Positions 1 through 64,000 of a stretch of DNA of 64,000 bases are shown here, piece by piece. Position numbers and translations under genes: made by a program. The notes beneath the pieces are model-generated. The model worked only from the letters and a program-made list of their open reading frames with translations, had not been told where the DNA came from and did no database searches. Position 1 is the stretch's first letter, and every line of letters begins with the position of its first letter. This stretch comes from Sporosarcina jeotgali (GTDB lineage Bacteria; Bacillota; Bacilli; Bacillales_A; Planococcaceae), in the NCBI RefSeq assembly GCF_033304595.1, contig NZ_CP116341.1, positions 1,531,001-1,595,000 of the forward strand. Reading direction: 5' to 3'.

Positions 1-405
1 GGTTCTTCTGATTTCAACGAAACCTTCCTTCTCGTAAGCTATCTTCAAAGCAAAAGCGGTTTCACAGATTGAGGTTTGCAATGGATATTGGAGTTGTTCA
101 CGCGTTGCTGTCTGCACAAGTAAGTCTTTAATGATTCCGTCTGAAGGAACAATTGGATCGATAACAATACGGAAATATGTACAATTTGGATGAAAACCGC
201 TTTTCCAGCCGAATATTACACCTGTAAGTTGTTCATTAATATATGCAGAGTAGGCAAATTCAGATCTGGGCTTCTTCAATAAAGTGAACAGATTTTCGTT
301 TTCGAAAGAGCGAGTGAATAATTTCCTCACGCTTCCCTCTTCTTGTTCATTGTAGGCATCTATCCTTATCGGCAAAGTCATTCCCCCCTCGTCTGTTGCA
401 GTCAT
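1..405 (-). CDS. GNAT-family N-acetyltransferase, C-terminus cut by window edge
   Basis: Reading the minus strand from an ATG at 405 gives an open frame of 135 codons that runs off the left edge. The start is supported by AAGGA seven bases upstream; a second in-frame ATG lies at 381. The translation ends in a stretch with SICETAFALKIAYEKEGFVE, which resembles the last helix-strand of GNAT acetyltransferases (a new alpha helix followed by the YEKxGF strand), and an earlier LTGVIFGW strand fits the central sheet. The acetyl-CoA loop is degenerate in the visible part, so substrate and even activity are unknown. It is separated from the next gene by only about 50 bases but has its own ribosome binding site. 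Confidence 0.6.
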   Translation of the reverse strand, partial: MTATDEGGMTLPIRIDAYNEQEEGSVRKLFTRSFENENLFTLLKKPRSEFAYSAYINEQLTGVIFGWKSGFHPNCTYFRIVIDPIVPSDGIIKDLLVQTATREQLQYPLQTSICETAFALKIAYEKEGFVEIRRT

Positions 406-452
406 ACTGGTATCCTTAGATTACTTGCTAAATTGTATATGCTGTCCAATTA

Positions 453-1043
453 TTAGCTGCGCCTAGCATCCACCCGGTCTAAAAAATCACGAACCCGCTG
501 AAGCAGAAGATTTGCTGTTTCAGCATCGTATGCTTGCAGACTGTCATCGACGATAAAGTGCTGATCTCCTTTGTACACAAAAAGTTCAGCGCATTCAGAT
601 TGAGCGACAAGTTCCTGTGCCGCCTCAAGATCTCCCTCTTCAGCGAAGAAGGGATCTCGATCCATGCCGTGGATCTGCACGGGCAGCTCAGCCGGCCATG
701 GCGAGCCGAATGCCGAGGATGGCGCGCAAGAGGAGATGAACAGTGCTCCTTGTCCGCCTTTTCGGGTTGACGCGAGTTTCTGGGCTGCCATGACGCCGAG
801 TGAAATTCCAGCATAGACGATGTCACGCGACAGCAAATTTGCTTCTTGCTCGGCACGCTTTAAAATTGCGTCAAAACCGATTTCATCTACATAAGCGAAG
901 CCGTCTTCAATTGTTGAAAATGTACGGCCTTCGAAAAGATCCGCGACATGGACTGTGTGCCCTGTCTGTCTTATATGCTCAGCAAAGTGATGGATTCCTT
1001 CAGTGCATCCAAGCACGTGATGAAACAAAAGAACTGTTGCCAT
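453..1043 (-). CDS. Dienelactone hydrolase-family protein
   Basis: A 196-residue alpha/beta hydrolase. It starts with LLFHHVLGCTEGI, the oxyanion-side loop typical of dienelactone hydrolases, carries the nucleophile elbow GISLG near residue 81, an aspartate in HGMDRDPFF near 128, and a histidine in GDQHF near 162. Family members usually have cysteine in the elbow; here it is serine, so it is more likely a general esterase-like enzyme than a true dienelactone hydrolase. The start is preceded by GGGGGAAAG at good spacing. It stands alone between unrelated genes. The natural substrate cannot be told from sequence. Confidence 0.8.
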   Translation of the reverse strand: MATVLLFHHVLGCTEGIHHFAEHIRQTGHTVHVADLFEGRTFSTIEDGFAYVDEIGFDAILKRAEQEANLLSRDIVYAGISLGVMAAQKLASTRKGGQGALFISSCAPSSAFGSPWPAELPVQIHGMDRDPFFAEEGDLEAAQELVAQSECAELFVYKGDQHFIVDDSLQAYDAETANLLLQRVRDFLDRVDARRS

Positions 1044-1218
1044 TTGCTTTCCCCCAGTTTAAAAGTAAATGTTTATAGAGTTAATCCCAAGACTGTAATT
1101 TCGTCATTCAGTGTAATTGTATTCATTGTAATTTTCTGAATCAGGAGGAGATGCAAAGACGTTTTCTAACGGCTTACTGCGTTTAGCATCAGATTACCGG
1201 CATTGATTCTTCTTTAGT

Positions 1219-1620
1219 TCAATCAATAGGGAGATCAAGTTGCCAGGAAACACCGAAACGGTCATTCAGCCAGCCGAACTTCTGGCTGAATCCATAGTCG
1301 CCTAATGGCATGAGAGCTTGTCCTTCAGCCATCAGCTTTTCATACAAAGTATCAATTTCAGATTCATTATCACAAGTGATGAAGATTGAAAACGAAGGAG
1401 TGAAGGCAAATGCATGGTTCAGATGACTGTCGATACACATGAATTCTTGACCTTTTAAATTGAATAGTGCACGTACTACAGTCCCTTCTGGTCCGGCTTC
1501 ATTGGCTTTGTAGCGAGTGATGCTTGTAATGCCTGAATCCTCAATGAGGGATGTGTAAAAGTTCATCGCTTCTTCTGCTTTCCCGTCTTGAAACATCAAA
1601 AATGGAGTGACTTTTTTCAT
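1219..1620 (-). CDS. VOC / 3-demethylubiquinone-9 methyltransferase-like (PhnB) protein
   Basis: A 133-residue vicinal-oxygen-chelate fold protein starting MKKVTPFLMFQDGKAEEAM, the signature opening of the PhnB/3-dmu-9_3-mt group, and ending WGVSWQL-like as WLNDRFGVSWQLDLPID. The frame stays open for 43 further codons upstream, but AAAGGAAAGGA ten bases before 1620 and family homology fix the start at this ATG. These proteins form dimers with a betaalphabetabetabeta fold; most are uncharacterised and many lack metal ligands, so no reaction is assigned. The upstream neighbour is a decayed Nudix gene on the same strand. Confidence 0.85.
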   Translation of the reverse strand: MKKVTPFLMFQDGKAEEAMNFYTSLIEDSGITSITRYKANEAGPEGTVVRALFNLKGQEFMCIDSHLNHAFAFTPSFSIFITCDNESEIDTLYEKLMAEGQALMPLGDYGFSQKFGWLNDRFGVSWQLDLPID

Positions 1621-1735
1621 TGCAAAACAATCCTTTCCTTTAATTATCGGTTTTAGATATTCAATTGCTGTTCCTTCCCCTCTGGAAGAGTAAACGAATG
1701 CTTCCAGATTTGAGTTGCAGCTAGTCCCAATTGTA

Positions 1736-2017
1736 TCATTCATGAGCAACGCCGTTCATTTCAAGCAGGTCCAATAAGTTTTCTGGAACAAGACGAAGCT
1801 CTCCTGATTGAAACGTCTGTATCGGCAGACGGAGCACTTTGAATTTTTCTCCGTTATCTTCTATGCCTTCAAACGTACTCGCTTTGTTGAAAGAGTTATC
1901 CGTGAAAGATGCATCATAGACCCTTACAATCTCATGTTCTATATTTCCGTTGAAGCTGAATATGTTTTCTAGCGTTCCTAAGTAGACAAGCTTCGTGTAA
2001 TAAAGTACAGAAAGGAA
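1736..2017 (-). pseudogene. Nudix hydrolase remnant, N-terminus missing
   Basis: A frame ending at a TGA at 1736-1738 encodes about 93 residues beginning right after an in-frame TGA at 2018-2020, with no plausible start. It reads LVYLGTLENIFSFNG, then EHEIVRVYDASFTD, then FEGIEDNGEKFKVLRLPI and RLVPENLLDLL, which matches the C-terminal half of small Nudix proteins (the EHEI...Y strand and the EDNG..F..W.P segment). The Nudix box GX5EX7REUXEEXGU, which would lie upstream, is absent. I call it a truncated pseudogene; the family assignment is by pattern recognition only. Confidence 0.55.
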
Positions 2018-2120
2018 TCACTAGAATATAAAAAACAAGAGCAGTAACACGTATTCACCCCTAAATAATTTCGTCCAACCTGATCGTATGAGAACGTTCT
2101 ATTTACAAAAAGATGAACTT

Positions 2121-2420
2121 TTAGCTTTTGACAAAACTAATGAGTAATGGTGTGATTAGTAAGATGAAGGAAAGTAAAATTAATACAAATGAAACAGCTT
2201 TAGGGAGTTTCTCTTTACTATTTCCTTTATACCATCCTGAAAACTGTAATTTGTTTCGATATAAAACAAACAGCGAAAGGAAAACAGCGATTGCCCCCAT
2301 CCACATGGTGTCAGCATCTGCATTATTCATTATGTATAGGTTTCTTGCAATCATCCATCCTATTCCTCCGCCAAATACGAGGATGATACATACACGAAGC
2401 AATTCAAATAAAGCGCCCAT
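2121..2420 (-). CDS. Small three-helix membrane protein, unknown function
   Basis: A 99-residue hydrophobic protein with an excellent GGGAGGGGG ribosome binding site. It has membrane helices at about residues 8-28 (LRVCIILVFGGGIGWMIA), 38-54 and 74-96, joined by a basic loop containing NKLQFSGWYKG. I do not recognise a named family. It lies among other tiny minus-strand membrane genes (2484-2720, 2826-3023, 3095-3292, 4495-4656), none of which shows a recognisable domain. The opposite strand is also open over the same span but lacks a ribosome binding site and has antisense-like composition. Confidence 0.65.
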   Translation of the reverse strand: MGALFELLRVCIILVFGGGIGWMIARNLYIMNNADADTMWMGAIAVFLSLFVLYRNKLQFSGWYKGNSKEKLPKAVSFVLILLSFILLITPLLISFVKS

Positions 2421-2483
2421 TAACGCACTTCCCCCTCCCGAAGAATAGATTTTCTAGTTTGCTTCAAATAGTGGTTGCTGGAA

Positions 2484-2720
2484 TTAATCCCACAGCTCAT
2501 TTTTATTTTCTTTATTCTTCCAAACTATAAAGAGCAGTCTTCCAAACGCAATAACGGCCGTTAACCCGAGAATTTTGACAATCCATGAACCAAGCCCCAT
2601 CGTTATTCCGCAAACTGCATAAGTAATCCATATAAGGATGACAAATGCTAATAATCCAGGGCGGCTTTTGTTCATATTACTCCTTTTATTACTCCTTTTA
2701 TTACTCCTTTTATTACTCAT
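2484..2720 (-). CDS. Small membrane protein with SNKR tandem repeat
   Basis: A 78-residue protein. GGAGGGA before the ATG at 2720 fixes the start; the frame is open nine codons further upstream without a better site. Residues 2-13 are three SNKR copies followed by a partial fourth (SNMN), encoded by a 12-bp tandem DNA repeat at about 2670-2718. Then two membrane helices follow (about 23-42 and 47-68) and a charged tail KNKENKNELWD. The basic, serine-asparagine-rich N-terminus probably stays in the cytoplasm by the positive-inside rule. Function unknown. Confidence 0.6.
   Translation of the reverse strand: MSNKRSNKRSNKRSNMNKSRPGLLAFVILIWITYAVCGITMGLGSWIVKILGLTAVIAFGRLLFIVWKNKENKNELWD
2670..2718. 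repeat. 12-bp in-frame tandem repeat (SNKR codons)
   Basis: The plus strand shows ATTACTCCTTTT three times in a row followed by a degenerate fourth copy. Unit length is four codons, so copy-number changes by slippage would keep the reading frame and only lengthen or shorten the basic N-terminus of the protein encoded at 2484-2720. Confidence 0.8.
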
Positions 2721-2825
2721 AAAATCCCTCCGATTCGTAAGCTGCATCGCTGATGAGTTTCATACTAGAAGCACCTAAGATAGGTTAAATATGGCGTTTT
2801 TCTGCCTTTAAATTTTTGCGTCCGC

Positions 2826-3023
2826 TCATTTAAAAATCAGAACATAAATAGCAGGCACGAACAAAGCGATTAAGAGGCACACCATAGCTGCTGTCTTCGA
2901 TTGTTTCGTAATCCGCTGGTCATCTTTATGCAGACTTTCGATAAATGAGAGTGTGAAGTAAAAACAAAGTGCCAAAAATGCGATCGAACTGATTCCGATC
3001 CATCTGGAAATTTCTAAGGTAAT
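2826..3023 (-). CDS. Candidate small membrane protein with non-canonical start
   Basis: A frame of 65-68 codons on the minus strand encodes ISSIAFLALCFYFTLSFIE, a charged loop HKDDQRITKQSK, then a second helix VCLLIALFVPAIYVLIF and stop. The two-helix hairpin pattern is typical of real small membrane proteins. No ATG, GTG or TTG start precedes the first helix before an in-frame TAA; AAGGGG lies eight bases upstream of an ATT codon at 3023, so initiation at ATT is possible. It could equally be the intact tail of a decayed gene. Confidence 0.4.
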   Translation of the reverse strand: MTLEISRWIGISSIAFLALCFYFTLSFIESLHKDDQRITKQSKTAAMVCLLIALFVPAIYVLIFK

Positions 3024-3094
3024 TGGAATCGCCCCTTACATATGTTGTGAATTACGTGAAATGATGTGGATCACTAGTCAGTTATGTGCACATA

Positions 3095-3292
3095 TTAATT
3101 CTTAAAGTTGTCTTCTAATTCTTTTTCGATTTCTTCATCACTAATCGTAACCTTCTTTTCTTGAACGCTAAACTGAGTTTTGATGAGCTGACCAACTTCT
3201 GACTTGTCTATCCCATCCTTTACTGCAGAAAAAATGACAACATACAAGATAAACAAACTTGCAATGGATAGCAGAATCGTTCCCCATACCAT
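3095..3292 (-). CDS. Small single-pass membrane protein, unknown function
   Basis: Sixty-five residues from the ATG at 3292: an N-terminal membrane helix (TILLSIASLFILYVVIFSA), then a charged cytoplasmic-type tail with EKKVTISDEEIEKELEDNF. A TTG 11 codons upstream would also be in frame, but AGAAGGTGG precedes the ATG and the extra residues look like read-through of the ribosome-binding region. No family recognised. The tail has high predicted helicity. It belongs to the local group of tiny minus-strand membrane genes. Confidence 0.55.
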   Translation of the reverse strand: MVWGTILLSIASLFILYVVIFSAVKDGIDKSEVGQLIKTQFSVQEKKVTISDEEIEKELEDNFKN

Positions 3293-3402
3293 TTCCTCTG
3301 CACCACCTTCTAATTTTTCAACCAATCAATCTGAATGACTACACAATCATTACTTTCTCAAAAAACTTGATGAATGGGAACTTCCACTACTAAAGACAAG
3401 TT

Positions 3403-4428
3403 TCATAAATTCCATTCAAACCATCTTCCATGTCCATCTGTATCGCCAATCGTATTCTTAAATTCTTCTCCATTTTTGTAATAATCGAGGTGGAGTTGCC
3501 GGTCCCACATATTATTGTATATGTGAAAGACATCTCGTTCTCTTCCGATTTCCGCAATCTTTTCGAGCAGTTCATATTTAGATTCAGCTGGGATCTGGTT
3601 TGCGACATGGGTGTGAAAAATACAGATTACAGAATCCTCGGGCATTGTTTGAGCAGCGTCACGCAGTAATTGTACTCCATCGCCTTCTACAAGTTTTACT
3701 GGATGTTCTTTCAAACATTCAGCAGCATTGTGGAATAACTCCAATCGTTCTTGATGTTCTGGCCAAATGAGTGCTTGTAACCACAAATAATCTTCAGGAT
3801 TGGACAAATCACTGATAGTTAGGTCGAGTCCGATTTTTGATGCGATGGGAGGACTTTCAGAACGCAATTTTGGAAAATGGTCTCCTCTGACTTCTGAAGT
3901 AATGTGCAGATGGGCGTCTTTAGTGCCGAACGTTTCGGCAGTTCCGTATGAATAGCTGTAATGATCCCACAAAAGCTGCAGACCTGCACTTGTACCGATT
4001 TCTATAAGTGACAACGGTTTTTCTGTTTCGTTGTAGATCCAGGAGAAAATAGGATAAAGATAGCCGCATCGTCTAACTTCATTTGTCTGAACCCTTTTAC
4101 TTTCTAAAATTGAAATGATTTCATCACGATACTTATTACAAAAATCTTTGAAACTGCTAAAAGTTCTGCTGTCTATATCTTTGGACGGATTTGTGATGCT
4201 TGGATAATAACTTCTTAATAGATGTTCATTCCCTTTTAATAGAAGATAATGAACTGCTCCAAATAAAAGGTTAGGTACAGGCTGTCCCTTTTGAACTGAC
4301 TGGCACAAATCGAGCAGGACATCGTCTTCTGCGACCTTCAAAGACAAAAATTCATAAAGTTCACTGGAACCCTTGCATTCTGTTTTTGCAAAGTTTATAA
4401 AAGTTCTGGTTAGCTGTATATCCTGCAT
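3403..4428 (-). CDS. DUF2332 family protein
   Basis: A 341-residue protein that fits the DUF2332 family in length and motifs: N-terminal helices with DVLLDLCQSVQKGQPVPNLLFGAVHYLLL, then SLIEIGTSAGLQLLWDHYSY near residue 138 and SVICIFHTHVANQIP near 270. The EIGTSAGL motif resembles the glycine-rich loop of class I methyltransferases, and some authors treat the family as Rossmann-like, but no activity is established. GGGGGAAATAAG precedes the start. The gene is monocistronic by spacing. Confidence is high for the family and nil for function. Confidence 0.85.
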   Translation of the reverse strand: MQDIQLTRTFINFAKTECKGSSELYEFLSLKVAEDDVLLDLCQSVQKGQPVPNLLFGAVHYLLLKGNEHLLRSYYPSITNPSKDIDSRTFSSFKDFCNKYRDEIISILESKRVQTNEVRRCGYLYPIFSWIYNETEKPLSLIEIGTSAGLQLLWDHYSYSYGTAETFGTKDAHLHITSEVRGDHFPKLRSESPPIASKIGLDLTISDLSNPEDYLWLQALIWPEHQERLELFHNAAECLKEHPVKLVEGDGVQLLRDAAQTMPEDSVICIFHTHVANQIPAESKYELLEKIAEIGRERDVFHIYNNMWDRQLHLDYYKNGEEFKNTIGDTDGHGRWFEWNL

Positions 4429-4494
4429 CTTATTTCCCCCTCAGTAGATCATCTATAATAACTCCGAAATCCAACTTGGTAATTTTATTCTTGA

Positions 4495-4656
4495 TTACAA
4501 TTTTTCTATCTTCTCTGCAATAGTTCTCAAAATTTGATTTTTCTCTTTCTGTAATTTAATGAAAGCAAGTAAAAACCAAATAATGAACACCAGTGGTACT
4601 AGATAAAAAAGCAGTGAAAGAATGGGTAATATTGAAAACATCATGCTCGTTTCCAT
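4495..4656 (-). CDS. Small membrane protein (53 aa)
   Basis: A 53-residue frame with a perfect GGAGGAATTCTG leader before its ATG at 4656. It consists of one long hydrophobic stretch (about residues 7-32, FSILPILSLLFYLVPLVFIIWF) followed by a basic amphipathic tail LQKEKNQILRTIAEKIEKL. The strong ribosome binding site and sharp hydrophobic/basic division support a real gene. The layout is like small stress or regulatory peptides of Bacilli, but I recognise no family. Confidence 0.6.
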   Translation of the reverse strand: METSMMFSILPILSLLFYLVPLVFIIWFLLAFIKLQKEKNQILRTIAEKIEKL

Positions 4657-4842
4657 CAGAATTCCTCCTTACAAGTTGAGAGTTCATTAAAACCTTCTAT
4701 AAATATGTATGAAAAAACAAGAACATTTTTCCGAATGTTAACTCTTTTGTTCCGGATAATTATACCATATTGTTTCCAAGGATTACGTAAAGATTGGAAA
4801 ATTTTGCGTAACCGTAAATCATCACGTAATTTGTAATGCTGT

Positions 4843-4862
4843 GTTTATGTAGCGTTCATGTT
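4843..4862 (+). promoter_or_regulatory. HssR-like direct repeat upstream of hrtBA
   Basis: GTTTATGTA-GC-GTTCATGTT is a 9-bp direct repeat with 2-bp spacing, 43 bases before the hrtB start. The site bound by HssR in Staphylococcus aureus is GTTCATATT-N2-GTTCATATT; the two half sites match it at 6 and 8 of 9 positions with identical spacing. No hssRS genes are in the window, so regulation by a haem-sensing two-component system is inferred. Confidence 0.45.
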
Positions 4863-4904
4863 GGAAGCGTAAACTGAAGGTAATCAATAACGGAGGTGTT
4901 TTTC

Positions 4905-5939
4905 ATGCAAATGGCGTGGAAAGAAGTTAAAAAAAGTAAAATGAAATTCTTGATACTCGGTTCAATCATCTTCCTGGTCAGTTTCTTGACGTTCATCATC
5001 TCTGGGCTTGCAAACGGATTGTCAGAAGACAACGCAGCCCTCATTAAAAACGTACCAAATGGTCAGTTCTACTTAAATGAAGATGCAAAGCAAACGTATA
5101 ACCTTTCTAAGATCGACACGGAACAGCAAGACAAGATGCTCTCAGACTATAAAGGTGCGACGGCAATGTCCATTCAAATGGGCTTTGTCAACGATGCAGA
5201 AGACAAGCAGCACAGTGTTGCATTTGTGACGTCTACTGACAGTGAGTTATTTCCGAATGTCAAAGACAATGAAGTCGTGTTAGACGCTTCAATGAAAGAT
5301 GAAGGAATCAAAGTCGGCGACATTTTGACGAACAACCAGTTCAGTGGAGAGTTCAAAGTTGCTGGATTCGCTGAAAAGCAAACGTATAGCCACGCACCTG
5401 TTGCGTTCATCAGCATGAAAAATTATCAAGAAATGTATCGTGTGATGGAAATGCAGACGGTTTTCATTCCAGGATCGGATAGCCCTGATTCTATTAATGG
5501 ACTGGAAGCATTCAATAATAAAGAATTCTTGAACACAATTCCAAGTTATGGTGCTGAACAAATGTCACTTAATATGATCATTTGGTTCCTTGTTGTTATT
5601 AGCGGTATGCTGTTTGCGATTTTCTTCTATATGATGAATGTACAGAAAATCGGATTGTACGGTATTTTGAAAGCGATCGGTGTGAAAACCATTTCGCTAT
5701 TCAGTATGATGTGGTACCAAATGCTGCTTATTACAGCTGTTGCGCTTGTATTATCTGTTGGGCTCAGCCAAGTGTTCAGTATGGTTGCTCCTGCAGGTAT
5801 GCCGTTCAGCTTGCCGCTTGAGACTTCATTGTTATTGTCTGGTGTATTCTTAGTCATCGGATTTATCGGAGCGACCATTTCCGGATTCCAAATCAAAAAA
5901 GTGGAGCCGTTGCAGGCAATCCAACAAGGAGAGATGTAA
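4905..5939 (+). CDS. hrtB: HrtB-like ABC transporter permease (FtsX fold)
   Basis: A 344-residue MacB/FtsX-type permease. One membrane helix at about residues 13-37, a large extracytoplasmic domain to about residue 215, then three helices with the conserved FFYMMNVQKIGLYGILKAIG segment near 240. IISGLANGLSEDNAALIKN after helix 1 and YGAEQMSLNMII before helix 2 match the haem exporter HrtB in order and length. GGAGG ends eight bases before the ATG at 4905; a GTG nine bases earlier lies inside that site and is rejected. It is followed one base later by its ATPase. Likely exports haem or another toxic amphiphile; the substrate is inferred by homology only. Confidence 0.8.
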   Translation: MQMAWKEVKKSKMKFLILGSIIFLVSFLTFIISGLANGLSEDNAALIKNVPNGQFYLNEDAKQTYNLSKIDTEQQDKMLSDYKGATAMSIQMGFVNDAEDKQHSVAFVTSTDSELFPNVKDNEVVLDASMKDEGIKVGDILTNNQFSGEFKVAGFAEKQTYSHAPVAFISMKNYQEMYRVMEMQTVFIPGSDSPDSINGLEAFNNKEFLNTIPSYGAEQMSLNMIIWFLVVISGMLFAIFFYMMNVQKIGLYGILKAIGVKTISLFSMMWYQMLLITAVALVLSVGLSQVFSMVAPAGMPFSLPLETSLLLSGVFLVIGFIGATISGFQIKKVEPLQAIQQGEM

Positions 5940-5940
5940 A

Positions 5941-6615
5941 ATGGCGATTTTCACAATTGAAGATGTCGAAAAAACATTCAAAACGGGTGATGTCAGTGAG
6001 AAGATATTAAAAGGTGTGGATCTTGACTTAAATGAAGGCGAAATAACTGCTCTCGTTGGTCCATCTGGTTCGGGCAAGTCAACAATCCTGACGATTGCAG
6101 CAGGGTTGCAAAAAGCAACCGGCGGTCAAGTACTCTTTGAAGGTCATGATATGACGCAAATGAGTCAAGAAGAAATCCGGAAAATCCGTTCAAGCGAATT
6201 CGGATTTGTGTTCCAGTCTTCACACCTCGTTCCCTTTTTGACAGTAGAAGATCAGCTGCTGCTCATGCTGGATGTGGCAGAAACGAAGTTGAACAAAAAA
6301 AAGCAAAAGCAAGAAGTAGCAAAAGTGCTTGATCTTGTCGGCATGTCGCATAGGAAAGAGGCGTACCCTTCTTCCCTTTCCGGAGGCGAAAAGCAGCGTG
6401 TCGCAATTGCACGTGCCATCATCCACCAGCCGAAAATGCTGTTTGCAGATGAACCAACAGCAAGTCTTGATTCTAAACGTTCCAAAGAAGTGATGGAAAT
6501 CATCCGAAACTTAACTAAAACACTTAAAATCACAACACTTATGGTCACGCACGATGAAGAAATGTTACCTTATGCTGATCGCATTGTAACGATGAAAGAC
6601 GGTTTGATTGCCTAA
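5941..6615 (+). CDS. hrtA: HrtA-like ABC transporter ATP-binding protein
   Basis: A 224-residue ABC ATPase of the LolD/MacB class. Walker A is GPSGSGKST (about residue 40), Q-loop FVFQSSHLVPFLTV, signature LSGGEKQRVAIARA (about 144), Walker B MLFADEPTASLD, and H-loop VTHDEE. Its start overlaps the end of the permease region (one base gap), so the two are translationally coupled. Length matches HrtA of staphylococci. Together with the permease it would form a two-plus-two exporter. No sensor kinase or regulator gene is adjacent. A strong terminator follows. Confidence 0.85.
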   Translation: MAIFTIEDVEKTFKTGDVSEKILKGVDLDLNEGEITALVGPSGSGKSTILTIAAGLQKATGGQVLFEGHDMTQMSQEEIRKIRSSEFGFVFQSSHLVPFLTVEDQLLLMLDVAETKLNKKKQKQEVAKVLDLVGMSHRKEAYPSSLSGGEKQRVAIARAIIHQPKMLFADEPTASLDSKRSKEVMEIIRNLTKTLKITTLMVTHDEEMLPYADRIVTMKDGLIA

Positions 6616-6620
6616 CATCC

Positions 6621-6659
6621 AAAACCCCCTGCTCCTGACGTTCAGGATAGGGGGTTTTT
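6621..6659 (+). terminator. Rho-independent terminator after hrtBA
   Basis: AAAACCCCCT and AGGGGGTTTTT form a stem around a GC-containing loop, followed by a T run. It closes the hrtBA transcript. Confidence 0.85.
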
Positions 6660-6764
6660 GGGTATTCTAGTGAATAAGGAGAACATCTGATTTAGAGCCC
6701 AACACCTTGCTTCTTAAAATCAGACAGGATAGACGCAAATCGTTAAATGAATGGAGGCAGACGA

Positions 6765-9005
6765 ATGCGCAATATCTTTTCAATTTTTAAACGGGATGTG
6801 CGCAACATCTCTACAAACTGGGTCGCTGCTGTGTTAATTGGCGGCTTAATTTTCTTGCCTTCTTTGTATGCATGGCTCAACATTTATGCATCTTCGGACC
6901 CGTACGGCAGGACTGATAAATTACCAGTTGCTGTCGTCAATGAAGACAAAGGAGCGGATGTGCAGGATAAACATATCGATACGGGTGCAGAAATCGTATC
7001 CACGCTAAAGAAGAATCCATCAATGGAATGGCATTTTGTTTCTAAGAAAGAAGCAATGGACGGCGTTGAGTATGGAGATTATTACGCCGTAATGGTGTTG
7101 CCGGAAAATTTATCGGAGCAGCTTGCTTCTGTCGTTTCCGGGAATCCTAAGAAAGCGGAGATCGATTACTTTGTGAATGAGAAACTTAACTCGATTGCAC
7201 CTAAAATTACTGAAAAAGGTGCGACAGTCATTGTCGAAAAAGTGAGCAGTCAGTTCGTATCTACAGTGAACGGCGTGATTTTTGATTTACTCAATTCGTT
7301 AGGACTCGAATTGCAAGCTGATTTGCCAGACGTACAAAGATTCGAAAATTATATATTTGAAGCAGAAAAAAGCTTACCTGAAATCTACAATCTGCTGAAT
7401 CGCGGACTTGGTGATGCAACAGACGCTCAGTCGATTATCCAGGAAGCTCAAGGGAAACTGCCTGAAGCGAAACAAGTCACTGATAACGGTCTCGGCCAAA
7501 TCAATCGAACGGTTGGTTACTTAAACGAAGCCGAACAAAAGTTAGATGAAATGTCGCCGAAGATTAAAGCCGATTTGAAAAAAGTCACAGATATTTCGAA
7601 TCAGGCGAATGATTTTTTAAAGCAACTTCAAGGAATTCAGTTAGATTTCACGGAACTCGACAACGCTAAAAAGACGCTGGACGACCGAATGACAGCGAGT
7701 ATTGAACGGGTGGATGGCGTCAAGCAAGATCTTATTCGCCTGCAAGAATTGGTTCAGCAGCTGCCGAAACCGAATGAAAAACCTTCACTTGGTACTGATG
7801 AAGAACCGGACAGCGAACTGCAGCCAACCCCTTCCCTTCCATCGTCTAACTTGTCGGGGAAATTGAATGAGGCGATTACAAAAACGGACAATCTGAAAAA
7901 GTTGCTGCAAGAAGCGCAAACGAATGCTCGATCAGTAAATACCGTGGTTACAGGAAAAGCTGAAGAATTGGACCAGGCAGTCGATGACTTACAAAAAATC
8001 GCAGGAAATACATCTGTTGAACTGGATGCATTTATGAAAGAATATGTAAATACTATTGAACCTACTGTAAAGAAAGAAATCTCAACGGCCAAAGGAACTC
8101 TCGGACAAGCCAAAGGACTTTTAACGGAAATCCAGTCCACTCTTCCGAAAGTGCAAACAATTCTAGGTAACTCGGATAAGGATTTAGCAGAGGGAAAGGA
8201 AACGATTCAAAAAGCTGTGGCAGAGTATCCTTACGTCTCTGAAAAAGTGAATCAGCTGGCGGACAAAATTCGCAGCATTCAAGGTGAAACAAATATAAAT
8301 GAAATTATTCAATTGCTGCAAAATGATCCAAACGCTGAAAAAAGCTTCTTTGAAGAACCGATTCAGTTAAAAGAAAACCGGCTGTATTCGATTGAAAACT
8401 ACGGAACCGGGATGACTCCATTCTACACTGTCCTTTCCCTATGGGTAGGCTGTCTCCTCCTCATCTCATTGTTGTCGACAGATGTGCATGGAGAGGAGTT
8501 CACAACACGACAAGTCTATTTTGGACGGCTTCTGACATTTGGATTAATTGGCTTACTGCAAATGCTCATTGTCGTTTCAGGTGATTTGTTACTGCTTGAT
8601 GTTCACATACGTGAACCTATCTGGTTTGTGGTCTTTGGAGTGATTATTAGCGTCGTCTTCATGTCAATTGTTTACACGCTCGTTTCAGTCTTTGGAGATG
8701 TTGGTAAAGCGATGGCAATTGTCATGCTCGTCTTGCAAATAGCAGGATCAGGAGGAACGTATCCAGTTGTCTTACTGCCGGACTTTTTCGGTATCATCAA
8801 TCCGTTTCTTCCATTCACGTATGCGATCGATGTCATGCGTGAAGCAGTTGGCGGCATCGTTTGGGAACGCGTAGCAAAAGACTTGTCGTTCCTGGCTTGC
8901 TGTTCAATCGCCTTTATCCTGTTCGGGGCATTTCTCAAAGAACGCATCAATAAAGGAACGAACAAACTCTTGAAAAAATCGAAAGAAGCTGGGATTTTCC
9001 ATTAA
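6765..9005 (+). CDS. YhgE/Pip-family membrane protein
   Basis: A 746-residue protein. It begins with a cytoplasmic MRNIFSIFKRDVRNI and a membrane helix (about 18-40), then PYGRTDKLPVAVVNEDKGA, the hallmark of the YhgE/Pip N-terminal domain. A long extracytoplasmic region of heptad-rich helices (about 190-540) follows, including a proline-rich break near 340-370. Five or six C-terminal helices form an ABC-2-type membrane domain with GSGGTYPVVLLPDFF. GGAGG precedes the ATG at 6765; the earlier ATG at 6747 overlaps it. Relatives include phage infection protein Pip and the type VII secretion partner EsaA/YueB, but no ESX genes are here, so its role is open. Confidence 0.88.
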   Translation: MRNIFSIFKRDVRNISTNWVAAVLIGGLIFLPSLYAWLNIYASSDPYGRTDKLPVAVVNEDKGADVQDKHIDTGAEIVSTLKKNPSMEWHFVSKKEAMDGVEYGDYYAVMVLPENLSEQLASVVSGNPKKAEIDYFVNEKLNSIAPKITEKGATVIVEKVSSQFVSTVNGVIFDLLNSLGLELQADLPDVQRFENYIFEAEKSLPEIYNLLNRGLGDATDAQSIIQEAQGKLPEAKQVTDNGLGQINRTVGYLNEAEQKLDEMSPKIKADLKKVTDISNQANDFLKQLQGIQLDFTELDNAKKTLDDRMTASIERVDGVKQDLIRLQELVQQLPKPNEKPSLGTDEEPDSELQPTPSLPSSNLSGKLNEAITKTDNLKKLLQEAQTNARSVNTVVTGKAEELDQAVDDLQKIAGNTSVELDAFMKEYVNTIEPTVKKEISTAKGTLGQAKGLLTEIQSTLPKVQTILGNSDKDLAEGKETIQKAVAEYPYVSEKVNQLADKIRSIQGETNINEIIQLLQNDPNAEKSFFEEPIQLKENRLYSIENYGTGMTPFYTVLSLWVGCLLLISLLSTDVHGEEFTTRQVYFGRLLTFGLIGLLQMLIVVSGDLLLLDVHIREPIWFVVFGVIISVVFMSIVYTLVSVFGDVGKAMAIVMLVLQIAGSGGTYPVVLLPDFFGIINPFLPFTYAIDVMREAVGGIVWERVAKDLSFLACCSIAFILFGAFLKERINKGTNKLLKKSKEAGIFH

Positions 9006-9008
9006 TTC

Positions 9009-9056
9009 AAAAAAAGCACTTCAGGCCTGTCTAACTGACAGCTGAAGTGCTTTTTC
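9009..9056. terminator. Bidirectional terminator
   Basis: AAAAAAAGCACTTCA and TGAAGTGCTTTTT pair across a short loop and carry A/T tracts on both sides. It lies between convergent genes ending at 9005 (plus) and 9056 (minus), so it can serve both. Confidence 0.85.
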
Positions 9057-9493
9057 TATAAAATAGTCTGCCTTTCAAATTTGAAAAGGATACCTAACAC
9101 TGCTCCGAAAATTGCGTGACCGATGAGCCAGTAAAGCAGTGAAATACCGTCCGTTAGCGCTGGAGTCCGGTCGGATAGCGCTGTAGTCGGAAATAGAGCA
9201 ATTCCTATAATTATGCTGCCTACAGTACAAATCGTAAGAGCATGTTTTTTCCATAAGGGGCGCAATAGGTACATCACATAAAATCCAATTGCCACTAAAA
9301 CTGAGACAACGAGATGAAAGAACACTTCCAGCCACTCTGGAAATGCAATGTTCCCTACTACAGGTATGTAATCTACGTTGAGTAAGAATGTATAGACCTT
9401 CTCACCTGTAGAAGATTCAATCCATTTAAACAGGAAGGTTAGAATCAACCCTCCAATTAGTCCGTAGATCGTTGCACGCAGAAATTTCTTCAT
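9056..9493 (-). CDS. Four-helix membrane protein, YagU-like, unknown function
   Basis: A 145-residue membrane protein with helices at about 7-22, 56-80, 84-103 and 118-138. The layout (short basic N-terminus, long extracytoplasmic loop with YIPVVGNIAFPEW, then three helices ending LLYWLIGHAIFGAVLG) resembles small YagU/DUF1440 proteins, but the match is general. It overlaps the photolyase gene by four bases (ATGA), so it is co-translated with it. That pairing suggests light or DNA-damage co-expression, though no functional link can be read from the sequence. Confidence 0.6.
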   Translation of the reverse strand: MKKFLRATIYGLIGGLILTFLFKWIESSTGEKVYTFLLNVDYIPVVGNIAFPEWLEVFFHLVVSVLVAIGFYVMYLLRPLWKKHALTICTVGSIIIGIALFPTTALSDRTPALTDGISLLYWLIGHAIFGAVLGILFKFERQTIL

Positions 9494-10914
9494 CTTAACT
9501 CCTCTTTCTTGCCTTTTATGAGCGCATACGCATCAAGCGCACGCGCTCGGGCGGCAGAATGGTCGACAATTGGAAGAGGATATGTCTCCCCGAGAACTAC
9601 ACCTGCTGTCATTAATACATCTTCAGATGCTGTTTGCGGCTCGTGAAGATGGACATCTGGTAGTTTGGCTAATTCGGGAATCCATCTTCTAATATATTCT
9701 CCGCTTTTATCGAATTTCTTACTTTGAGTTGTTGGATTAAATATTCTAAAATACGGAGCTGCATCAAAACCAGAGCCTGCAACCCACTGCCAGCCTAATG
9801 TATTATTCGCAACATCATAATCAATGAGTGTTTCACGGAACCACTCCGCACCCATTCGCCAATCGACCAGTAAATGTTTAATAAGAAAAGAAGCAACAAC
9901 CATTCTTACGCGGTTGTGAATGGTGCCGGTCTCCCATAATTCACGCATTCCCGCATCTACGAGCGGATACCCGGTCTTACCGGCTTTCCAAGACTCAAAT
10001 TCTGATGAATCATTAAGCCAGGGGAAATTGAGAAATTCTGATCGCAGCGGCCGCTCGGTAATGTCAGGAAAATGAAAAAGCTGGTAATATGAAAATTCTC
10101 GCCATGCAAGCTGTCTGAGGAACGCTTCAGGTTGAGGCGCAATTCCATCTTCTTGTGCACGCTTCACTGCATGCCAAAGAGCTCGAATACCCATATTTCC
10201 CGACGCCAAATATCCAGACAGTCTGGATGTACCGTTCAACGAAGGGAAATCACGTTTGAAATCGTAAAACTGAAGCCTTTTGTCGCGAAAAGTTGCCCAT
10301 TGCTCAAAAGAAGCAGTTTCACCTGGTTCCCATGCTTGTTCAAGTGTTGCATCCCAGTTAAATGGGGAGCGTAAACCGGATTCTTTTAAAGGAATGGAAC
10401 CTGTAATCTCGTGCGCCCAGTTCGTCAAAGAAGCTGGAGCAGCGGTCGGCCAAGGAATTTTCTGCTGTTGCAAAGATTTCCAAAATGCACCGAAAACTTT
10501 ATACGGCTGACCAGCTCCTGTTTTTAAATGGGAAGGATCCAGCAGCATATTCGGATCAAAACGTTGAATATCCACTTTGGATAAAGATTCGAGTTCAAGC
10601 AGCACCATCTCTTCTTTTCGAGAAACAGGATCCACTTGCCCATTGAAAAATATAGCGTCTGCTTGTGTTTCTTCCGCTAGCAAGGATAGTGTGCTTGAGG
10701 GATTACCTTTTAAAATTGTCAATTCACTTCCTAACTCGACTAGCTTTAGCTGAAGATGCGTTAGAGATTTATACACCCACCAATCAGAGGCTGTTGGAAA
10801 CGCCCGGTCAGGGAGTATGACGACAGGAAGAACTTCACCACATTCAGATGCATTTTTCAAAGCAGGATGATCATGAACGCGTAAATCATTTCTAAACCAG
10901 ACAATTGTTTTCAA
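9490..10914 (-). CDS. phrB: Deoxyribodipyrimidine photolyase
   Basis: A 474-residue class I cryptochrome/photolyase. The N-terminal domain opens TIVWFRNDLRVHDHPAL (antenna-binding Rossmann domain); the C-terminal FAD domain has RQLAWREFSYY, the GYPLVDAGMRELWETG and HNRVRMVVASFLIKHLLVDWRMGAEWF segments, and DYDVANNTLGWQWVAGSG, all diagnostic. It repairs cyclobutane pyrimidine dimers using blue light. I place the start at TTG 10914: AGGAGG sits six bases before it, whereas the ATG at 10941 lies within the terminator hairpin of the preceding gene. Overlaps the next gene by ATGA. Confidence 0.93.
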   Translation of the reverse strand: MKTIVWFRNDLRVHDHPALKNASECGEVLPVVILPDRAFPTASDWWVYKSLTHLQLKLVELGSELTILKGNPSSTLSLLAEETQADAIFFNGQVDPVSRKEEMVLLELESLSKVDIQRFDPNMLLDPSHLKTGAGQPYKVFGAFWKSLQQQKIPWPTAAPASLTNWAHEITGSIPLKESGLRSPFNWDATLEQAWEPGETASFEQWATFRDKRLQFYDFKRDFPSLNGTSRLSGYLASGNMGIRALWHAVKRAQEDGIAPQPEAFLRQLAWREFSYYQLFHFPDITERPLRSEFLNFPWLNDSSEFESWKAGKTGYPLVDAGMRELWETGTIHNRVRMVVASFLIKHLLVDWRMGAEWFRETLIDYDVANNTLGWQWVAGSGFDAAPYFRIFNPTTQSKKFDKSGEYIRRWIPELAKLPDVHLHEPQTASEDVLMTAGVVLGETYPLPIVDHSAARARALDAYALIKGKKEELR

Positions 10915-10925
10915 GAAATCCCTCC

Positions 10926-10957
10926 TAAAAAAGGACCGCACATTTTGGCGGTCCTTG
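10926..10957 (-). terminator. Terminator of the EAL gene, overlapping the phrB leader
   Basis: On the minus strand AAGGACCGCC pairs with GCGGTCCTT and is followed by TTTTTT, just after the EAL gene stop at 10969. The T run runs straight into the AGGAGG of phrB, so read-through would feed photolyase expression. Confidence 0.8.
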
Positions 10958-10968
10958 AATTCCCTCTA

Positions 10969-11964
10969 TTATAATGGGGATGGAGCAGGTTTTCCAAAAA
11001 AGTAACCTTGAAACAGCTGGTACCCTTTTTCTTTTAACCATTTAAAATCTTCTTCCCGTTCGATTCCTTCTGCAAGCGGCACAGATCCGCTCTCTTTAGC
11101 TTTCATCAAAAACATTTCTGCATTCTCTTGTTTTTTACTATCCAAAGCAACTCCATCTACAAATGACCGATCTAGCTTCATATAATGAGGTTGTAAATCA
11201 GATAACAATTCCACTGTACTATACCCTTCGCCTACATCATCGAGTGCATAATGGAATCCTTTTTCACGATAATATCTTAATATCGTCTTCAGATGTTCAA
11301 CATCATCTACTTTGTCTGTCTCAACTACTTCAAATACGAGTTGATAAGGATCTATATTAAACTGATTCGCGACTGCAACCGTTGACTGCAAACAAAACTC
11401 AGGCGAATAGATAGAAGTAGGTACAAAGTTAATAAATGCTTTTTGATTGATAAGAGGCGCTGCATGCCGAACTGCGGTAATTCTGCATAACCGATCAAGC
11501 GCATAAAGTCTTCCACGCGCTCTTGCTGCCGCAAAAGCTTCATCGGGATAGATCATTCGACCTTTTGGCGAGTGAAAACGAGCCAGTAACTCATACCCGT
11601 AAACAGCACGGTCCGCATCGACAATGGGCTGATAATACGAAATAACACGTTCTTGCTGAATGAGATCATCAATCCATTGGGATGCAAAAACTTCATCCAC
11701 TTGTGCAAAGGTTCTCCATTCTGTCTCCCCTGCGATTCTAAAGAACATTTGTGTGACATCCAAATAATCTTGAGCAAAGTCCGTTAAGTCTCTGAGTCCG
11801 GCTTCTGTCACAGTGAATACTGAGCTGCCTTCATTATTTTTATCAAAAGCTGACAGAACCTTGAGTCGTTCCATATGCTCTGTTAGCATCGTATGTTTTG
11901 TTGGGTCATCAACCCTAACTTCTATTTGTAATTCCGTAACTATACACGCGGTTCTGCAAGCCAT
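10969..11964 (-). CDS. EAL-domain cyclic-di-GMP phosphodiesterase
   Basis: A 331-residue protein with an N-terminal region of about 95 residues lacking a recognised sensor, then an EAL domain. The signature is YELLARF (ELL instead of EAL; the glutamate is kept), and the metal and catalytic residues are present: NFVPTS, FEVVETD, ALDDVGEGYS, MKLDRSF, AEGIE and QGYFFGKP. This pattern supports active hydrolysis of c-di-GMP to pGpG. Translation starts after GGACGGAGGG. No diguanylate cyclase is nearby. It is followed by a terminator, so it is transcribed alone, with possible read-through into phrB. Confidence 0.88.
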   Translation of the reverse strand: MACRTACIVTELQIEVRVDDPTKHTMLTEHMERLKVLSAFDKNNEGSSVFTVTEAGLRDLTDFAQDYLDVTQMFFRIAGETEWRTFAQVDEVFASQWIDDLIQQERVISYYQPIVDADRAVYGYELLARFHSPKGRMIYPDEAFAAARARGRLYALDRLCRITAVRHAAPLINQKAFINFVPTSIYSPEFCLQSTVAVANQFNIDPYQLVFEVVETDKVDDVEHLKTILRYYREKGFHYALDDVGEGYSTVELLSDLQPHYMKLDRSFVDGVALDSKKQENAEMFLMKAKESGSVPLAEGIEREEDFKWLKEKGYQLFQGYFFGKPAPSPL

Positions 11965-12082
11965 ATCAAACCCTCCGTCCTATTAAACAATTGGAAAACA
12001 CCTAATTTATTATTAATTGTAATCGATTACTCCTAGTAATGGCAAGTATTAACCTACGAAATGCCTATAATTGACTGAAAAT

Positions 12083-12121
12083 AACAACATGCCCCATCGT
12101 ACTACGAGGGACATGCTGTCA
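12083..12121 (-). terminator. Terminator of the APC permease gene
   Basis: On the minus strand GACAGCATGTCCC pairs imperfectly with GGGGCATGTTGTT across a loop and is followed by a T-rich tract, 20 bases after the permease stop codon. Confidence 0.7.
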
Positions 12122-12141
12122 TCTTAAAATTATATGTCGAA

Positions 12142-13674
12142 TTACGTAGGAAGACCTGTTCCCGTTGTATCTGTACTTTTCGGCTTAGGCCGCTCCGTTT
12201 TCACTTCTACAGTAGTATCAACTTCAGACTCTATTGTCTTCCCAAGCATATAATACTCTGTTTCTTCCTGGGTTAGACTATTATAGCGCTTCTGGATGAC
12301 ACTATAGAAAATACCTCCAAGTACTGCCCAGCTGACTAACAGAATATAAGATGGTGTTGTCAGGGAAGCCGGAGAAAATGGTATGAGCAATAATAGTAAG
12401 AACGCGATACTAGCCACTATTCCGAATAACGCCAGTCCTTTTTTAATGGGAGCAATTTCACGATTGGCTTCTTCAGCACCCCAAGCGAGTACTTTATACG
12501 CAGCGATACATGTAAACATGTATGCGACTGATACTCCTGTAGAAGACATATCGACAATCCAAGATAGTGCTTGGCGTCCGAACCAAGGAGTAGGAAGAGT
12601 AATGAGCGTTACAAACCAAATCCCCCAGACAGGCGTCTGATTTTTCTTCGAAATCGTTCGGAACATATCAGGCAGTGCACGTGCGCGCGCCATGGAAAAG
12701 AGCAAGCGGCTTGAAGACATATAGAAGCCGTTTAATCCTGTGAAAATCCCCATCATAATTGCAACAGCCATTACGATTAGACCGCCATAACCGAGTGCAG
12801 AATTCACGACTTCACCTGTCAGCCAAAGACTGCCATCCCCTACAGAAGAACCTGCAGGGAATGTCCACGCCGTAAGACCAATCATTACCGCATAGATAAG
12901 GAATGATGCAAATAATGAGGCTACAATGAGCATTGTCGCTTTCCGCGGTGAGAAATTAAACTCTTCTGCTGCTTGAGGAACATTGTCAAATCCGACATAT
13001 GCCCAAGGAGCGATTGCCAATATGACCAGAATTGATGTCAGAATAGATTGGCTGCCGCTGAAAAGCGGTTTCATATTTTCAAATGGTGCTTCTGTTATAC
13101 CAAATGTAAATGCTCCAAGCAGTACAACACCAGCAACTAATAGAATGCTGAAGTAAAACTGAATACGGCCTGAAATGTTAGTACCTGTTGAATTAATGAA
13201 AGCGAACAACAAGATGATTACTGAAGATATAATAACTTCTGGCAAATAGACATCCCAGCCAGCAACACTATATAAATAAAATTGCTTCATGAAACCGGGT
13301 GCTAAAAACTTGAGAAGCAATGAAAATGCAGAGGCGTTCAATGCAACAATCGATATGTATCCAAGTGATAAAAACCACCCGCATATAAATGCCCAAACTT
13401 TTCCTGCCCCTATAAAGGCATATGTAAATCCTCCCCCGGAAACTGGGAATTTCTTAATCATTACTCCGTAGCTTGATGCGATGACCATCATCACGAGCGC
13501 TCCGATTAGCAAACCAATCATAGCGCCAAGTGGACCTGATTCTCCTATCCAATCACCTGGAAGGATAAAGGCTCCCCACCCAACTGAAGATCCCAGCGCA
13601 ATTGCGAAGACCCATGATGGTTTAAGCGTTTTCGTTAACTTCCTGCGCTTCTGATGCGCATCTGTCTGATCCAT
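12142..13674 (-). CDS. APC-family amino acid permease
   Basis: A 510-residue transporter with about twelve membrane helices. The first helix reads SVGWGAFILPGDWIGESGPLGA, the unwound helix 1 of APC transporters, and GGGFTYAFIGAGKVWAF follows in helix 2-3. A cytoplasmic tail of about 50 residues (EVDTTVEVKTERPKPKS) follows the last helix. It probably imports amino acids or amines by proton symport at the cytoplasmic membrane; the substrate cannot be named. TAGGGGGAACTTACAT precedes the start. The gene is monocistronic, diverging from the stress gene at 13893. Confidence 0.88.
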   Translation of the reverse strand: MDQTDAHQKRRKLTKTLKPSWVFAIALGSSVGWGAFILPGDWIGESGPLGAMIGLLIGALVMMVIASSYGVMIKKFPVSGGGFTYAFIGAGKVWAFICGWFLSLGYISIVALNASAFSLLLKFLAPGFMKQFYLYSVAGWDVYLPEVIISSVIILLFAFINSTGTNISGRIQFYFSILLVAGVVLLGAFTFGITEAPFENMKPLFSGSQSILTSILVILAIAPWAYVGFDNVPQAAEEFNFSPRKATMLIVASLFASFLIYAVMIGLTAWTFPAGSSVGDGSLWLTGEVVNSALGYGGLIVMAVAIMMGIFTGLNGFYMSSSRLLFSMARARALPDMFRTISKKNQTPVWGIWFVTLITLPTPWFGRQALSWIVDMSSTGVSVAYMFTCIAAYKVLAWGAEEANREIAPIKKGLALFGIVASIAFLLLLLIPFSPASLTTPSYILLVSWAVLGGIFYSVIQKRYNSLTQEETEYYMLGKTIESEVDTTVEVKTERPKPKSTDTTGTGLPT

Positions 13675-13815
13675 ATGTAAGTTCCCCCTAAAAAATCTTT
13701 CTTAGTTTTATTCCCTACTCGTCAGAACTAAAACCTGTTATTCAATAAAAAATAATTTTTAAAACTTCTTCATCTAGATAGAACGTTCAAATTATGAAAT
13801 GTGGTGATTGAAAAG

Positions 13816-13840
13816 GTTTCAGAAAGTACGGCACGGGTAT
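13816..13840 (+). promoter_or_regulatory. Sigma-B-type promoter
   Basis: GTTTCA, 13 bases, GGGTAT matches the sigma-B consensus GTTTAA-N12-14-GGGWAW with one mismatch. It lies 53 bases upstream of the stress protein start at 13893, and no good sigma-A promoter is visible there. Confidence 0.7.
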
Positions 13841-13892
13841 TCTCAAACTAGCAACGAATTCTATCAGTAAAAATTCCAGGAGGCGGTTCAAC

Positions 13893-14378
13893 ATGGTAAA
13901 ACGACAAGTAGTAGGTTACTATAACAGTGAAAATGATGCGATTTTAGCAATTGAGGATTTAAAGCGACAAGGCTATTCTTCAGATGAAATTTCAGTGATT
14001 AGTAAAGAACGCGAACAAGTCGATACAGTGGTTGAAGAAACTGGAACGCACGCTACAGATGGCGCAGCTACAGGTGCAGCAACGGGCGGTGTATTAGGAG
14101 GTCTGGGCGGTGTTCTTGCGGGCATTGGAGCTCTTGCTATTCCAGGAATTGGACCGATTATTGCTGCAGGACCGATTGTTGCAGGAATTACCGGAGCAGC
14201 TGCAGGTGCAGGAGTCGGCGGTTTAGCTGGCGCACTTATCGGCATGGGAATTCCTGAAGAAGAAGCACGCCAGTACAACACACATTTCGATGAAGGTAAA
14301 ATTTTAGTACTTGTGGATGGAGATTATCCGCGCAGAGCTGATCATGATTTAGACGAGTACAATCGTACGATTTTATAA
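13893..14378 (+). CDS. General stress protein 17M/YflT-like with glycine-zipper domain
   Basis: A 161-residue protein. The first 45 residues (KRQVVGYYNSENDAILAIEDLKRQGYSSDEISVIS) match the GsiB/17M-type YflT domain, a ferredoxin-like fold of sigma-B stress proteins. A glycine/alanine-rich hydrophobic stretch follows at about 60-115 (glycine zipper, likely membrane-inserting), then an acidic tail with GKILVLVDGD. AGGAGG precedes the ATG. The sigma-B-type promoter upstream agrees with the family role in general stress. A terminator follows directly, so it is transcribed alone. Confidence 0.85.
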   Translation: MVKRQVVGYYNSENDAILAIEDLKRQGYSSDEISVISKEREQVDTVVEETGTHATDGAATGAATGGVLGGLGGVLAGIGALAIPGIGPIIAAGPIVAGITGAAAGAGVGGLAGALIGMGIPEEEARQYNTHFDEGKILVLVDGDYPRRADHDLDEYNRTIL

Positions 14379-14393
14379 ACCAGAAACAGTAGT

Positions 14394-14426
14394 CCCCTTT
14401 TCCGTTAATTCGGTTAAGGGGTTTTT
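14394..14426 (+). terminator. Terminator of the general stress gene
   Basis: CCCCTTTTCCG pairs with CGGTTAAGGGG around TTAATT and is followed by TTTTT. Confidence 0.85.
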
Positions 14427-14502
14427 GTATGGATATCGAAAAACAGACGGATGCGTGATATACTATAGCAATGGCATGGAAAGAACGGAGGCGGAATGGA
14501 AT

Positions 14503-14679
14503 ATGCAATATAACCAGCAGAAGATGGCGCAGCTTGTGAAAAAGGAGCCTGAACTATCTACACGGTTGACTCAGATTATGAAAGAGCATGAGCTGGAGCG
14601 GGCTTTCGCGTTGAAGGCGTTGTATCACGCGGAAGTGAAGGATAGCGGACGGTTTATGAAGCCCTATCAGGAGTTGTAA
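14503..14679 (+). CDS. Small charged helical protein (58 aa), unknown
   Basis: A 58-residue soluble protein, rich in lysine, glutamate and leucine, likely all-helical (LVKKEPELSTRLTQIMKEHELERAFALKALYHAEV). The start is set at the ATG at 14503, preceded by GGAGG eleven bases upstream; the frame is open to 14425 but that would begin inside the preceding terminator. A TATACT lies 50 bases upstream as a candidate -10. A strong terminator follows. The size and charge suggest a regulator or stress peptide, but I recognise no family. Confidence 0.6.
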   Translation: MQYNQQKMAQLVKKEPELSTRLTQIMKEHELERAFALKALYHAEVKDSGRFMKPYQEL

Positions 14680-14682
14680 GAT

Positions 14683-14728
14683 GAAAAAGCACGGATACCC
14701 ATTATTAACGGGGTGTCCGTGCTTTTTC
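14683..14728 (+). terminator. Terminator
   Basis: GAAAAAGCACGGATACCC pairs with GGGGTGTCCGTGCTTTTTC around TATTAAC; the long stem carries A and T tracts on both flanks, so it may also work on the minus strand. Confidence 0.85.
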
Positions 14729-14783
14729 GACTATAGATAGCAGATGGTGTTGCTGATGATGGTCTATTCCTTTAAACGATAAC

Positions 14784-15347
14784 TTAGTAATAAGGAGAAA
14801 TGAGGAGATAGACTAAAACGCCGGTGAAACTGACGTAGAGCCAGATCGGCATGGTGAAGCGGACAATTTTACGGTGGCGTTCGATTTCTCCGTTCCATGC
14901 ACGGGCTACGCTAGTTAATGCCAGCGGTACAATTGCTGCTGCTAGAATAATGTGCGTAATAAGAATGAAGAAGTAGAATCCTTTCATGAATCCGCTGCCG
15001 CCGAATGGTGTTGATTCCGCTAAGAAGTGATACATGACATAGGTGATCAAGAAGAAGAACGTTGTCACGAATGCAGCGTATATGAATCCTTTATGTACCT
15101 TGATATTGCGTTTTTTAATGGCAATCAATGCGCCTACTAAAAATAGAAAGGTAAATGTGTTGAAGATGGCATTGAGCATTGGAAGAATTGTAATATCAAA
15201 TGCATCAAAGTTTTTAGCACCGGGAATTCCTGAAAGGATCCCGATTGCACCGATTAGTATGACCGATACAATGATGATGAACGGCTTGTAATTGCGTTTT
15301 TTTATAGGCGTTTCAATTGTAGAAGACGCGTTTTTCAACGTTACCAC
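14784..15347 (-). CDS. DUF420 family membrane protein (YozB-like)
   Basis: A 187-residue protein with five membrane helices. Conserved DUF420 features are visible: FDAFDITILPMLNAIFN before helix 2, NIKVHKGF after it, TYVMYHFL with a histidine in helix 3, FILITHIILAAAI with a histidine in helix 4, and ERHRKIVRFTMPIWLYVSFTGVLVYL. The histidines could bind haem or metal; relatives lie near cytochrome oxidase assembly genes, but no such gene is nearby. The first codon is GTG at 15347; a TTG three codons later, after GGAGTGG, is an equally good start. Confidence 0.85.
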   Translation of the reverse strand: MVTLKNASSTIETPIKKRNYKPFIIIVSVILIGAIGILSGIPGAKNFDAFDITILPMLNAIFNTFTFLFLVGALIAIKKRNIKVHKGFIYAAFVTTFFFLITYVMYHFLAESTPFGGSGFMKGFYFFILITHIILAAAIVPLALTSVARAWNGEIERHRKIVRFTMPIWLYVSFTGVLVYLLISPYY

Positions 15348-15413
15348 TCCATTGCTAGTAAATTGTCGTACCTTTCCAGTTTATCATACGAGGAAAGGCC
15401 GAGCCACTTCACA

Positions 15414-16160
15414 TCAGCTCAAAGTGCGCGCTAAGAACGCTTTTGTCCGATCATGTGTCGGAATTGTTAACATCTCTGCTGGTACACCTTCTTCGATAAT
15501 CTGACCATCCGCCATGAATAACGCTTTTGTTGCAACATCTTTCGCAAACGACATTTCGTGAGTAACAACAATCATCGTCATATTCTCTTCTGCCAGCTTT
15601 TTCATAACTTCGAGCACTTCCCCGGTCAATTCTGGATCGAGTGCGGATGTTGGTTCATCGAACAAAAGAATTTCTGGTTCCATCATTAGTGCACGAGCAA
15701 TCGCAACGCGTTGCTTTTGTCCGCCAGACAAATTCGCCGGATACGCATCGACTTTATCCGCAAGGCCGACTTTAGCCAGAAGTTCTGTAATTCTTCCAGT
15801 GAGTTTTTCTATGGGTTCACCCTTAACCAGTTTCGGAGCGAGCGCCAAGTTCTGTTTCACTGTTAAGTGCGGGAACAGGTTGAAGTGCTGAAACACCATT
15901 CCAATACGCCTGCCAATCTTACGGATATCGGCAGTGCTCGCATAGACACCGTCATGTACAAGCGGTTCCCCGTCTATTCGGATTGTTCCGCCTTCAATTT
16001 CTTCTAGATGAGCGAGACTTCTAAGCATTGTACTTTTACCGGAACCCGAGGGCCCGATGACAGCTACTACTTCGTTTTTCTCAACCTGGAATGTTATCTG
16101 TTTCAAGACTTCAATATTCCCAAATGATTTTTTCATATCGACTACGTCAATCAATGCCAT
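15414..16160 (-). CDS. Polar amino-acid ABC transporter ATP-binding protein
   Basis: A 248-residue GlnQ-type ATPase. Walker A GPSGSGKST (about 35-43), Q-loop MVFQHFNLFPHLTV, signature LSGGQKQRVAIARA (about 144), Walker B ILLFDEPTSALDPEL, H-loop VTHEMSFA. The FNLFPH motif after the Q-loop is typical of the polar amino-acid uptake group. Last gene of a three-gene minus-strand operon (binding protein, permease, ATPase). It energises import through the permease encoded 15 bases upstream. Confidence 0.93.
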   Translation of the reverse strand: MALIDVVDMKKSFGNIEVLKQITFQVEKNEVVAVIGPSGSGKSTMLRSLAHLEEIEGGTIRIDGEPLVHDGVYASTADIRKIGRRIGMVFQHFNLFPHLTVKQNLALAPKLVKGEPIEKLTGRITELLAKVGLADKVDAYPANLSGGQKQRVAIARALMMEPEILLFDEPTSALDPELTGEVLEVMKKLAEENMTMIVVTHEMSFAKDVATKALFMADGQIIEEGVPAEMLTIPTHDRTKAFLARTLS

Positions 16161-16175
16161 TGTTATTCACCTTCC

Positions 16176-16835
16176 TCATACATAATGGAATCGTCGTTCC
16201 AGCCACTTGAACACGAGTGTCAATACTGCGGTAATCAGCAGATAGATAATACCCGCCATTACGAATGGAACGATTGTAAAGTCCCGGTTAACTGCAGTCT
16301 GCGCAAAGTGCAGCAATTCTGGTACAGCCACTGCATACAATAGTGCCGTATCTTTCACGAGTGTCACCGATTCGTTTGCAAGAGCTGGAAGCGCAATTCG
16401 AATCATTTGAGGAATGACTATTCGAGTTGTTGTCTGCCATTTGTTCAGTCCAAGGACTTGAGCAGCTTCATATTGACCCTTATCAATAGAAAGTAACCCG
16501 CCGCGGAAAATTTCTGCGAAATACGCAGCATAATTCAGGACGAAAGCCAGTGCAGCCGCTGCGAAGCGATCCATGACGAGGTATTCCCCGATAACCGGGA
16601 TGAGCGGCAATCCGAATACGAAGAACAGCAATTGCAGCAAGAGCGGCGTTCCGCGCATGAGATAAATATATGTGTTCGCCAGCCACGACAGCGGTTTGAA
16701 CTTGCTGTTAACCGCAAGTGTCAGCAAGAACCCCAGCGGAATTGAAGCAACAATTGCAATCACAAACAACAGAATCGTTGCACGCGCCCCTTCAAGCATT
16801 GGTTTTAAAATCGATACTAAATAATCTGGTGACAT
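16176..16835 (-). CDS. Polar amino-acid ABC transporter permease
   Basis: A 219-residue HisM/GlnP-type permease with about five membrane helices. LMRGTPLLLQLLFF (about 59-72) is the signature N-terminal amphipathic turn, and AYFAEIFRGGLLSIDKGQYEAAQVLGLNKWQ (about 104-134) is the EAA loop that docks on the ATPase; NESVTLVKDTALLYAVAV follows. It presumably forms a homodimer in the membrane. It lies between its lipoprotein and ATPase genes with short gaps, consistent with one operon. Confidence 0.93.
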   Translation of the reverse strand: MSPDYLVSILKPMLEGARATILLFVIAIVASIPLGFLLTLAVNSKFKPLSWLANTYIYLMRGTPLLLQLLFFVFGLPLIPVIGEYLVMDRFAAAALAFVLNYAAYFAEIFRGGLLSIDKGQYEAAQVLGLNKWQTTTRIVIPQMIRIALPALANESVTLVKDTALLYAVAVPELLHFAQTAVNRDFTIVPFVMAGIIYLLITAVLTLVFKWLERRFHYV

Positions 16836-16868
16836 GAAGACCCCTCCAACCTAACTAGAAACCGTGAC

Positions 16869-17651
16869 TTACTTTAAAACTTTGTTTTCTCCAAACCATG
16901 TTTCGGAAATTTGTGCTGCTGTTCCATCTTCGTTCATTGTATCCAGCGCATCTTGCAGTTTTTTCAATAAATCGTCGTTCCCTTTTTTCACACCGACACC
17001 ATATTCTTCTGGAGCGAGTGTTTCGTCAAGTACTTTAAACGTACCGTCTTCTTTAGACATGTAATAGTCGATTACGACTTCATCGATAATGACTGCTTCC
17101 ACTCGCTTGCTTTTTAAATCAGAAAGTGCCAATACATTATCTGCAAATTCGGTTTTGTTCTTCACTTTATCAGCAATTGGATTGGCTTCCAGCGCATCAG
17201 CTGCTGAAGACAACGCTTGAAGTCCCACTGTTTTACCTTCAAGATCTGCTAAGTCCTTAATGTTCGAATCTTTTAGAACAGCAACTACTTGTGCGTTACT
17301 TAAATAGGGTTTTGTAAATAGAACTTTCTTTTTACGATCGTCTGTAATCGTATACCCGTTCCAGATAAGATCGATTCGTCCGCTTGCCAATTCTGTTTCT
17401 TTCGCTTTCCAATCGATTGGCTGGAATTTCGCTTTCATACCCATGTGCTTTGCAGCAGCTTTTGCATAGTCGATGTCAAACCCAGTAAGCTCATTGGCTT
17501 CATCTCGGAATCCCATAGGAGCGAATTTATCATCAACCCCGATAACTAACTCCTTTTCACCATTTGCAGCTTCTTTAGAATTACCGCATCCCGCTAAAAG
17601 TGCAATGACACCAATACTTGCTAACGCAAGTTTCAACTTTTTCATCTTCAT
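16869..17651 (-). CDS. Amino-acid ABC transporter substrate-binding lipoprotein
   Basis: A 260-residue family 3 solute-binding protein. A lipoprotein signal ends in lipobox LLAGC (cysteine 22); the mature domain opens LVIGVDDKFAPMGFRDE and has GFDIDYAKAAAKHMG (about 58-72) and GRIDLIWNGYTITDDRKKKVLFTKPY (about 91-116), the ligand-cleft motifs. AIIDEVVIDYY in the second lobe fits cystine or basic/polar amino-acid binders, but the ligand is not decided. GCGGAGGAAACTGAT precedes the ATG. A -35 TTGCAT and -10 TATTCT (16-base spacer) lie in the AT-rich leader. Confidence 0.92.
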   Translation of the reverse strand: MKMKKLKLALASIGVIALLAGCGNSKEAANGEKELVIGVDDKFAPMGFRDEANELTGFDIDYAKAAAKHMGMKAKFQPIDWKAKETELASGRIDLIWNGYTITDDRKKKVLFTKPYLSNAQVVAVLKDSNIKDLADLEGKTVGLQALSSAADALEANPIADKVKNKTEFADNVLALSDLKSKRVEAVIIDEVVIDYYMSKEDGTFKVLDETLAPEEYGVGVKKGNDDLLKKLQDALDTMNEDGTAAQISETWFGENKVLK

Positions 17652-17813
17652 ATCAGTTTCCTCCGCTTCACTGCTTTAGTCCGTTAAAGTATTAATAGAA
17701 TATCATATAATTTTAAGAATGCAAAGCAATATCTATTAAAAAATAGATTCTTTTTTTGAAACCGTTTGCATGGGAACTCGTATATACTAAAGAAACAGGA
17801 AGGCGGTTTGAGT

Positions 17814-18176
17814 ATGGATCCTTTTGATGATTCTTCCTTTGGTGGAGTCCCGCCCTTTTTCGCAGTTATCTTTTGTATTGTCGTGGGAGTTATTCTGTTC
17901 ACAATAATTAAAGGAACAGCAGAATGGGGTAAAAACAACAACTCCCCTCAGATCACCGTTGCTGCTCATGTGAAAACGAAACGCACCAAAACGTCTGGCG
18001 GAACTGGTGATACAGGTGCAACCACCTCCTACTATGTGACGTTTGAATATGAAAGCGGTGACCGGCAGGAGTTTAAAATGAGCGGTAAACAGTACGGAAT
18101 GTTAGCTGAGGGAGACATTGGCAAGTTAAGTTTTCAAGGTACTCGTTTTCTTGGATTTGAACGGGTTCTTTCTTAA
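17814..18176 (+). CDS. DUF2500 family membrane-anchored protein
   Basis: A 120-residue protein: acidic N-terminus MDPFDDSSFGG, one membrane helix (about 13-35), then a soluble domain with VAAHVKTKRTKTSGG...TSYYVTFEYESGDRQEFKMSGKQYGMLAEGD, the conserved core of DUF2500. ATG 17814 is chosen because AGGAAGGCGG precedes it; sixteen upstream in-frame codons overlap the promoter region. Function of the family is unknown. It is divergent from the amino-acid transporter and shares a terminator with the MFS gene. Confidence 0.85.
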   Translation: MDPFDDSSFGGVPPFFAVIFCIVVGVILFTIIKGTAEWGKNNNSPQITVAAHVKTKRTKTSGGTGDTGATTSYYVTFEYESGDRQEFKMSGKQYGMLAEGDIGKLSFQGTRFLGFERVLS

Positions 18177-18214
18177 AAAAACGGCTCTCCGTCTGCTGGA
18201 GAACCGTTTTTTTA
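18175..18214. terminator. Bidirectional terminator
   Basis: AAAAAAACGGCTCTCC pairs with GGAGAACCGTTTTTTT; A and T tracts on both sides serve the convergent DUF2500 and MFS genes. Confidence 0.88.
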
Positions 18215-18215
18215 T

Positions 18216-19400
18216 TTATTGAATAACCGGACGCTTTTTACGTCCAATTAACAAGTAAAGAATAAGCGCTACTACAACCAAACCTGCGAGGATCATATAT
18301 AAATCTCGATACCCATAAGCAGTTGCTATGTTACCTAAGAAGTATGGACCTAATCCAAAACCGAAGTCTAAGAAGATGTAAAACGTAGACGTTGCGATTC
18401 CGATTCGTTTAATTGGTACACCGATGAGTGCAATGGCCTGGGCACACGATTGGAAGTTCCCGAAACCGAGTCCAATAATGGCACCTGCAACAAGCAGGAT
18501 AAGACCAGTATGTGATTGACTCAATAGTAATAAACCGCCTGCAAACAAAACTAAGGATGGTACGACAACGAACGTTCCCCCTTTGCGGTCAAGCAGCTTC
18601 CCTGAAAACGGACGGGAAACTAAAATGGCAAGTGCGTAAATCAAGAAGAAGAAGCTGGCCGCACCGACAAGATTTGCTTCTTTTGCATAAAATGACAGAA
18701 ACGACAAAACTCCTGAATATCCGATACCTGCAAGTAATGTGATTACCGCAATCGGCAATGCAGATTTTTCGATGTAATTCGCTAGCCCTTTAGGTGCTTC
18801 TTTTGTTTCGACAACTTCCTGCGGTGCTTCTTCCGGACGTTTATCGACAAAGAAGAACATTGCCAAGCCAATAATACCAAGTACTAAACTGAATATGAAA
18901 ATCCATGTGAAATCTGTGTGCTGACTTAAGTAAATCCCGAAGAACGGGCCGATTGCAGTTGCAAGAACGGTACTCAAACTGAAATACCCGATTCCCTCAC
19001 CTCGTCTGGATGGCGGAATAATTTGCGCAATGACAGTCCCCGTTGCGGTTGAGGCAATTCCGAGTCCAAGTCCGTGTATAAAGCGGACGATTAAAAGAAC
19101 GGGCAGTGAGTGTGCGATGAAATATAATGCAACCCCTACAACAGATAGAATCAGACCAAAGAACAAGATCCTTCTGCTGCCGATACTTTCAATAACACGG
19201 CCCGTAGCCAGACGAGCTAATAACGTACCAATAATGAATATACCTGAAACCAGCCCTGCCATACTTGCAGAGGCTCCGTACTCTTCAACTGCAAATGGAG
19301 CAATGGTTACCATTAACATATACATGACGAGCATTAAGAAAAAGTTAATGATTGAAATAAAGATAAAGTCCTTTGTCCATAAGTTTTGTTTCTTTTCCAT
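18216..19400 (-). CDS. MFS transporter, drug-efflux type
   Basis: A 394-residue major facilitator with twelve predicted helices. ARLATGRVIESIGSRRILF (about 62-80) is the helix 2-3 loop motif A, and PPSRRGEGIGYFSLSTVLATAIGPFFG carries motif C-like features of antiporters. The half-way loop is charged (DKRPEEAPQEVVETKEAPKG). It follows a MarR regulator by 16 bases, the classic arrangement for an inducible efflux pump. Substrate unknown. The ribosome binding site is GGAGAGGG. Confidence 0.9.
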   Translation of the reverse strand: MEKKQNLWTKDFIFISIINFFLMLVMYMLMVTIAPFAVEEYGASASMAGLVSGIFIIGTLLARLATGRVIESIGSRRILFFGLILSVVGVALYFIAHSLPVLLIVRFIHGLGLGIASTATGTVIAQIIPPSRRGEGIGYFSLSTVLATAIGPFFGIYLSQHTDFTWIFIFSLVLGIIGLAMFFFVDKRPEEAPQEVVETKEAPKGLANYIEKSALPIAVITLLAGIGYSGVLSFLSFYAKEANLVGAASFFFLIYALAILVSRPFSGKLLDRKGGTFVVVPSLVLFAGGLLLLSQSHTGLILLVAGAIIGLGFGNFQSCAQAIALIGVPIKRIGIATSTFYIFLDFGFGLGPYFLGNIATAYGYRDLYMILAGLVVVALILYLLIGRKKRPVIQ

Positions 19401-19416
19401 ATAAAGACCCTCTCCA

Positions 19417-19836
19417 TTAGTTCGTTAAATTTTGATATGCGTGATCTAGCACCTGTTTTGCAGCGTGTATCTCTTGCTCAGGAATACCAGCTAAAATTTG
19501 TTCATAAACCGGAAGCAGTTTTTCTTGAATTTTTTTCGTGATCTGCTGACCTTCACTTGACAAACTCAATAACTTCTCACGCTTATCTTGCCCTTGAGTT
19601 ACATCAAGATACCCCATTTCATGGAGTCGTTTCACTACTTTTGTAACAGATGGTTTTTCCATCATCTGTTCTTCAGCAATTTCTGCGGAAGTCATCTCAC
19701 CTTTTCGTGACAACAAGCTCAGGATTGTCCATTGCGCGTTATACAAATCGTAATGCAGCAACAGCTTATTTAGCTGATTCACCACAGGTCGATACAGTTT
19801 GACATAGCTCCTGAAGAACTGATGTTCAATATGCAT
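19417..19836 (-). CDS. MarR-family transcriptional regulator
   Basis: A 139-residue winged-helix regulator. NAQWTILSLLSRKGEMTSAEIAEEQMMEKPSVTKVVKRLHEMGYL (about 34-78) covers the helix-turn-helix and is followed by the wing with DKREKLLSLSSEG. It is the first gene of the MarR-MFS operon and a perfect inverted repeat sits just downstream of its promoter, so autorepression relieved by a small ligand is the likely mechanism. Confidence 0.92.
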   Translation of the reverse strand: MHIEHQFFRSYVKLYRPVVNQLNKLLLHYDLYNAQWTILSLLSRKGEMTSAEIAEEQMMEKPSVTKVVKRLHEMGYLDVTQGQDKREKLLSLSSEGQQITKKIQEKLLPVYEQILAGIPEQEIHAAKQVLDHAYQNLTN

Positions 19837-19866
19837 TGTCTCGCCTCACTTCAAGTTTTAAATGAT

Positions 19867-19885
19867 TAGTTAGCCTATCTAACTA
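19867..19885. promoter_or_regulatory. MarR operator, perfect palindrome
   Basis: TAGTTAGCCTATCTAACTA is an inverted repeat with perfect 7-bp arms and a 5-bp centre. It starts 5 bases downstream of the -10 box of the marR promoter, where a bound dimer would block transcription. Confidence 0.75.
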
Positions 19886-19889
19886 TTTA

Positions 19890-19918
19890 AGTATACGCCT
19901 TTATTTTTTGTTTGTAAA
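19890..19918 (-). promoter_or_regulatory. Sigma-A promoter of the marR-MFS operon
   Basis: On the minus strand TTTACA, a 17-base spacer, then TATACT. The spacing is ideal and the operator lies immediately downstream. Confidence 0.75.
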
Positions 19919-20006
19919 CGTTGAGGATTCAAAAATTCAACGTATATACACAACAATATATGTTGAACTTTTCGAGTTTTAGAATATTACCTTTTAGGTT
20001 AATTAA

Positions 20007-20045
20007 AACAAAAAACGACCACCCTTAATAGGAAGTCGTTTGTTG
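20007..20045 (-). terminator. Terminator of the SDR gene
   Basis: On the minus strand ACAAACGACTTCC and GGTGGTCGTTTTTTGT form a stem with a T run, about 15 bases after the stop codon. Confidence 0.7.
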
Positions 20046-20059
20046 TAACTAGATAGATC

Positions 20060-20821
20060 TTAGTAGGAAGACCAGCCGTTGTCTGCCTGCATAATCACAC
20101 CGTTTACGTAAGAAGATTCGTCTGATGCTAAGAATAGAGCGATGTTCGCGATTTCTTCTTTCGTACCTGGACGGCTTAATTGGCTAACACCTTTCATCGC
20201 TTGTTCCATGCCATGCTTGTCTGGCTGCACTAAGTTGTTTGTGATATTCGTCGGAACGGTTGCTGGTGCAATCGCGTTACAGCGGATATTCAAATGAGCG
20301 TAATGAGATGCTACGTTTTTCGTCATCCCGGCAACTGCGTGTTTAGAAGCTGTGTATGCAAGTCCGCCGCGCCCGCCTGTAAGTGCAGAAATGGAAGCCA
20401 TATTGACAATTACGCCGCCTTGTTTTTCTTCAAAAATGGATAGCGCCTTACGTGTTGCTCGCATGACTCCTGTTGTATTAATCGCCAATACTTTGTCCCA
20501 CACATCATCAGTGATCGTTCCAGCTGAATACATGTTGTCCATAATTCCGGCGTTATTCACTAGAATGTCAAGTGTGCCGAACGTTTCAACAGCTGTATCG
20601 ATCATGCGCTGTACGTCTTCTTCAGCAGTAACATTTGTCTTTACTGCAAGTGCTTCCCCGCCTGCAGCTTTAATCGTTTGAACGGTTTCTTCCGCACCTT
20701 CCATATTCATATCTGCGATGACCACTTTTGCTCCTTCACGTGCATACAGTTCTGCAATCTCGCGTCCTAGCCCGGAACCTGCACCTGTGACAACTGCTAC
20801 CTTGTTTTCTAATCGTTTCAA
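20060..20821 (-). CDS. Short-chain dehydrogenase/reductase
   Basis: A 253-residue classical SDR. Coenzyme motif TGAGSGLG (about 12-19), D37 in VIADMN after beta 2 (suggesting NAD(H) preference), NNAG (about 89-92), catalytic S in NMASISA (about 142), and YTASK (about 155-159). C-terminal DNGWSSY differs from the common DGG-T tail. Reaction: NAD-dependent oxidation/reduction of an unknown alcohol/ketone. AGGAGGAG precedes the ATG. Monocistronic with its own terminator; the regulator and pump to the left form a separate unit. Confidence 0.9.
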   Translation of the reverse strand: MKRLENKVAVVTGAGSGLGREIAELYAREGAKVVIADMNMEGAEETVQTIKAAGGEALAVKTNVTAEEDVQRMIDTAVETFGTLDILVNNAGIMDNMYSAGTITDDVWDKVLAINTTGVMRATRKALSIFEEKQGGVIVNMASISALTGGRGGLAYTASKHAVAGMTKNVASHYAHLNIRCNAIAPATVPTNITNNLVQPDKHGMEQAMKGVSQLSRPGTKEEIANIALFLASDESSYVNGVIMQADNGWSSY

Positions 20822-20927
20822 AAAAATCTCCTCCTAAAAGTATGTAGTACCTTCATAATCTCAGTATACGCTTTAATGCTAAACTATTGAAATAATTTGA
20901 TAGGAATGATTGATAAACATGGAATGG

Positions 20928-20956
20928 TTGCCGATATGGAAATTTTGCCGTATACT
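20928..20956 (+). promoter_or_regulatory. Promoter of tRNA-Arg
   Basis: TTGCCG, 17 bases, TATACT, ending 20 bases before the tRNA 5' end. Confidence 0.7.
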
Positions 20957-20976
20957 AATATAGTTAAATCCCAAAT

Positions 20977-21049
20977 GTCTCAGTAGCTCAGGGGATAGAG
21001 CAACAGCCTCCTAAGCTGTGGGTCGCAGGTTCGATTCCTGCCTGGGACG
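20977..21049 (+). tRNA. tRNA-Arg (anticodon CCU)
   Basis: A 73-base cloverleaf: acceptor GTCTCAG pairs with CTGGGAC (one G-U), D-arm GCTC/GAGC, anticodon arm ACAGC-CTCCTAA-GCTGT with anticodon CCT, T-arm GCAGG-TTCGATT-CCTGC, discriminator G. CCA is not encoded. It reads AGG codons. A single tRNA gene, with its own promoter. Confidence 0.97.
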
Positions 21050-21057
21050 TATTGAAT

Positions 21058-21124
21058 AACGCTATATCATTAAAGTCGGGTATTTCTTCATCAAATACAC
21101 TGGCAAATTGATATAGCGTTTTTG
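21058..21124 (+). terminator. Long-loop terminator-like inverted repeat after tRNA-Arg
   Basis: AACGCTATATCA and TGATATAGCGTT are perfect 12-bp arms separated by 39 bases and followed by TTTGTTT. It probably ends the tRNA transcript, though the long loop is unusual. Confidence 0.5.
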
Positions 21125-21146
21125 TTTGATCAAATTCATTGTTTTA

Positions 21147-21330
21147 TCAATCAAAAACAGATCCTAGTGCAGTCACATACAGAATTCCAAACGTCCAGTG
21201 ATGATAGGCAGCCCATTTCATTGCACTCATTTCTTCCGGCCTGGTTCCATTCTTTCTTAGTTTGTAACGCAGTATTCACGCAACTGGCAGAGCCGCGAAA
21301 GTGAGAATAGATGACCATGACAGCGCATAG
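21147..21330 (-). pseudogene. Decayed membrane-protein fragment
   Basis: On the minus strand a frame ending in TGA at 21147-21149 reads KWAAYHHWTFGILYVTALG near its end and, before an in-frame TGA, YYALSWSSILTFAALPVA. Both blocks look like membrane helices of one protein interrupted by a stop, with another stop further upstream and no start codon. I do not recognise the family. The composition suggests former coding sequence rather than random intergenic DNA. Confidence 0.35.
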
Positions 21331-21549
21331 TAATTACAACTTTAAGTATTGCGTGAACTCTGTATGTCTATACATCTGTTTTCTCAATAGATAGTTTCCA
21401 TTTATCAAGATCTTAAGCGTTCATGAAATCAAAATCCCGCCTGCACAAGCAATTCCAAGCCATACATGTATGTTTAAAACTGCTTGATATAGATATGGAT
21501 ACATACGTTTATATAAGAAATATAAAACATACGAAGACCTATTCATTCA
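21331..21549. other. Intergenic region without recognised features
   Basis: About 220 AT-rich bases between the decayed fragment and the lipoprotein gene. I see no open frame with a ribosome binding site, no hairpin with a T run and no repeat. Confidence 0.5.
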
Positions 21550-22035
21550 TTAAAGATCTCCAGTTTCTATAGTGAAGGGAACGGCTAAGGTGACTTCATA
21601 ATAAGGTGCTTGCGGTTTTTGAAATATCTTAACGAGCCGATATTCGCCAGGAACCAAACGGACTCCGAGGATTTCTGTTTTAAAAGTTTGTTCCACAGTG
21701 TCTCCCGCCGGCAGCAATTTTCCTAGGTTCGTAAATTTAGGATTTTCAAGAAAAACACTGTCAGAGTGGGTCATTATATACCACTGGTTTTCTTTCCACA
21801 CCTCTATGTGATAATACTCGCCATACTCAAAGCTAATCTCACTTTGGTTCTTCAGTGTAGTTTTAAATTCAGGCGCGGTGTCAGCATAATGATCTTGCAA
21901 AATAGAAAGTGTCAGGCCAGCCTGGGTATCAGATAGCTGCTGATCGGGTGTTGGATCGATAAGCGTTGGAATACCAGCTTCTTTACTGCAAGCAGTTAGA
22001 AACAATAAGAGTGTGAGCAATAACGTATATTTCAT
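21550..22035 (-). CDS. Lipoprotein with Ig-like fold
   Basis: A 161-residue lipoprotein. Signal peptide MKYTLLLTLLLFLTAC with lipobox LTAC (cysteine 16); ATG 22035 is preceded by GGGGGTAATTCT, while the frame is open 11 codons further. The mature part has beta-strand-rich motifs LTLSILQDHYADTAPEF, EISFEYGEYYHIEVWKENQWY and LLPAGDTVEQTFKTEILGVRLVPGEYRLVKIF, the layout of the Bacillus immunoglobulin-like domain (Y-rich strand, PAG turn, PGxYRLVK strand). Located on the outer face of the membrane; function unknown. Confidence 0.75.
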   Translation of the reverse strand: MKYTLLLTLLLFLTACSKEAGIPTLIDPTPDQQLSDTQAGLTLSILQDHYADTAPEFKTTLKNQSEISFEYGEYYHIEVWKENQWYIMTHSDSVFLENPKFTNLGKLLPAGDTVEQTFKTEILGVRLVPGEYRLVKIFQKPQAPYYEVTLAVPFTIETGDL

Positions 22036-22106
22036 AGAATTACCCCCTATCTTCATTTTACTTAACATAAATAATCGATTCCTTGACGTACATCAAGATT
22101 TTAAAA

Positions 22107-22149
22107 TAAAAAAAGTCCTTTTTGGATTTTAGTATCCGGAAGGACTTTC
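22107..22149 (-). terminator. Terminator of the GNAT gene
   Basis: On the minus strand AAAGTCCTTCCGGAT pairs with ATCCAAAAAGGACTTTTTTT, downstream of the gene ending at 22193. Confidence 0.8.
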
Positions 22150-22192
22150 TGCAGTAATAACCTATATAGTTTTTAGAATTCAAGTGGAAGTC

Positions 22193-23059
22193 TCAGAAAT
22201 GTTTTGTCATGAAAACTTGAGACAATGAAGTTTTCTCAAATCCACTTTCCAATAAAGATGAAACTACTCGGCCATCCCCTTTTAAGAAATTATAAGTTGT
22301 GCGGTTGATAGATTGGTCATATTCTAACGCATACGCAAGGAGTTTGTTGAGAGCATCTTCATTCCCGTTTTCTTTCACCTGATATAAAGTAATGCTTTCC
22401 GCGTTAATGCCAAATACACATTGTTTTCGGATTATACAAGCTCCCTGTACTACGCCATTTTTTGAAATCATCACAGCTTCTCCGCCTATTTTTGACGTGT
22501 ATTGAGCATCCGTTTGCCAGGGAACAATCTGTGGAAATAGATCGGATCCAATGGATTGTTCAGCAGGAATTCTGGAAATTTCATAACCCCCAAGGTCTGG
22601 TAACGAACTATTTAAAATCGTATCTGCACGTAAAAAGAGTAAATCGTCTTCTACTATGTAACCGCTGCGTTCATATAAAGATATAGCTGCTAAATTTTCA
22701 GACAAAGATTCTAAAGTTGCGACAGTTACTTTTTGTTTCTTTATTAGTTTTTCAGCTTCCGCCATCATGGAAGCGCCCAATTTTTTCCCCCTGTATTCAG
22801 GAATAATCCCTGTTCCGCCATTCCATGAAATCATTTGATCATTCACTTCTCTAACCCCTTGGAGCACAAAGCCGATCGGTTCTGATCCATCATATGCAAC
22901 GATGGATAATGCCGGTGATAATCCAGCATTCCCAAAACGACTAACGAATGTATCAAACGATAAATGCATCGGCACTAAATAGCCTTCAAATCCTCGATTA
23001 AATAAGACATGCGCGTCTTCAAAGCTTAATGAAGACATCAATTTATATGAAATGTTCAT
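22193..23059 (-). CDS. GNAT-family N-acetyltransferase, two-domain
   Basis: A 288-residue protein. The N-terminal GNAT domain (about 1-145) has the acetyl-CoA loop GIIPEYRGKKLGASMMAEAE (about 84-103) and SENLAAISLYERSGY; the C-terminal half (about 150-288) is a second, degenerate GNAT-like domain with NKLLAYALEYDQSINRTTYNFLKGDGRVVSSLLESGF. Two-domain GNATs of this size are common in Bacilli. GTGAGGGG precedes the ATG. Substrate unknown. Alone on its transcript. Confidence 0.88.
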   Translation of the reverse strand: MNISYKLMSSLSFEDAHVLFNRGFEGYLVPMHLSFDTFVSRFGNAGLSPALSIVAYDGSEPIGFVLQGVREVNDQMISWNGGTGIIPEYRGKKLGASMMAEAEKLIKKQKVTVATLESLSENLAAISLYERSGYIVEDDLLFLRADTILNSSLPDLGGYEISRIPAEQSIGSDLFPQIVPWQTDAQYTSKIGGEAVMISKNGVVQGACIIRKQCVFGINAESITLYQVKENGNEDALNKLLAYALEYDQSINRTTYNFLKGDGRVVSSLLESGFEKTSLSQVFMTKHF

Positions 23060-23171
23060 GCTTACCCCTCACTCTTCCAAAAAAATTAAAAAAGAAACGT
23101 GAATGTTAACAAACACGATCGTTTTTTGCGATGATGCTCGTATTGACAAACTCCCGTTCAAAAATTGTACT

Positions 23172-23480
23172 CTAAAATTGCCCCTCGTACTCATCAGGAA
23201 CGATTATTATTAAATTATACCTCTTTGATTTTTTCTTCAACTTATAACTTATCGTGTAATTTTGATTGACTTCCAGTAAAGCCCATATACTAAGATCTTC
23301 TATATAAACTTTCTTGTCGTTGGAAAGTACGATCCATCGTTCACTAGTATTTTTATCTTTGTTAATTATTTCAATGTTTTCAGTGGTGCTTTCAAGAACC
23401 GGATCGTAAATAGAAAACCGTAATAAAAGAAATAACCCCATTAAACACATGAGGGACAGTACTATGATTTTGCTTTTCAT
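23172..23480 (-). CDS. Membrane-anchored small protein, unknown
   Basis: A 102-residue protein with an N-terminal signal anchor (KIIVLSLMCLMGLFLLLRFSIY), then an extracytoplasmic domain of beta-like strands containing SERWIVLSNDKKVYIEDLSIWALLEVNQNYTISYKLKKKSKRYNLI. CAAAGGAGAAACGT gives a strong ribosome binding site. The last of a run of tiny minus-strand genes (24441 to 23172). I recognise no family; the strand pattern suggests a small OB- or Ig-like fold. Confidence 0.6.
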   Translation of the reverse strand: MKSKIIVLSLMCLMGLFLLLRFSIYDPVLESTTENIEIINKDKNTSERWIVLSNDKKVYIEDLSIWALLEVNQNYTISYKLKKKSKRYNLIIIVPDEYEGQF

Positions 23481-23530
23481 ACGTTTCTCCTTTGAAATAG
23501 ATAATAGTTCTTCTAAGAGAATTGCATTCG

Positions 23531-23758
23531 TTAGGTGAGGAATATGTAAGTTGAAGCTGAAAGTACGAGTACTGATGCAATAAATGAAATAAAAGCATGT
23601 TTCTCTCGCTGCAGCTTCAATTCATATAAAGCACCGACTAATGTCATAAGCCTTACAAGTAACAACATATAAGGAGAAAAACTTTTTAGACCTTTTATAA
23701 AAGCCCAAATTACATTCAAAACTATAAAATAGAAAAAAAGGATTCTAATGATTCTCAC
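23531..23758 (-). CDS. Small membrane protein (75 aa)
   Basis: A 75-residue hydrophobic protein with three predicted helices (about 4-20, 30-46 and 55-73) separated by short basic loops (KGLKSF, KLQREKH). Its ATG overlaps the stop of the upstream gene by four bases (ATGA), so it is translationally coupled to the 86-residue protein. No family recognised. The coupling suggests the two products work together, perhaps as a membrane protein with a soluble partner. Confidence 0.55.
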   Translation of the reverse strand: MRIIRILFFYFIVLNVIWAFIKGLKSFSPYMLLLVRLMTLVGALYELKLQREKHAFISFIASVLVLSASTYIFLT

Positions 23759-24015
23759 CTTAAAACCTTCCGAGATGATTGTTCTAAATAAAAATAGAAG
23801 ACTAGCTTTTCAGAAATAAGAGTTCCGATTACATGACGCACTTTGCTATTATTAAAAATCAAATCGTTATATTTGTCGTCTTCCAAATATGTCTGAAACC
23901 AATTTTCTTTCATTAAAAAAGAAAGATTCTTATCAATTTCCTCTTCTGTAATCTCCTTTAAAAAAGAAAGGATCATTATACTAATATTACCAATCAATTC
24001 AATTATGGATTGCAT
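23755..24015 (-). CDS. Small soluble protein (86 aa) coupled to a membrane protein
   Basis: An 86-residue protein with IIELIGNISIMILSFLKEITEEEIDKNLSFLMKENWFQTYLEDDKYNDLIFNN-type helices (quoted in parts: EITEEEIDKNLSFLMKENWF and KYNDLIFNNSKVRHVIGTLI). GGGGGCTGTTTC precedes the start. It looks helical and mostly soluble with an amphipathic N-terminus. Stop and start of the next gene overlap as ATGA. No recognised domain. Confidence 0.55.
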   Translation of the reverse strand: MQSIIELIGNISIMILSFLKEITEEEIDKNLSFLMKENWFQTYLEDDKYNDLIFNNSKVRHVIGTLISEKLVFYFYLEQSSRKVLR

Positions 24016-24102
24016 GAAACAGCCCCCGTATCTTTAGCAGCTATTGGTGTATTCATAAAATCTTACCCGATTCCTGAAAAGGGAAGAGTAAAACTGAAAT
24101 CA

Positions 24103-24441
24103 TTAATTCAGCAAGCCGTATATTTCAATAAGTTTGCCCGTATATGCATCCATAACAACTGTTTGCTCTGTGCCCTCATTTCTTATCGTGATTTCCCATT
24201 TCATTTTATTCGTTAAGTTACTCCAAAAATTCCTCTTTTGAGTTAGCGATACATCAATGTTTTCTAATGGAGTGTCACTCCAATCATAGTCTGCAAATGA
24301 ATTTCCCCATTCTTTTGGCGGGTTTTGCAAATGCTTTTCAGCACGATTTATCGCTTCCCCAGTACTCATAATTGGCAACTGATAGGAGTATGAAACAAAC
24401 ATCGCAATAATAATAACTAAACCAGCTAACAATTTTTTCAA
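24103..24441 (-). CDS. Secreted/anchored PepSY-like protein
   Basis: A 112-residue protein starting at TTG 24441 (GGAGGAG nine bases upstream; no ATG fits). It has an N-terminal signal anchor (KKLLAGLVIIIAMFVSYSY), then STGEAINRAEKHLQNP, and a C-terminal KWEITIRNEGTEQTVVMDAYTGKLIEIYG. The helix followed by W-x-V-x-strand and DAYTGKLIE is the typical PepSY pattern of small protease-inhibitor-like domains. It is likely on the outer side of the membrane. It may be the first gene of the small cluster down to 23172. Confidence 0.65.
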   Translation of the reverse strand: MKKLLAGLVIIIAMFVSYSYQLPIMSTGEAINRAEKHLQNPPKEWGNSFADYDWSDTPLENIDVSLTQKRNFWSNLTNKMKWEITIRNEGTEQTVVMDAYTGKLIEIYGLLN

Positions 24442-24532
24442 GTGCTCACGCTCCTCCAGTGATGTAAAACTTTACAGGGTTATCAATTGCCCGTTCCGTT
24501 ACAGGCACAATCGTTATTCGTTTAGCTGTCAC

Positions 24533-24724
24533 TTAATCCATTCGCATCATTTTTACTTTAATGTCGATTTTGCTATTAATTTTTTCATCAACATAAATAT
24601 CGATCAGTAAGAGATCGAATTGAATATCTACTATATTATACCAAACTTCGATTGAATTGTCAGAATTTATTTGAATGAAAGATTGAATACCCAGGTTAAC
24701 AAAACTTGCTTGTGAAACGAGATT
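24533..24724 (-). pseudogene. Gene tail without start codon, unknown family
   Basis: A minus-strand frame of 63 codons runs from just after an in-frame TAG (24725-24727) to TAA at 24533-24535. It reads VSQASFVNLGIQSFIQINSD then EVWYNIVDIQFDLLLIDIYV and DEKINSKIDIKVKMMRMD, alternating strand-like segments with protein-like composition, but no start codon or ribosome binding site. Most likely the C-terminal remnant of a gene. Confidence 0.35.
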
Positions 24725-24727
24725 CTA

Positions 24728-25004
24728 ACCAACTAACAATGACAAAAAATTACTGTCAGCAAACAATGCTTCCCCTAGAAATGCGTTTCATAATGAATGA
24801 ATCTCAGCGTTTTGAAGGTACATCATACGAGATTGCACAGTGTCCTAAATCAGTTCTTCACAATGATTTCTGAACATCCACTCTCTTAAAACTAGAATGG
24901 GACCATTTCTGAACATCACCTTTTAGCTTTGTAACAAAATGATCCTTTAAAAGTATTCAATCAGTTAGATTCGCAGCAACCCAGTTGCTTGTCGAGAAAG
25001 AACA
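24728..25004. other. Intergenic region without recognised features
   Basis: AT-rich, with two loosely similar stretches containing ATTTCTGAACATC (near 24867 and 24907) that may be a short degenerate repeat. No gene or RNA is recognisable. Confidence 0.4.
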
Positions 25005-25055
25005 CAAAAAAACATCGAGATTTCAGCCATTATTGGCTCATATCTCAATGTTTTT
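25005..25055 (-). terminator. Terminator of the triple RidA gene
   Basis: On the minus strand AAAAACATTGAGAT pairs with ATCTCGATGTTTTTTT around a GCCAATAATGGC inner hairpin. Confidence 0.8.
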
Positions 25056-25119
25056 GGTGAATAGGATCGGTACATTCGCATTCTGCACTGAAAAGAAACT
25101 TCGATCGCACAATTGCTTG

Positions 25120-26391
25120 TTATGCTTTTGGAGGTGTTCCTTCTGCGTTGCCTGCAACTGCATCCATTTGGATCAAAGCATCATTCGGTAAAGCTGATAC
25201 GCCAACTGTTCTGCGTGCAGGCACTCCGCCTGGGAAGAACGTTTTGTAAACTTCGTCCACTGCATCCAGGTCTGCAATATTTTTAACGAAGATATTTACT
25301 TTCACTACATCTTCCAAAACGTGGTCGATGCTTTCAACAATTGCTTTAATATTATTCAAGCACTGTTCGGCTTGCTCTTTTATACCGCCAGCTACCAATT
25401 CACCCGTTTTTGGATCCAACGGCAATTGAGCTGAAAGGTGATTGTAATGAGAGAATGCTACAGTTTGAGTAGATAAAGAGCTCTTTGGTGCATTTTCTGT
25501 GTTGTTTGCCCAAATAACGATTCCATGTCTGTCTTCAATCGCTTGCGGAGGTGTGCCATCACCGTGTGATACCACTGCTTCAACTTGTACTAAAGCCCCC
25601 ATAGGTAAAGCTGCGGCTTCAACTGTTGTACGTGCAGGTACATATGCTACAGCTCTAGCGATAGCTGAATCTGGGAAAAATGTATTATAAACTTCGTTTA
25701 CAGCTTCAGTATCCGAGAGGTTTTTAAGGAAAATATTGATTTTAACAATATCGTCAAGTGGAACGTCGATGCTTTCTAAAATCGCCTTGACATTTTTCAA
25801 GCATTGTCCAGCTTGCTCTTTTGCACCGCCTGTTACCAATCTGCCCGTTTTCGGGTCGATTGGCAATTGAGCTGAAAGATTATTGTAATGAGAGAACGAC
25901 ACGGTTTGTGTTGACAATGCACAGGTTGGAGCATTTGCCGTGTTATTTGTAAGCTTAATAAGATCGCCTGCTTGAGGAACATTAGGAATTGTCCCTTCGC
26001 CGTGTGTAACTAGTGCTTCAACTTGTACCAAAGCATCCATAGGCAAAGCGGCAACTGCAACTGTAGTCCGTGAAGGGACATAAGTTGGGAAGAATGTTTT
26101 ATAAACTTCGTCTACAGCGTCAACGTCTTGAATATCCTTCACGAATACAGTAATTCTAACAATATCGCTCATGACATGGTCGATGCTGGTTACAATTGCC
26201 TTGATATTATTGAAGCACTGTTCAGCTTGTTCCCTTATACCACCTGCAACCAATTTACCAGTTTTGGGTTCAATCGGCAGTTGAGCGGATAGGTTATTGT
26301 AATGAGAGAAAGCTGCAGTTTGTGAATATAATCCGTTACCGCTTGGTGCGTTTTCGGTATTCTTTGCTGATACTGCATTGTAATTTGTCAT
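25120..26391 (-). CDS. Triple-domain RidA (YjgF/YER057c/UK114) protein
   Basis: A 423-residue protein built from three consecutive RidA domains (about 1-135, 150-280, 296-423), each alone normally 125-130 residues. Each repeats SHYN-LSAQLP-PKTG-LV-GG-EQA-QC, then I-FVKN and VY-TFFP, then PxRxTV...LP. The RidA carboxylate-binding arginine is kept in all (R108, R254, R393). The conserved glutamate of VEIEAIA is present in domains 1 and 2 (E125, E271) but is D410 in domain 3; only domain 1 retains the YSQ motif (residues 22-24). Domain 2 has a ten-residue insert before VPAR. RidA is a trimer whose active sites lie between subunits, so this chain could fold as an intramolecular trimer. The start is ATG 26391 after GGGGAATATT. 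Activity (imine/enamine deaminase) is inferred. Confidence 0.88.
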   Translation of the reverse strand: MTNYNAVSAKNTENAPSGNGLYSQTAAFSHYNNLSAQLPIEPKTGKLVAGGIREQAEQCFNNIKAIVTSIDHVMSDIVRITVFVKDIQDVDAVDEVYKTFFPTYVPSRTTVAVAALPMDALVQVEALVTHGEGTIPNVPQAGDLIKLTNNTANAPTCALSTQTVSFSHYNNLSAQLPIDPKTGRLVTGGAKEQAGQCLKNVKAILESIDVPLDDIVKINIFLKNLSDTEAVNEVYNTFFPDSAIARAVAYVPARTTVEAAALPMGALVQVEAVVSHGDGTPPQAIEDRHGIVIWANNTENAPKSSLSTQTVAFSHYNHLSAQLPLDPKTGELVAGGIKEQAEQCLNNIKAIVESIDHVLEDVVKVNIFVKNIADLDAVDEVYKTFFPGGVPARRTVGVSALPNDALIQMDAVAGNAEGTPPKA

Positions 26392-26707
26392 TAAAATATT
26401 CCCCTTTAATATGATTTTTATATACATATTTAGTAACTCATGTTTCAAACCTCAAAAAAGGCTATATTGCAAGTTCTCTTTACTGAAGAGTTCCATTGCA
26501 ATAATGAGTATTCAATCTTCGTACATATCTCCGTTAGAGCCTCTAATTCTGTATATAAAATTACCTTACCACGGAAATTTCAATAATCTATAAGTTTACG
26601 AAATTGCAAGACTTTTGAAACTGATTTTAATGTTTTTAAGTTATAACATGCGATGCGTGAAATATAAGTACACGTTTCATCTCGACAATGACAGCATAAT
26701 TAAACAG
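26392..26707. other. Upstream region of the triple RidA gene
   Basis: AT-rich DNA expected to hold the promoter. I see no coding frame with a ribosome binding site, and no clear riboswitch. Confidence 0.4.
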
Positions 26708-26741
26708 CAAAAAAGCACAGGTTTGATTTCTGTGCTTTTAA
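26708..26741. terminator. Terminator hairpin
   Basis: AAAAAAGCACAG pairs with CTGTGCTTTT around GTTTGATTT; on the minus strand it ends in a T run downstream of the gene at 26817-27068. Confidence 0.75.
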
Positions 26742-26816
26742 AATTCATATTTAAATTCGGTCGTTAAGGATTTTTTACCTCGTATCATTTTCGAAGCGGC
26801 ATACGCTGTTATCCCA

Positions 26817-27068
26817 TTAATGGATTTGCTTATTTTTAATATATTCCATGCCATTCGCCGTTATTGCTAATACTAGATTATCCGATTCTCCCCCAGTATC
26901 CACGGCGTATTCCTTTTCAATAAGATATTCAATAGCTAATTTGCTATTGACGTCAGCACTTAGCATAGCTTTTGGAAGAGTGTAGCTTTCTCCGTTATAA
27001 GCAAAATGATAATCATAAAGACTTTGCAACAGCATATCCGATAGTTTGTTTACGTCTTCATTTGTCAT
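26817..27068 (-). CDS. Small winged-helix-like protein (83 aa)
   Basis: An 83-residue soluble protein after a perfect AGGAGGGATTACTT leader. Helix MTNEDVNKLSDMLLQSLYDYHFAYNG-type N-terminus (helical), then SKLAIEYLIEKEYAVDTG and DNLVLAITANGMEYIKN. The recognition helix followed by YLIEKEYA..., a hairpin, and LAITANGMEYI is the pattern of YjcQ-type winged helices, though DNA binding is not shown. It follows purD by 80 bases; TTGAGA-N16-TACTAT between them may be its own promoter. Confidence 0.65.
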   Translation of the reverse strand: MTNEDVNKLSDMLLQSLYDYHFAYNGESYTLPKAMLSADVNSKLAIEYLIEKEYAVDTGGESDNLVLAITANGMEYIKNKQIH

Positions 27069-27150
27069 AAGTAATCCCTCCTGAATTTTACATTTCGATA
27101 TAAGAGAGATGAAATCCTCTAATTAAATAGTACAATGCTGTGATAGAATC

Positions 27151-28464
<1,314 letters not shown>

Positions 28465-28473
28465 TCAAAGAAC

Positions 28474-30006
28474 TTAGTGTTTAAAGTGTCGGAAGCCTGT
28501 AAATACCATTGCGATATCGTATTCATCGGCTTTTTTAATCGAATCCTCATCACGGACAGATCCGCCTGGCTGAATAATCGCAGTAATCCCAGCTTTCGCT
28601 GCAGCTTCGACTGTATCATCCATCGGGAAAAATGCATCGGATGCAAGTGCAGCACCAGCTGCCTTCTCACCTGCTTGCGCGAGCGCGATGTTTGCTGCAC
28701 CGACGCGGTTCATCTGTCCTGCGCCAATCCCATAGGTCATCTGTTCCCCGCTAACGACAATCGCATTAGACTTCACGTGTTTCACAACTTTCCACCCTAA
28801 TTTCAATGCCGCCCATTCTTTTTCAGAAGGCTCGCGTTTAGTAGGAATTGAGAGTGCTGCCTGATCGAAACCATCTGTATCTAAATCCTGAATCAGTAAT
28901 CCGCCTTGGATCGAAGTAGTCTTTTTCTCTTTTTTCAGTTCTCCTTCAAAATCGACAGTCAGCAGGCGAATATTCTTCTTAGCCGTTAAAACTTCTAATG
29001 CATCCTTCGTAAATGATGGTGCAATGATGATTTCTAAAAAAATTTCTTTTAGCAGTGCTGCTGTTTCTGCATCTACTTCACGATTCAATGCGATGATTCC
29101 GCCGAAAATCGATGTCGAGTCTGCTTCGTAAGCCTTTCTGAATGCTTCAGCAAGTGTTTCACCGACTCCCACCCCGCATGGATTCATATGCTTCACTGCA
29201 ACTGCCGCGGGCTGATCAAAGTCACGGACGATGAGCAGTGCTGCGTCTGCATCATTAATATTGTTGTAAGATAGCTCTTTGCCATGTAACTGAGTAGCAT
29301 AGGCTACAGAAAATGTTGAGCCTAACGGTTTCTGGTAAAATGAAGCTCGTTGATGAGGGTTTTCTCCGTATCGAAGTGATTGTTTTAAGTTATAAGTCAG
29401 CGTTACGCTTTCAGGGTTTTCTTCTTCTGCAAGTTTTGTCATATACTCAGAAATAGCTGCATCGTAGGCAGCTGTATGACGGAATACCTTTGCCGCAAGC
29501 TGGCGTTTTTTCTGCCCAGAAACTTCACCGTTTTCTGAAAGCTGAGCGAGTAAGATGTCATAATCTGACGGATCTACAACGACTGTTACGAATTCGTGGT
29601 TTTTTGCAGCAGAACGCAGCATTGTCGGGCCGCCAATGTCGATGTTTTCAATCGCTTCATCAGGAGTGACGTCAGGTTTTGAAATGGTATGCTGAAATGG
29701 ATATAAATTGACGCAAACTAAATCGATCGGCTGAATATGATGCTCTGCTAATTGTGCGAGGTGTGCGTCATCATTTCTTTTGGCTAATAATCCGCCATGA
29801 ACATTCGGATGCAGTGTTTTCACTCTGCCGTCCATAATTTCAGGGAATTTCGTGATTTCCTCAATCCCAATCACTTCTATTCCTTTTTCAGCCAGCGTTT
29901 TCTTTGTCCCTCCAGTAGATACAAGTTCATAACCTGCCTCTCTTAAGCCTTTCGCAAACTCAACAATCCCTGTTTTATCTGACACACTAAGCAATGCACG
30001 TTTCAT
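28474..30006 (-). CDS. purH: AICAR transformylase / IMP cyclohydrolase
   Basis: A 510-residue bifunctional enzyme for the last two steps to IMP. The N-terminal IMP cyclohydrolase (about 1-195) opens [20 protein letters not shown] with STGGTKKTL and [15 protein letters not shown]. The C-terminal AICAR transformylase (about 200-510) has [12 protein letters not shown] with the catalytic lysine-histidine pair, LRYGENPHQ and SDAFFPMDD. It formylates AICAR with 10-formyl-THF, then closes the ring. GGGAGGAAAATTCGG precedes the ATG. A 72-base gap separates it from purN. Confidence 0.97.
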
Positions 30007-30078
30007 CCGAATTTTCCTCCCTGTATATGCGCGATTGTGTTATCTATCCCTTACTGATTCAATGACTTTCCATGAAAA

Positions 30079-30666
30079 TTACGGAGCAGCATTCGTTGTT
30101 TCCTTGGTGAACAGCTCCTGGAGTACTTTGGGGTAGCAGATATGCTCTGCTTGTTGAATTCGTTTTTGTACATCAACTATTGAATCATTTGCATGTATCT
30201 GAACTTTGGTTTGAGCAATAATTGGACCTGTATCCATACCTGCATCGACATAATGTATAGTCAAACCAGTTACTTGAACACCGGCATTCATTGCTTGCCC
30301 GATAGCATCTTTCCCTGGAAAAGCCGGCAATAAGGATGGATGGATATTAACAATTGACGCTGGATATTCCTGCAGAATTGGAGATCCAATCAGTCGCATA
30401 TATCCAGCCAGCACAATGAATTCAATGCCTCGTAATCTGAGCTGCTGCACAATTTCCTTTTCAAATGCTGTTTTGTCAGCGAAATCTTTAGGAGACAGGC
30501 AACAGCTGTCAATCATTGCTTTTTGAGCTCTTTGCAAAACAGCCGCAGATGGTTGATCACAAACTAACAATCGGATATCGGCATCCAGCGTGCCAGCGTT
30601 AACTGCATCCACTATTGCTTGGAAGTTGCTGCCGCTCCCTGAAGCGAATACGGCAATTCTTTTCAT
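30079..30666 (-). CDS. purN: Phosphoribosylglycinamide formyltransferase
   Basis: A 195-residue enzyme that transfers formyl from 10-formyl-THF to GAR (step 3). [17 protein letters not shown] is the phosphate-binding start, and the catalytic N-H-D set is in [15 protein letters not shown] (about 106-120) and [13 protein letters not shown] (about 137-149). AGGTG leads the ATG, which overlaps the purM stop by four bases. Length equals the B. subtilis enzyme. Confidence 0.97.
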
Positions 30667-31697
30667 GATTCACCTATGAACGTGACACCGGATTGATTGA
30701 CAACTTTCCCGATTCGATAGGCTTGTTCGCCATGCCTTTCAAAAAAAGCAACGAGTTCATCGGCTGATGCCTCATTCACTGCAAGCGCCATTCCAATCCC
30801 CATATTAAAAATATTGTACATATCCTCTCGAGGGATATTCCCAGTCTCTTCTATTAGACGGAATATAGGATGGATTTCCCAAGAACCAGACTGGATTTCC
30901 ACTCCTAAATCTCCTGGCATCATTCTAGGGAGGTTTTCAATGAATCCGCCACCCGTGATATGGGCCATTCCTTTAATTTCAAACTCTTTCAATGCAGCTA
31001 AAATTGACTTTACGTAAATCTTCGTAGGCTTTAAGAGTTCTTCTCCCAATTTACAGCCGAGTTCAGGCATGAATTCAGAGAGGTCCAGTTCTGCATCTTC
31101 TAACAAAATTTTGCGCACTAGTGAATAACCGTTACTGTGAATGCCGCTTGAAGCCAGTCCGATCATGCAATCGCCTGCTTGAATGTTTTTACCAGTAATC
31201 AAATCTTTTTTCTCACATGCACCTACTGTAAAACCTGCTAAGTCATACTCTTCTTCATTGTATAGTCCGGGCATTTCTGCTGTTTCACCGCCGATTAATG
31301 CGCATCCTGCTTGGCCACAACCATCCGAGACTCCTTTTACGATACTTTCAATTTTTTCAGGTGCTGCTTTCCCGCAGGCAATGTAGTCTAAAAAATACAG
31401 AGGTTCTGCACCTTGTACGATAATATCGTTCACACACATAGCAACACAGTCGATGCCGATACTCTCATGCTGATCCAACATCATCGCAAGTAAAAGCTTC
31501 GTTCCTACTCCATCTGTACCTGAAACAAGTACCGGTTCACGTAAGTTTAGCTGGGATAAATCAAACATTCCGCCGAATCCGCCAAGTCCGCTCAGTACTT
31601 GCGGCCGCATCGTTTTCTGTACATGTTTTTTCATGCGAGAGACAGCTTCGTATCCTGCTTCAATGTCTACTCCCGCCGATTTGTATGCATTTGACAT
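30663..31697 (-). CDS. purM: Phosphoribosylformylglycinamidine cyclo-ligase (AIR synthetase)
   Basis: A 344-residue enzyme that closes FGAM to AIR with ATP (step 5). Start [33 protein letters not shown] (about 59-72) is the ATP-binding loop, GGETAEMPG and [14 protein letters not shown] follow. AAGGAG precedes the ATG. ATGA overlap with purN shows coupled translation. Confidence 0.97.
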
Positions 31698-31715
31698 GGA
31701 TTAGGTCTCCTTCAC

Positions 31716-33128
31716 TCAGCATTTTATGAAATCTATTTCTTGATCGGAATAGATTTCAGTAGGATACTTTCCGTTAAAGCACGCGAGACACTGCCCTCGG
31801 TTTTCCCCTTCAAACGGTCTTCCTATCGCTTCGACTGTGCCCTCAACACTTAAAAATGTGAGAGAGTCCGCTCCAATAAGTTCACGGATTTCTTCAACAG
31901 ATTTTTTAGCGGCAATCAACTCATCTTTATCGGAAGTGTCAATCCCGTAAAAACATGGATTTTTAATAGGTGGCGAGCTGATGAGGACATGGACTTCTGT
32001 CGCGCCCGCCTCTTTCAACATTTGCACGATCCTCTTGCTGGTCGTGCCGCGGACAATCGAATCGTCCACCATGACAACTCTTTTTCCTTCAACAACCCCG
32101 CGAACAGGAGACAGTTTCATTTTCACACCTTGTTCTCTTAACGATTGAGAAGGCTGAATGAATGTCCGTCCGACATAACGATTTTTCAGTAAGCCCATTT
32201 CGTATGGTATGCCGCTTGCTTCCGCATATCCGATTGCTGCGGAATTGCCGGAGTCAGGAACACCTGTCACAACATCCGCTTCAATTAATTTTTCAACAGC
32301 GAGCTGCTTGCCAAGATTTTTGCGTGCTGTATGAACATTAATGCTATCAATGTTGCTATCAGGACGAGAAAAGTATACATACTCCATCGTACACATGGAA
32401 CGTTGTTTGCAAGCGGCGAACCGTTCACTCGTGATTCCCTCATCATTAATAATCAGCAGTTCTCCTGGTTCAATATCCCGGAGAAAATCCGCTCCTACAA
32501 TATCCAGCGCACACGTTTCGGATGCAACAACATAAGCGTCACCAAGCAGCCCAAGGGATAAAGGTCTGAGTCCGTTCGGATCCATTGCAACGAACAGTTC
32601 AGATTCCGTCATGATTAAGTACGCATAAGCACCTTGCAGTGTGTTCAGTCCAGTTTTGATACGTTCTTTCAACTCTGAAGAACCGCCTTTTCGAATCAAA
32701 TGTGCGAGAACTTCGGTATCTGATGTACTATGAAAAATACTGCCTTGTGCTTCCAGCTGCGATTTCAACTGATCCGCATTCAAGATGTTTCCATTGTGAG
32801 CCATCGCCATTGATTCATTTTGAAAGTTAAATAACAGTGGCTGGACGTTTTCGTACCCTCCTCCGCCCGCCGTTGTATAGCGGACGTGGCCAATTGCTGC
32901 ATTTCCAGACAACGTCTGCATTTTCTCTGCAGTGAGGACTTCCGTTACTAATCCTTCACCTTTTTCACTGAACAGCTTTCCGTCTTTCGCTAAAACCATC
33001 CCTGTTCCTTCTTGCCCCCGATGCTGCAGGCTGTGCAATCCGTAATAGGTTACTTGCGCAGCATCCGGGTGTCCCCAGATGCCAAACAAGCCACACTCCT
33101 CATTTAATCCCTTTAGTTCAGCAAGCAT
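31716..33128 (-). CDS. purF: Amidophosphoribosyltransferase
   Basis: A 470-residue enzyme for the first committed step (PRPP plus glutamine to phosphoribosylamine). The chain begins [19 protein letters not shown]: an 11-residue propeptide is expected to be removed to expose Cys12 as N-terminal nucleophile, as in B. subtilis. The PRPP loop is [14 protein letters not shown] (about 345-358). Cysteines in [10 protein letters not shown] and [10 protein letters not shown] fit the 4Fe-4S cluster seen in the Bacillus enzyme. Start ATG 33128 is taken over one six codons upstream because of the conserved propeptide; it overlaps purL by 16 bases. Confidence 0.97.
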
Positions 33129-35332
33129 GGAATCGCACCTTTCCAAGCCTGCTCTAATGTTGGAACACTTGTCTCGATCAACAGTCCGTCTTGCTCATGG
33201 GAAATGGTCAAGTGATTATTATTCGTGACCGTCCCAATACACCTGGCATCCTGAACAATTCTTTCAAAAACATCTCGTTGTTCAGGGGCAACCGATACAA
33301 CAAATCTGGATTGTGTTTCACTGAATAATTCCGTAACTGCTTCCATGTGAACAATAATACGAGCGCCCAAATTTGTTCCAAAAAGTGATTCTGACAATGC
33401 TACTGCCAGACCGCCTTCTGAGAGATCGTGAGCCGAAGCGACACATCCCTTTTGGATGGCTCTTAACAGCTGTTGCTGGCGCAGCTTTTCCAATTCCAAG
33501 TTAATAGAAGGAGATTTACCGAAGATTTTTCCTTCCGTCATTTTTTGTAACTCACTGCCCCCGAATTCTGTTTTCGCATCCCCGATAACATAAATCAGAT
33601 CGCCTGAATTTTTGAACTCCTGCGTTGTAATATGAGTGAGATCTTTTATAAGACCTACCATTCCAATAACAGGTGTCGGATAAATCGCTTCACCATTTGT
33701 TTCATTATAGAGAGATACGTTGCCTCCAATAACTGGCGTACTCAAAACTTTGCACGCTTCACTAATTCCATCTGCCGCTTTCTCGATTTGCCAGAAAATC
33801 TCCGGCTTTTCAGGATTACCAAAGTTCAAATTGTCCGTAACCGCTAATGGTTCTGCTCCTGAACATACGATATTGCGAGCAGCTTCAGCCACAGCAATTT
33901 TCCCTCCAACTTCTGGATCCAGGTGAAGATAACGGGCATTACAATCTGTGGTCATGGCTAACGCCTTGTTCGTTTCGCGAATTCGTACAACAGCCGCGTC
34001 GGAACCTGGAGGGACAACTGTATTCGTCCTCACCATAGTATCGAACTGATTATAAACCCACTCTTTACTTGCAATTGTGGGCTGTGAAAGCAAACCAACT
34101 AAAGTTTCCTTGTAGTCATCAACCATGGGCGCAACGTTTTCCATTCCTTTAAAGTCTCGGAAATATTGTGGTTCAGTAGAGGGTTTGTAGTAAACGGGTG
34201 CTTCTTCTACCAATGCATCCACTGGAACGTTTGCAACAACTTCACCTTTATGAGTAAGTTTCAGCATCTTCTCTTCTGTAACAAAACCGACAGCTACTGC
34301 CTCAAGATCATATTTCGAAAATAGAGTTGCAATTTCTTGTTCGCTTCCCTTTTTAACGACAATAAGCATTCTCTCTTGAGATTCTGATAGCATCATTTCA
34401 TAAGCAGTCATTCCGGGTTCACGCTGAGGTACCAGGTCAAGATTCATCTCAATTCCCATCCCTGCTTTACAAGCCATCTCCGCAGACGAACTTGTAAGAC
34501 CTGCTGCCCCCATATCCTGGATCCCAACAAGTGCTTCATGCTGAATCAGCTCAAGGCAAGCTTCCATTAGCAGTTTTTCTAAGAAAGGATCTCCAACTTG
34601 AACTGCCGGACGATTTCCTTCAGACGAATCCGTCAATTCTTCCGATGCAAAAGTGGCTCCATGAATGCCATCACGACCTGTTTTCGCTCCAACATGCATG
34701 ACACTATTGCCGGCTCCGCGGGCTTGACCTTTTTGAATATCTTCATGATTGATCAACCCGACGCACATGGCATTGACTAATGGATTCCCCTCGTAAGAAG
34801 GATCGAATTGAATTTCGCCGCCGACTGTCGGAATGCCGATACAATTCCCGTAACCGCCAATTCCTGCAACTACTTCTTTAAACAAGTACTTCACACGAGC
34901 ACTTTCCAATTCACCGAAACGAAGGGAGTTCAATAGTGCGATAGGCCGGGCACCCATTGAAAACACATCACGGATAATCCCGCCGACTCCAGTTGCTGCA
35001 CCTTGATAGGGTTCAATTGCAGATGGGTGATTGTGACTCTCGATTTTGAAAACGACGGCTTGCCCATCACCAATGTCAACAATTCCTGCACCTTCCCCCG
35101 GTCCTTGAAGCACGTGTTCCCCCGAAGTTGGGAATTTTTTTAATATAGGCTTGGAATTTTTATAGGAACAGTGCTCTGACCACATGACGGAAAACAAACC
35201 TGTTTCGGTATAATTAGGTGTGCGTCCTAGCATATTTTCAACCATTGCAAACTCTTCGTCTGTCAGACCCATAGCTGCATATTCACGCTGTGATTTAATC
35301 ATTTCCGGACTTGGCTCAAGCAGTAACGACAT
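33113..35332 (-). CDS. purL: Phosphoribosylformylglycinamidine synthase subunit PurL
   Basis: A 739-residue synthetase subunit (step 4: FGAR to FGAM with ATP and ammonia). [40 protein letters not shown], and [11 protein letters not shown] define the first half; [15 protein letters not shown] and [14 protein letters not shown] the second. This is the small-type PurL that works with PurS and PurQ, whose genes are directly upstream. GGAGGGAAAGTT precedes the start; overlaps purQ by 17 bases. Confidence 0.97.
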
Positions 35333-36002
35333 AACTTTCCCTCCAATTTCTTACGATTGATTGAAATAGCTTTAATCCGTCTTCACTTCCAAGTAACTTG
35401 TCGACAGCACGTTCCGGATGAGGCATCATCCCTAATACGTTTCCGTTTTCATTTACAATTCCCGCGATATTCTCTAAACTGCCATTTGGATTATTCATAT
35501 GATACGTAAATGCAATTTGATTGTTTTCCTTTAATCGTAAAAACGTCTCTTCGTCGCAATAGTAATTGCCTTCACCGTGAGCAATTGGGAGAGTAATCGT
35601 TTCGCCGTTTTCGTAGCCGGTCGTAAACGTCGTCGTATTGTTCTCTACTTTCAGCTGTGTCTGTTTACAAATGAATGCCAAATCACGGTTTTTCCGCATC
35701 GCTCCCGGTAATAATCCAGCTTCCAACAAAATCTGGAAACCATTACATACACCTAGTATGGGAACGCCTGAGTCAGCGGCTTTTACTACTTCCGCCATTA
35801 CTGACGAGAATCGAGCAATCGCGCCTGTGCGGAGATAATCTCCATAGGAGAAACCACCTGGCAAGAGAATTGCGTCAAAGCCCTCTAAGCTATCCGCTGT
35901 ATGAGGGACGTATTCCACTTCTTCACCTAATTCGTCCTGAATGGCATGAAACATATCGATATCACAGTTAGATCCCGGAAAGACAATCACAGCAAATTTC
36001 AC
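35316..36002 (-). CDS. purQ: Phosphoribosylformylglycinamidine synthase, glutaminase subunit
   Basis: A 228-residue class I glutamine amidotransferase giving ammonia to PurL. Nucleophile in [17 protein letters not shown] (Cys about 86) and the His/Glu pair in [10 protein letters not shown] (about 195). [14 protein letters not shown] opens the chain. It overlaps purS by ATGA and purL by 17 bases, so the three subunits are made together. Confidence 0.97.
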
Positions 36003-36253
36003 AGCGCGACTACCTCCTCGATGTCGTAGCGATAATCTTCAATCACTGTATTGGCTAAAAGACGTTCACACATTTCCTTAACTGCTTCATCGATGTTTTG
36101 ATCAGTCTTTTCGATTGTCAGCTCCATGTATTTACCAATCCGGACGTCACGGACGGCCTCAAACGCCATACTGTGTAAAGCAGACTCCACGGCTGTACCT
36201 TGGGGATCCAGAACATTTTCTCTTAACGTGATAAATACCTTTACTTTATACAT
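35999..36253 (-). CDS. purS: Phosphoribosylformylglycinamidine synthase subunit PurS
   Basis: An 84-residue small subunit that bridges PurL and PurQ. It reads [19 protein letters not shown], then [17 protein letters not shown] and [18 protein letters not shown], the canonical PurS fold. GGGAGGGCGTCAAT fixes the ATG at 36253, 14 codons inside a longer open frame. The start overlaps the end of purC by eight bases. Confidence 0.96.
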
Positions 36254-36965
36254 ATTGACGCCCTCCCAGTTTTGAATAGATTGTTTGATAACCATTCACT
36301 AAATTCCCTAGATTCCTGCGAAATATATCCTTATCGAGCTTTTCTTCTGTTTCAGCGTCCCACAATCGGCACGTATCCGGTGAAATTTCATCTGCCAAAA
36401 TAATCTCACCATCAGCAAGTTTTCCAAACTCTAACTTAAAGTCTATTAAACGAACTCCTATTTCAGCAAAAAGGCTTGATAAAACTGTATTTACATCCAA
36501 GGCTTTTTGTTTCAAGAGTTGAACTTCTTCTTCAGTTGCGAGGTCTAATTCTTGAATATGTGCTTCGGTTAACAAAGGATCACCAAGCGCATCATCTTTA
36601 TAATAAAATTCAACGATTGGCTGCTTTAACGGCTGACCTTCTTCTGCTCCAAGACGTTTGGACAGGCTTCCAGCCACTATATTGCGGGTTACCACTTCAA
36701 GAGGAATGATCGTGACTTTCTTGATGAGTTGCTCGGTATCGGAAATCTGTTTAATAAAATGACTTGGAATTCCAGCCTCATGAAGCTTTAAAAATAGCAG
36801 GCTAGTAATGCCGTTCGTCAATACACCTTTACCAGCGATTTCTTCCTTTTTCTCACCATTCAATGCTGTTGCAAAATCCTTGTATTCTGCCCATACAACG
36901 TTCTGATCATCTGTTGCATAAATTCTTTTGGCCTTTCCTTCATATAGCAGTTCACGCTTTTCCAT
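36246..36965 (-). CDS. purC: SAICAR synthetase
   Basis: A 239-residue enzyme that joins aspartate to CAIR with ATP (step 8). MEKRELLYEGKAKRIYATDD is diagnostic; IPLEVVTRNIVAGSLSKRLG (about 92-111) and LIDFKLEFGKLADGEIILADEISPDTCRLWD (about 171-201) carry the substrate and ATP sites. GCGGAGGTTCTTCAG fixes ATG 36965; upstream in-frame codons are the purK-purC gap. In B. subtilis purB lies between purK and purC; here only 65 bases separate them. Confidence 0.97.
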   Translation of the reverse strand: MEKRELLYEGKAKRIYATDDQNVVWAEYKDFATALNGEKKEEIAGKGVLTNGITSLLFLKLHEAGIPSHFIKQISDTEQLIKKVTIIPLEVVTRNIVAGSLSKRLGAEEGQPLKQPIVEFYYKDDALGDPLLTEAHIQELDLATEEEVQLLKQKALDVNTVLSSLFAEIGVRLIDFKLEFGKLADGEIILADEISPDTCRLWDAETEEKLDKDIFRRNLGNLVNGYQTIYSKLGGRQYV

Positions 36966-37030
36966 CTGAAGAACCTCCGCAGTAAAGAATAATGTACTTT
37001 TTAAGATAATATCTGAACGCCTTGTCTCAA

Positions 37031-38164
37031 TTAATGATTCCAAATCCTGCTCTGCGTGATCTCATCGAGTGCCTGATCCACCGAGTCTCTCAACACATTT
37101 ACATGACCCATTTTTCGTTTCGTCATCGCATCTTTCTTGCCATAAAGATGAACTTTCCAATCCATTACTTCAGGAATCACCTTTAGAAGGTTCTCCATAT
37201 GCTCACCGAGTATATTGACCATCACGACAGGATTCATTAAATCAGTATTTCCCAGCGGCCAATTGCACACTGCTCGGATATGCTGTTCAAATTGCGATGT
37301 CTGACATGCTTCCATCGTGTAATGACCGGAATTATGAGGGCGAGGTGCCAATTCATTTATGAGAATCTCTTCCTGTTCGGTTACAAACATTTCAACACCT
37401 AACGTACCGACAAGATTTAGCCGCTCCGCTAATTGCTCTGCAATCTCTGTCGCTTTACGAGAGAGATGTTCATTGATTCGTGCAGGAACAATACTTTTAT
37501 GCAAAATGTTCTCTTGATGGATATTTTCTGCGACAGGGAAACATTTCATTTCTCCTGTTGTTTTTCTAGTGACGATTACAGAAATTTCTTTGGTAAATGG
37601 AATCCACTTTTCAATGACACATGTGCCGTTTTTCAGAAGGTCAGAAGCTTGAACAATATCAGATTCGGACTGAATCACAAGCTGTCCTTTTCCATCATAA
37701 CCGCCACAAATTTTTTTCATCACACATGGATATCCTAAACTAGCAATAGTGTCATAAATATCTTGAGTTGTTTTAACGACTCCGTATGGGGCAACCTTTG
37801 CTCCTGTTCTCGTAATTGCTTCTTTTTCTGAGATTCGATTCTGTGTAGATTTTAAAAGGCCTGCTCCTTGCGGCAAGTTACCATGCTCTTCTAACCACGC
37901 CAATGCTTCAAAACTTACATTCTCAAATTCATACGTTATGACATCGCTCACTTCAGAAAGATGTTGAATCGCTTCTAAATCATCATAGGCGCCATTAATT
38001 TCTATATCAGCAACTTGCCCGCATGGACAGTCCTTTATCGGATCTAATACTGCAATACGAAAACCCATAGCCTTCGCGGACAAAGCCATCATTCTTCCCA
38101 GCTGGCCGCCGCCGATGATGCCAATTGTTTGTCCTGGTAAAATTACGTTAGGTAAGTTGGTCAT
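37031..38164 (-). CDS. purK: N5-carboxyaminoimidazole ribonucleotide synthase
   Basis: A 377-residue ATP-grasp enzyme (AIR plus bicarbonate plus ATP to N5-CAIR). [20 protein letters not shown] is the N-terminal Rossmann start; [18 protein letters not shown] (about 148-165) is the ATP loop; [26 protein letters not shown] (about 266-291) the C-terminal motif. It overlaps purE by 17 bases and starts after AAAGGTG. Confidence 0.97.
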
Positions 38165-38636
38165 TGCTTTCTAACACCTTTACTTTCGTTTCATTTCTCA
38201 TTGTTTCTAATCGATCCGCAACTTCAGCGTTAAAACTGCCAAGAATCTGTGCCGCTAATAACCCTGCATTGGCGGCACCTGCTTTACCAATTGCAACAGT
38301 TGCAACAGGCACTCCGCCAGGCATCTGAACAATTGAGAGTAATGAATCCAATCCATTTAACACTTTTGTTTGAACAGGGACGCCAATTACAGGCAATGTT
38401 GTTTTTGCAGCTGTCATGCCTGGCAGGTGGGCTGCTCCGCCAGCTCCAGCAATCACAACTTTTAACCCGCGTTCTCGTGCAGATTCAGCGTATTCAAATA
38501 ACAATTCAGGTGTACGATGTGCGGAGACTACTTGTTTTTCATAAGGAATCCCGACTTGATCTAATGCTTCACAGCAATGTTTCATTGTTTCCCAATCGGA
38601 AGCACTTCCCATAATGACTCCAACTTGTGCGTTCAC
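38148..38636 (-). CDS. purE: N5-CAIR mutase
   Basis: A 162-residue mutase that turns N5-CAIR into [21 protein letters not shown] and [16 protein letters not shown] (about 40-55) form the CO2/ribonucleotide site, and [25 protein letters not shown] (about 64-88) is conserved. First gene of the operon, just downstream of the riboswitch-controlled terminator. The ribosome binding site is GAGGGAGGGAAGACA. Confidence 0.97.
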
Positions 38637-38680
38637 TGTCTTCCCTCCCTCATTTGCATAAATAGATAATTTGTAGAAAT

Positions 38681-38727
38681 AAAAAACGGGCAGGGAACTT
38701 TCTCGAAAAAGAGAAAGTTCCCTGCCC
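38681..38727 (-). terminator. Riboswitch-controlled terminator of the pur operon
   Basis: On the minus strand GGGCAGGGAACTTTCTC pairs perfectly with GAGAAAGTTCCCTGCCC around TTTTTC and is followed by GTTTTTTATTT. Its 5' arm contains ACTTTCTCT, complementary to AGAGAAAGT at the 3' end of the aptamer P1 stem, so it can be opened by an antiterminator. Confidence 0.95.
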
Positions 38728-38784
38728 TGGATAAGTTGCCTTTTACAAAAAAGGACAGACTGATCCTAAGTAAAGGGTGCACTT

Positions 38785-38857
38785 TCTCTCATAGTCCGAT
38801 AATTTACGGTTATCGGGTAGAAACGTTCGGGCCATATTCCCGGAGATATATGAGAGA
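38785..38857 (-). ncRNA. Guanine-sensing purine riboswitch aptamer
   Basis: On the minus strand P1 is CTCTCATA/TATGAGAG; P2 CGGG-AATATGG-CCCG; J2/3 contains GTTTCTAC; P3 CCGATA-ACCGTAAAT-TATCGG; J3/1 is ACTATG. L2 ATATGG and L3 CCGTAAA can form the loop-loop contact. The discriminating base before TATG is C, which selects guanine/hypoxanthine rather than adenine. When guanine binds, P1 forms and the downstream terminator folds. Confidence 0.95.
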
Positions 38858-38876
38858 TATAAGTAAGTTCGTAATC

Positions 38877-38905
38877 ATCTTAACAATCGATTAACATAAC
38901 GTCAA
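38877..38905 (-). promoter_or_regulatory. Sigma-A promoter of the pur operon
   Basis: On the minus strand TTGACG, 17 bases, TAAGAT. It lies about 20 bases upstream of the aptamer and immediately downstream of a PurBox-like element. Confidence 0.75.
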
Positions 38906-38908
38906 CAT

Positions 38909-38952
38909 ATAACCGTACGTTTTTTAAGTATTGACTAAAATGGTTCGCGTTT
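38909..38952. promoter_or_regulatory. Pair of inverted PurBox-like sites (PurR operator)
   Basis: Plus-strand ATAACCGTACGTT at 38909-38921 matches PurBox AWWWCCGAACWWT at 11 of 13 positions; minus-strand AAACGCGAACCAT at 38940-38952 matches at 10 of 13. The two are in opposite orientation, 18 bases apart, upstream of the -35 box, as in B. subtilis pur. PurR itself is not in the window. Confidence 0.6.
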
Positions 38953-39175
38953 GAATGTTTAAACTGAGTAAAGTACATCTTTTATGGAAATCACTTTATC
39001 TTTTTCGCTAAAAGTCGACAAATTATGCTATGGATGAACTTTTCTAAAAGACTAAAGTATTTTCACGATTATTGAAACTGCTGTTGACTATATTCCTGGA
39101 TTAATAGAAACTGCATGACTAATATAGTAGTATAAATACTTTAATCCCTGCTGATTGCTGAAGGAGTGCCATCCG

Positions 39176-39919
39176 TTGTATGAAAAAAGGTTTAAACTTA
39201 TCTATGAACTTTTGATGTTTTCACTAGCCATCTTTTCTGTATCTTTTATATGGATTAAAAATGAGTCTTTACAATATATTGATAAGATCGTGTGGTTCAT
39301 CTTCTTTGTGGATGTCTCCATTCGTTTCTTCAGAAGTAAGAATAAGTTGGAATTCATTAAGAAAAATCCATTTGATATCATTGCAATTATTCCGTTTGAT
39401 TCGGTTTTCAAGTTAGCTCGATTAGCCCGCCTAATCCGTGTGGTTCGAGCATTTACGATAGTAAAAAGGTATGCTAAACCTGCGCTTGCGATTTTAGAAA
39501 TTAACGGATTACAGCGGATTCTGACATTTACCGTGATTCTAATATTTGCAGCAGCAATTCCCATCCGTTTTATCGAACCGTCCATTACCACATATGAAGA
39601 TGCATTGTGGTGGAGTGTCGTAACTGCAACTACTGTGGGCTATGGAGATATTTCAGTGGAAACTGGTCTGGGCAGAATCATTGCCATTGTCTTAATGGTT
39701 TTCGGAATTGGTTTACTTGGAATGATTACAGGTTCAATTGCCACCTATTTCATAAAGGAAACCGAAAGCGATGATCCGACTACTGCTTATTTAAAAGGTC
39801 AGTTGGACCGGCTGGATGAGTTATCTAAAAGTGAGTTAGATGCATTCATAGCGATATTGAAGAGTAAGAAGGAGAATGCGGGAGTTGTTGGTATAACCAA
39901 GGACACTGAGAAACTTTAA
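39176..39919 (+). CDS. Voltage-gated-type potassium channel
   Basis: A 247-residue ion channel. Four helices form a voltage-sensor-like unit, the fourth carrying regularly spaced arginines (LARLARLIRVVRAF, about 82-95), then pore helix and selectivity filter TTVGYGD (about 156-162) between the last two helices. A charged C-terminal tail (about 200-247) follows with no RCK domain. The start is TTG 39176, nine bases after AAGGAG; an earlier TTG at 39155 precedes that site. It forms a tetramer in the membrane. Single gene with its own terminator. Confidence 0.88.
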   Translation: MYEKRFKLIYELLMFSLAIFSVSFIWIKNESLQYIDKIVWFIFFVDVSIRFFRSKNKLEFIKKNPFDIIAIIPFDSVFKLARLARLIRVVRAFTIVKRYAKPALAILEINGLQRILTFTVILIFAAAIPIRFIEPSITTYEDALWWSVVTATTVGYGDISVETGLGRIIAIVLMVFGIGLLGMITGSIATYFIKETESDDPTTAYLKGQLDRLDELSKSELDAFIAILKSKKENAGVVGITKDTEKL

Positions 39920-39940
39920 CGCTTTCTCATTAAAGATGTT

Positions 39941-39992
39941 AAAGTAACCACTCAGTGCTGCCTATCAGGAAGCACTGAGTGGTTACTTTTTT
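39941..39992 (+). terminator. Terminator of the potassium channel gene
   Basis: AAAGTAACCACTCAGTGCTG and AGCACTGAGTGGTTACTTTTTT form a near-perfect long stem with a T run. Confidence 0.9.
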
Positions 39993-40158
39993 CATTTATG
40001 CTGCATTTGAACGCGGGTATACGGCAAGATTCACCTTGTCTCTTTGATACCGGGTACTCGCAAAACTAAAAATTTCCACTCCTGCTGATAATAAATTGTA
40101 TACATACTGAAAAAGAGACCCATTACTATACAAATGAGTGAAAAGGATGTTGCGAATT

Positions 40159-40776
40159 ATGGACTTGAGTTTAATATGGAAATCCGTGTTAATTATTGTT
40201 GTCGGGATTCTGTTTATACGTTTTTCAGGAAGACGATCCATATCTCAAATGACCATTTCACAAACGGTTATTATGATTTCGATTGGAACCCTTCTTATAC
40301 AACCGATTTCCAATAAAAATATTTGGACCACTTTTGGTCTTGCAGCTATTTTAATACTCACTTTGTTAGTGATCGAAGAAATTCAATTGAAATGGGATAT
40401 TGCGGAAACGTTCTTTACTGGCAAGGCGAAAATTGTAATTGAAAATGGAGTGTTAAATGAAAAAAATCTGAAAAAGTTACGGCTGTCTGTAGATAAGCTT
40501 GAAATGAGATTGCGGCAGAGCGGGATTGAAAAGATTTCGGATGTCCAGTGGGGAACGATAGAACCTAGTGGACAATTAGGATATTCTCTAGTAGAAAAGA
40601 AAAAGTTTGCAACGAAGGAAGATACAGAAAAACTACAAAAGGACCTGGATCGTATTTTAGAACACCTCAATTTAACCGAATTCCCTGCAACACCGAAAGA
40701 AAATGAATCAAGATCAAACATATTTTCTGAAATAGAGAAAGGTCATTTTCCACCAGTAGATGACCATCTCCAATAA
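40159..40776 (+). CDS. DUF421 family membrane protein (YetF-like)
   Basis: A 205-residue protein: three N-terminal membrane helices with FIRFSGRRSISQMTISQTVI (about 19-38), the conserved GR(R/K)xxxxM motif of DUF421, then a soluble DUF421 C-terminal domain with GKAKIVIENGVLNEKNLKKLRLSVDKLEMRLRQSG. ATG 40159 is chosen after AAAAGGATG; seven upstream codons are in frame. Relatives influence spore or envelope properties, but the function is open. The C-terminal tail (about 170-205) is not conserved. Confidence 0.85.
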   Translation: MDLSLIWKSVLIIVVGILFIRFSGRRSISQMTISQTVIMISIGTLLIQPISNKNIWTTFGLAAILILTLLVIEEIQLKWDIAETFFTGKAKIVIENGVLNEKNLKKLRLSVDKLEMRLRQSGIEKISDVQWGTIEPSGQLGYSLVEKKKFATKEDTEKLQKDLDRILEHLNLTEFPATPKENESRSNIFSEIEKGHFPPVDDHLQ

Positions 40777-40886
40777 AGAAAGCTAAGTAAGCTATTGCTT
40801 AGCACATCGTTTCTTGTCGTTCAATTTGATTTGCATTTTCCCTATAAAGTAAGTGCAGTCAATTAGACTAATAATCGTTGTCAGTT

Positions 40887-40920
40887 AAAAGGACCGGGTG
40901 ATTGATCACCCGGTCCTTTT
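40887..40920. terminator. Bidirectional terminator
   Basis: AAAAGGACCGGGTGAT pairs with ATCACCCGGTCCTTTT. It lies between the convergent DUF421 gene and the SRPBCC gene ending at 40944. Confidence 0.88.
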
Positions 40921-40943
40921 ACTATTTGTTTACTTAAGCCCTT

Positions 40944-41360
40944 TTACTTGGCAGCCAATAATTTTTCCAGCTGTTCTCCCATCATCGTCCAAGAATATTT
41001 AGCACCCTCGATTGCTCCTTGGCGTGCTTTTGTTTCTTCACTGAATCCAGATTGTTCGAAATGCAGATCTGTTCCGCCATCTGCGCTTTCTTTTAATGTC
41101 CAAGTGACAGTAGTTGTTTCTCCTGCACTTGCCCACAAGTAAGAAAGTGTATGAGGCTTGTCCACTACTAGTACTTCACTATCTACAATCCCATTCCACC
41201 ATTCGTTTGGCTCAGCACGAAATTGAAACTTATGTCCAACTTCTGGTTTGAAATCATTATCCCAGATCCATTTTGCCAGCTGTTCTGAATCGGTTAACGC
41301 AGTCCAGACTTTATCAATCGAACTTTTATAGTGAAAATCTAACGTTACATCAGGTTTCAT
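40944..41360 (-). CDS. SRPBCC/AHSA1-family protein
   Basis: A 138-residue START-like fold protein with VTLDFHYKSSIDKVWTALTDSEQLAKWIWDNDFKPEVG, then WNGIVDSEVLVVDKPHTLSYLW and the C-terminal helix AIEGAKYSWTMMGEQLEKLLA. AHSA1-like members of this size usually accompany an ArsR repressor in Bacilli; here its ATG overlaps the ArsR stop by four bases. The hydrophobic cavity suggests lipid or hydrophobic-ligand binding. A second copy is encoded at 42186-42587. Confidence 0.88.
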   Translation of the reverse strand: MKPDVTLDFHYKSSIDKVWTALTDSEQLAKWIWDNDFKPEVGHKFQFRAEPNEWWNGIVDSEVLVVDKPHTLSYLWASAGETTTVTWTLKESADGGTDLHFEQSGFSEETKARQGAIEGAKYSWTMMGEQLEKLLAAK

Positions 41361-41683
41361 AATTCTTCCTCCAATAATTTGTGTAGTTTTGTAAATCGGC
41401 CTTTCCAGAATCCTTCATAGAAGGATACCCAGTCTTGAATCTCTTTCAATGGTCCCGCATTCAGCCGGTATCTCGTTTCCCTGCCAACTTTTCGGGCATC
41501 TACGAGACCGGCTTCTTTAAGAATTGCTAAGTGTTTGGAAACGGCTGTGCGGCCCATTTGAAAATGAACCGTTATCTCGTGTAACGGCAACTCCTCAACC
41601 TCAGCCAACAGTCCAATTAATTTCCGCCTTGTCGGATCAGCAACTGCGCCATACACGTCTGTCACTGATTTTTTTTCGTCCAA
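41357..41683 (-). CDS. ArsR-family winged-helix repressor
   Basis: A 108-residue regulator. ADPTRRKLIGLLAEVEELPLHEITVHFQMGRTAVSKHLAILKEAGLVDARKVGRETRYRL (quoted by landmark: ADPTRRK, GRTAVSKHLAIL, GRETRYRL) is the ArsR/SmtB winged helix without cysteine metal sites, the ArsR5-type that pairs with SRPBCC proteins. I choose TTG 41683 because GGAGGGGG ends six bases before it; longer ATG starts would run through that site. ATGA-type coupling with the SRPBCC gene at 40944. Confidence 0.85.
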   Translation of the reverse strand: MDEKKSVTDVYGAVADPTRRKLIGLLAEVEELPLHEITVHFQMGRTAVSKHLAILKEAGLVDARKVGRETRYRLNAGPLKEIQDWVSFYEGFWKGRFTKLHKLLEEEL

Positions 41684-41860
41684 AATCAACCCCCTCCCCC
41701 TCGTATTATTCTTCCTATAGCATGACTGATTATACATAGTAAGCACTTAAAAGACACCATTTATTGTCCTATTTATTATAGGACACTAAATGGTGTCTAG
41801 TCAAATTTCTATACAAAAATATACCCACTATTTACTACGTTTTAAGAATCTTCTCGGAAA

Positions 41861-42184
41861 CTAATCGCAATCTCGTTCTACGTAATTTTTCAACATAGCC
41901 AGCTGATCATGCCAATAGGCTTCAAAAAAGTTTGACCACTCCTTTAATTCCATAAGCGGTTTAGGTTCCTGTAAAAAACGGGTTTCTCTCCCCGCTTTAC
42001 GACTTGTTACAACCTGCGCATTGGAAAGAATCGTTAGATGTTTAGTAACAGCAGTTCGGCTGATCGGGAAGTGATCGGCTATTTCAGCAATGAACATCTC
42101 CTTCTACGCAAGCAGGTTCAGAATTTTGCGTCGTGTTGGGTCGGATATTGCCTGGAAAACATCGTGATCCTTTTGTACGGACAT
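41861..42184 (-). pseudogene. ArsR-family repressor interrupted by a nonsense codon
   Basis: From ATG 42184 (GAGGCTTAAT leader) the frame reads SVQKDHDVFQAISDPTRRK then ILNLLA and hits TAG at 42104-42106 (codon 27); the same frame continues KEMFIAEIADHFPISRTAVTKHLTIL and GRETRFL to a stop at 41861. Together this is a complete 107-residue ArsR protein with one stop where lysine or glutamate is expected. The ATG at 42097 after the stop has its AAGGAG immediately adjacent, too close for good initiation. It starts one base after the stop of the SRPBCC gene. Confidence 0.8.
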
Positions 42185-42185
42185 A

Positions 42186-42587
42186 TTAAGCCTCTACATA
42201 TGCTGGTAATTTGTTTTTTACAATGTTTTCCCATCCACCATTCATCGTTACACGGTTTGCTTCTTGTTCTGCGGTCCATCCCGAATGGATGAGGGTAAAC
42301 TCTGTTTGGTGCTCGCCCGCTTCTTTTAGTTCAAACGTCAGGTGCCAGCCTTTGTCCCAGTCAAAACCTACATGATACGGAGGTTCAAGTTCCGTGACTG
42401 TACATGGTGAATCCCCATAGGGTCCTGCGTGAAGGACAAAATTCTTTCCTATCGAGGGTTCAAACGTATTCGCCATCCACCATGCAGCTAACCCTTCAGA
42501 TGTGGCAACGGCTTTCCATACTTTTTCAATTGAAGCGTTCAGCACGATAGTTTTACGGATTTCAGGCAGTCCATTTTGTGTATTCAC
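42186..42587 (-). CDS. SRPBCC/AHSA1-family protein (second copy)
   Basis: A 133-residue START-like protein: GLPEIRKTIVLNASIEKVWKAVATSEGLAAWWMANTFEP, LEPPYHVGFDWDKGWHLTFEL, and the C-terminal NGGWENIVKNKLPAYVEA. The start is GTG at 42587 after GGAGGAATGAAAAC. It is followed by the interrupted ArsR gene with a one-base gap, so this module has the reverse gene order (SRPBCC then ArsR) of the intact module at 41683-40944. Only modestly similar to the other copy. Confidence 0.88.
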   Translation of the reverse strand: MNTQNGLPEIRKTIVLNASIEKVWKAVATSEGLAAWWMANTFEPSIGKNFVLHAGPYGDSPCTVTELEPPYHVGFDWDKGWHLTFELKEAGEHQTEFTLIHSGWTAEQEANRVTMNGGWENIVKNKLPAYVEA

Positions 42588-42701
42588 GTTTTCATTCCTC
42601 CTAATTCAATATGGCATCTTGTAGTGTTGCGTCAGATAGTAACTTGAAATGATTCACCTCGCAATTATAAGTAAAGTTTCAGACATTTGTTATACACACA
42701 T

Positions 42702-42736
42702 TAGAACAGTTCTGCTATACTAATAGTAGAACAGTT
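42702..42736 (+). promoter_or_regulatory. Promoter/operator of the GntR gene
   Basis: TAGAACAGTT occurs twice (42702-42711 and 42727-42736), flanking TATACT at 42716-42721, a candidate -10. The first copy is also part of the perfect palindrome AGAACAGTTCT. This fits autoregulation by the GntR protein encoded 14 bases downstream. Confidence 0.55.
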
Positions 42737-42749
42737 AGGAGGTAGCCAG

Positions 42750-43133
42750 TTGTTCATCCAAATCGAACCATCATCAGATATTCCAATTTACACGCAAGTA
42801 GCCAATCAGATTATCGAACTAATTGCACGCGGTCAATTAAAAGGAGGCGATACCTTGCCTTCCGTGAGAGCTCTTGCTTCCGATCTCAGTGTGAATATGC
42901 ACACCGTCAACAAATCCTATCATGAGCTGGAGCAGAAAGGGATCTTGCGGATTGTGCCTAAATCCGGAGCTGTCATTAATCCTATAGTTCAAGAGTGGTT
43001 GACGAATGAGAACAGCCGCAAAATCATCGGGCAGCTTAAGCCCATTATCGCAGAAGCACTTGTGCTCGGCATGAGTCCTGATGAGATCAGGCAGCACGCT
43101 TCATCAATTCTTAATGACTTAAAGGGGGAATAA
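42750..43133 (+). CDS. GntR/YtrA-subfamily transcriptional regulator
   Basis: A 127-residue regulator with winged helix IPIYTQVANQIIELIARGQLKGGDTLPSVRALASDLSVNMHTVNKSYHELEQKGIL (landmarks DTLPSVRALASDL and NMHTVNKSYHELE), and the short C-terminal tail of the YtrA subfamily. TTG at 42750 follows TAGGAGGTAGCCAG. YtrA-type regulators control adjacent membrane transport genes; here the partner is the DUF1648 protein, starting four bases after its stop. Confidence 0.9.
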   Translation: MFIQIEPSSDIPIYTQVANQIIELIARGQLKGGDTLPSVRALASDLSVNMHTVNKSYHELEQKGILRIVPKSGAVINPIVQEWLTNENSRKIIGQLKPIIAEALVLGMSPDEIRQHASSILNDLKGE

Positions 43134-43137
43134 CCAT

Positions 43138-44244
43138 ATGCCTTTAGCGATTTTTCTTATCACACTTGCTTTCCTTATTGTCGTACAATCAGCTATTCCA
43201 TTTTTGTTGAAACGCACGATTGTCTTTGGAGTTACCATCCCCGAAGAACATGCAATGGATTCATCACTTGTTTCGTTTAGACGAAAATACTCTGCAGCAG
43301 TTTTCATTATAGGGACCATCTCACTGATATTTTTAGTACTTTGGTCAGCTAATGCTTCAGTATCTGAGAACCAACTTGTGATCACTGGGTTAGCAATCCA
43401 AACAGGTCTTCTATTACTAAGCATGGCTTTGTATCTCTTTTTCCATGCAAAAACGACGAATTTGAAAAAAGTGAAGGATTGGAATTCCCGCTTCACACAA
43501 ATCCGTGTAGCTGATTTGCAAAGTCATTCAAAAGATTCGATACTGCCGAATTTCATGTATGTACTTCCAATGTTCGTGACGGTCGGGCTAATCGTGTACA
43601 CAGCGAGCCAATACAATTTACTGCCAGATCAGATTCCGATTCATTGGGGCCCTAGTGGAGAACCTGATGCGTTCAGTCAAAAAACTCCTTTCTCTTCGAT
43701 TGCCTTATTGCTCATGCTCTTGGTTCTTCAAGTGATGATGCTAGGAATCAATGCGGCAGCTAAACTTTCAGGAGTTAAATTGAATGCAGGCAAAAAGAAA
43801 TCTTCTCAGCTGCAGCAACTGGCATTCCGCAAGTACACGAGCTGGTTTTTACTGTTAACCACAATCCTTTTGACAATTCTATTCGGATTCATGCAGTTAA
43901 CTACCATTCATGGCGCATTACAAAACGATACGCTGATGATGGCACTGCCTCTCGGTTTTCTAGTTCTCATGCTGGCTCTCTCAGCGGTCTATGCGTTTAA
44001 AGTCGGCCAAGGCGGTTCACGTATTCCAGTCTCTATTGAGGAAGATGAAACTTCTTCCGTTACAGATGATGATATGGATGATCATTGGAAACTTGGTGTC
44101 TTTTATGTCAATAAACAAGATCCTTCTATCTTCGTAGAAAAACGTTTTGGAATTGGCTGGAGCATCAATTTCGGCAATCCAATTGGTTATCTTGTCCTAT
44201 TCGTTCCTATAGTGCTGATCTTGCTCATTGCCTTCTTTGTTTAA
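43138..44244 (+). CDS. DUF1648/DUF5808 membrane protein
   Basis: A 368-residue membrane protein with about eight helices. A DUF1648 segment LLPDQIPIHWGPSGEPDAFSQKT (about 161-183; landmark IPIHWGPSGEPD) sits between helices, and the C-terminus has WKLGVFYVNKQDPSIFVEKRFGIGWSINFGNPIGY, the DUF5808 motif. Related proteins partner with YtrA-type GntR regulators in Bacilli, where they respond to envelope stress. Translation is coupled to the regulator. GGGGGA precedes its ATG. Confidence 0.85.
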   Translation: MPLAIFLITLAFLIVVQSAIPFLLKRTIVFGVTIPEEHAMDSSLVSFRRKYSAAVFIIGTISLIFLVLWSANASVSENQLVITGLAIQTGLLLLSMALYLFFHAKTTNLKKVKDWNSRFTQIRVADLQSHSKDSILPNFMYVLPMFVTVGLIVYTASQYNLLPDQIPIHWGPSGEPDAFSQKTPFSSIALLLMLLVLQVMMLGINAAAKLSGVKLNAGKKKSSQLQQLAFRKYTSWFLLLTTILLTILFGFMQLTTIHGALQNDTLMMALPLGFLVLMLALSAVYAFKVGQGGSRIPVSIEEDETSSVTDDDMDDHWKLGVFYVNKQDPSIFVEKRFGIGWSINFGNPIGYLVLFVPIVLILLIAFFV

Positions 44245-44258
44245 AATCCTTGCTGCAT

Positions 44259-44292
44259 CCTTGTCTTCCTTACTACTAGACAAGGGTGTTTT
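44259..44292 (+). terminator. Probable terminator after the DUF1648 gene
   Basis: CCTTGTCT and AGACAAGG pair around an 11-base loop and are followed by GTGTTTTC; the T tract is short. Confidence 0.5.
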
Positions 44293-44425
44293 CTATTTCT
44301 GTTCTGACTTATCTCGTGTTCGCAGATTTAAACAAGCATTCATTTATAATGATTGCTACATGAAAACAAGGGTATTGGAATCTTTAGTAGAAATAGTACT
44401 CAAACGAATTCAAGGAGAGGTAATT

Positions 44426-45394
44426 ATGTGTACAACTATCGGATTTTCTTATAAGGAAGGTATTGTATTTGGCAGGACGTTAGAGGTTGGGATGCCATTG
44501 GACAACCATATTCTTTTTGTCCCAAAGAACCTTAGGGGTTTCATTCAGACAGCAGAGACAGACTTCCCTTCAAAATATGACGTTTTAGGAACTGGTTTTT
44601 TTAAGCAGCCTTTGTTCGGTGATGGCATTAATGAAATGGGGTTAATGGGATCGAATAATTTATATCCAGGATACGCAACGTTTGCCGAGCATCCTGTTGA
44701 AGATAAAATCAATTTAACAATTGCGCCTGCATTCAATTATTTGCTAAACCGTTGCAAAAATGTTGAAGAAATTAGAGTGGAGTCAAAAAAGTTGGTCATC
44801 CTGGCAAAAGGAAAATCAAAGGATGATGTTTCCACACAGCAGCACTTTTTCTTCATGGATGCGGATGGCAATGGAATCGTACTGCAGCCGAAAGAAGGAC
44901 TATTGCTAACTCATGACAACCCCTACGGCGTTCTGACGAATGCACCTGAATTCCCCTGGCACGTGACCAATTTACGCAATTATATTCACTTGCAGCCTGA
45001 AAACGTTAATCAGAACAACATGAATGGTGTCTCGATTTCAAAATTCGGAGAAGGGAGCGGAATGGCTGGGCTACCCGGTGACTTCACCCCCCCTTCCCGA
45101 TTCGTTCGGGCGGCTTCGTTTGTATCGGCTACGCCAAAAGATTTGGAGCGCAACGCGGCAATCTTGCAAGGATTCCGGATTCTGTCACAAGCGGACATTC
45201 CTACCGGTGCGGTTATAGATCCTGTTGAGAAACATCGTGATGAAACCCTCTATACATCCATCATGGATACGAAGAAAAAAGCATATTTCATAAAATTTCA
45301 TGACAATATTAATATTCAGCCGTTCTATTTGGATGATTATAAGGATGAAAAAGAAGCGTTGTTCCTAACTATCGAAAAAACGATGAATCTTTAA
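44426..45394 (+). CDS. Linear amide C-N hydrolase, choloylglycine hydrolase family
   Basis: A 322-residue Ntn hydrolase. MCTTIGFSYKEGIVFGRTLE places the nucleophile at Cys2 (exposed after Met removal) and Arg18 in the canonical position; GINEMGLMGSNNLYPGYA (about 71-88), VLTNAPEFPWHVTNLRNY (about 171-188) with Asn174 and a downstream arginine (ARxVRAASFV region) complete the bile-salt/penicillin V acylase pattern. ATG 44426 follows GGAGAGGTAATT; the frame is open 66 codons upstream without family similarity. In an environmental Bacillales, acyl-homoserine lactone or penicillin V type amides are as likely as bile salts. Confidence 0.88.
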   Translation: MCTTIGFSYKEGIVFGRTLEVGMPLDNHILFVPKNLRGFIQTAETDFPSKYDVLGTGFFKQPLFGDGINEMGLMGSNNLYPGYATFAEHPVEDKINLTIAPAFNYLLNRCKNVEEIRVESKKLVILAKGKSKDDVSTQQHFFFMDADGNGIVLQPKEGLLLTHDNPYGVLTNAPEFPWHVTNLRNYIHLQPENVNQNNMNGVSISKFGEGSGMAGLPGDFTPPSRFVRAASFVSATPKDLERNAAILQGFRILSQADIPTGAVIDPVEKHRDETLYTSIMDTKKKAYFIKFHDNINIQPFYLDDYKDEKEALFLTIEKTMNL

Positions 45395-45416
45395 TTCAAA
45401 TGGGTCAGGTGTGATT

Positions 45417-45971
45417 ATGTTGAATAAATGTTATCTTATGAGGCATTGTGAAGCAGAAGGACAGGCTGGCGATGCACCTTTAACCGAGAAAGGTATGAAG
45501 CAAGCTGAACTTATAGCGGATTTCTTCTCAGCCATACATGTTGACAGAATTATTTCAAGTCCCTTCAAGCGTGCGGTGCAATCCATCGTCCCTTTTACAG
45601 AAAAAGCTGGAATTACGCTAGAAACAGATGAACGATTGACAGAACGCGTGTTAAGTACCGAAAATCTTCTGGATTGGTTAGAGAAATTAGAAGCGAGCTT
45701 CGAGGATATGGGGTTACGATATGCTGGCGGTGAATCAAGCCTGGAGGCAATGAAAAGAATCATTGAAGTGCTTGAAGAAATTGATCAGAGTGATGCGAAG
45801 ACTTCAGTCGTTGTAACACACGGCAATCTCTTAACCCTCGCATTGAAGTATTATGACAGAGAATTTGGATTTGGGGATTGGAGAAATCTCAGTAATCCTG
45901 ACATCTTTCTACTGCAGGTTGATAGTGATCGGGTTGTTATTCAGCGAGTGTGGGAACCCGTGAATATTTAA
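45417..45971 (+). CDS. Histidine phosphatase-family protein
   Basis: A 184-residue phosphoglycerate-mutase-like enzyme. The RHG motif is LMRHCEAEGQ (RHC) near residue 8, IISSPFKRAVQSIVPF (about 44-60) has the second arginine, the acid is in ERVLSTENL, and the second catalytic histidine is in VVVTHGNLLTLAL (about 138). Substrate unknown. It follows the Ntn hydrolase by 22 bases, probably cotranscribed. ATG 45417 is preceded by AGGTG; a GTG two codons earlier is possible. Confidence 0.85.
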   Translation: MLNKCYLMRHCEAEGQAGDAPLTEKGMKQAELIADFFSAIHVDRIISSPFKRAVQSIVPFTEKAGITLETDERLTERVLSTENLLDWLEKLEASFEDMGLRYAGGESSLEAMKRIIEVLEEIDQSDAKTSVVVTHGNLLTLALKYYDREFGFGDWRNLSNPDIFLLQVDSDRVVIQRVWEPVNI

Positions 45972-46098
45972 GGGATAAAGTTATTACAAAAGCTAATAAA
46001 ATGTAGCTAACAGAACTAGATTCATTATGGACATCCGAAACTAAATTTCGGTGCACCGTTTCCATTCGATTGTCCGTCTATATACGAGGAGGCATAAC

Positions 46099-46629
46099 AT
46101 GAAAAAATCACTATTAATTATTATGTCATGCTTAGTGATAATTGTTGCAGGTTGCACAGCACAGGAAAAAGATCAGCCATCACCTGAAAACGCCAATTTA
46201 GTTGCTTCAGAAAAGACGTTGCCGAGTGATTTCGAACATTTGGCAGAATTGCAAGAGCCCGAAGGCTATATTGCAGTTCGCGTCCAAAATCAGAAGGGAT
46301 TCGAAGCAATGTGGCAGAAATTTCAATTCGAAGGTGAGATTCCTGAAATTGATTTAAAGGAAAATGATCTTTTCTTCATCGGGATGTTCGAGTCCAGCAG
46401 CTGTCCATATGAAATTGACACGATGAATGTTGAAGCTGTGTCAAAAGAATTAACCGTCAACTTCTCCCCATTGGCTGAAGCATGTACTGCCGATTTGAGT
46501 CCTAGAAATTTTGTAATTGAAGTCCCAAAAGAGTTCTCCAGTGACCTTGATTCAATTCTATTCGTCTCCCAAGAACAACAAACAAAAGTACCGATTCAAC
46601 TTGAAGAAGAAATACTAAAAATGCCTTAA
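46099..46629 (+). CDS. Lipoprotein, unknown function
   Basis: A 176-residue lipoprotein. Signal peptide KKSLLIIMSCLVIIVAGC with lipobox VAGC; ATG 46099 follows GAGGAGGCATAAC. The mature part has acidic linker QEKDQPSPENANLVASE, then GFEAMWQKFQFEGEIPEIDLKENDLFFIGMFESSSCPYEID and LAEACTADLSPRNFVIEVP, with a pair of cysteines (SSSCPYE, EACTADL) that could form a disulfide, as in small protease-inhibitor-like secreted domains. I recognise no named family. It stands alone with a terminator. Confidence 0.7.
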   Translation: MKKSLLIIMSCLVIIVAGCTAQEKDQPSPENANLVASEKTLPSDFEHLAELQEPEGYIAVRVQNQKGFEAMWQKFQFEGEIPEIDLKENDLFFIGMFESSSCPYEIDTMNVEAVSKELTVNFSPLAEACTADLSPRNFVIEVPKEFSSDLDSILFVSQEQQTKVPIQLEEEILKMP

Positions 46630-46644
46630 CTCTTTCCGATAAGC

Positions 46645-46688
46645 AGAAGAAGAGAACCCCAATCATGCTGGGTTCTCTTCTTTTTTTA
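46645..46688 (+). terminator. Terminator of the lipoprotein gene
   Basis: AGAAGAGAACCC pairs with GGGTTCTCTTCTTTTTTT. Confidence 0.88.
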
Positions 46689-46698
46689 TATTCGTATT

Positions 46699-47199
46699 TC
46701 ATCTTTGTTGAAGTACTTGCTCTCTAAATCCCAACTCTTCACAAGCGGGTCCGTTTCCTTTGCAACTAAATTGAAATACTTCTTGATTTTTTGCCGTAGT
46801 AATTTCTACGATATAATCAAAAGGATGGTCAAAACCCCCTTGTTTCGGATCTCCAATAATATGAACGTTTTGAAGATCTTCAGACGTCAAGTTAAGTTGT
46901 TGATAATCAGAAGATCCCGCTAATAGTAGTAGTAACTTATTTTGTTCATTTGATAAATACTTTGGTTCCTGAACATAAGCTTCATAACTAATGAAAGAAA
47001 CTTGCATAACCAGCAAAGTGGTGAATACTGCTTTTATGGATTTGGATAGAGTTCTCCGTACTTTCCACAAGACTACTATCAAAAATGAGCTAAGTAAGAA
47101 GAGAACCGTGTATTCTAGCATGACATCATGCATTTCAATTCCATTTCGAAAAAGGATCAAACTATAAAGTACGAGTAATGCAATTACGATAACCGCCAT
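46699..47199 (-). CDS. Membrane protein with extracytoplasmic domain, unknown
   Basis: A 166-residue protein with three N-terminal helices (about 3-20, 27-45, 57-75) and an external domain with KYLSNEQNKLLLLLAGSSDYQQLNL and VHIIGDPKQGGFDHPFDYIVEITTAKNQEVFQFSCKGNGPACEELGF. Two cysteines in SCKGNGPACEE may pair. AGAGGGGTTAC precedes ATG 47199; the frame is open 12 more codons. No family recognised. Confidence 0.6.
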   Translation of the reverse strand: MAVIVIALLVLYSLILFRNGIEMHDVMLEYTVLFLLSSFLIVVLWKVRRTLSKSIKAVFTTLLVMQVSFISYEAYVQEPKYLSNEQNKLLLLLAGSSDYQQLNLTSEDLQNVHIIGDPKQGGFDHPFDYIVEITTAKNQEVFQFSCKGNGPACEELGFREQVLQQR

Positions 47200-47380
47200 G
47201 TAACCCCTCTTTTCGATAGATATTTCGCAATCCATTCAAGAAAAGTCTGCATCAAAAAAATCTTGAAAACAGAAAAATCTCTCTGTATAATTAGACTATT
47301 CATACACATTATACCTTATATTGGTTTTAGCGATTACTGTTTTACTTTAAAATTTACAAATTGATTGGAATGGTGATCAT

Positions 47381-47854
47381 GTGAAGACTAAATCCGAAAA
47401 TCGAGTAATCCATAATACAACCAGCCGGCTTTTTAAACTATACATCTTCATTTTGGCAGCTATCAATGTTGCCTATATCGCTATTCAGATGTACAAATCT
47501 AAGGCCAGTCAGCCATTTCTTACTACCGGTGAAATCACAAAAGCGGAGTTCCTAAAACTGGATACGCTGCTCAGTTATTCGGTTCTAATCGAAACATCTC
47601 TAATCGCTTTAGTTGGACTTTATGCATTATTCATTTTCACAAAGAACACAAATACGCTGTATTCTTTTGTGGTAACCCATATCCGAATTCTCATTCTGTT
47701 TTTTGCGATCAGCTATGCACTTTCTTGGATTACTTCTGCATCCGTCGAAAGCCTAAGCGGACATTTACTAGGCCCTTTCCTTATCACTTTGGCGGTTTTT
47801 GGATACTATTTAGTAAAGCGGCTGCCAAAAAGAGTTACTGTAAAAAAAGCTTAA
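47381..47854 (+). CDS. Four-helix membrane protein, unknown
   Basis: A 157-residue protein starting at GTG 47381 after TGGAATGGTGATCAT. Helices at about 14-34, 57-82, 95-113 and 125-145; a basic end RLPKRVTVKKA. It may be a small uncharacterised integral membrane protein of Bacilli; I do not recognise a family. A terminator follows. The neighbouring genes on both sides are on the other strand, so it is transcribed alone. Confidence 0.6.
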   Translation: MKTKSENRVIHNTTSRLFKLYIFILAAINVAYIAIQMYKSKASQPFLTTGEITKAEFLKLDTLLSYSVLIETSLIALVGLYALFIFTKNTNTLYSFVVTHIRILILFFAISYALSWITSASVESLSGHLLGPFLITLAVFGYYLVKRLPKRVTVKKA

Positions 47855-47857
47855 GAC

Positions 47858-47895
47858 TAAAAACCAACCTGTTGCGTGCGCAGGTTGGTTTTTTC
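47858..47895. terminator. Bidirectional terminator
   Basis: AAAAACCAACCTG pairs with CAGGTTGGTTTTTT around TTGCGTGCG; serves the plus-strand membrane gene and the minus-strand anti-sigma gene. Confidence 0.88.
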
Positions 47896-47899
47896 ATGT

Positions 47900-49234
47900 T
47901 CACTTAAGCTCTATAATGGCTGGACTATCCTGCTCTAAATAATTTGGATATCCATTGATTTTTAAAGTAATCGGATTTTTTATAGGAGAATCTGGCAGTT
48001 TCATCATCAATGTGGCCTTCTCCTCGCCATTCGGATGTCCGCTCCAATACTCGAATTGGCGTTCTTCATTTTGTGAATCCATGAAGTTAATACTGACGGG
48101 ATAATTATAAAAATCACTCTCACCTTCAAAGTCAATATTAAGCTCACCGCCTCTGACCTTTACATTGCTGAATCGTTTATCTTTTGGCTGCTTCACGATC
48201 TTTTCAGATTCAGTATCAATGACTAACTCTGTTTCTTGTTTGTCGAGTGCCATCACTTTTCCGATTTCAAGCTTAAGCTTTTTATTATTTTCAAAGTAGC
48301 TGCTTTGCAGATAATAAGTTACACGATTCGGGAAATCATCTGTAGAGCTTGAAGTAAGACCATTTTTTAATGGTTTCCACTTTCTTCCCCACTTCCCTTT
48401 AATCGATAAATGCTCAATCCCAAATATTTCTTTTGAATTATTCGGGTCGTACTCGATTTCAACGGACGTAATGACTGGATTGATCGTAACTTGTCGAACA
48501 AGCAGTGATTGCTCATCAATCGTTACTTTTTGATTCACCGCATACGTGTAGTTCGGTACATCGTCAACATTTATCGTAAAGGGCAGCTGAATCGTTTCCT
48601 TCTCCCCATAACCGCCGATGAAATCAAACTCTAATACGGCCTCCTTCTTAGATATCGGTTCATTGAAATCAACTGAAATTGCATTTGTAGAGGTATTCGC
48701 TGTCTCGTAATCTTCTGAAGGAATCTGCCACACAGATGCAAGACCCAGCTCTTCTCCGTTTGCCCCTCGAATCCAAATGTTTTGCAGAAAATCACTGCGA
48801 TGATTTTTTTTATAGGTGATTGTATAGAACAATACTAGGTTTTGTGAGCTTGGGATCACACCGTCTAATGTAATTTGAACGCCTGACGTCTCATCCGATA
48901 CACCGATTTTTTGAAAATGCTTATTCTTGATGGCTGACTTTAATCCTTGGTCGTCTTGAATGAGTGCGACAATTTTTTTCATTCCTGGAAAAGCTGAGAC
49001 TGCATCTGCAAAAGCCGGTGAACTGCGAATCGTTGTGACAAATAGAAGGCACATCACAGCAACGGCAAGTCCGGCAATAAGCGGTCGTTTAAAACGTTTC
49101 TCCTTTTTCAACGGATATTGCCGTCTCGCTTGAAGGACTCCTCGATGAATTGCATTATCCAAGTCGACTTCTGGTATTTCGCGGTTCTCCAGAGTTTTCT
49201 TCCAAATTTCCAACTCGTCATCCTTGTCATGCAT
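47900..49234 (-). CDS. DUF4179 anti-sigma factor-like membrane protein
   Basis: A 444-residue protein: a cytoplasmic N-terminus of about 47 residues with DLDNAIHRGVLQARRQYPLKKEKRF, one membrane helix (about 48-70), then DUF4179 domain with SPAFADAVSAFPGMKKIVALIQDDQGLKSAIKNKHFQKIG and long beta-rich DUF5643-like C-terminal domain. It overlaps the ECF sigma gene by eight bases, and the short cytoplasmic head would hold the sigma factor inactive until the outer domain senses envelope stress. Terminal gene of the operon. Confidence 0.85.
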   Translation of the reverse strand: MHDKDDELEIWKKTLENREIPEVDLDNAIHRGVLQARRQYPLKKEKRFKRPLIAGLAVAVMCLLFVTTIRSSPAFADAVSAFPGMKKIVALIQDDQGLKSAIKNKHFQKIGVSDETSGVQITLDGVIPSSQNLVLFYTITYKKNHRSDFLQNIWIRGANGEELGLASVWQIPSEDYETANTSTNAISVDFNEPISKKEAVLEFDFIGGYGEKETIQLPFTINVDDVPNYTYAVNQKVTIDEQSLLVRQVTINPVITSVEIEYDPNNSKEIFGIEHLSIKGKWGRKWKPLKNGLTSSSTDDFPNRVTYYLQSSYFENNKKLKLEIGKVMALDKQETELVIDTESEKIVKQPKDKRFSNVKVRGGELNIDFEGESDFYNYPVSINFMDSQNEERQFEYWSGHPNGEEKATLMMKLPDSPIKNPITLKINGYPNYLEQDSPAIIELK

Positions 49235-49748
49235 TGTTTCTGCCTCCTTTCACTTCAATAAGCTTCCTCAACTTTTTGACAGTTTTGTACAATCTTGTTT
49301 TAACTGTACTTTCTGGTGTAGAGGTCATTGCTGCAATGTCTTTCAGCTTGATGTCATGTAAATACTTGAGATGGATTAAGTTGCGCTCTTCCTCTGATAA
49401 ACGATCTAACGCTTCTTCGACTTCGAGAAAGGTGTAATCATCATTAATTGCAGTTCGAACTGACACTTCTCCATCCAAAGTCATACGTCTGCTCATCTTC
49501 AACACATCGTTGCAATAGTTCATCATAATTCGGATCAGCCATGTTTTTGCATATTCCGGCTTTCGCAGGGTGTGTATGGTTTGAAATGCGCGAACCGTCA
49601 CTTCCTGTACAGCTTCAATCGCATCGGAATCATTCTTTAAATAAGATAACGCGGTTCGATATAAGGCCACTTTATGAAGATGCATCAGCGTTAGAAAAGC
49701 ATCTTCATTCCCCTGACTTGCTTGTTTTGCAAGTTCGTAATCCTCCAC
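49227..49748 (-). CDS. ECF-type RNA polymerase sigma factor
   Basis: A 173-residue sigma-70 ECF factor. Region 2: LALDAF-like NEDAFLTLMHLHKVALYRTALSYLKNDSDAIEAVQEVTVRAFQTI with PEYAKTWLIRIMMNYCND; region 4: LDRLSEEERNLIHLKYLHDIKLKDIAAMTSTPESTVKTRLYKTVKKLRK. The start is GTG 49748 after AGAGGGGTG; the ATG at 49772 would overlap the promoter -10. Overlaps its anti-sigma by eight bases. An ECF-like promoter lies directly upstream, suggesting autoregulation. Confidence 0.92.
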   Translation of the reverse strand: MEDYELAKQASQGNEDAFLTLMHLHKVALYRTALSYLKNDSDAIEAVQEVTVRAFQTIHTLRKPEYAKTWLIRIMMNYCNDVLKMSRRMTLDGEVSVRTAINDDYTFLEVEEALDRLSEEERNLIHLKYLHDIKLKDIAAMTSTPESTVKTRLYKTVKKLRKLIEVKGGRNNA

Positions 49749-49771
49749 ACACTCACCCCTCTTTCTATACA

Positions 49772-49800
49772 TTAGACACTGAGGCAGAGAAAAAGTTTTA
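49772..49800 (-). promoter_or_regulatory. Candidate ECF-type promoter of the sigma/anti-sigma operon
   Basis: On the minus strand TAAAAC, 17 bases, GTCTAA; this resembles ECF promoters (-35 with AAC, -10 with GTCTA). The GTG start at 49748 lies about 24 bases downstream. Confidence 0.55.
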
Positions 49801-49868
49801 AAAGATTTATTTATTGTAAGTTTCTATTAAGAACGCAAGAATGGTCTTAACTGTGAGTTCATAACGCA

Positions 49869-49921
49869 AAAGAGCAGCTGCCCGCGCTGCACGTGAAATC
49901 TTGCGGGGTAGCTGCTCTTAA
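49869..49921. terminator. Hairpin, probable terminator
   Basis: AAGAGCAGCTGCCCGC pairs with GCGGGGTAGCTGCTCTT. It may terminate the remnant gene on the minus strand or read-through on the plus strand. Confidence 0.6.
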
Positions 49922-50028
49922 TAATACAGTACATACTCTTTTTTAGAATAGCGGACTGTATCTCTTATATGGCATGTTCTGTTTTTCTTGAAAAGTTTTC
50001 GATTAGCTAGTCAGTCTGCAAAAACTAC

Positions 50029-50214
50029 TTACTTCCGCAAAGATTCCCGCAACAAATTCTCCAAATAAGTGACATCTGTAATTTTTTGATTGCATTCATG
50101 ACTGTCTGCACAAATCAGATTGCCAATCGTTCTGAAGTAATCGGGATTGTTTTGTTTTTTCTCTTTAGTTATCGTAGAGAAAAAAGTGTCAACATACGAT
50201 GTAAATGATGTTGC
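50029..50214 (-). pseudogene. C-terminal remnant resembling a FusB/FBP-type zinc-binding domain
   Basis: A minus-strand frame of 61 codons begins right after TAA (50215-50217) and ends at TAA 50029-50031. It reads SYVDTFFSTITKEKKQNNPD then YFRTIGNLICADSHECNQKI and TDVTYLENLLRESLRK. The G-x-x-I-C-x5-C-N-x-x-I pattern resembles the C-terminal treble-clef of FusB-type EF-G-binding proteins (normally about 210 residues). The rest of the gene is missing. Family call is tentative. Confidence 0.4.
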
Positions 50215-50288
50215 TTATGGGCATACTTCCAGAATAAAACAGTCATTGGTTCAGTATTATACGTGCCGATTGAAAGTAGGAATTTCTC

Positions 50289-50999
50289 ATGAAAGTTTTC
50301 AATATCCATCCATTTGATATAGATGCAGAACGCTTCCCTGAAATTCAATCTGTTCTTTCTGAGCGGGTTGTATTAAAAGATTCCTTCAAACGCAATGACA
50401 TAAGGCTTGTTGCAGGTGTAGATGTTGCTTATTGTACATTGAACGGTAATGAATACGGTATATGTTGTATTCTGGTTATCAATGTGGACACCATGAAGGT
50501 GATAGAAAGAACGGTTAGTGCTGACCAAGTGACGGTGCCGTACATTCCAGGATATTTAGCGTTTAGAGAACTGCCTTTGATTCTTAAAGCCGCTGAAAAA
50601 CTTACCTGTACGCCAGATTTATTTATGTTTGACGGGAATGGAATATTGCATCCGAGAAAGATGGGAATTGCCACACATGCCTCTTTTTTCTTAAACAGAC
50701 CGACAATTGGCATCGCAAAGAGCTACTATAGAATAGCTGATGTCAGCTTCACGTCTCCAAGTAATGCAAACAAGTCCTTTGAAGATATAGTCATCGGGAA
50801 CGAAGTGTACGGTAGAGCGCTCAGAACCCACAAAGATGTAAAACCCATATTTGTTTCCTGTGGTAATTACATTGAGTTATCAACTGCTGCAGAAATCACG
50901 CTACACTTAATTAATAGAGAAAGCCGTCTGCCCATCCCAGTGAGATTAGCGGATATAGAAACGAAACGACTCAAGCGTCTTCTCGTTTCGAAAACATAG
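50289..50999 (+). CDS. nfi: Endonuclease V
   Basis: A 236-residue deoxyinosine-specific nuclease. VAGVDVAY (metal-binding Asp about 44), VPYIPGYLAFRELPLIL (about 83-99, with the conserved Tyr and Glu), LFMFDGNGILHPRKMGIATHASF (about 114-136, second Asp and His), and GIAKSYY (about 144). It cleaves near deaminated adenine. TAGGAATTTCTC precedes the ATG. Monocistronic. Confidence 0.93.
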   Translation: MKVFNIHPFDIDAERFPEIQSVLSERVVLKDSFKRNDIRLVAGVDVAYCTLNGNEYGICCILVINVDTMKVIERTVSADQVTVPYIPGYLAFRELPLILKAAEKLTCTPDLFMFDGNGILHPRKMGIATHASFFLNRPTIGIAKSYYRIADVSFTSPSNANKSFEDIVIGNEVYGRALRTHKDVKPIFVSCGNYIELSTAAEITLHLINRESRLPIPVRLADIETKRLKRLLVSKT

Positions 51000-51111
51000 T
51001 AACTTACTCTTTCATTCGCAGATCAGTGTATGCTTACTTTATTTTAATCTGATTTCATAAAAAGTATATTCATTTAAGAACTGGGTATTCCCTAAATGGC
51101 AGACTCCCACT

Positions 51112-52077
51112 TCATTTAAGCGTATTCTGCAGAAATTGCTGGACTTTTTCTTTATATTCCTCAGGCTCTTTAGCATAGGATTCCCCATGATTTGCACCAT
51201 CTACTAAGAAGAGCTCTGTGCTGCTTGAGGTTTTCTCATGCAATTCAATTGCATTTTTTACGGGAACGAACGTGTCCGCTTTTCCATGAATGTAAAGAAT
51301 TGGAACATCCGTACGCTGCACTTCCTTCAAAGCGCTGGCTTCCCTGAATAGATACCCTGCACGTGCTTTTGTAACAAGGCTTGTGCTGTCGAGCAATGGA
51401 AAAGCAGGTAAATGGAACATGCGCTTCATTTGATAGGCGAATAGCTGATAGACGGATCCATATGGACTGTCGGCAATGATCGCCTTCACTTCTGATGGTA
51501 ACTCTGCTTCCCCGCTTGCCATCAGGACGGTTGCTGCCCCCATGGATAATCCGTGATAGACGACCTCTGTATCTTTTCCTAGTTTCTCAACTAGTAAGTC
51601 CGTCCAGTCGATCAAGTCTAGTCGGTCTGGCCAGCCGAATCCATAATAATTCCCTTCACTTTTGCCATGTCCCCTAGCATCGGGCATGAAAATGTTATAA
51701 CCCAATTCTTGATAGTAAAAAATACCGAATAAGCCCATCTGTTTAGCATTGCCAAGATAGCCATGTGTGAGAATGACTAGTTTGTTGGTTGGCTTTTCAG
51801 CGGGTAAATAATATCCGGATAACTTCAGTCCGTCACGAGATGTCTGTGTAAGTGTTTCAAAGTTCTGCTCTGCTACCCATTTTGTCCAATCTCCATTGAT
51901 GTAAAGATCCATGGTATCGTCCGCCACTTCTAAGTCTGCATTGTTTTGTAAAAAATCTTTTGGCCCGCGTTTAATAGCTAAGTCATAGAAAAAGATTCCG
52001 CCAATTATTTGTATACTAAAAAACAAGATGACTGCTAATATCAGAAGTTTCTTCCAATTAATGTTGATTTTCTTCAT
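51112..52077 (-). CDS. Alpha/beta hydrolase, membrane-anchored
   Basis: A 321-residue hydrolase with an N-terminal membrane anchor (about 9-30), then HGYLGNAKQMGLFG (oxyanion loop, about 107), nucleophile elbow YHGLSMGAATVL (Ser about 172), PILYIHGKADTFVP (Asp about 268) and DGANHGESY (His about 298). This is the catalytic triad of YqkD/DUF1749-like extracellular hydrolases of Bacilli. The anchor places the catalytic domain outside. TGAGGGTAAGTAA precedes the ATG. Substrate unknown. Confidence 0.85.
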   Translation of the reverse strand: MKKININWKKLLILAVILFFSIQIIGGIFFYDLAIKRGPKDFLQNNADLEVADDTMDLYINGDWTKWVAEQNFETLTQTSRDGLKLSGYYLPAEKPTNKLVILTHGYLGNAKQMGLFGIFYYQELGYNIFMPDARGHGKSEGNYYGFGWPDRLDLIDWTDLLVEKLGKDTEVVYHGLSMGAATVLMASGEAELPSEVKAIIADSPYGSVYQLFAYQMKRMFHLPAFPLLDSTSLVTKARAGYLFREASALKEVQRTDVPILYIHGKADTFVPVKNAIELHEKTSSSTELFLVDGANHGESYAKEPEEYKEKVQQFLQNTLK

Positions 52078-52218
52078 TTACTTACCCTCAGTTCGTTCGA
52101 CTCGGTTTACTATTAGTATACAGGAGAATGGGTGACTGTATGTATTCGAGATTTTGGAAAAAGAGGGATATTATTAAGTTTGTTGTCACCCATACCGAAT
52201 ATCGTATTTTGCTGAAGA

Positions 52219-52397
52219 ACAAAAAGCACTTTCCGAAGTTCCAGGAAAGTGCTTTTTTACATTGTATATTGGAATGATAACGATTATGTTAATGCGGCAC
52301 TGCTGGGTAATCCCCAGTCGGAATAGGCTGCGTATTCTTTTCCACCTTCTGCCGAAAGTGCCCCAATCGCGGGACAGAGAGGTGCCGCGCCTCTGTG
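52219..52397 (-). ncRNA. Candidate structured RNA of unknown family
   Basis: On either strand the segment 52294-52388 is closed by GCGGCAC/GTGCCGC and contains CTGGG-TAATC-CCCAG and GAATA-GGCTGCG-TATTC hairpins; ACAGAG/CTCTGT flanks the right end. On the minus strand TATACT at 52404-52409 (no good -35) precedes it and a perfect terminator at 52221-52258 follows, giving a possible RNA of about 175 bases. The minus strand is also open for 43 codons (ending YAAYSDWGLPSSAALT) without a start codon, so a decayed gene is an alternative. I recognise no Rfam family. Confidence 0.4.
52221..52258. terminator. Strong hairpin with T run on both strands
   Basis: AAAAAGCACTTTCC pairs with GGAAAGTGCTTTTTT. 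No protein gene precedes it on the plus strand; on the minus strand it lies just downstream of the structured element at 52291-52400. Confidence 0.8.
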
Positions 52398-52553
52398 ATT
52401 ACTAGTATATGCGGTAATCTATTCACTTATACGAAGTATGATCCATCATTTACGTACATAGATTAGATTTCTAACTCGCAATTTCTTTCGGTTTAAGAAC
52501 CTTGATAAAGGGAAATATCCAAAAAAGAGTTTAAATGGAAAGGAAGTAAACGA

Positions 52554-53285
52554 ATGATTCAGACGAAAAAAGCCCTATTAGTTAAAGAAGATTTTCAAAC
52601 AAGAAAAAATTTACCTGACTGGCTATTAAAAGAATATAAAACTTTCCACGATACTGTGACTGACAAGACATTTCCTTGTTACTTCGGTATGGGCGGCGAA
52701 TTGAAAGGTGAATTGCGATATGCTTATATTACTCGCGATGACTGGAGTAATCTGCCGGAAGCCTTGATAGATTTTCTAGCGTTATTCGAAGACCCAAAAC
52801 ATAAACGGCACGGTCTTTTTGTATTTGTTGAACCATTTGAAAAAGAAGGCTCATTAGAGGAGTATCGTCAGCAGTTTTGGGACATTCTACAGTACGTACA
52901 CGAACAGGACACTATAGAATGGCCTGCAGAAAGTCCCCGTGACCCCGATCACTATTTATGGGATTTTAGATTCCATGGCGAGCCAATATTTGCCTTCGGT
53001 AACACTCCCGCTTACAAGCAGCGGAAAACAAGGGATTTAGGAAATGCCATGGTAATAGGATTCCAGCCGCGTAAAATTTTTGAAGGATTGAAAGGTACAG
53101 AAAAAGGCGGGGTGATGTCACGGGAAAAAGTAAGGGAGCGAGTCGAAGCATGGGATCACTTGCCCAAACATCCAGATATCAGCCACTTTGGAGACCCGGA
53201 ACACAACGAATGGAAACAATTTTTCATTGGTGACGATAGTGAACCGATTCAAGGAAAATGTCCTTTCACACATAAAGAAATGTAA
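52554..53285 (+). CDS. YqcI/YcgG family protein
   Basis: A 243-residue protein of the YqcI/YcgG family: FPCYFGMGGELKGELRYAYI, DWSNLPEALIDFLALF, HGLFVFVEPFEKEGSLEEYRQQFWDILQYVHEQD (about 83-116), PRDPDHYLWDFRFHGEPIFAFGNTPAYKQRKTRDLGNAMVIGFQPRKIFEGL (about 131-183), and C-terminal GKCPFTHKEM. Family members are of unknown activity, though some relatives hydroxylate or nitrosate amino-acid substrates using haem; the CxF motif near the end is conserved. AAAGGAAGTAAACGA precedes the ATG. Monocistronic. Confidence 0.9.
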   Translation: MIQTKKALLVKEDFQTRKNLPDWLLKEYKTFHDTVTDKTFPCYFGMGGELKGELRYAYITRDDWSNLPEALIDFLALFEDPKHKRHGLFVFVEPFEKEGSLEEYRQQFWDILQYVHEQDTIEWPAESPRDPDHYLWDFRFHGEPIFAFGNTPAYKQRKTRDLGNAMVIGFQPRKIFEGLKGTEKGGVMSREKVRERVEAWDHLPKHPDISHFGDPEHNEWKQFFIGDDSEPIQGKCPFTHKEM

Positions 53286-53286
53286 A

Positions 53287-53315
53287 GAAAGCCGTCATGA
53301 CAGACGGCTTTTCTA
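53287..53315. terminator. Terminator between YqcI and DUF488 genes
   Basis: AAAGCCGTC pairs with GACGGCTTTT around ATGACA. Confidence 0.75.
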
Positions 53316-53352
53316 TTTGCAGTTATGTTTGATTCATTTATTTACTATTTTA

Positions 53353-53715
53353 TTATTGGTGATCTAAAATCTCTTTTAACACAGCTGCTTGGTTATGCTT
53401 TACATCTTTAGCCGCAAAGACAAGTGTTAGTTCTTTGTCGTGTTTTTTTGTCCATTGCTTCAGCTGCTCCAATGCTTCTTTCTGTTTATCATTACTGTTA
53501 AGTTCCTTTTTATACTTTTCTTTAAATTCATCATACCTTTCGGCATCATGGTCAAACCATTGTCGAAGCTCTTTACTTGGCCCGACTTCTTTTGGCCATT
53601 CATCCACTTTTGCATCTTCTTTACTTACGCCTCTTGGCCATATCCGATCCACTAGGACACGCAGGCCATCATCCTTCGTCGCTTCTTCGTACACACGTTT
53701 AATTTTTACAGGCAA
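53353..53715 (-). CDS. DUF488 family protein
   Basis: A 120-residue protein of the DUF488 family: VKIKRVYEEATKDDGLRVLVDRIWPRGVSKEDAKVDEW (landmarks RVLVDRIWPRG), LRQWFDHDAERYDEF, and TLVFAAKDVKHNQAAVLKEIL. Start TTG 53715 after GGAGGGAG; an upstream TTG would place the ribosome binding site in the coding region. Conserved in Bacilli; biochemical role unknown. Confidence 0.9.
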   Translation of the reverse strand: MPVKIKRVYEEATKDDGLRVLVDRIWPRGVSKEDAKVDEWPKEVGPSKELRQWFDHDAERYDEFKEKYKKELNSNDKQKEALEQLKQWTKKHDKELTLVFAAKDVKHNQAAVLKEILDHQ

Positions 53716-53833
53716 TAATACTCCCTCCAAATCTCGTTGTTTCCTATCTATACCCTATTCGGGGGTGAGGTAACAATTTCACTGCTAGTATGCAACCGCA
53801 TAATGACTATTATGTATTCGGACTGGAGCGGAA

Positions 53834-54658
53834 TTATGTCGCAGTTATCACAAAACTGTTCAGTGAAAGAACGTCGTCTTGAGGTTCATTCATTAACTCA
53901 TAATAGCTTAATAAAAATGGTTTTAAATCGGGTGCAGCAACTTCAAGTTCCTTATGAATTGTATTTGCATAGTCAATTTCCCATTTCGCGTCCGGTAAAA
54001 ACGTTGCATCCACTGTCATTTGTTTTTCAATATGAAAGCCCGCCTGTTCAAGAAGCTGTTGGATTTGAGTTTTGTTAAATAACGTCTGTACATTGCTCTC
54101 ATTTTCTACAAATTTTGAGTACAGCGCGAGTATTGAAACGGCACAGAAATGTGATCTTTGCTCCATTTCTGTATAGTGAAGATCCCATTCCGCAAAGCAA
54201 ATACGTTTTGTTAGCAGGCGAAGTCTTGTGAAAAAACTTAGTAACTCATGGGGATTTTTAAAATACCATGAAGAGTGCGAGAACACAGCAACGTCAAATG
54301 GTGTTGAAACTTCAAATTCATTGAAATCTGTTTCTAAGTGAAAGGAAATTCTTTTCCCTAAAGAAGACTGCAAGATATAATCGGTTGCCTCGCCCAGAGT
54401 GAATGGCGTACCATAATCCCGACTGGCATTGTCGATAGCGACTACTCTTCCTTCTTTTCCAATTATGTGCGCGATTGCCATGGTCGTATCTCCTTGCCCG
54501 CATCCTATTTCTAAGATTCTGCCGCCTTTGGGCAAGTGGAACGCTTCTGCCAGGCTAATTCGATGCTGCAATTGAATGTGTTGGATTCCATCGTTTTCGT
54601 AAAGTTTGTGCTGGACTAGAAATTTTGTCGTCTGTTCATTTAATTGAACTGCTGTCAT
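53834..54658 (-). CDS. SAM-dependent methyltransferase
   Basis: A 274-residue class I methyltransferase. Motif I is RILEIGCGQGDTTMAIAHII (about 46-65), followed by VVAIDNASRDYGTP (motif II) and DVAVFSHSSWYFKNP (about 120). The C-terminal half is helical (LNKTQIQQLLEQAGFHIEKQM-like). ATG 54658 follows GGAGGTAAATCC. Substrate unknown. Single gene. Confidence 0.88.
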   Translation of the reverse strand: MTAVQLNEQTTKFLVQHKLYENDGIQHIQLQHRISLAEAFHLPKGGRILEIGCGQGDTTMAIAHIIGKEGRVVAIDNASRDYGTPFTLGEATDYILQSSLGKRISFHLETDFNEFEVSTPFDVAVFSHSSWYFKNPHELLSFFTRLRLLTKRICFAEWDLHYTEMEQRSHFCAVSILALYSKFVENESNVQTLFNKTQIQQLLEQAGFHIEKQMTVDATFLPDAKWEIDYANTIHKELEVAAPDLKPFLLSYYELMNEPQDDVLSLNSFVITAT

Positions 54659-54856
54659 GGATTTACCTCCAGTTTTCAAATCTAATATTGCATTCTATCT
54701 ATACACTTCTAAAGTAACTTCATTTCGGGTTAGTACTAATAGTATAAAGTAAATGAATAGTACTATGTAAGTGAAAGTTTAGTTTCCCCTGATATTTTTG
54801 TACAACAAGTTTACGAAGTGATAGACTCTAAAAATAGAAAGGTAGGGGTTGGACCC

Positions 54857-55384
54857 ATGGATGAGCTAGTCATCTATCCGAAAAGAGGAAGAATGTTAGG
54901 ACTAGGATTAATTAGTCTATTGTTTTCAATGTTTGGATTACTATTCATCTTACTCTTAATTGCCGGAGAGGCTTCAGTAGGTACGGGGCTAATTGGATTT
55001 GTCGCGCTCGTGTTTTTCGGTTTGTGTTCTGTTTACCTTGTTAAAAGAGCAATTGTTCATCAACCCGCGCTAATCATTTCGTCTGAAGGCATTACAGATA
55101 ACTCCAGTTATATTGGTGCCGGACTTATTGAATGGAAAGATCTGAAAAAAGTCGATATGATTGAAATGTCCGGACAGCTTTATTTAGCGCTTTATACATA
55201 TGATCCTAATCTAATCGTAAATCGGTCACATGCTGCGAAGAAAGCCGCCAATAAAGTAAACCGATTTCTAGTTGATTCACAAATCAATATTCCAGTTAAT
55301 AACTTGGCGTATCCTCTAGACCAACTGCTGAGTAAAGTCATCGAAATAGGTGAGCAAGAAATGAAAAAATCCCCGAAGAAGTAA
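54857..55384 (+). CDS. STM3941-family two-helix membrane protein (copy 1)
   Basis: A 175-residue protein: cytoplasmic MDELVIYPKRGRMLGLG, two membrane helices (about 13-32 and 42-60), then a soluble domain with HQPALIISSEGITDNSSYIGAGLIEWKDLKKV and KKAANKVNRFLVDSQINIPVNNL, the pattern of the STM3941 family (PH-like domain after two helices). ATG 54857 follows GGTAGGGG. The next gene, five bases... after the stop, encodes a close paralogue. Function unknown. Confidence 0.8.
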   Translation: MDELVIYPKRGRMLGLGLISLLFSMFGLLFILLLIAGEASVGTGLIGFVALVFFGLCSVYLVKRAIVHQPALIISSEGITDNSSYIGAGLIEWKDLKKVDMIEMSGQLYLALYTYDPNLIVNRSHAAKKAANKVNRFLVDSQINIPVNNLAYPLDQLLSKVIEIGEQEMKKSPKK

Positions 55385-55398
55385 AGGAGTTGAAGTGT

Positions 55399-55920
55399 AT
55401 GGAAGAGTTAGTCGTCTACCCGAAAAGAGGAAGAATGCTTGGATTAGGAATCTTATGTTTAGTGCTGTCTGGATTCGGATTGTTATTAACCCTGCTTTTA
55501 ATAATAGGACAAGCACCCTTCTATATTGGTTTAATCGGAATATTTCTTTTTATTGCATGCGGTTTAAGTGCGTTTTTTTATATTAAAAGAGTAATAATTC
55601 ATCAACCTGCACTGATTATATCTGATGAAGGCATAACCGACAATTCAAGTTATATTGCCGCAGGTTTAGTTGCATGGCACGAAATTGCAAACGTTGAGAT
55701 AATTGAAGAGTCTGGACAGCCTTTTTTAGCAATTTATACTTTTGATCCAGATTTGATTATTAATCGATCGGACACTGCGAAAAAGGCGGCAAATAAAGTA
55801 AACAAGTACCTGCTTCCTTCTCAAGTGAACATACCGGTTAACAATTTATCTATTCCAATCCGAGACCTTCTTAATAAGATTGTGGTGTTTTGGGAAAGAA
55901 GTGCTGAAACGATGTTATAA
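55399..55920 (+). CDS. STM3941-family two-helix membrane protein (copy 2)
   Basis: A 173-residue paralogue of the preceding protein (MEELVVYPKRGRMLGLG, HQPALIISDEGITDNSSYIAAGLVAW, KKAANKVNKYLLPSQVNIPVNNL). ATG 55399 follows AAAGGAG. The two copies are similar along the whole length but clearly diverged, especially in helix 2 and the end, so the duplication is not recent. They form one operon; perhaps they hetero-oligomerise. Confidence 0.8.
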   Translation: MEELVVYPKRGRMLGLGILCLVLSGFGLLLTLLLIIGQAPFYIGLIGIFLFIACGLSAFFYIKRVIIHQPALIISDEGITDNSSYIAAGLVAWHEIANVEIIEESGQPFLAIYTFDPDLIINRSDTAKKAANKVNKYLLPSQVNIPVNNLSIPIRDLLNKIVVFWERSAETML

Positions 55921-55921
55921 A

Positions 55922-55963
55922 AGAAAGGAATGCTGTCACATAACGTGTCTCGCATTCCTTTCA
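55922..55963 (-). terminator. Hairpin, probable terminator
   Basis: AAAGGAATGC pairs with GCATTCCTTT; on the minus strand it is followed by TTTCTTTTAT, downstream of the broken lipoprotein gene. Confidence 0.6.
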
Positions 55964-55994
55964 ACAAGTTCTTTCAATTTTGTGTACTGTTCTA

Positions 55995-56642
55995 TTATTC
56001 TTGACTATTTTGAATCTTATTGGAAAGAGTAGAATCCGTGTTGAATTGACCGAAGTGTAGATCACCGATTTTACCCTCTTTAGTAGAGAAGATAACCTTT
56101 CCTTCTAGCTGATGGAGAGAAGGTTCTTCATCTGGCGACGAATATTCAACGGTAGCCTTTATGTGATACTGATTACTTGCCGTATCTATTTCGCTCTGCT
56201 TCACTTCTGTCTCTATCAGTTTGATCTTACCTTTTGAATCCGGTTCGAATCGATACTGATAGTGGTAGATCATATTCGTACTTTGCGCCCTTTTATAGCC
56301 TTCTTCCGTGTAATAGGGTAAAAACTTCTCTTTCAAATAACTATCCAATTTCATTTCATACTCTTTTTGCTTTACACTATCGAGTTCATTGCCGCCCATC
56401 GCTTCCTCTGACAATTGTATGAATTGTTCATCGGGACCATTCAACTCTTCTTGAAGTACTGCCTCGATCATTTGAATTTCTTTTTCCGGATTCGATACAG
56501 ATGCTGTTTCTGTTTTAGGTACAGTATCTGATTCGGTTTTTTCAGTTGCGGCCCCTTGTTAACTGCATCCAGCGGCCAGCATACTAACTATAGTCGCTGC
56601 AGCCAGTAATCCCAAACGCTTCTTTTTGACTCTGTTGTTCAT
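55995..56642 (-). pseudogene. Lipoprotein gene with nonsense codon after the lipobox
   Basis: From ATG 56642 (GGGAGTGCT leader) the frame encodes NNRVKKKRLGLLAAATIVSM then LAAGCS, a complete lipoprotein signal with lipobox LAAGC, and hits TAA at 56559-56561 (codon 28). The same frame continues QGAATEKTESDTVPKTETAS, then a 158-codon domain from MIEAVLQEE to the stop at 55995, with KIGDLHFGQFNTDSTLSNKIQ near the end. CAA-to-TAA is the simplest explanation. Unless the stop is a sequencing error or is read through, only a 27-residue signal peptide is made. Confidence 0.85.
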
Positions 56643-56750
56643 AGCACTCCCTCTTTTCGTTTAAGTATATTCCTCATTTGTAAAATCGTTCCTGTAATTA
56701 TATGTACGTTTTATTGCAGGATAAGTTTCAATTTTCCGTATTTTTAATCC

Positions 56751-56790
56751 AAAAAAAGTCATGTACTGAATTAGTACATGACTTTTCTTT
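56751..56790 (-). terminator. Terminator of the NSS transporter gene
   Basis: On the minus strand AAAAGTCATGTACT and AGTACATGACTTTTTTT are a perfect stem with a T run; it begins at the stop codon of the transporter. Confidence 0.88.
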
Positions 56791-58112
56791 TACAATCCAA
56801 TTACCCATGTCACAAAAATGATGACAATCGCAGCTGGAGCAATGTATCGTACCAGGGTTTTCCATATCCTATGTATGGTTGGATTCATATTTAACTCTTC
56901 CGCTGTGTCTTTCTGGCTTAACACATAACCAGCGAAAATTGAAACCGCTAACGCTCCAAGCGGCATGGCGATTCGACTTGTAATGAGATCTGCGAAATCG
57001 AAAATAGTTCCGCCGAATAGTTTAATGTCACCTAGAATTCCGAATGACAATGCACTCGGAATTCCGACTAAAAAGATCAGTGCTCCAAATATCCAGGCTG
57101 CTTTTTTTCTTTGATTATGTTTCTGACGAATTCCGGTAGAAACAACAATCTCCAGCATTGCAATCGCCGACGTCAATGTTGCAAATAACATGAGAATGAA
57201 GAAGACAATCAAGAAAAACCCGCCGAATGGAATTTCATTGAAAATTGCAGGCAGCACTACAAAAATAAGTCCAGGTCCTTCAGTTGGCGATTGGCCAAGC
57301 GCAAACACTGCAGGGAAAATGACGATTCCCGCGAGCAGCGAGATGACGATATTCAATATGGACACATTGAGTGCAGATTGACCGAGTCGCTCTTCTTTTT
57401 GCAAATAAGAAGCATAGGTCATCATTGCTGTTACACCGACGCTCAGTGAGAAGAATGCCTGACCGAGTGCCAAGAGAACTGTTTTACCAGTCAGGTAACT
57501 CCAATCTGGAACGAATAAGAAACGAATCCCTTCCATAGCCCCTTCAAGTGTAAGAGACCTGACAGCAAGCAAGATGAAAAAGATGAATAATAAAGGCATC
57601 ATCCATCGGCTTGCACGCTCAATTCCGCCTTTGATTCCGCTTTGAACAATCCACACGGTAATCGCAAGGAAAGCTGCTTGCGCAATAAGTACTTCCATCG
57701 GATCCGCAATGATGTCGTTAAATAAACCGCCAAAGTCAGCACCAGATAGGCCGCCTGTTATCGAACGGATGAGATAGGATAAAATCCAGCCTCCTACCAC
57801 ACTATAAAACGATAAAATAATGAACGATGCGATAAGACCCATCCATCCTACCCAATTCCATTTCTTACCCTTAGATAGCTTTTCGAGAGAAGTGACGACA
57901 TCCGCCTGTCCCCGTCGTCCAATAACAAATTCAGCCAGCAAAATAGGCAATCCGATTAGCAGTGTGCTCACTATAAACAAAAGAACAAAGACGCTGCCGC
58001 CGTTCATTCCTGCCATATAAGGGAATTTCCAAATAGCACCCAGACCAATCGCACTTCCAGCGGCTGCTAATATAAAACCAATTTTAGATGTCCATTGTTC
58101 CCGTTCTTTCAT
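56790..58112 (-). CDS. Sodium-dependent (NSS family) transporter
   Basis: A 440-residue neurotransmitter:sodium symporter with eleven or twelve helices. Helix 1 reads SKIGFILAAAGSAIGLGAIWKFPYMAGMNGGSVF, the unwound sodium/substrate-binding helix (landmark AIGLGAIWKFPY). It likely imports an amino acid or related amine with sodium. ATG 58112 follows GGGGTTTG; the frame is open 27 codons upstream, overlapping the YcdB-like gene, so the shorter start is preferred. Coded 33 bases after the neighbour. Confidence 0.9.
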   Translation of the reverse strand: MKEREQWTSKIGFILAAAGSAIGLGAIWKFPYMAGMNGGSVFVLLFIVSTLLIGLPILLAEFVIGRRGQADVVTSLEKLSKGKKWNWVGWMGLIASFIILSFYSVVGGWILSYLIRSITGGLSGADFGGLFNDIIADPMEVLIAQAAFLAITVWIVQSGIKGGIERASRWMMPLLFIFFILLAVRSLTLEGAMEGIRFLFVPDWSYLTGKTVLLALGQAFFSLSVGVTAMMTYASYLQKEERLGQSALNVSILNIVISLLAGIVIFPAVFALGQSPTEGPGLIFVVLPAIFNEIPFGGFFLIVFFILMLFATLTSAIAMLEIVVSTGIRQKHNQRKKAAWIFGALIFLVGIPSALSFGILGDIKLFGGTIFDFADLITSRIAMPLGALAVSIFAGYVLSQKDTAEELNMNPTIHRIWKTLVRYIAPAAIVIIFVTWVIGL

Positions 58113-58144
58113 CTTCAAACCCCGTTTCAAGCAAACCAAAAAGT

Positions 58145-59389
58145 TTACAAATCGTTTAGTTGTTTCAGTTCGCCTGTCACGGCATCTACACATTCTTCAG
58201 AATCCAGCAATCCGCATAGTCTGTAGATTCCTGATTCTTGATGGAACACATATTTAGGATCGAGTGTAATAAACGAAACCATTTTTTCAAAAGCTTCTTC
58301 CTGAGAGACCGTTTCGACACGAGGTTGTGTGAACCCTTCAAATAGATGTGTCATTTCATTTGAATCCATGAAATTCATGACTCCATATGTATCCTTATTA
58401 AGCATGACCAAAATCTTTCTGCGAAGCGGACCTGCAATCTCCCCTAATTTCCGGCAAACTACTTCTATATTTCCCGGCTGCTGCATTATGCGATAGATTT
58501 CCCATTCGCCTGATTCTTCAGGAATCTCAGAAGACAAAAATGCAGTCACTGATTGTATACAGTGTTTAACAGCATCATCTGATACAACATTATCGGGATG
58601 GTTCAGAATTGCAAAGGCTTCTTCAGAACTCAATTCACGACTGAATGGCTGAACGGGTATTCTGTCGAACTGATAATTTGAAATGGATTCCCATCGCAGT
58701 ACGGTTCTTGGATAATGCGCGCTCTGTTCATTAGAAAAGTACGGTAAGACTGTCCCATCTTGTGCGATGTACACTTCATCAATTGCATAGTAATCTGCAA
58801 AGCGGGCTTCATCTTCAATGGGCAAGCGAATTACAGTAAGCTGCTGTCGTACCAGCGGCTCAATTGCTTCAAGCGTCATAGAAAAAGGACCTTCTTCAAA
58901 ATTATTCGTTCCGAGAATCGGTAAAATGCAATGAAGCAATCTTCCGGATTCATCCCATTGAAGCTCTACAAAGCCGTCCGTTTGAACAGGAATACCTTGA
59001 TGCATGACATCGCCATCAATTCCATTTCGTGTACGATTGGTTAAAACAATGGTATCTCCTGAACCGAATCCAGTCTGTTGTTGCACCCATTTTAAAAATG
59101 CTTCTTCATTTGCCGCAATAGGGTCAGCAAAAGATTGCTCACCTTGAGTTGACGAATTCTGCAGTTGCTGAAAACGGAGTGAATACCGGGTAGAAACTGT
59201 TCCATCCGGGAGAGTGTCAACCTCATCGGGTGCCTTTGCTGCAGGCGGAAGCCAGTCTGCATTCAGCAGAATATCAAATCCGCCGAATGCAGACACTTCT
59301 TGTGAAAGAGTGTATGTGTGAAGAACAAACTTGTTAAGACCAAGCATTGATTTCAGTTCTTCTAGCACAGTTTCAATTCGTTGATCCAA
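58145..59389 (-). CDS. YcdB/YcdC-type domain protein, unknown function
   Basis: A 414-residue soluble protein without signal peptide. The C-terminus (about 365-410) has SQEEAFEKMVSFITLDPKYVFHQESGIYRLCGLLDSEECVDAVTGELKQL (landmarks SQEEAFEKM, YRLCGLLDSEECVDAVTGE), which resembles the YcdB/YcdC (PepSY-like) repeat, and an earlier SSEEAFAILNH block (about 257) looks like a second copy. Start TTG 59389 after GGGAGG. The neighbour upstream encodes a GIY-YIG-like protein. Family call is tentative. Confidence 0.6.
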   Translation of the reverse strand: MDQRIETVLEELKSMLGLNKFVLHTYTLSQEVSAFGGFDILLNADWLPPAAKAPDEVDTLPDGTVSTRYSLRFQQLQNSSTQGEQSFADPIAANEEAFLKWVQQQTGFGSGDTIVLTNRTRNGIDGDVMHQGIPVQTDGFVELQWDESGRLLHCILPILGTNNFEEGPFSMTLEAIEPLVRQQLTVIRLPIEDEARFADYYAIDEVYIAQDGTVLPYFSNEQSAHYPRTVLRWESISNYQFDRIPVQPFSRELSSEEAFAILNHPDNVVSDDAVKHCIQSVTAFLSSEIPEESGEWEIYRIMQQPGNIEVVCRKLGEIAGPLRRKILVMLNKDTYGVMNFMDSNEMTHLFEGFTQPRVETVSQEEAFEKMVSFITLDPKYVFHQESGIYRLCGLLDSEECVDAVTGELKQLNDL

Positions 59390-59407
59390 AGTGCTCGCCT
59401 CCCTGCT

Positions 59408-59782
59408 TTACTCGAAAAAGACTTTATCTGTGTTGTACTTAGCACGCATTGTATTAATGATGTAGGTTTCGTAAATTTCACGTTCCATTGCATCATCAAC
59501 GTTGATTACAGCAATCTTATTAATTTCTTCACGATGCGGTTTTAATGGTGATACGTTGTCTTCTAAGTGCTTTTTCACTCGCGGACGCAGCTTCCGTGCT
59601 TTACCAACAAAAAGCAATTCGTCTTGTTTGTTGTAGAATAAAATGATTCCGCCTTTGTCGCGCGGAATTTCATGCAAGTCGACAAATCCGCAGATGGGTT
59701 TGATGGGTACAATATTCGCCAATACTTTTTGGAGCCGTTGTTCAATTTTTACGTCAATTTCAGGAATAGTTATTGAAATCAT
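59408..59782 (-). CDS. GIY-YIG nuclease-fold protein
   Basis: A 124-residue protein with a short helical N-terminus and a GIY-YIG-type domain: GGIILFYNKQDELLFVGKARKLRPRVKKHLED (about 44-75; GIILFY for the GIY, LFVGKA for the YIG), then EREIYETYIINTMRAKYN (about 101-118) with the catalytic glutamate. It lacks the UvrC C-terminal domains, so it resembles stand-alone GIY-YIG proteins. AGGACGTGACATGA precedes the ATG. Confidence 0.75.
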   Translation of the reverse strand: MISITIPEIDVKIEQRLQKVLANIVPIKPICGFVDLHEIPRDKGGIILFYNKQDELLFVGKARKLRPRVKKHLEDNVSPLKPHREEINKIAVINVDDAMEREIYETYIINTMRAKYNTDKVFFE

Positions 59783-59902
59783 TCATGTCACGTCCTATCT
59801 AGTTTTGTTATAAATCCTACCACAGTTTCATTCAGAATGCGATTTGTCAATATATTGCGACGAAAAAAGCGTCCCATGTAAATGGACGCATAGTTAAAAG
59901 TA

Positions 59903-60694
59903 TCATTTTTCAAAGACTTCATGAAGCACTTTATCTGGTGTCGAGTTATTTAAATTTTTATGAAGCACACTTTTAGGTTTTTGATTCATCGCAGCGGCGA
60001 AAGACTGAGAAGACTCGGCTTCACCGATAACGTGGATTTCATCCCAATGACGTTCTTTTTTCATTTTATCGATATCGGATGCCATGGATTTATAGAAACG
60101 CTCTAGATTTTCTTTTAGTCTCTGATCCAAATCATCAACATGACTGCCGCCTGTTCCTCTATTCCCCGATGGATTCATACCTTTTTGTTCTCGCCACACA
60201 TCGAGTCCTGAGTCAAAATAATAGACGAGATCATCTGCTACGTAGCCCATAGCGGTGTCGATTATTCGCACATTTCCAACACTTGGCATTATGACTCCCG
60301 AATTTGGATACGCTTTCAACATATATTGCAGCTCGTCAATCACTGGATGGTTCTCCCAATGAAAGCTCGTCTTAACTGCAATTTGGACATAGTGGACTGA
60401 CCACAGGTCGGGATCATCCGCTGTGAAAATAACGACTCCTTTTTTCAAGTCGTTTTGGTTTTTTTCAATTTCTTTCGTAACTCTTTCTTTTGCTTTTTTA
60501 AATGCTTCCATTTCTTTCTCATTTGAAGCTTCTAAGTATTCCTCCAGACGCTTTAATCCAGATTTTAAATGGATTTTCCAAGCACCTTTCTGCTGATCAG
60601 GATCAGCTGGATTCGTATTCAAATACACACTTAGTACACAACGGTTTTCACAATGGTAATCTTTCAGAGTTTGAAGTTCTTCACTTACTGACAT
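59903..60694 (-). CDS. VLRF1-type (Vms1-like) release factor-fold protein
   Basis: A 263-residue protein of the bacterial eRF1-like group: CVLSVYLNTNPADPDQQKGAWKIHLKSGLKRLEEYL (about 20-55), KGVVIFTADDPDLWSVHYVQIAVKTSFHW (about 85-113), and the distinctive loop NRGTGGSHVDDLDQRLKENLERFY (about 178-201). VLRF1/Vms1 proteins hydrolyse peptidyl-tRNA on stalled large subunits; the glutamine expected in the catalytic loop is replaced here by a GGSH-type loop, so activity is uncertain. GAGGAGGTCG precedes the ATG. Single gene. Confidence 0.8.
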   Translation of the reverse strand: MSVSEELQTLKDYHCENRCVLSVYLNTNPADPDQQKGAWKIHLKSGLKRLEEYLEASNEKEMEAFKKAKERVTKEIEKNQNDLKKGVVIFTADDPDLWSVHYVQIAVKTSFHWENHPVIDELQYMLKAYPNSGVIMPSVGNVRIIDTAMGYVADDLVYYFDSGLDVWREQKGMNPSGNRGTGGSHVDDLDQRLKENLERFYKSMASDIDKMKKERHWDEIHVIGEAESSQSFAAAMNQKPKSVLHKNLNNSTPDKVLHEVFEK

Positions 60695-60913
60695 TATCGC
60701 TTCGACCTCCTCATGATCTGCTTCTCTTTGTGTGATACCCTTCCAATCAAAAGTTAAACGGAATAAAAATTAATTATGGAAAGGCACAAAGTGGTAATCA
60801 ATTTAGTGTATGCGGGTAATGAGGAAACACCGTTCTTTGATTTGAAAGCTTGTTTTAAACGTGATGGGAATGCTATACTTTTACAAACAAATTTGAAGAC
60901 AGGTGATGTTTCG

Positions 60914-61606
60914 ATGAATTATGATGTTTTCCTTTTCGATCTGGATGATACCCTTTTAGAATTTAATACAAGTGAGCGGAACGCATTCCGCAATGCATTT
61001 ACACAAGCAGGACTCGAAGAAGGAATAGATGGGTACAGAACTGAATACAAAGCAATTAGTAAAGTGCTTTGGCGGCAATTGGAAGAAGGCACAACGACTA
61101 TGGATGAACTGAACGTGAGCCGTTTCCGCCAATTATTTGATAAATTCGGGATTGAGCTGGATCCTGTAAGTTTTTCTGACACGTATCTAACTTTACTTGG
61201 CAAGGAAGCTCATTTAATAGATGGTGTCTTGGAAATGTTAGATCGTTTAGGTGATGTCCGACTAGCCATTGTAACCAACGGGTTTGTAAAAGCACAAATT
61301 GCCCGCGTCGCATGTTCAGCACTAAATAACCGTTTTGAAACAATTGTCTCTTCTGATGAAGCCGGTTTCCAAAAACCGCGGCCGGAGATTTTCCAGGAAG
61401 CGCTGGATCGTCTCGGCGTGACTGACAAGTCCCGTGTGTTAATGACCGGTGATTCTCTCACTTCGGATATCCGTGGAGGCATGAATTACGGGGTGGATAC
61501 ATGTTGGTATAACCCAGATGGATTGAAAAATACAACGAATAACATTCCGACTTATGAAATAAGTAATTGGGCACAATTTAACATCAGAGAAAAAACAACG
61601 AATTAA
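60914..61606 (+). CDS. HAD-family phosphatase (YjjG/YfnB-type nucleotidase)
   Basis: A 230-residue haloacid-dehalogenase phosphatase. Motif I DVFLFDLDDTLLEF (Asp about 9, 11), a C1 cap domain (about 17-90), motif II AIVTNGFVKAQ (Thr about 112), motif III FQKPRPEIF (Lys about 147), motif IV VLMTGDSLTSDIRGGMNYG. This is the noncanonical pyrimidine nucleotidase subgroup. ATG 60914 follows AGGTGATG; the frame is open 46 codons upstream but those cover the promoter (TTGTTT-N18-TATACT). Confidence 0.9.
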   Translation: MNYDVFLFDLDDTLLEFNTSERNAFRNAFTQAGLEEGIDGYRTEYKAISKVLWRQLEEGTTTMDELNVSRFRQLFDKFGIELDPVSFSDTYLTLLGKEAHLIDGVLEMLDRLGDVRLAIVTNGFVKAQIARVACSALNNRFETIVSSDEAGFQKPRPEIFQEALDRLGVTDKSRVLMTGDSLTSDIRGGMNYGVDTCWYNPDGLKNTTNNIPTYEISNWAQFNIREKTTN

Positions 61607-61611
61607 TTTAA

Positions 61612-61660
61612 GAACAGTTGCTGGATGTCAGGTTTTCTGATGTCAGCAGCTGTTTTGTTT
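61612..61660 (+). terminator. Terminator of the HAD gene
   Basis: ACAGTTGCTGGATGTCA pairs with TGATGTCAGCAGCTGT around GGTTTTC, followed by TTTGTTTG. Confidence 0.75.
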
Positions 61661-61826
61661 GTAGGAGGAATATTTTTTTAGCGATTGTTATCATTTCTTC
61701 AATCTAGAGTCCAATTGACGGCAAGTTATTAACTTGTGCATTTAAAAAAGCGAAGCGTTACCAATTAATCCTTTAACGATATTTAAATGTGAATGATTGA
61801 GCATCAAACAGCCTAGATTATCGATT

Positions 61827-61875
61827 CACCGTTGGGGCTTTTGCGTTGTTCACCGTTGGGGCTTTTGCGTTGAAT
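61827..61875. repeat. 24-bp tandem duplication
   Basis: TCACCGTTGGGGCTTTTGCG occurs twice in direct orientation, 24 bases apart, just left of the 20-bp repeat array. No gene is visible in this intergenic stretch. Confidence 0.85.
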
Positions 61876-61920
61876 TGATGAATATGGCTGGCGTTTGTTT
61901 GGGGACGTGAGATGATTGGT

Positions 61921-62127
61921 GGATTATGAGCGCTTTTTGTGGTTTATGATCACTTTGCTATGTTTATGATCACTTCCCTGGCTTTATGAGCGCTTTCTCG
62001 GGTTTATGATCACTTCCCTGGCTTTATGAGCGCTTTCTCGGGTTTATGATCACTTCCCTGGCTTTATGAGCGCTTTCGCGGGTTTATGATCACTTCCCCG
62101 GCTTTATGAGCGCTTTCGCGGGTTTAT
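61921..62127. repeat. 20-bp alternating repeat array, left part
   Basis: About ten 20-bp units alternate between TTTATGATCACTTCCCYGGC and TTTATGAGCGCTTTCGCGGG types; the unit ends within TTTAT where the insertion sequence begins. The two types differ mainly in a 3-base block (TCA versus GCG) that keeps a six-base palindrome (TGATCA or AGCGCT). The leftmost two units are more degenerate. No spacers are present, so it is not CRISPR. Confidence 0.9.
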
Positions 62128-63844
62128 GGTTCTTACGCGAAAACGGGGAGTTAGCCTCTAACCTATTACGTCTTGAATGATTACTTTTTGAAAATAATTA
62201 CAGGTGATACAATACTCGCTTTTCCAAGACCTTAAAGCCTGCTCGACCATACATTAAGCGCTTAAGTGTCTTTAATCGATTGACATTTCCTTCTGTTGGA
62301 CCATTGCTCCAATGCAAACGTATCCCAAGCAGAATGGCGTCTAAATCGTTTTTCACTCCTTGGAAAAACGATTGGATAGATTTATTTTCAAAACCCTTAT
62401 GGTTTTCTATCCATTGTGGCAATTGGTCAGCTGCTTTTTCTTTGATCAATGATCGAAATGAATGAATTAGCTTACTTAATTCTTTTATCAAAGGGAATGT
62501 TGACAGAAAGTCAGGATGGAAGCTTTGTAGTTCTTCAAGAACGTCTTCATTATCAGGATTCCATAATAACCGTAAGGTCTTTTGCCGAAAAGACAGACCT
62601 GGGGTTTCCAATTTAGCAGAGCGATTACGTGCGCTCGTAATCATTCCAGTCAATGTATCCAGGGATCCAGTATACCCTTGAGATCGGCATGTCTCCTCAA
62701 TTTGGTCGGAACTCATTTTATCTTTCACCAGTGAAGAAACCAAGGGATAGTAGGCGGTATCCGGCGAAGCACGTTCCTCATAAGGAGGCACTGTCTGATT
62801 TAAGTCGGAGTAGACGGTGTTCCTTACAACGCCGAGTTTCCGTGCGATAGTTGCGACACGATATCCCTCTGAAAATAACTGCTGGGATTGTTGAATACGC
62901 TGCCATCTTTCTTCAGACCGGTTCCATGGAACCGAATCAGACTCTTGGGCTAAAGTCGTTTCAACTTTTTTATCCTCGGTTATAGAAGATGCGTTCCACT
63001 TCCTAGGGATACACGAATAAATGGCTTTTTTTGACGCTTCGAACAGCTGATGAAGTACATGCCAGCGATCAGCCACCTGCTGAATAGTAGGCGAAGCATC
63101 ATGAACTGCCTTGGCATACCCTCTTGATCCGTCCCGAGTAATAAGACAGATTTCCGGATGGCCTAAAAGCCACTTCGTGACTTCCGCTGAATCTCTTGTC
63201 GGTATCAACCCTAGCGGCTTGTTTGTCTCCAAATCAATAAAAATCGTTCCATAAGATAGACGCTTCTTGAACGCGAAGTCATCAATTCCTACAAAAGGGA
63301 GAGCCCTCAGGCTTCTCTGGGGTAAATGATTTGTTTTTTATGGATCGTAAAATCGTGTCATGACTGACTGGAATGTGAAGAGAGCGGCAGATCTTTTCCG
63401 CAGCCAGGCAACTCGTCGAAAATCCGATGGTCTCAATCACTCTTTCTAATCGTTCTGTTCTTCTGTGATAAGGTTGTAGCCATGAGATTCGCTCAGTGAA
63501 AACCCGTGCGTCACACTCGGTATTTTCGCAGAACCACTTACTTGTAATCACCTGGATTTCGACCGGAGTGTCTGCATTAGCTAAATCTTTCACCAATCGA
63601 GTGTATCGGCTATGGCGACGATGGGAAGTTTCCTGGCACTTTGGGCATTTGGAAGAACTAGAACGAAGTTCAATAATAAGAAAAATCACATCATCTGTCT
63701 GTTTGAAATACAAGAGTTGATCTTTTTCTATGAACGGAAGTGTTAAATTCGTTAGCAATTCCATAGGGAGCCACCCTTTCGTTTTTTCTAAAACTATACC
63801 CAGAAAATGACGAAACAAATCCTCCCCAAACCACCGTAAGAACC
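62128..63844 (-). mobile_element. ISL3-family insertion sequence
   Basis: A 1717-bp element. Left end GGTTCTTACGCGAAAACGGG and right end (reverse strand) GGTTCTTACGGTGGTTTGGG are imperfect terminal inverted repeats. It is flanked by identical 8-bp copies GGGTTTAT at 62120-62127 and 63845-63852, the usual target duplication length of ISL3, showing simple insertion into the repeat array. It carries one transposase gene, frameshifted. Confidence 0.93.
62198..63818 (-). pseudogene. ISL3-family transposase, single-base frameshift
   Basis: Two frames together make one transposase. The N-terminal part (63818-63282, 178 residues) has the zinc-finger set CPKCQETSHRR...CENTEC and an HTH. The C-terminal part (to 62198) continues from GIDDFAFKKRLSYGTIFIDL, the first DDE aspartate region, and ends HWSNGPTEGNVNRLKTLKRLMYGRAGF. 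The frames meet at AAAA (63293-63296, TTTT on the coding strand); three T instead of four restores SPFVGIDDFAF. So the element is probably inactive unless ribosomes slip. Confidence 0.9.
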
Positions 63845-64000
63845 GGGTTTATGATCACTTCCCCGGCTTTATGAGCGCTTTCGCGGGTTTATGATCACTT
63901 CCCCGGCTTTATGAGCGCTTTCGCGGGTTTATGATCACTTCCCTGGCTTTATGAGCGCTTTCGCGGGTTTATGATCATTCCCCTGGTTTTATGAGCGCTT
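63845..64000. repeat. 20-bp alternating repeat array, right part (cut by window edge)
   Basis: The array resumes with GGGTTTATGATCACTTCCCC and continues with strictly alternating TCA-type and GCG-type 20-bp units to the end of the window. The last TCA-type unit is degenerate (GATCATTCCCC). Together with the left part it was one array before the insertion. Confidence 0.9.

Follow-up and report, generated by a model that had tools for sequence, protein, structure and literature searches.

A single-chain triple-domain RidA protein (3x-RidA) of Sporosarcina jeotgali: a predicted covalent pseudotrimer with unequal and altered pockets

The RidA domain is small and serves to detoxify metabolites. 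Chorismatase is a different enzyme that arose by fusion of RidA-like units, its chain being a pseudotrimer of such units and a far-diverged single-chain product of a RidA-like trimer. For the 'Toblerone' fold of AtzD (cyanuric acid hydrolase) and barbiturase, the part of the published account drawn on here describes a single chain thought to be three concatenated YjgF-family units, with one unit of AtzD about 16.5% identical to a RidA-like protein; AtzD would have gained its new function through this concatenation, with the site inside the barrel and Ser-Lys dyads in the central barrel (PMC3758960). Proteins with three RidA domains in one chain were named 3x-RidA and, in the passage of the paper that deals with them, considered 'presumably covalently linked trimer units', EF_0115 of Enterococcus faecalis being an example (Niehaus et al., 2015; PMC4433059). 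In the open-access PMC literature this was the only paper found to use the term '3x-RidA', and no structure, assay or activity data of a 3x-RidA were found there. The protein described here, encoded at 25120..26391 (-) of a 64 000-nucleotide stretch of the Sporosarcina jeotgali genome (the window), is a 3x-RidA, a kind of protein that has thus been in print since 2015. The E. faecalis triple WP_002367615.1, from a plasmid record, is 70.8% identical to it and likewise carries the motif S-H-Y-N three times.

The coding sequence (423 aa plus stop) was delimited from the ORF list together with Pfam and NCBIfam matches. Both PF01042 (257 bits in total; cut-off 27.3) and TIGR00004 (297 bits; curated cut-off 106) match in three stretches, in agreement with a preliminary description of the window, which had read the 423-residue chain as three fused RidA domains. 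Domain 1 spans residues 9–135 (25987..26367, -) and contains Y-S-Q (residues 22–24), R108 and E125; domain 2 spans residues 147–281 (25549..25953, -) and contains S-T-Q (160–162), R254 and E271; domain 3 spans residues 293–420 (25132..25515, -) and contains S-T-Q (307–309), R393-R394 and D410. The linkers are residues 136–146 (25954..25986, -) and 282–292 (25516..25548, -). Pairwise identity between the domains is 63.1, 67.4 and 65.9% at the protein level and 71.5–72.9% at the DNA level (50–55% at third codon positions). Chain length is 415–428 residues across the triples, and 423 in 69 of the 94 aligned rows. The genome also encodes one ordinary single RidA, at C1:55597. Domain 2 carries a nearly invariant insert of eight residues (D-S-A-I-A-R-A-V, residues 241–248; R246 in 92/94 triples) which two proteobacterial triples (L128, L129) lack. 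The stretch H-G-D-G-T-P-P-Q..E-D-R-H around the domain 2–3 linker (residues 276–290) is among the most conserved of the chain and yet is modelled with low confidence; it looks as though it binds something. Two weak and diverged Rid-like stretches also occur in a 442-aa frame found in a scan of the same genus (G054:C17:85680-86693), which perhaps encodes a different multi-Rid protein.

The start codon is the ATG at 26391 (-), preceded by a Shine–Dalgarno-like AAAGGGGA (26400..26407, -) recognized by eye; A-rich GGGG/GGGA/GGAG elements resembling it precede the start codon in relatives too. A longer frame from a TTG at 26448, also listed among the ORFs, is not preferred. Downstream lies a terminator-like imperfect hairpin (25012..25051, -) with 17-base arms (14/17 Watson–Crick pairs), a 6-base loop and then six T, which was absent from the output of the consensus scan. 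There was no sign of internal starts yielding single domains: Met occurs only at residues 1, 74, 118, 264 and 409, no Shine–Dalgarno sequence is visible within 20 bases 5' of the TTG/GTG codons that lie in frame close to the domain borders (121, 159, 164 and 273), and any Met at all is found at residues 130–165 in 4/94 triples and at residues 276–312 in 6/94. No Rfam family reached its gathering score over the gene and its leader, either in the window or in 11 related loci. Among 20 chosen Bacillales loci with differing neighbour genes, a noncoding leader (a T-run, CGGTGCATACTTGAGTTA..TAAATATTTATCTAAAAGGGGAATAC and the start codon) is conserved across genera, and a variant of it occupies window positions 26392-26460; pairing in a small hairpin ahead of the T-run is lost in some of the 20 rows. 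Elsewhere in the window are purine synthesis genes (27151-33146) and an ordinary purine riboswitch (38772-38873, -).

An AlphaFold2 monomer model calculated with 94 triples (62–93% identity) as the alignment gave pLDDT 86.3 and pTM 0.89, and replaced an earlier run with 45 triples (pLDDT 73.9, pTM 0.80). For a three-domain chain, a pTM this high implies a confident prediction of how the domains sit relative to one another. The confidence is low in the linkers, namely at residues 136–142 (pLDDT below 50) and over most of residues 278–291 (below 50 for much of the conserved stretch that the linker forms with residues 276–281). The predicted fold of the monomer model is very probably a covalent pseudotrimer, a RidA-like ring closed within one chain. 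In VIA-align 2 the chorismatase 4bps matched model residues 29..414 (Z 27.2, 2.8 Å over 288 residues). Every single RidA among the matches listed scored lower, the best with Z 23.1 (1.2 Å over 132 residues), and the ranking was the same with the first model (Z 21.7 vs 18.8). Foldseek placed chorismatase 45th by E-value for the 94-triple model (TM 0.59 by target length, 369 columns, rmsd 7.8) and 5th for the first model. Searching the PDB by sequence, with E up to 0.001, gave 49 chains, none longer than 165 residues and hence no fused RidA chain, and AtzD/barbiturase gave no Pfam match to the window's protein and was absent among the 50 fold matches listed. The built-in pseudotrimer suggested in the preliminary description is favoured by prediction, while the idea itself was already in print under the name 3x-RidA.

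Conservation was followed in 94 aligned triples with 62–93% protein identity to the window's protein, and compared with 16 single RidAs, all taken from loci that Bacillota-side searches had yielded. Seven residues of the RidA pocket are termed totally conserved in the relevant passage of the TdcF paper (PMC1884159). All seven are present in 16/16 singles, and five, five and three of them are kept in domains 1, 2 and 3 of the window's protein: Asn-56, Arg-105 and Pro-114 are retained in each domain, Gly-31 is Ala in each, at residues 36, 174 and 321, Tyr-17 reads Tyr, Ser, Ser, Asn-88 reads Asp, Asn, Asp, and Glu-120 reads Glu, Glu, Asp. Among the 94 triples, the Gly-31 position is Ala in 93, 94 and 85 (domains 1, 2 and 3; Gly in 9 of domain 3), Tyr-17 is kept in 74, 0 and 6, Asn-88 is Asp in 81, 5 and 85, Arg-105 is kept in 88, 87 and 93, and Pro-114 in 94, 86 and 64. 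Where Arg-105 is replaced, domain 1 has Gln, Leu or Lys (6/94) and domain 2 has Val, Leu, Met or Gln (7/94). The Glu-120 position is Glu in 88 and 90 of the first two domains and Asp in 94/94 of the third, and some proteobacterial members (L126, L127, L128) have Asp there in all three domains. The E. faecalis triple, which is outside the 94, carries Lys at the Arg position of domain 1 and Glu, not Asp, in domain 3, so that the Arg and Asp differences are lineage features and not common to all 3x-RidAs.

Stricter than these differences is a change that the three domains have in common. Strand residue 32 is hydrophobic in 16/16 singles and Asn in every domain of 94/94 triples; residue 33 is Phe or Tyr in 16/16 singles, whereas in the triples it is Asn in domains 1 (92) and 2 (82, with Tyr in 11/94) and His in domain 3 (90). 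The S-H-Y-N motifs lie at residues 29–32 (26296..26307, -), 167–170 (25882..25893, -) and 314–317 (25441..25452, -), and their H, Y and N are present in 94/94 triples in every domain, stricter than the catalytic Arg (88, 87, 93). Judged from these alignments, each of the three domains has a remodelled pocket, Gly-31 having mostly become Ala and hydrophobic strand residues polar within S-H-Y-N, and the pockets are both altered and unequal. We found no description of such remodelling of 3x-RidA in the open-access PMC literature. The preliminary description had correctly recognized the substrate Arg in all three domains (108, 254, 393), Y-S-Q in domain 1 only, Asp410 in place of the usual glutamate (Glu125 and Glu271 in domains 1 and 2), and interfaces made unequal by these differences; it had missed the stricter change from Gly-31 to Ala and to S-H-Y-N. 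Plain annotation as an imine deaminase calls for caution, since each domain carries a substitute for a residue that RidA retains for steric reasons.

In a domain tree of 22 triples (66 domains) and 17 singles, all 66 triple domains fall on the same side of one branch (SH-aLRT 100), with 22/22 domain-2 rows together (support 87) and 22/22 domain-3 rows together (93); the domain-1 rows form a grade, and with 125 columns many forks are open. One triplication before the spread of the triple fits these data best, in keeping with the duplication and divergence previously suggested by DNA similarity between the units. The presence of S-H-Y-N and Ala in all three domains suggests a pocket change older than the fusion. 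No single-domain S-H-Y-N RidA was found in a profile search of 299 genomes of Pseudomonadota, the one phylum searched in this way, in which 18/18 matches with E below 1e-55 lay in frames of 437–495 aa and the next two (about 1e-31) were ordinary RidAs. Among 160 loci, each frame with S-H-Y-N-x-x-[SAT]-[AG]-Q has the motif thrice, except L019, which has two by that pattern.

Other triple-RidA chains were sought in species genomes by means of short peptides of the window's protein, which biases the scan to close relatives, and 155 stretches encoding relatives were found. The best 80 of the 155 were examined and 80/80 match over residues 1–423 or 4/5–423 with 78–93% identity; they come from Bacillota, Flavobacterium and kin, Holophagaceae, a Krumholzibacteriia bin, Nitrosomonas and a Desulfovibrionaceae bin. 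A 3x-RidA is encoded in 16/37 genomes of the genus, the window's own included. Counted by phylum at E up to 1e-40, it is present in 9/398 genomes of the own phylum (own genome included), in 7/398 of the phylum of the Nitrosomonas genome (that genome included), in 1/247 of the phylum of Flavobacterium (the centre genome itself) and in 2/149 of the phylum of Holophagaceae (one being the centre genome). In one Holophagaceae genome (G457) two distinct 3x-RidA genes occur (L134, L136), with 79% and 74% identity to that of the window. A 3x-RidA gene is also present in 12 plasmid records of Enterococcus, Vibrio and Photobacterium. As a control protein we used PurH, found in 20/21 genomes (G008 had no match at the limit used). 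Within the genus, PurH and the triple are equally or almost equally similar to those of the window (93/93, 92/92 and 93/92% in G007, G010 and G020, respectively), whereas at greater distance PurH is the less similar of the two: 73 vs 90% in Neobacillus novalis, 56 vs 86% in Clostridium aminobutyricum, 43 vs 82% in Flavobacterium and 50 vs 78% in Nitrosomonas. In a gene tree of 76 rows, the sequences of the genus are split between at least three distinct starred sets, and other phyla have rows among those of Bacillota, though the starred branches alone do not force the latter. Taken together, these comparisons indicate that the patchy spread is probably due to horizontal transfer. Strong constraint on a slow gene may account for the pattern instead: few inner branches are starred (14/73), the starred branches force at most one change for Bacillota, and several changes on such a tree are in any case no proof of transfer. 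An IMG/VR contig (L138) carries a 3x-RidA gene with a phage-type integrase gene about 1 kb away, which may mark an integration site. A phage vehicle was considered and rejected, as the L138 protein is identical to the 3x-RidA of a Mesobacillus zeae locus (L080), two phage records are unannotated and one that was inspected is marked unverified; the phage-labelled DNA is likely to be host DNA.

No conserved operon partner was found among 155 immediate neighbours at 80 loci. For 101 of these neighbours there is no shared cluster. Two clusters are each seen five times: one is a MerR gene spread over four organism groups, the other a gene of three Psychrobacillus and two Sporosarcina loci. Two more are seen three times each, in Flavobacterium only. 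The recurrence crossing most organism groups is the divergent MerR/GyrI-like regulator that adjoins five loci (L066, L069, L088, L093, L099), all with a −35/−10 pair with a 19-base spacer in the intergenic region. A spacer of 19 bases is typical of MerR operators. An operator-like site of this kind (TTGAC, 19-base spacer, TATGAT or similar) is found in Clostridia-type loci, and at least 22/31 of its positions are matched upstream of 11/98 triples, five of them by construction and the others being L085, L081, L103, L102, L090 and L096; the best of 490 mononucleotide shuffles matched 20/31. The window's gene has no such site (15/31). In some Clostridia-type loci the regulator and the site suggest a response to small molecules. 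The conserved leader of Bacillaceae and Sporosarcina-type loci differs from this MerR-type region. On a 747-kb plasmid record of E. faecalis (L137), genes of the PLP-dependent aminotransferase, ornithine cyclodeaminase and PhzF families lie two to four genes from the 3x-RidA gene.

Our working hypothesis is that the three RidA domains of one chain close into the barrel that ordinary RidA builds from three chains, leaving between them three chemically unequal clefts, each with a carboxylate-binding Arg. The ancestor would have been a RidA of one domain in which the strand facing the pocket already carried the changes (Gly-31 to Ala, S-H-Y-N); a single triplication would have been followed by spread of the triple between bacteria, probably by horizontal transfer. 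As the substrate Arg is present in all three domains, hydrolysis of imines or enamines is most likely retained, and we envisage that the clefts act on small carboxylate-bearing imines and enamines at unequal rates and with a shifted substrate range, 3x-RidA working alongside the cell's ordinary single RidA. As a whole, an intrachain ring derived from one triplication and retaining this hydrolysis with a shifted range is, in our view, on balance the probable explanation. Against it are the incomplete TdcF pocket set (5, 5 and 3 of 7), the loss of the Arg in some triples and the rank of 45 given to chorismatase by Foldseek. That the chain does not close upon itself, and that three chains instead form one or more intermolecular trimers in a nine-domain assembly, is a very unlikely alternative. 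It would suit the low-confidence linkers (136–142, most of 278–291) and a model that is of a monomer only; the pTM of 0.89, the whole-chain match to chorismatase and the narrow range of chain length all speak for closure.

It is doubtful, if conceivable, that imine hydrolysis has been abandoned and that the fusion has made a different enzyme or a binder with its site around the new S-H-Y-N sets. This would give meaning to an H, Y and N stricter than the Arg, to positions 32 and 33 that turned from hydrophobic or aromatic to polar and a Gly-31 that is mostly Ala, and to the MerR/GyrI-like regulator with its operator-like site in some Clostridia-type loci. AtzD, in the part of its account cited above, is a precedent for new function by concatenated YjgF-like units (PMC3758960). 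However, the Arg-105 equivalents are largely kept in the three domains and the profile scores are well over the RidA cut-off. The same retention of Arg, and the tolerance implied by Asp for Glu-120 in all domains of three proteobacterial members, would suit an ordinary linked RidA in which fusion does no more than raise stability or the local concentration, with pocket changes that are neutral. We regard this as improbable, because changes common to three domains hold at 62–93% identity, where neutral changes would drift. Beyond the hypothesis preferred here, of a closed ring with retained hydrolysis, it is tempting to speculate that 3x-RidA is a young enzyme on its way from a homotrimer to a new single-chain enzyme. 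The pre-fusion S-H-Y-N and Ala would then give three pseudo-symmetric His-Tyr-Asn sets forming a separate site, perhaps close to the end or the axis of the barrel, with specialisation after fusion, a chemistry other than 2-aminoacrylate hydrolysis, horizontal spread and a MerR/GyrI-like switch in some Clostridia; we put this forward only tentatively.

Compared with the 3x-RidA of Niehaus et al. (2015), the architecture of the window's protein is no different so far as the passage on these proteins goes; the pocket signature, single origin, spread and regulation are reported here and were not found in that account of 3x-RidA (PMC4433059). The fold of each domain (Z up to 23.1) and the equivalents of Arg-105, Asn-56 and Pro-114 are those of the single-domain trimer RidA/YjgF/TdcF. 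Unlike that trimer, the protein is one chain and not three, has Ala for Gly-31 and S-H-Y-N in all domains, has the Tyr-17 equivalent in domain 1 only, and has Asp for Asn-88 in domains 1 and 3 and for Glu-120 in domain 3. With chorismatase (4bps, 5ag3, 5a3k) it shares the single chain, its predicted model matching over residues 29–414, yet the identity is 12–14% and chorismate chemistry belongs to chorismatase. Unlike AtzD/barbiturase, it has no AtzD-type Pfam match. AtzD is, on the part of the evidence cited, a far-diverged single-chain product of a RidA-like trimer (PMC3758960), and 3x-RidA would represent the same kind of event with domains still 63–67% identical, so that the passage from a symmetric homotrimer to an asymmetric single chain is directly testable through residue swaps between domains.
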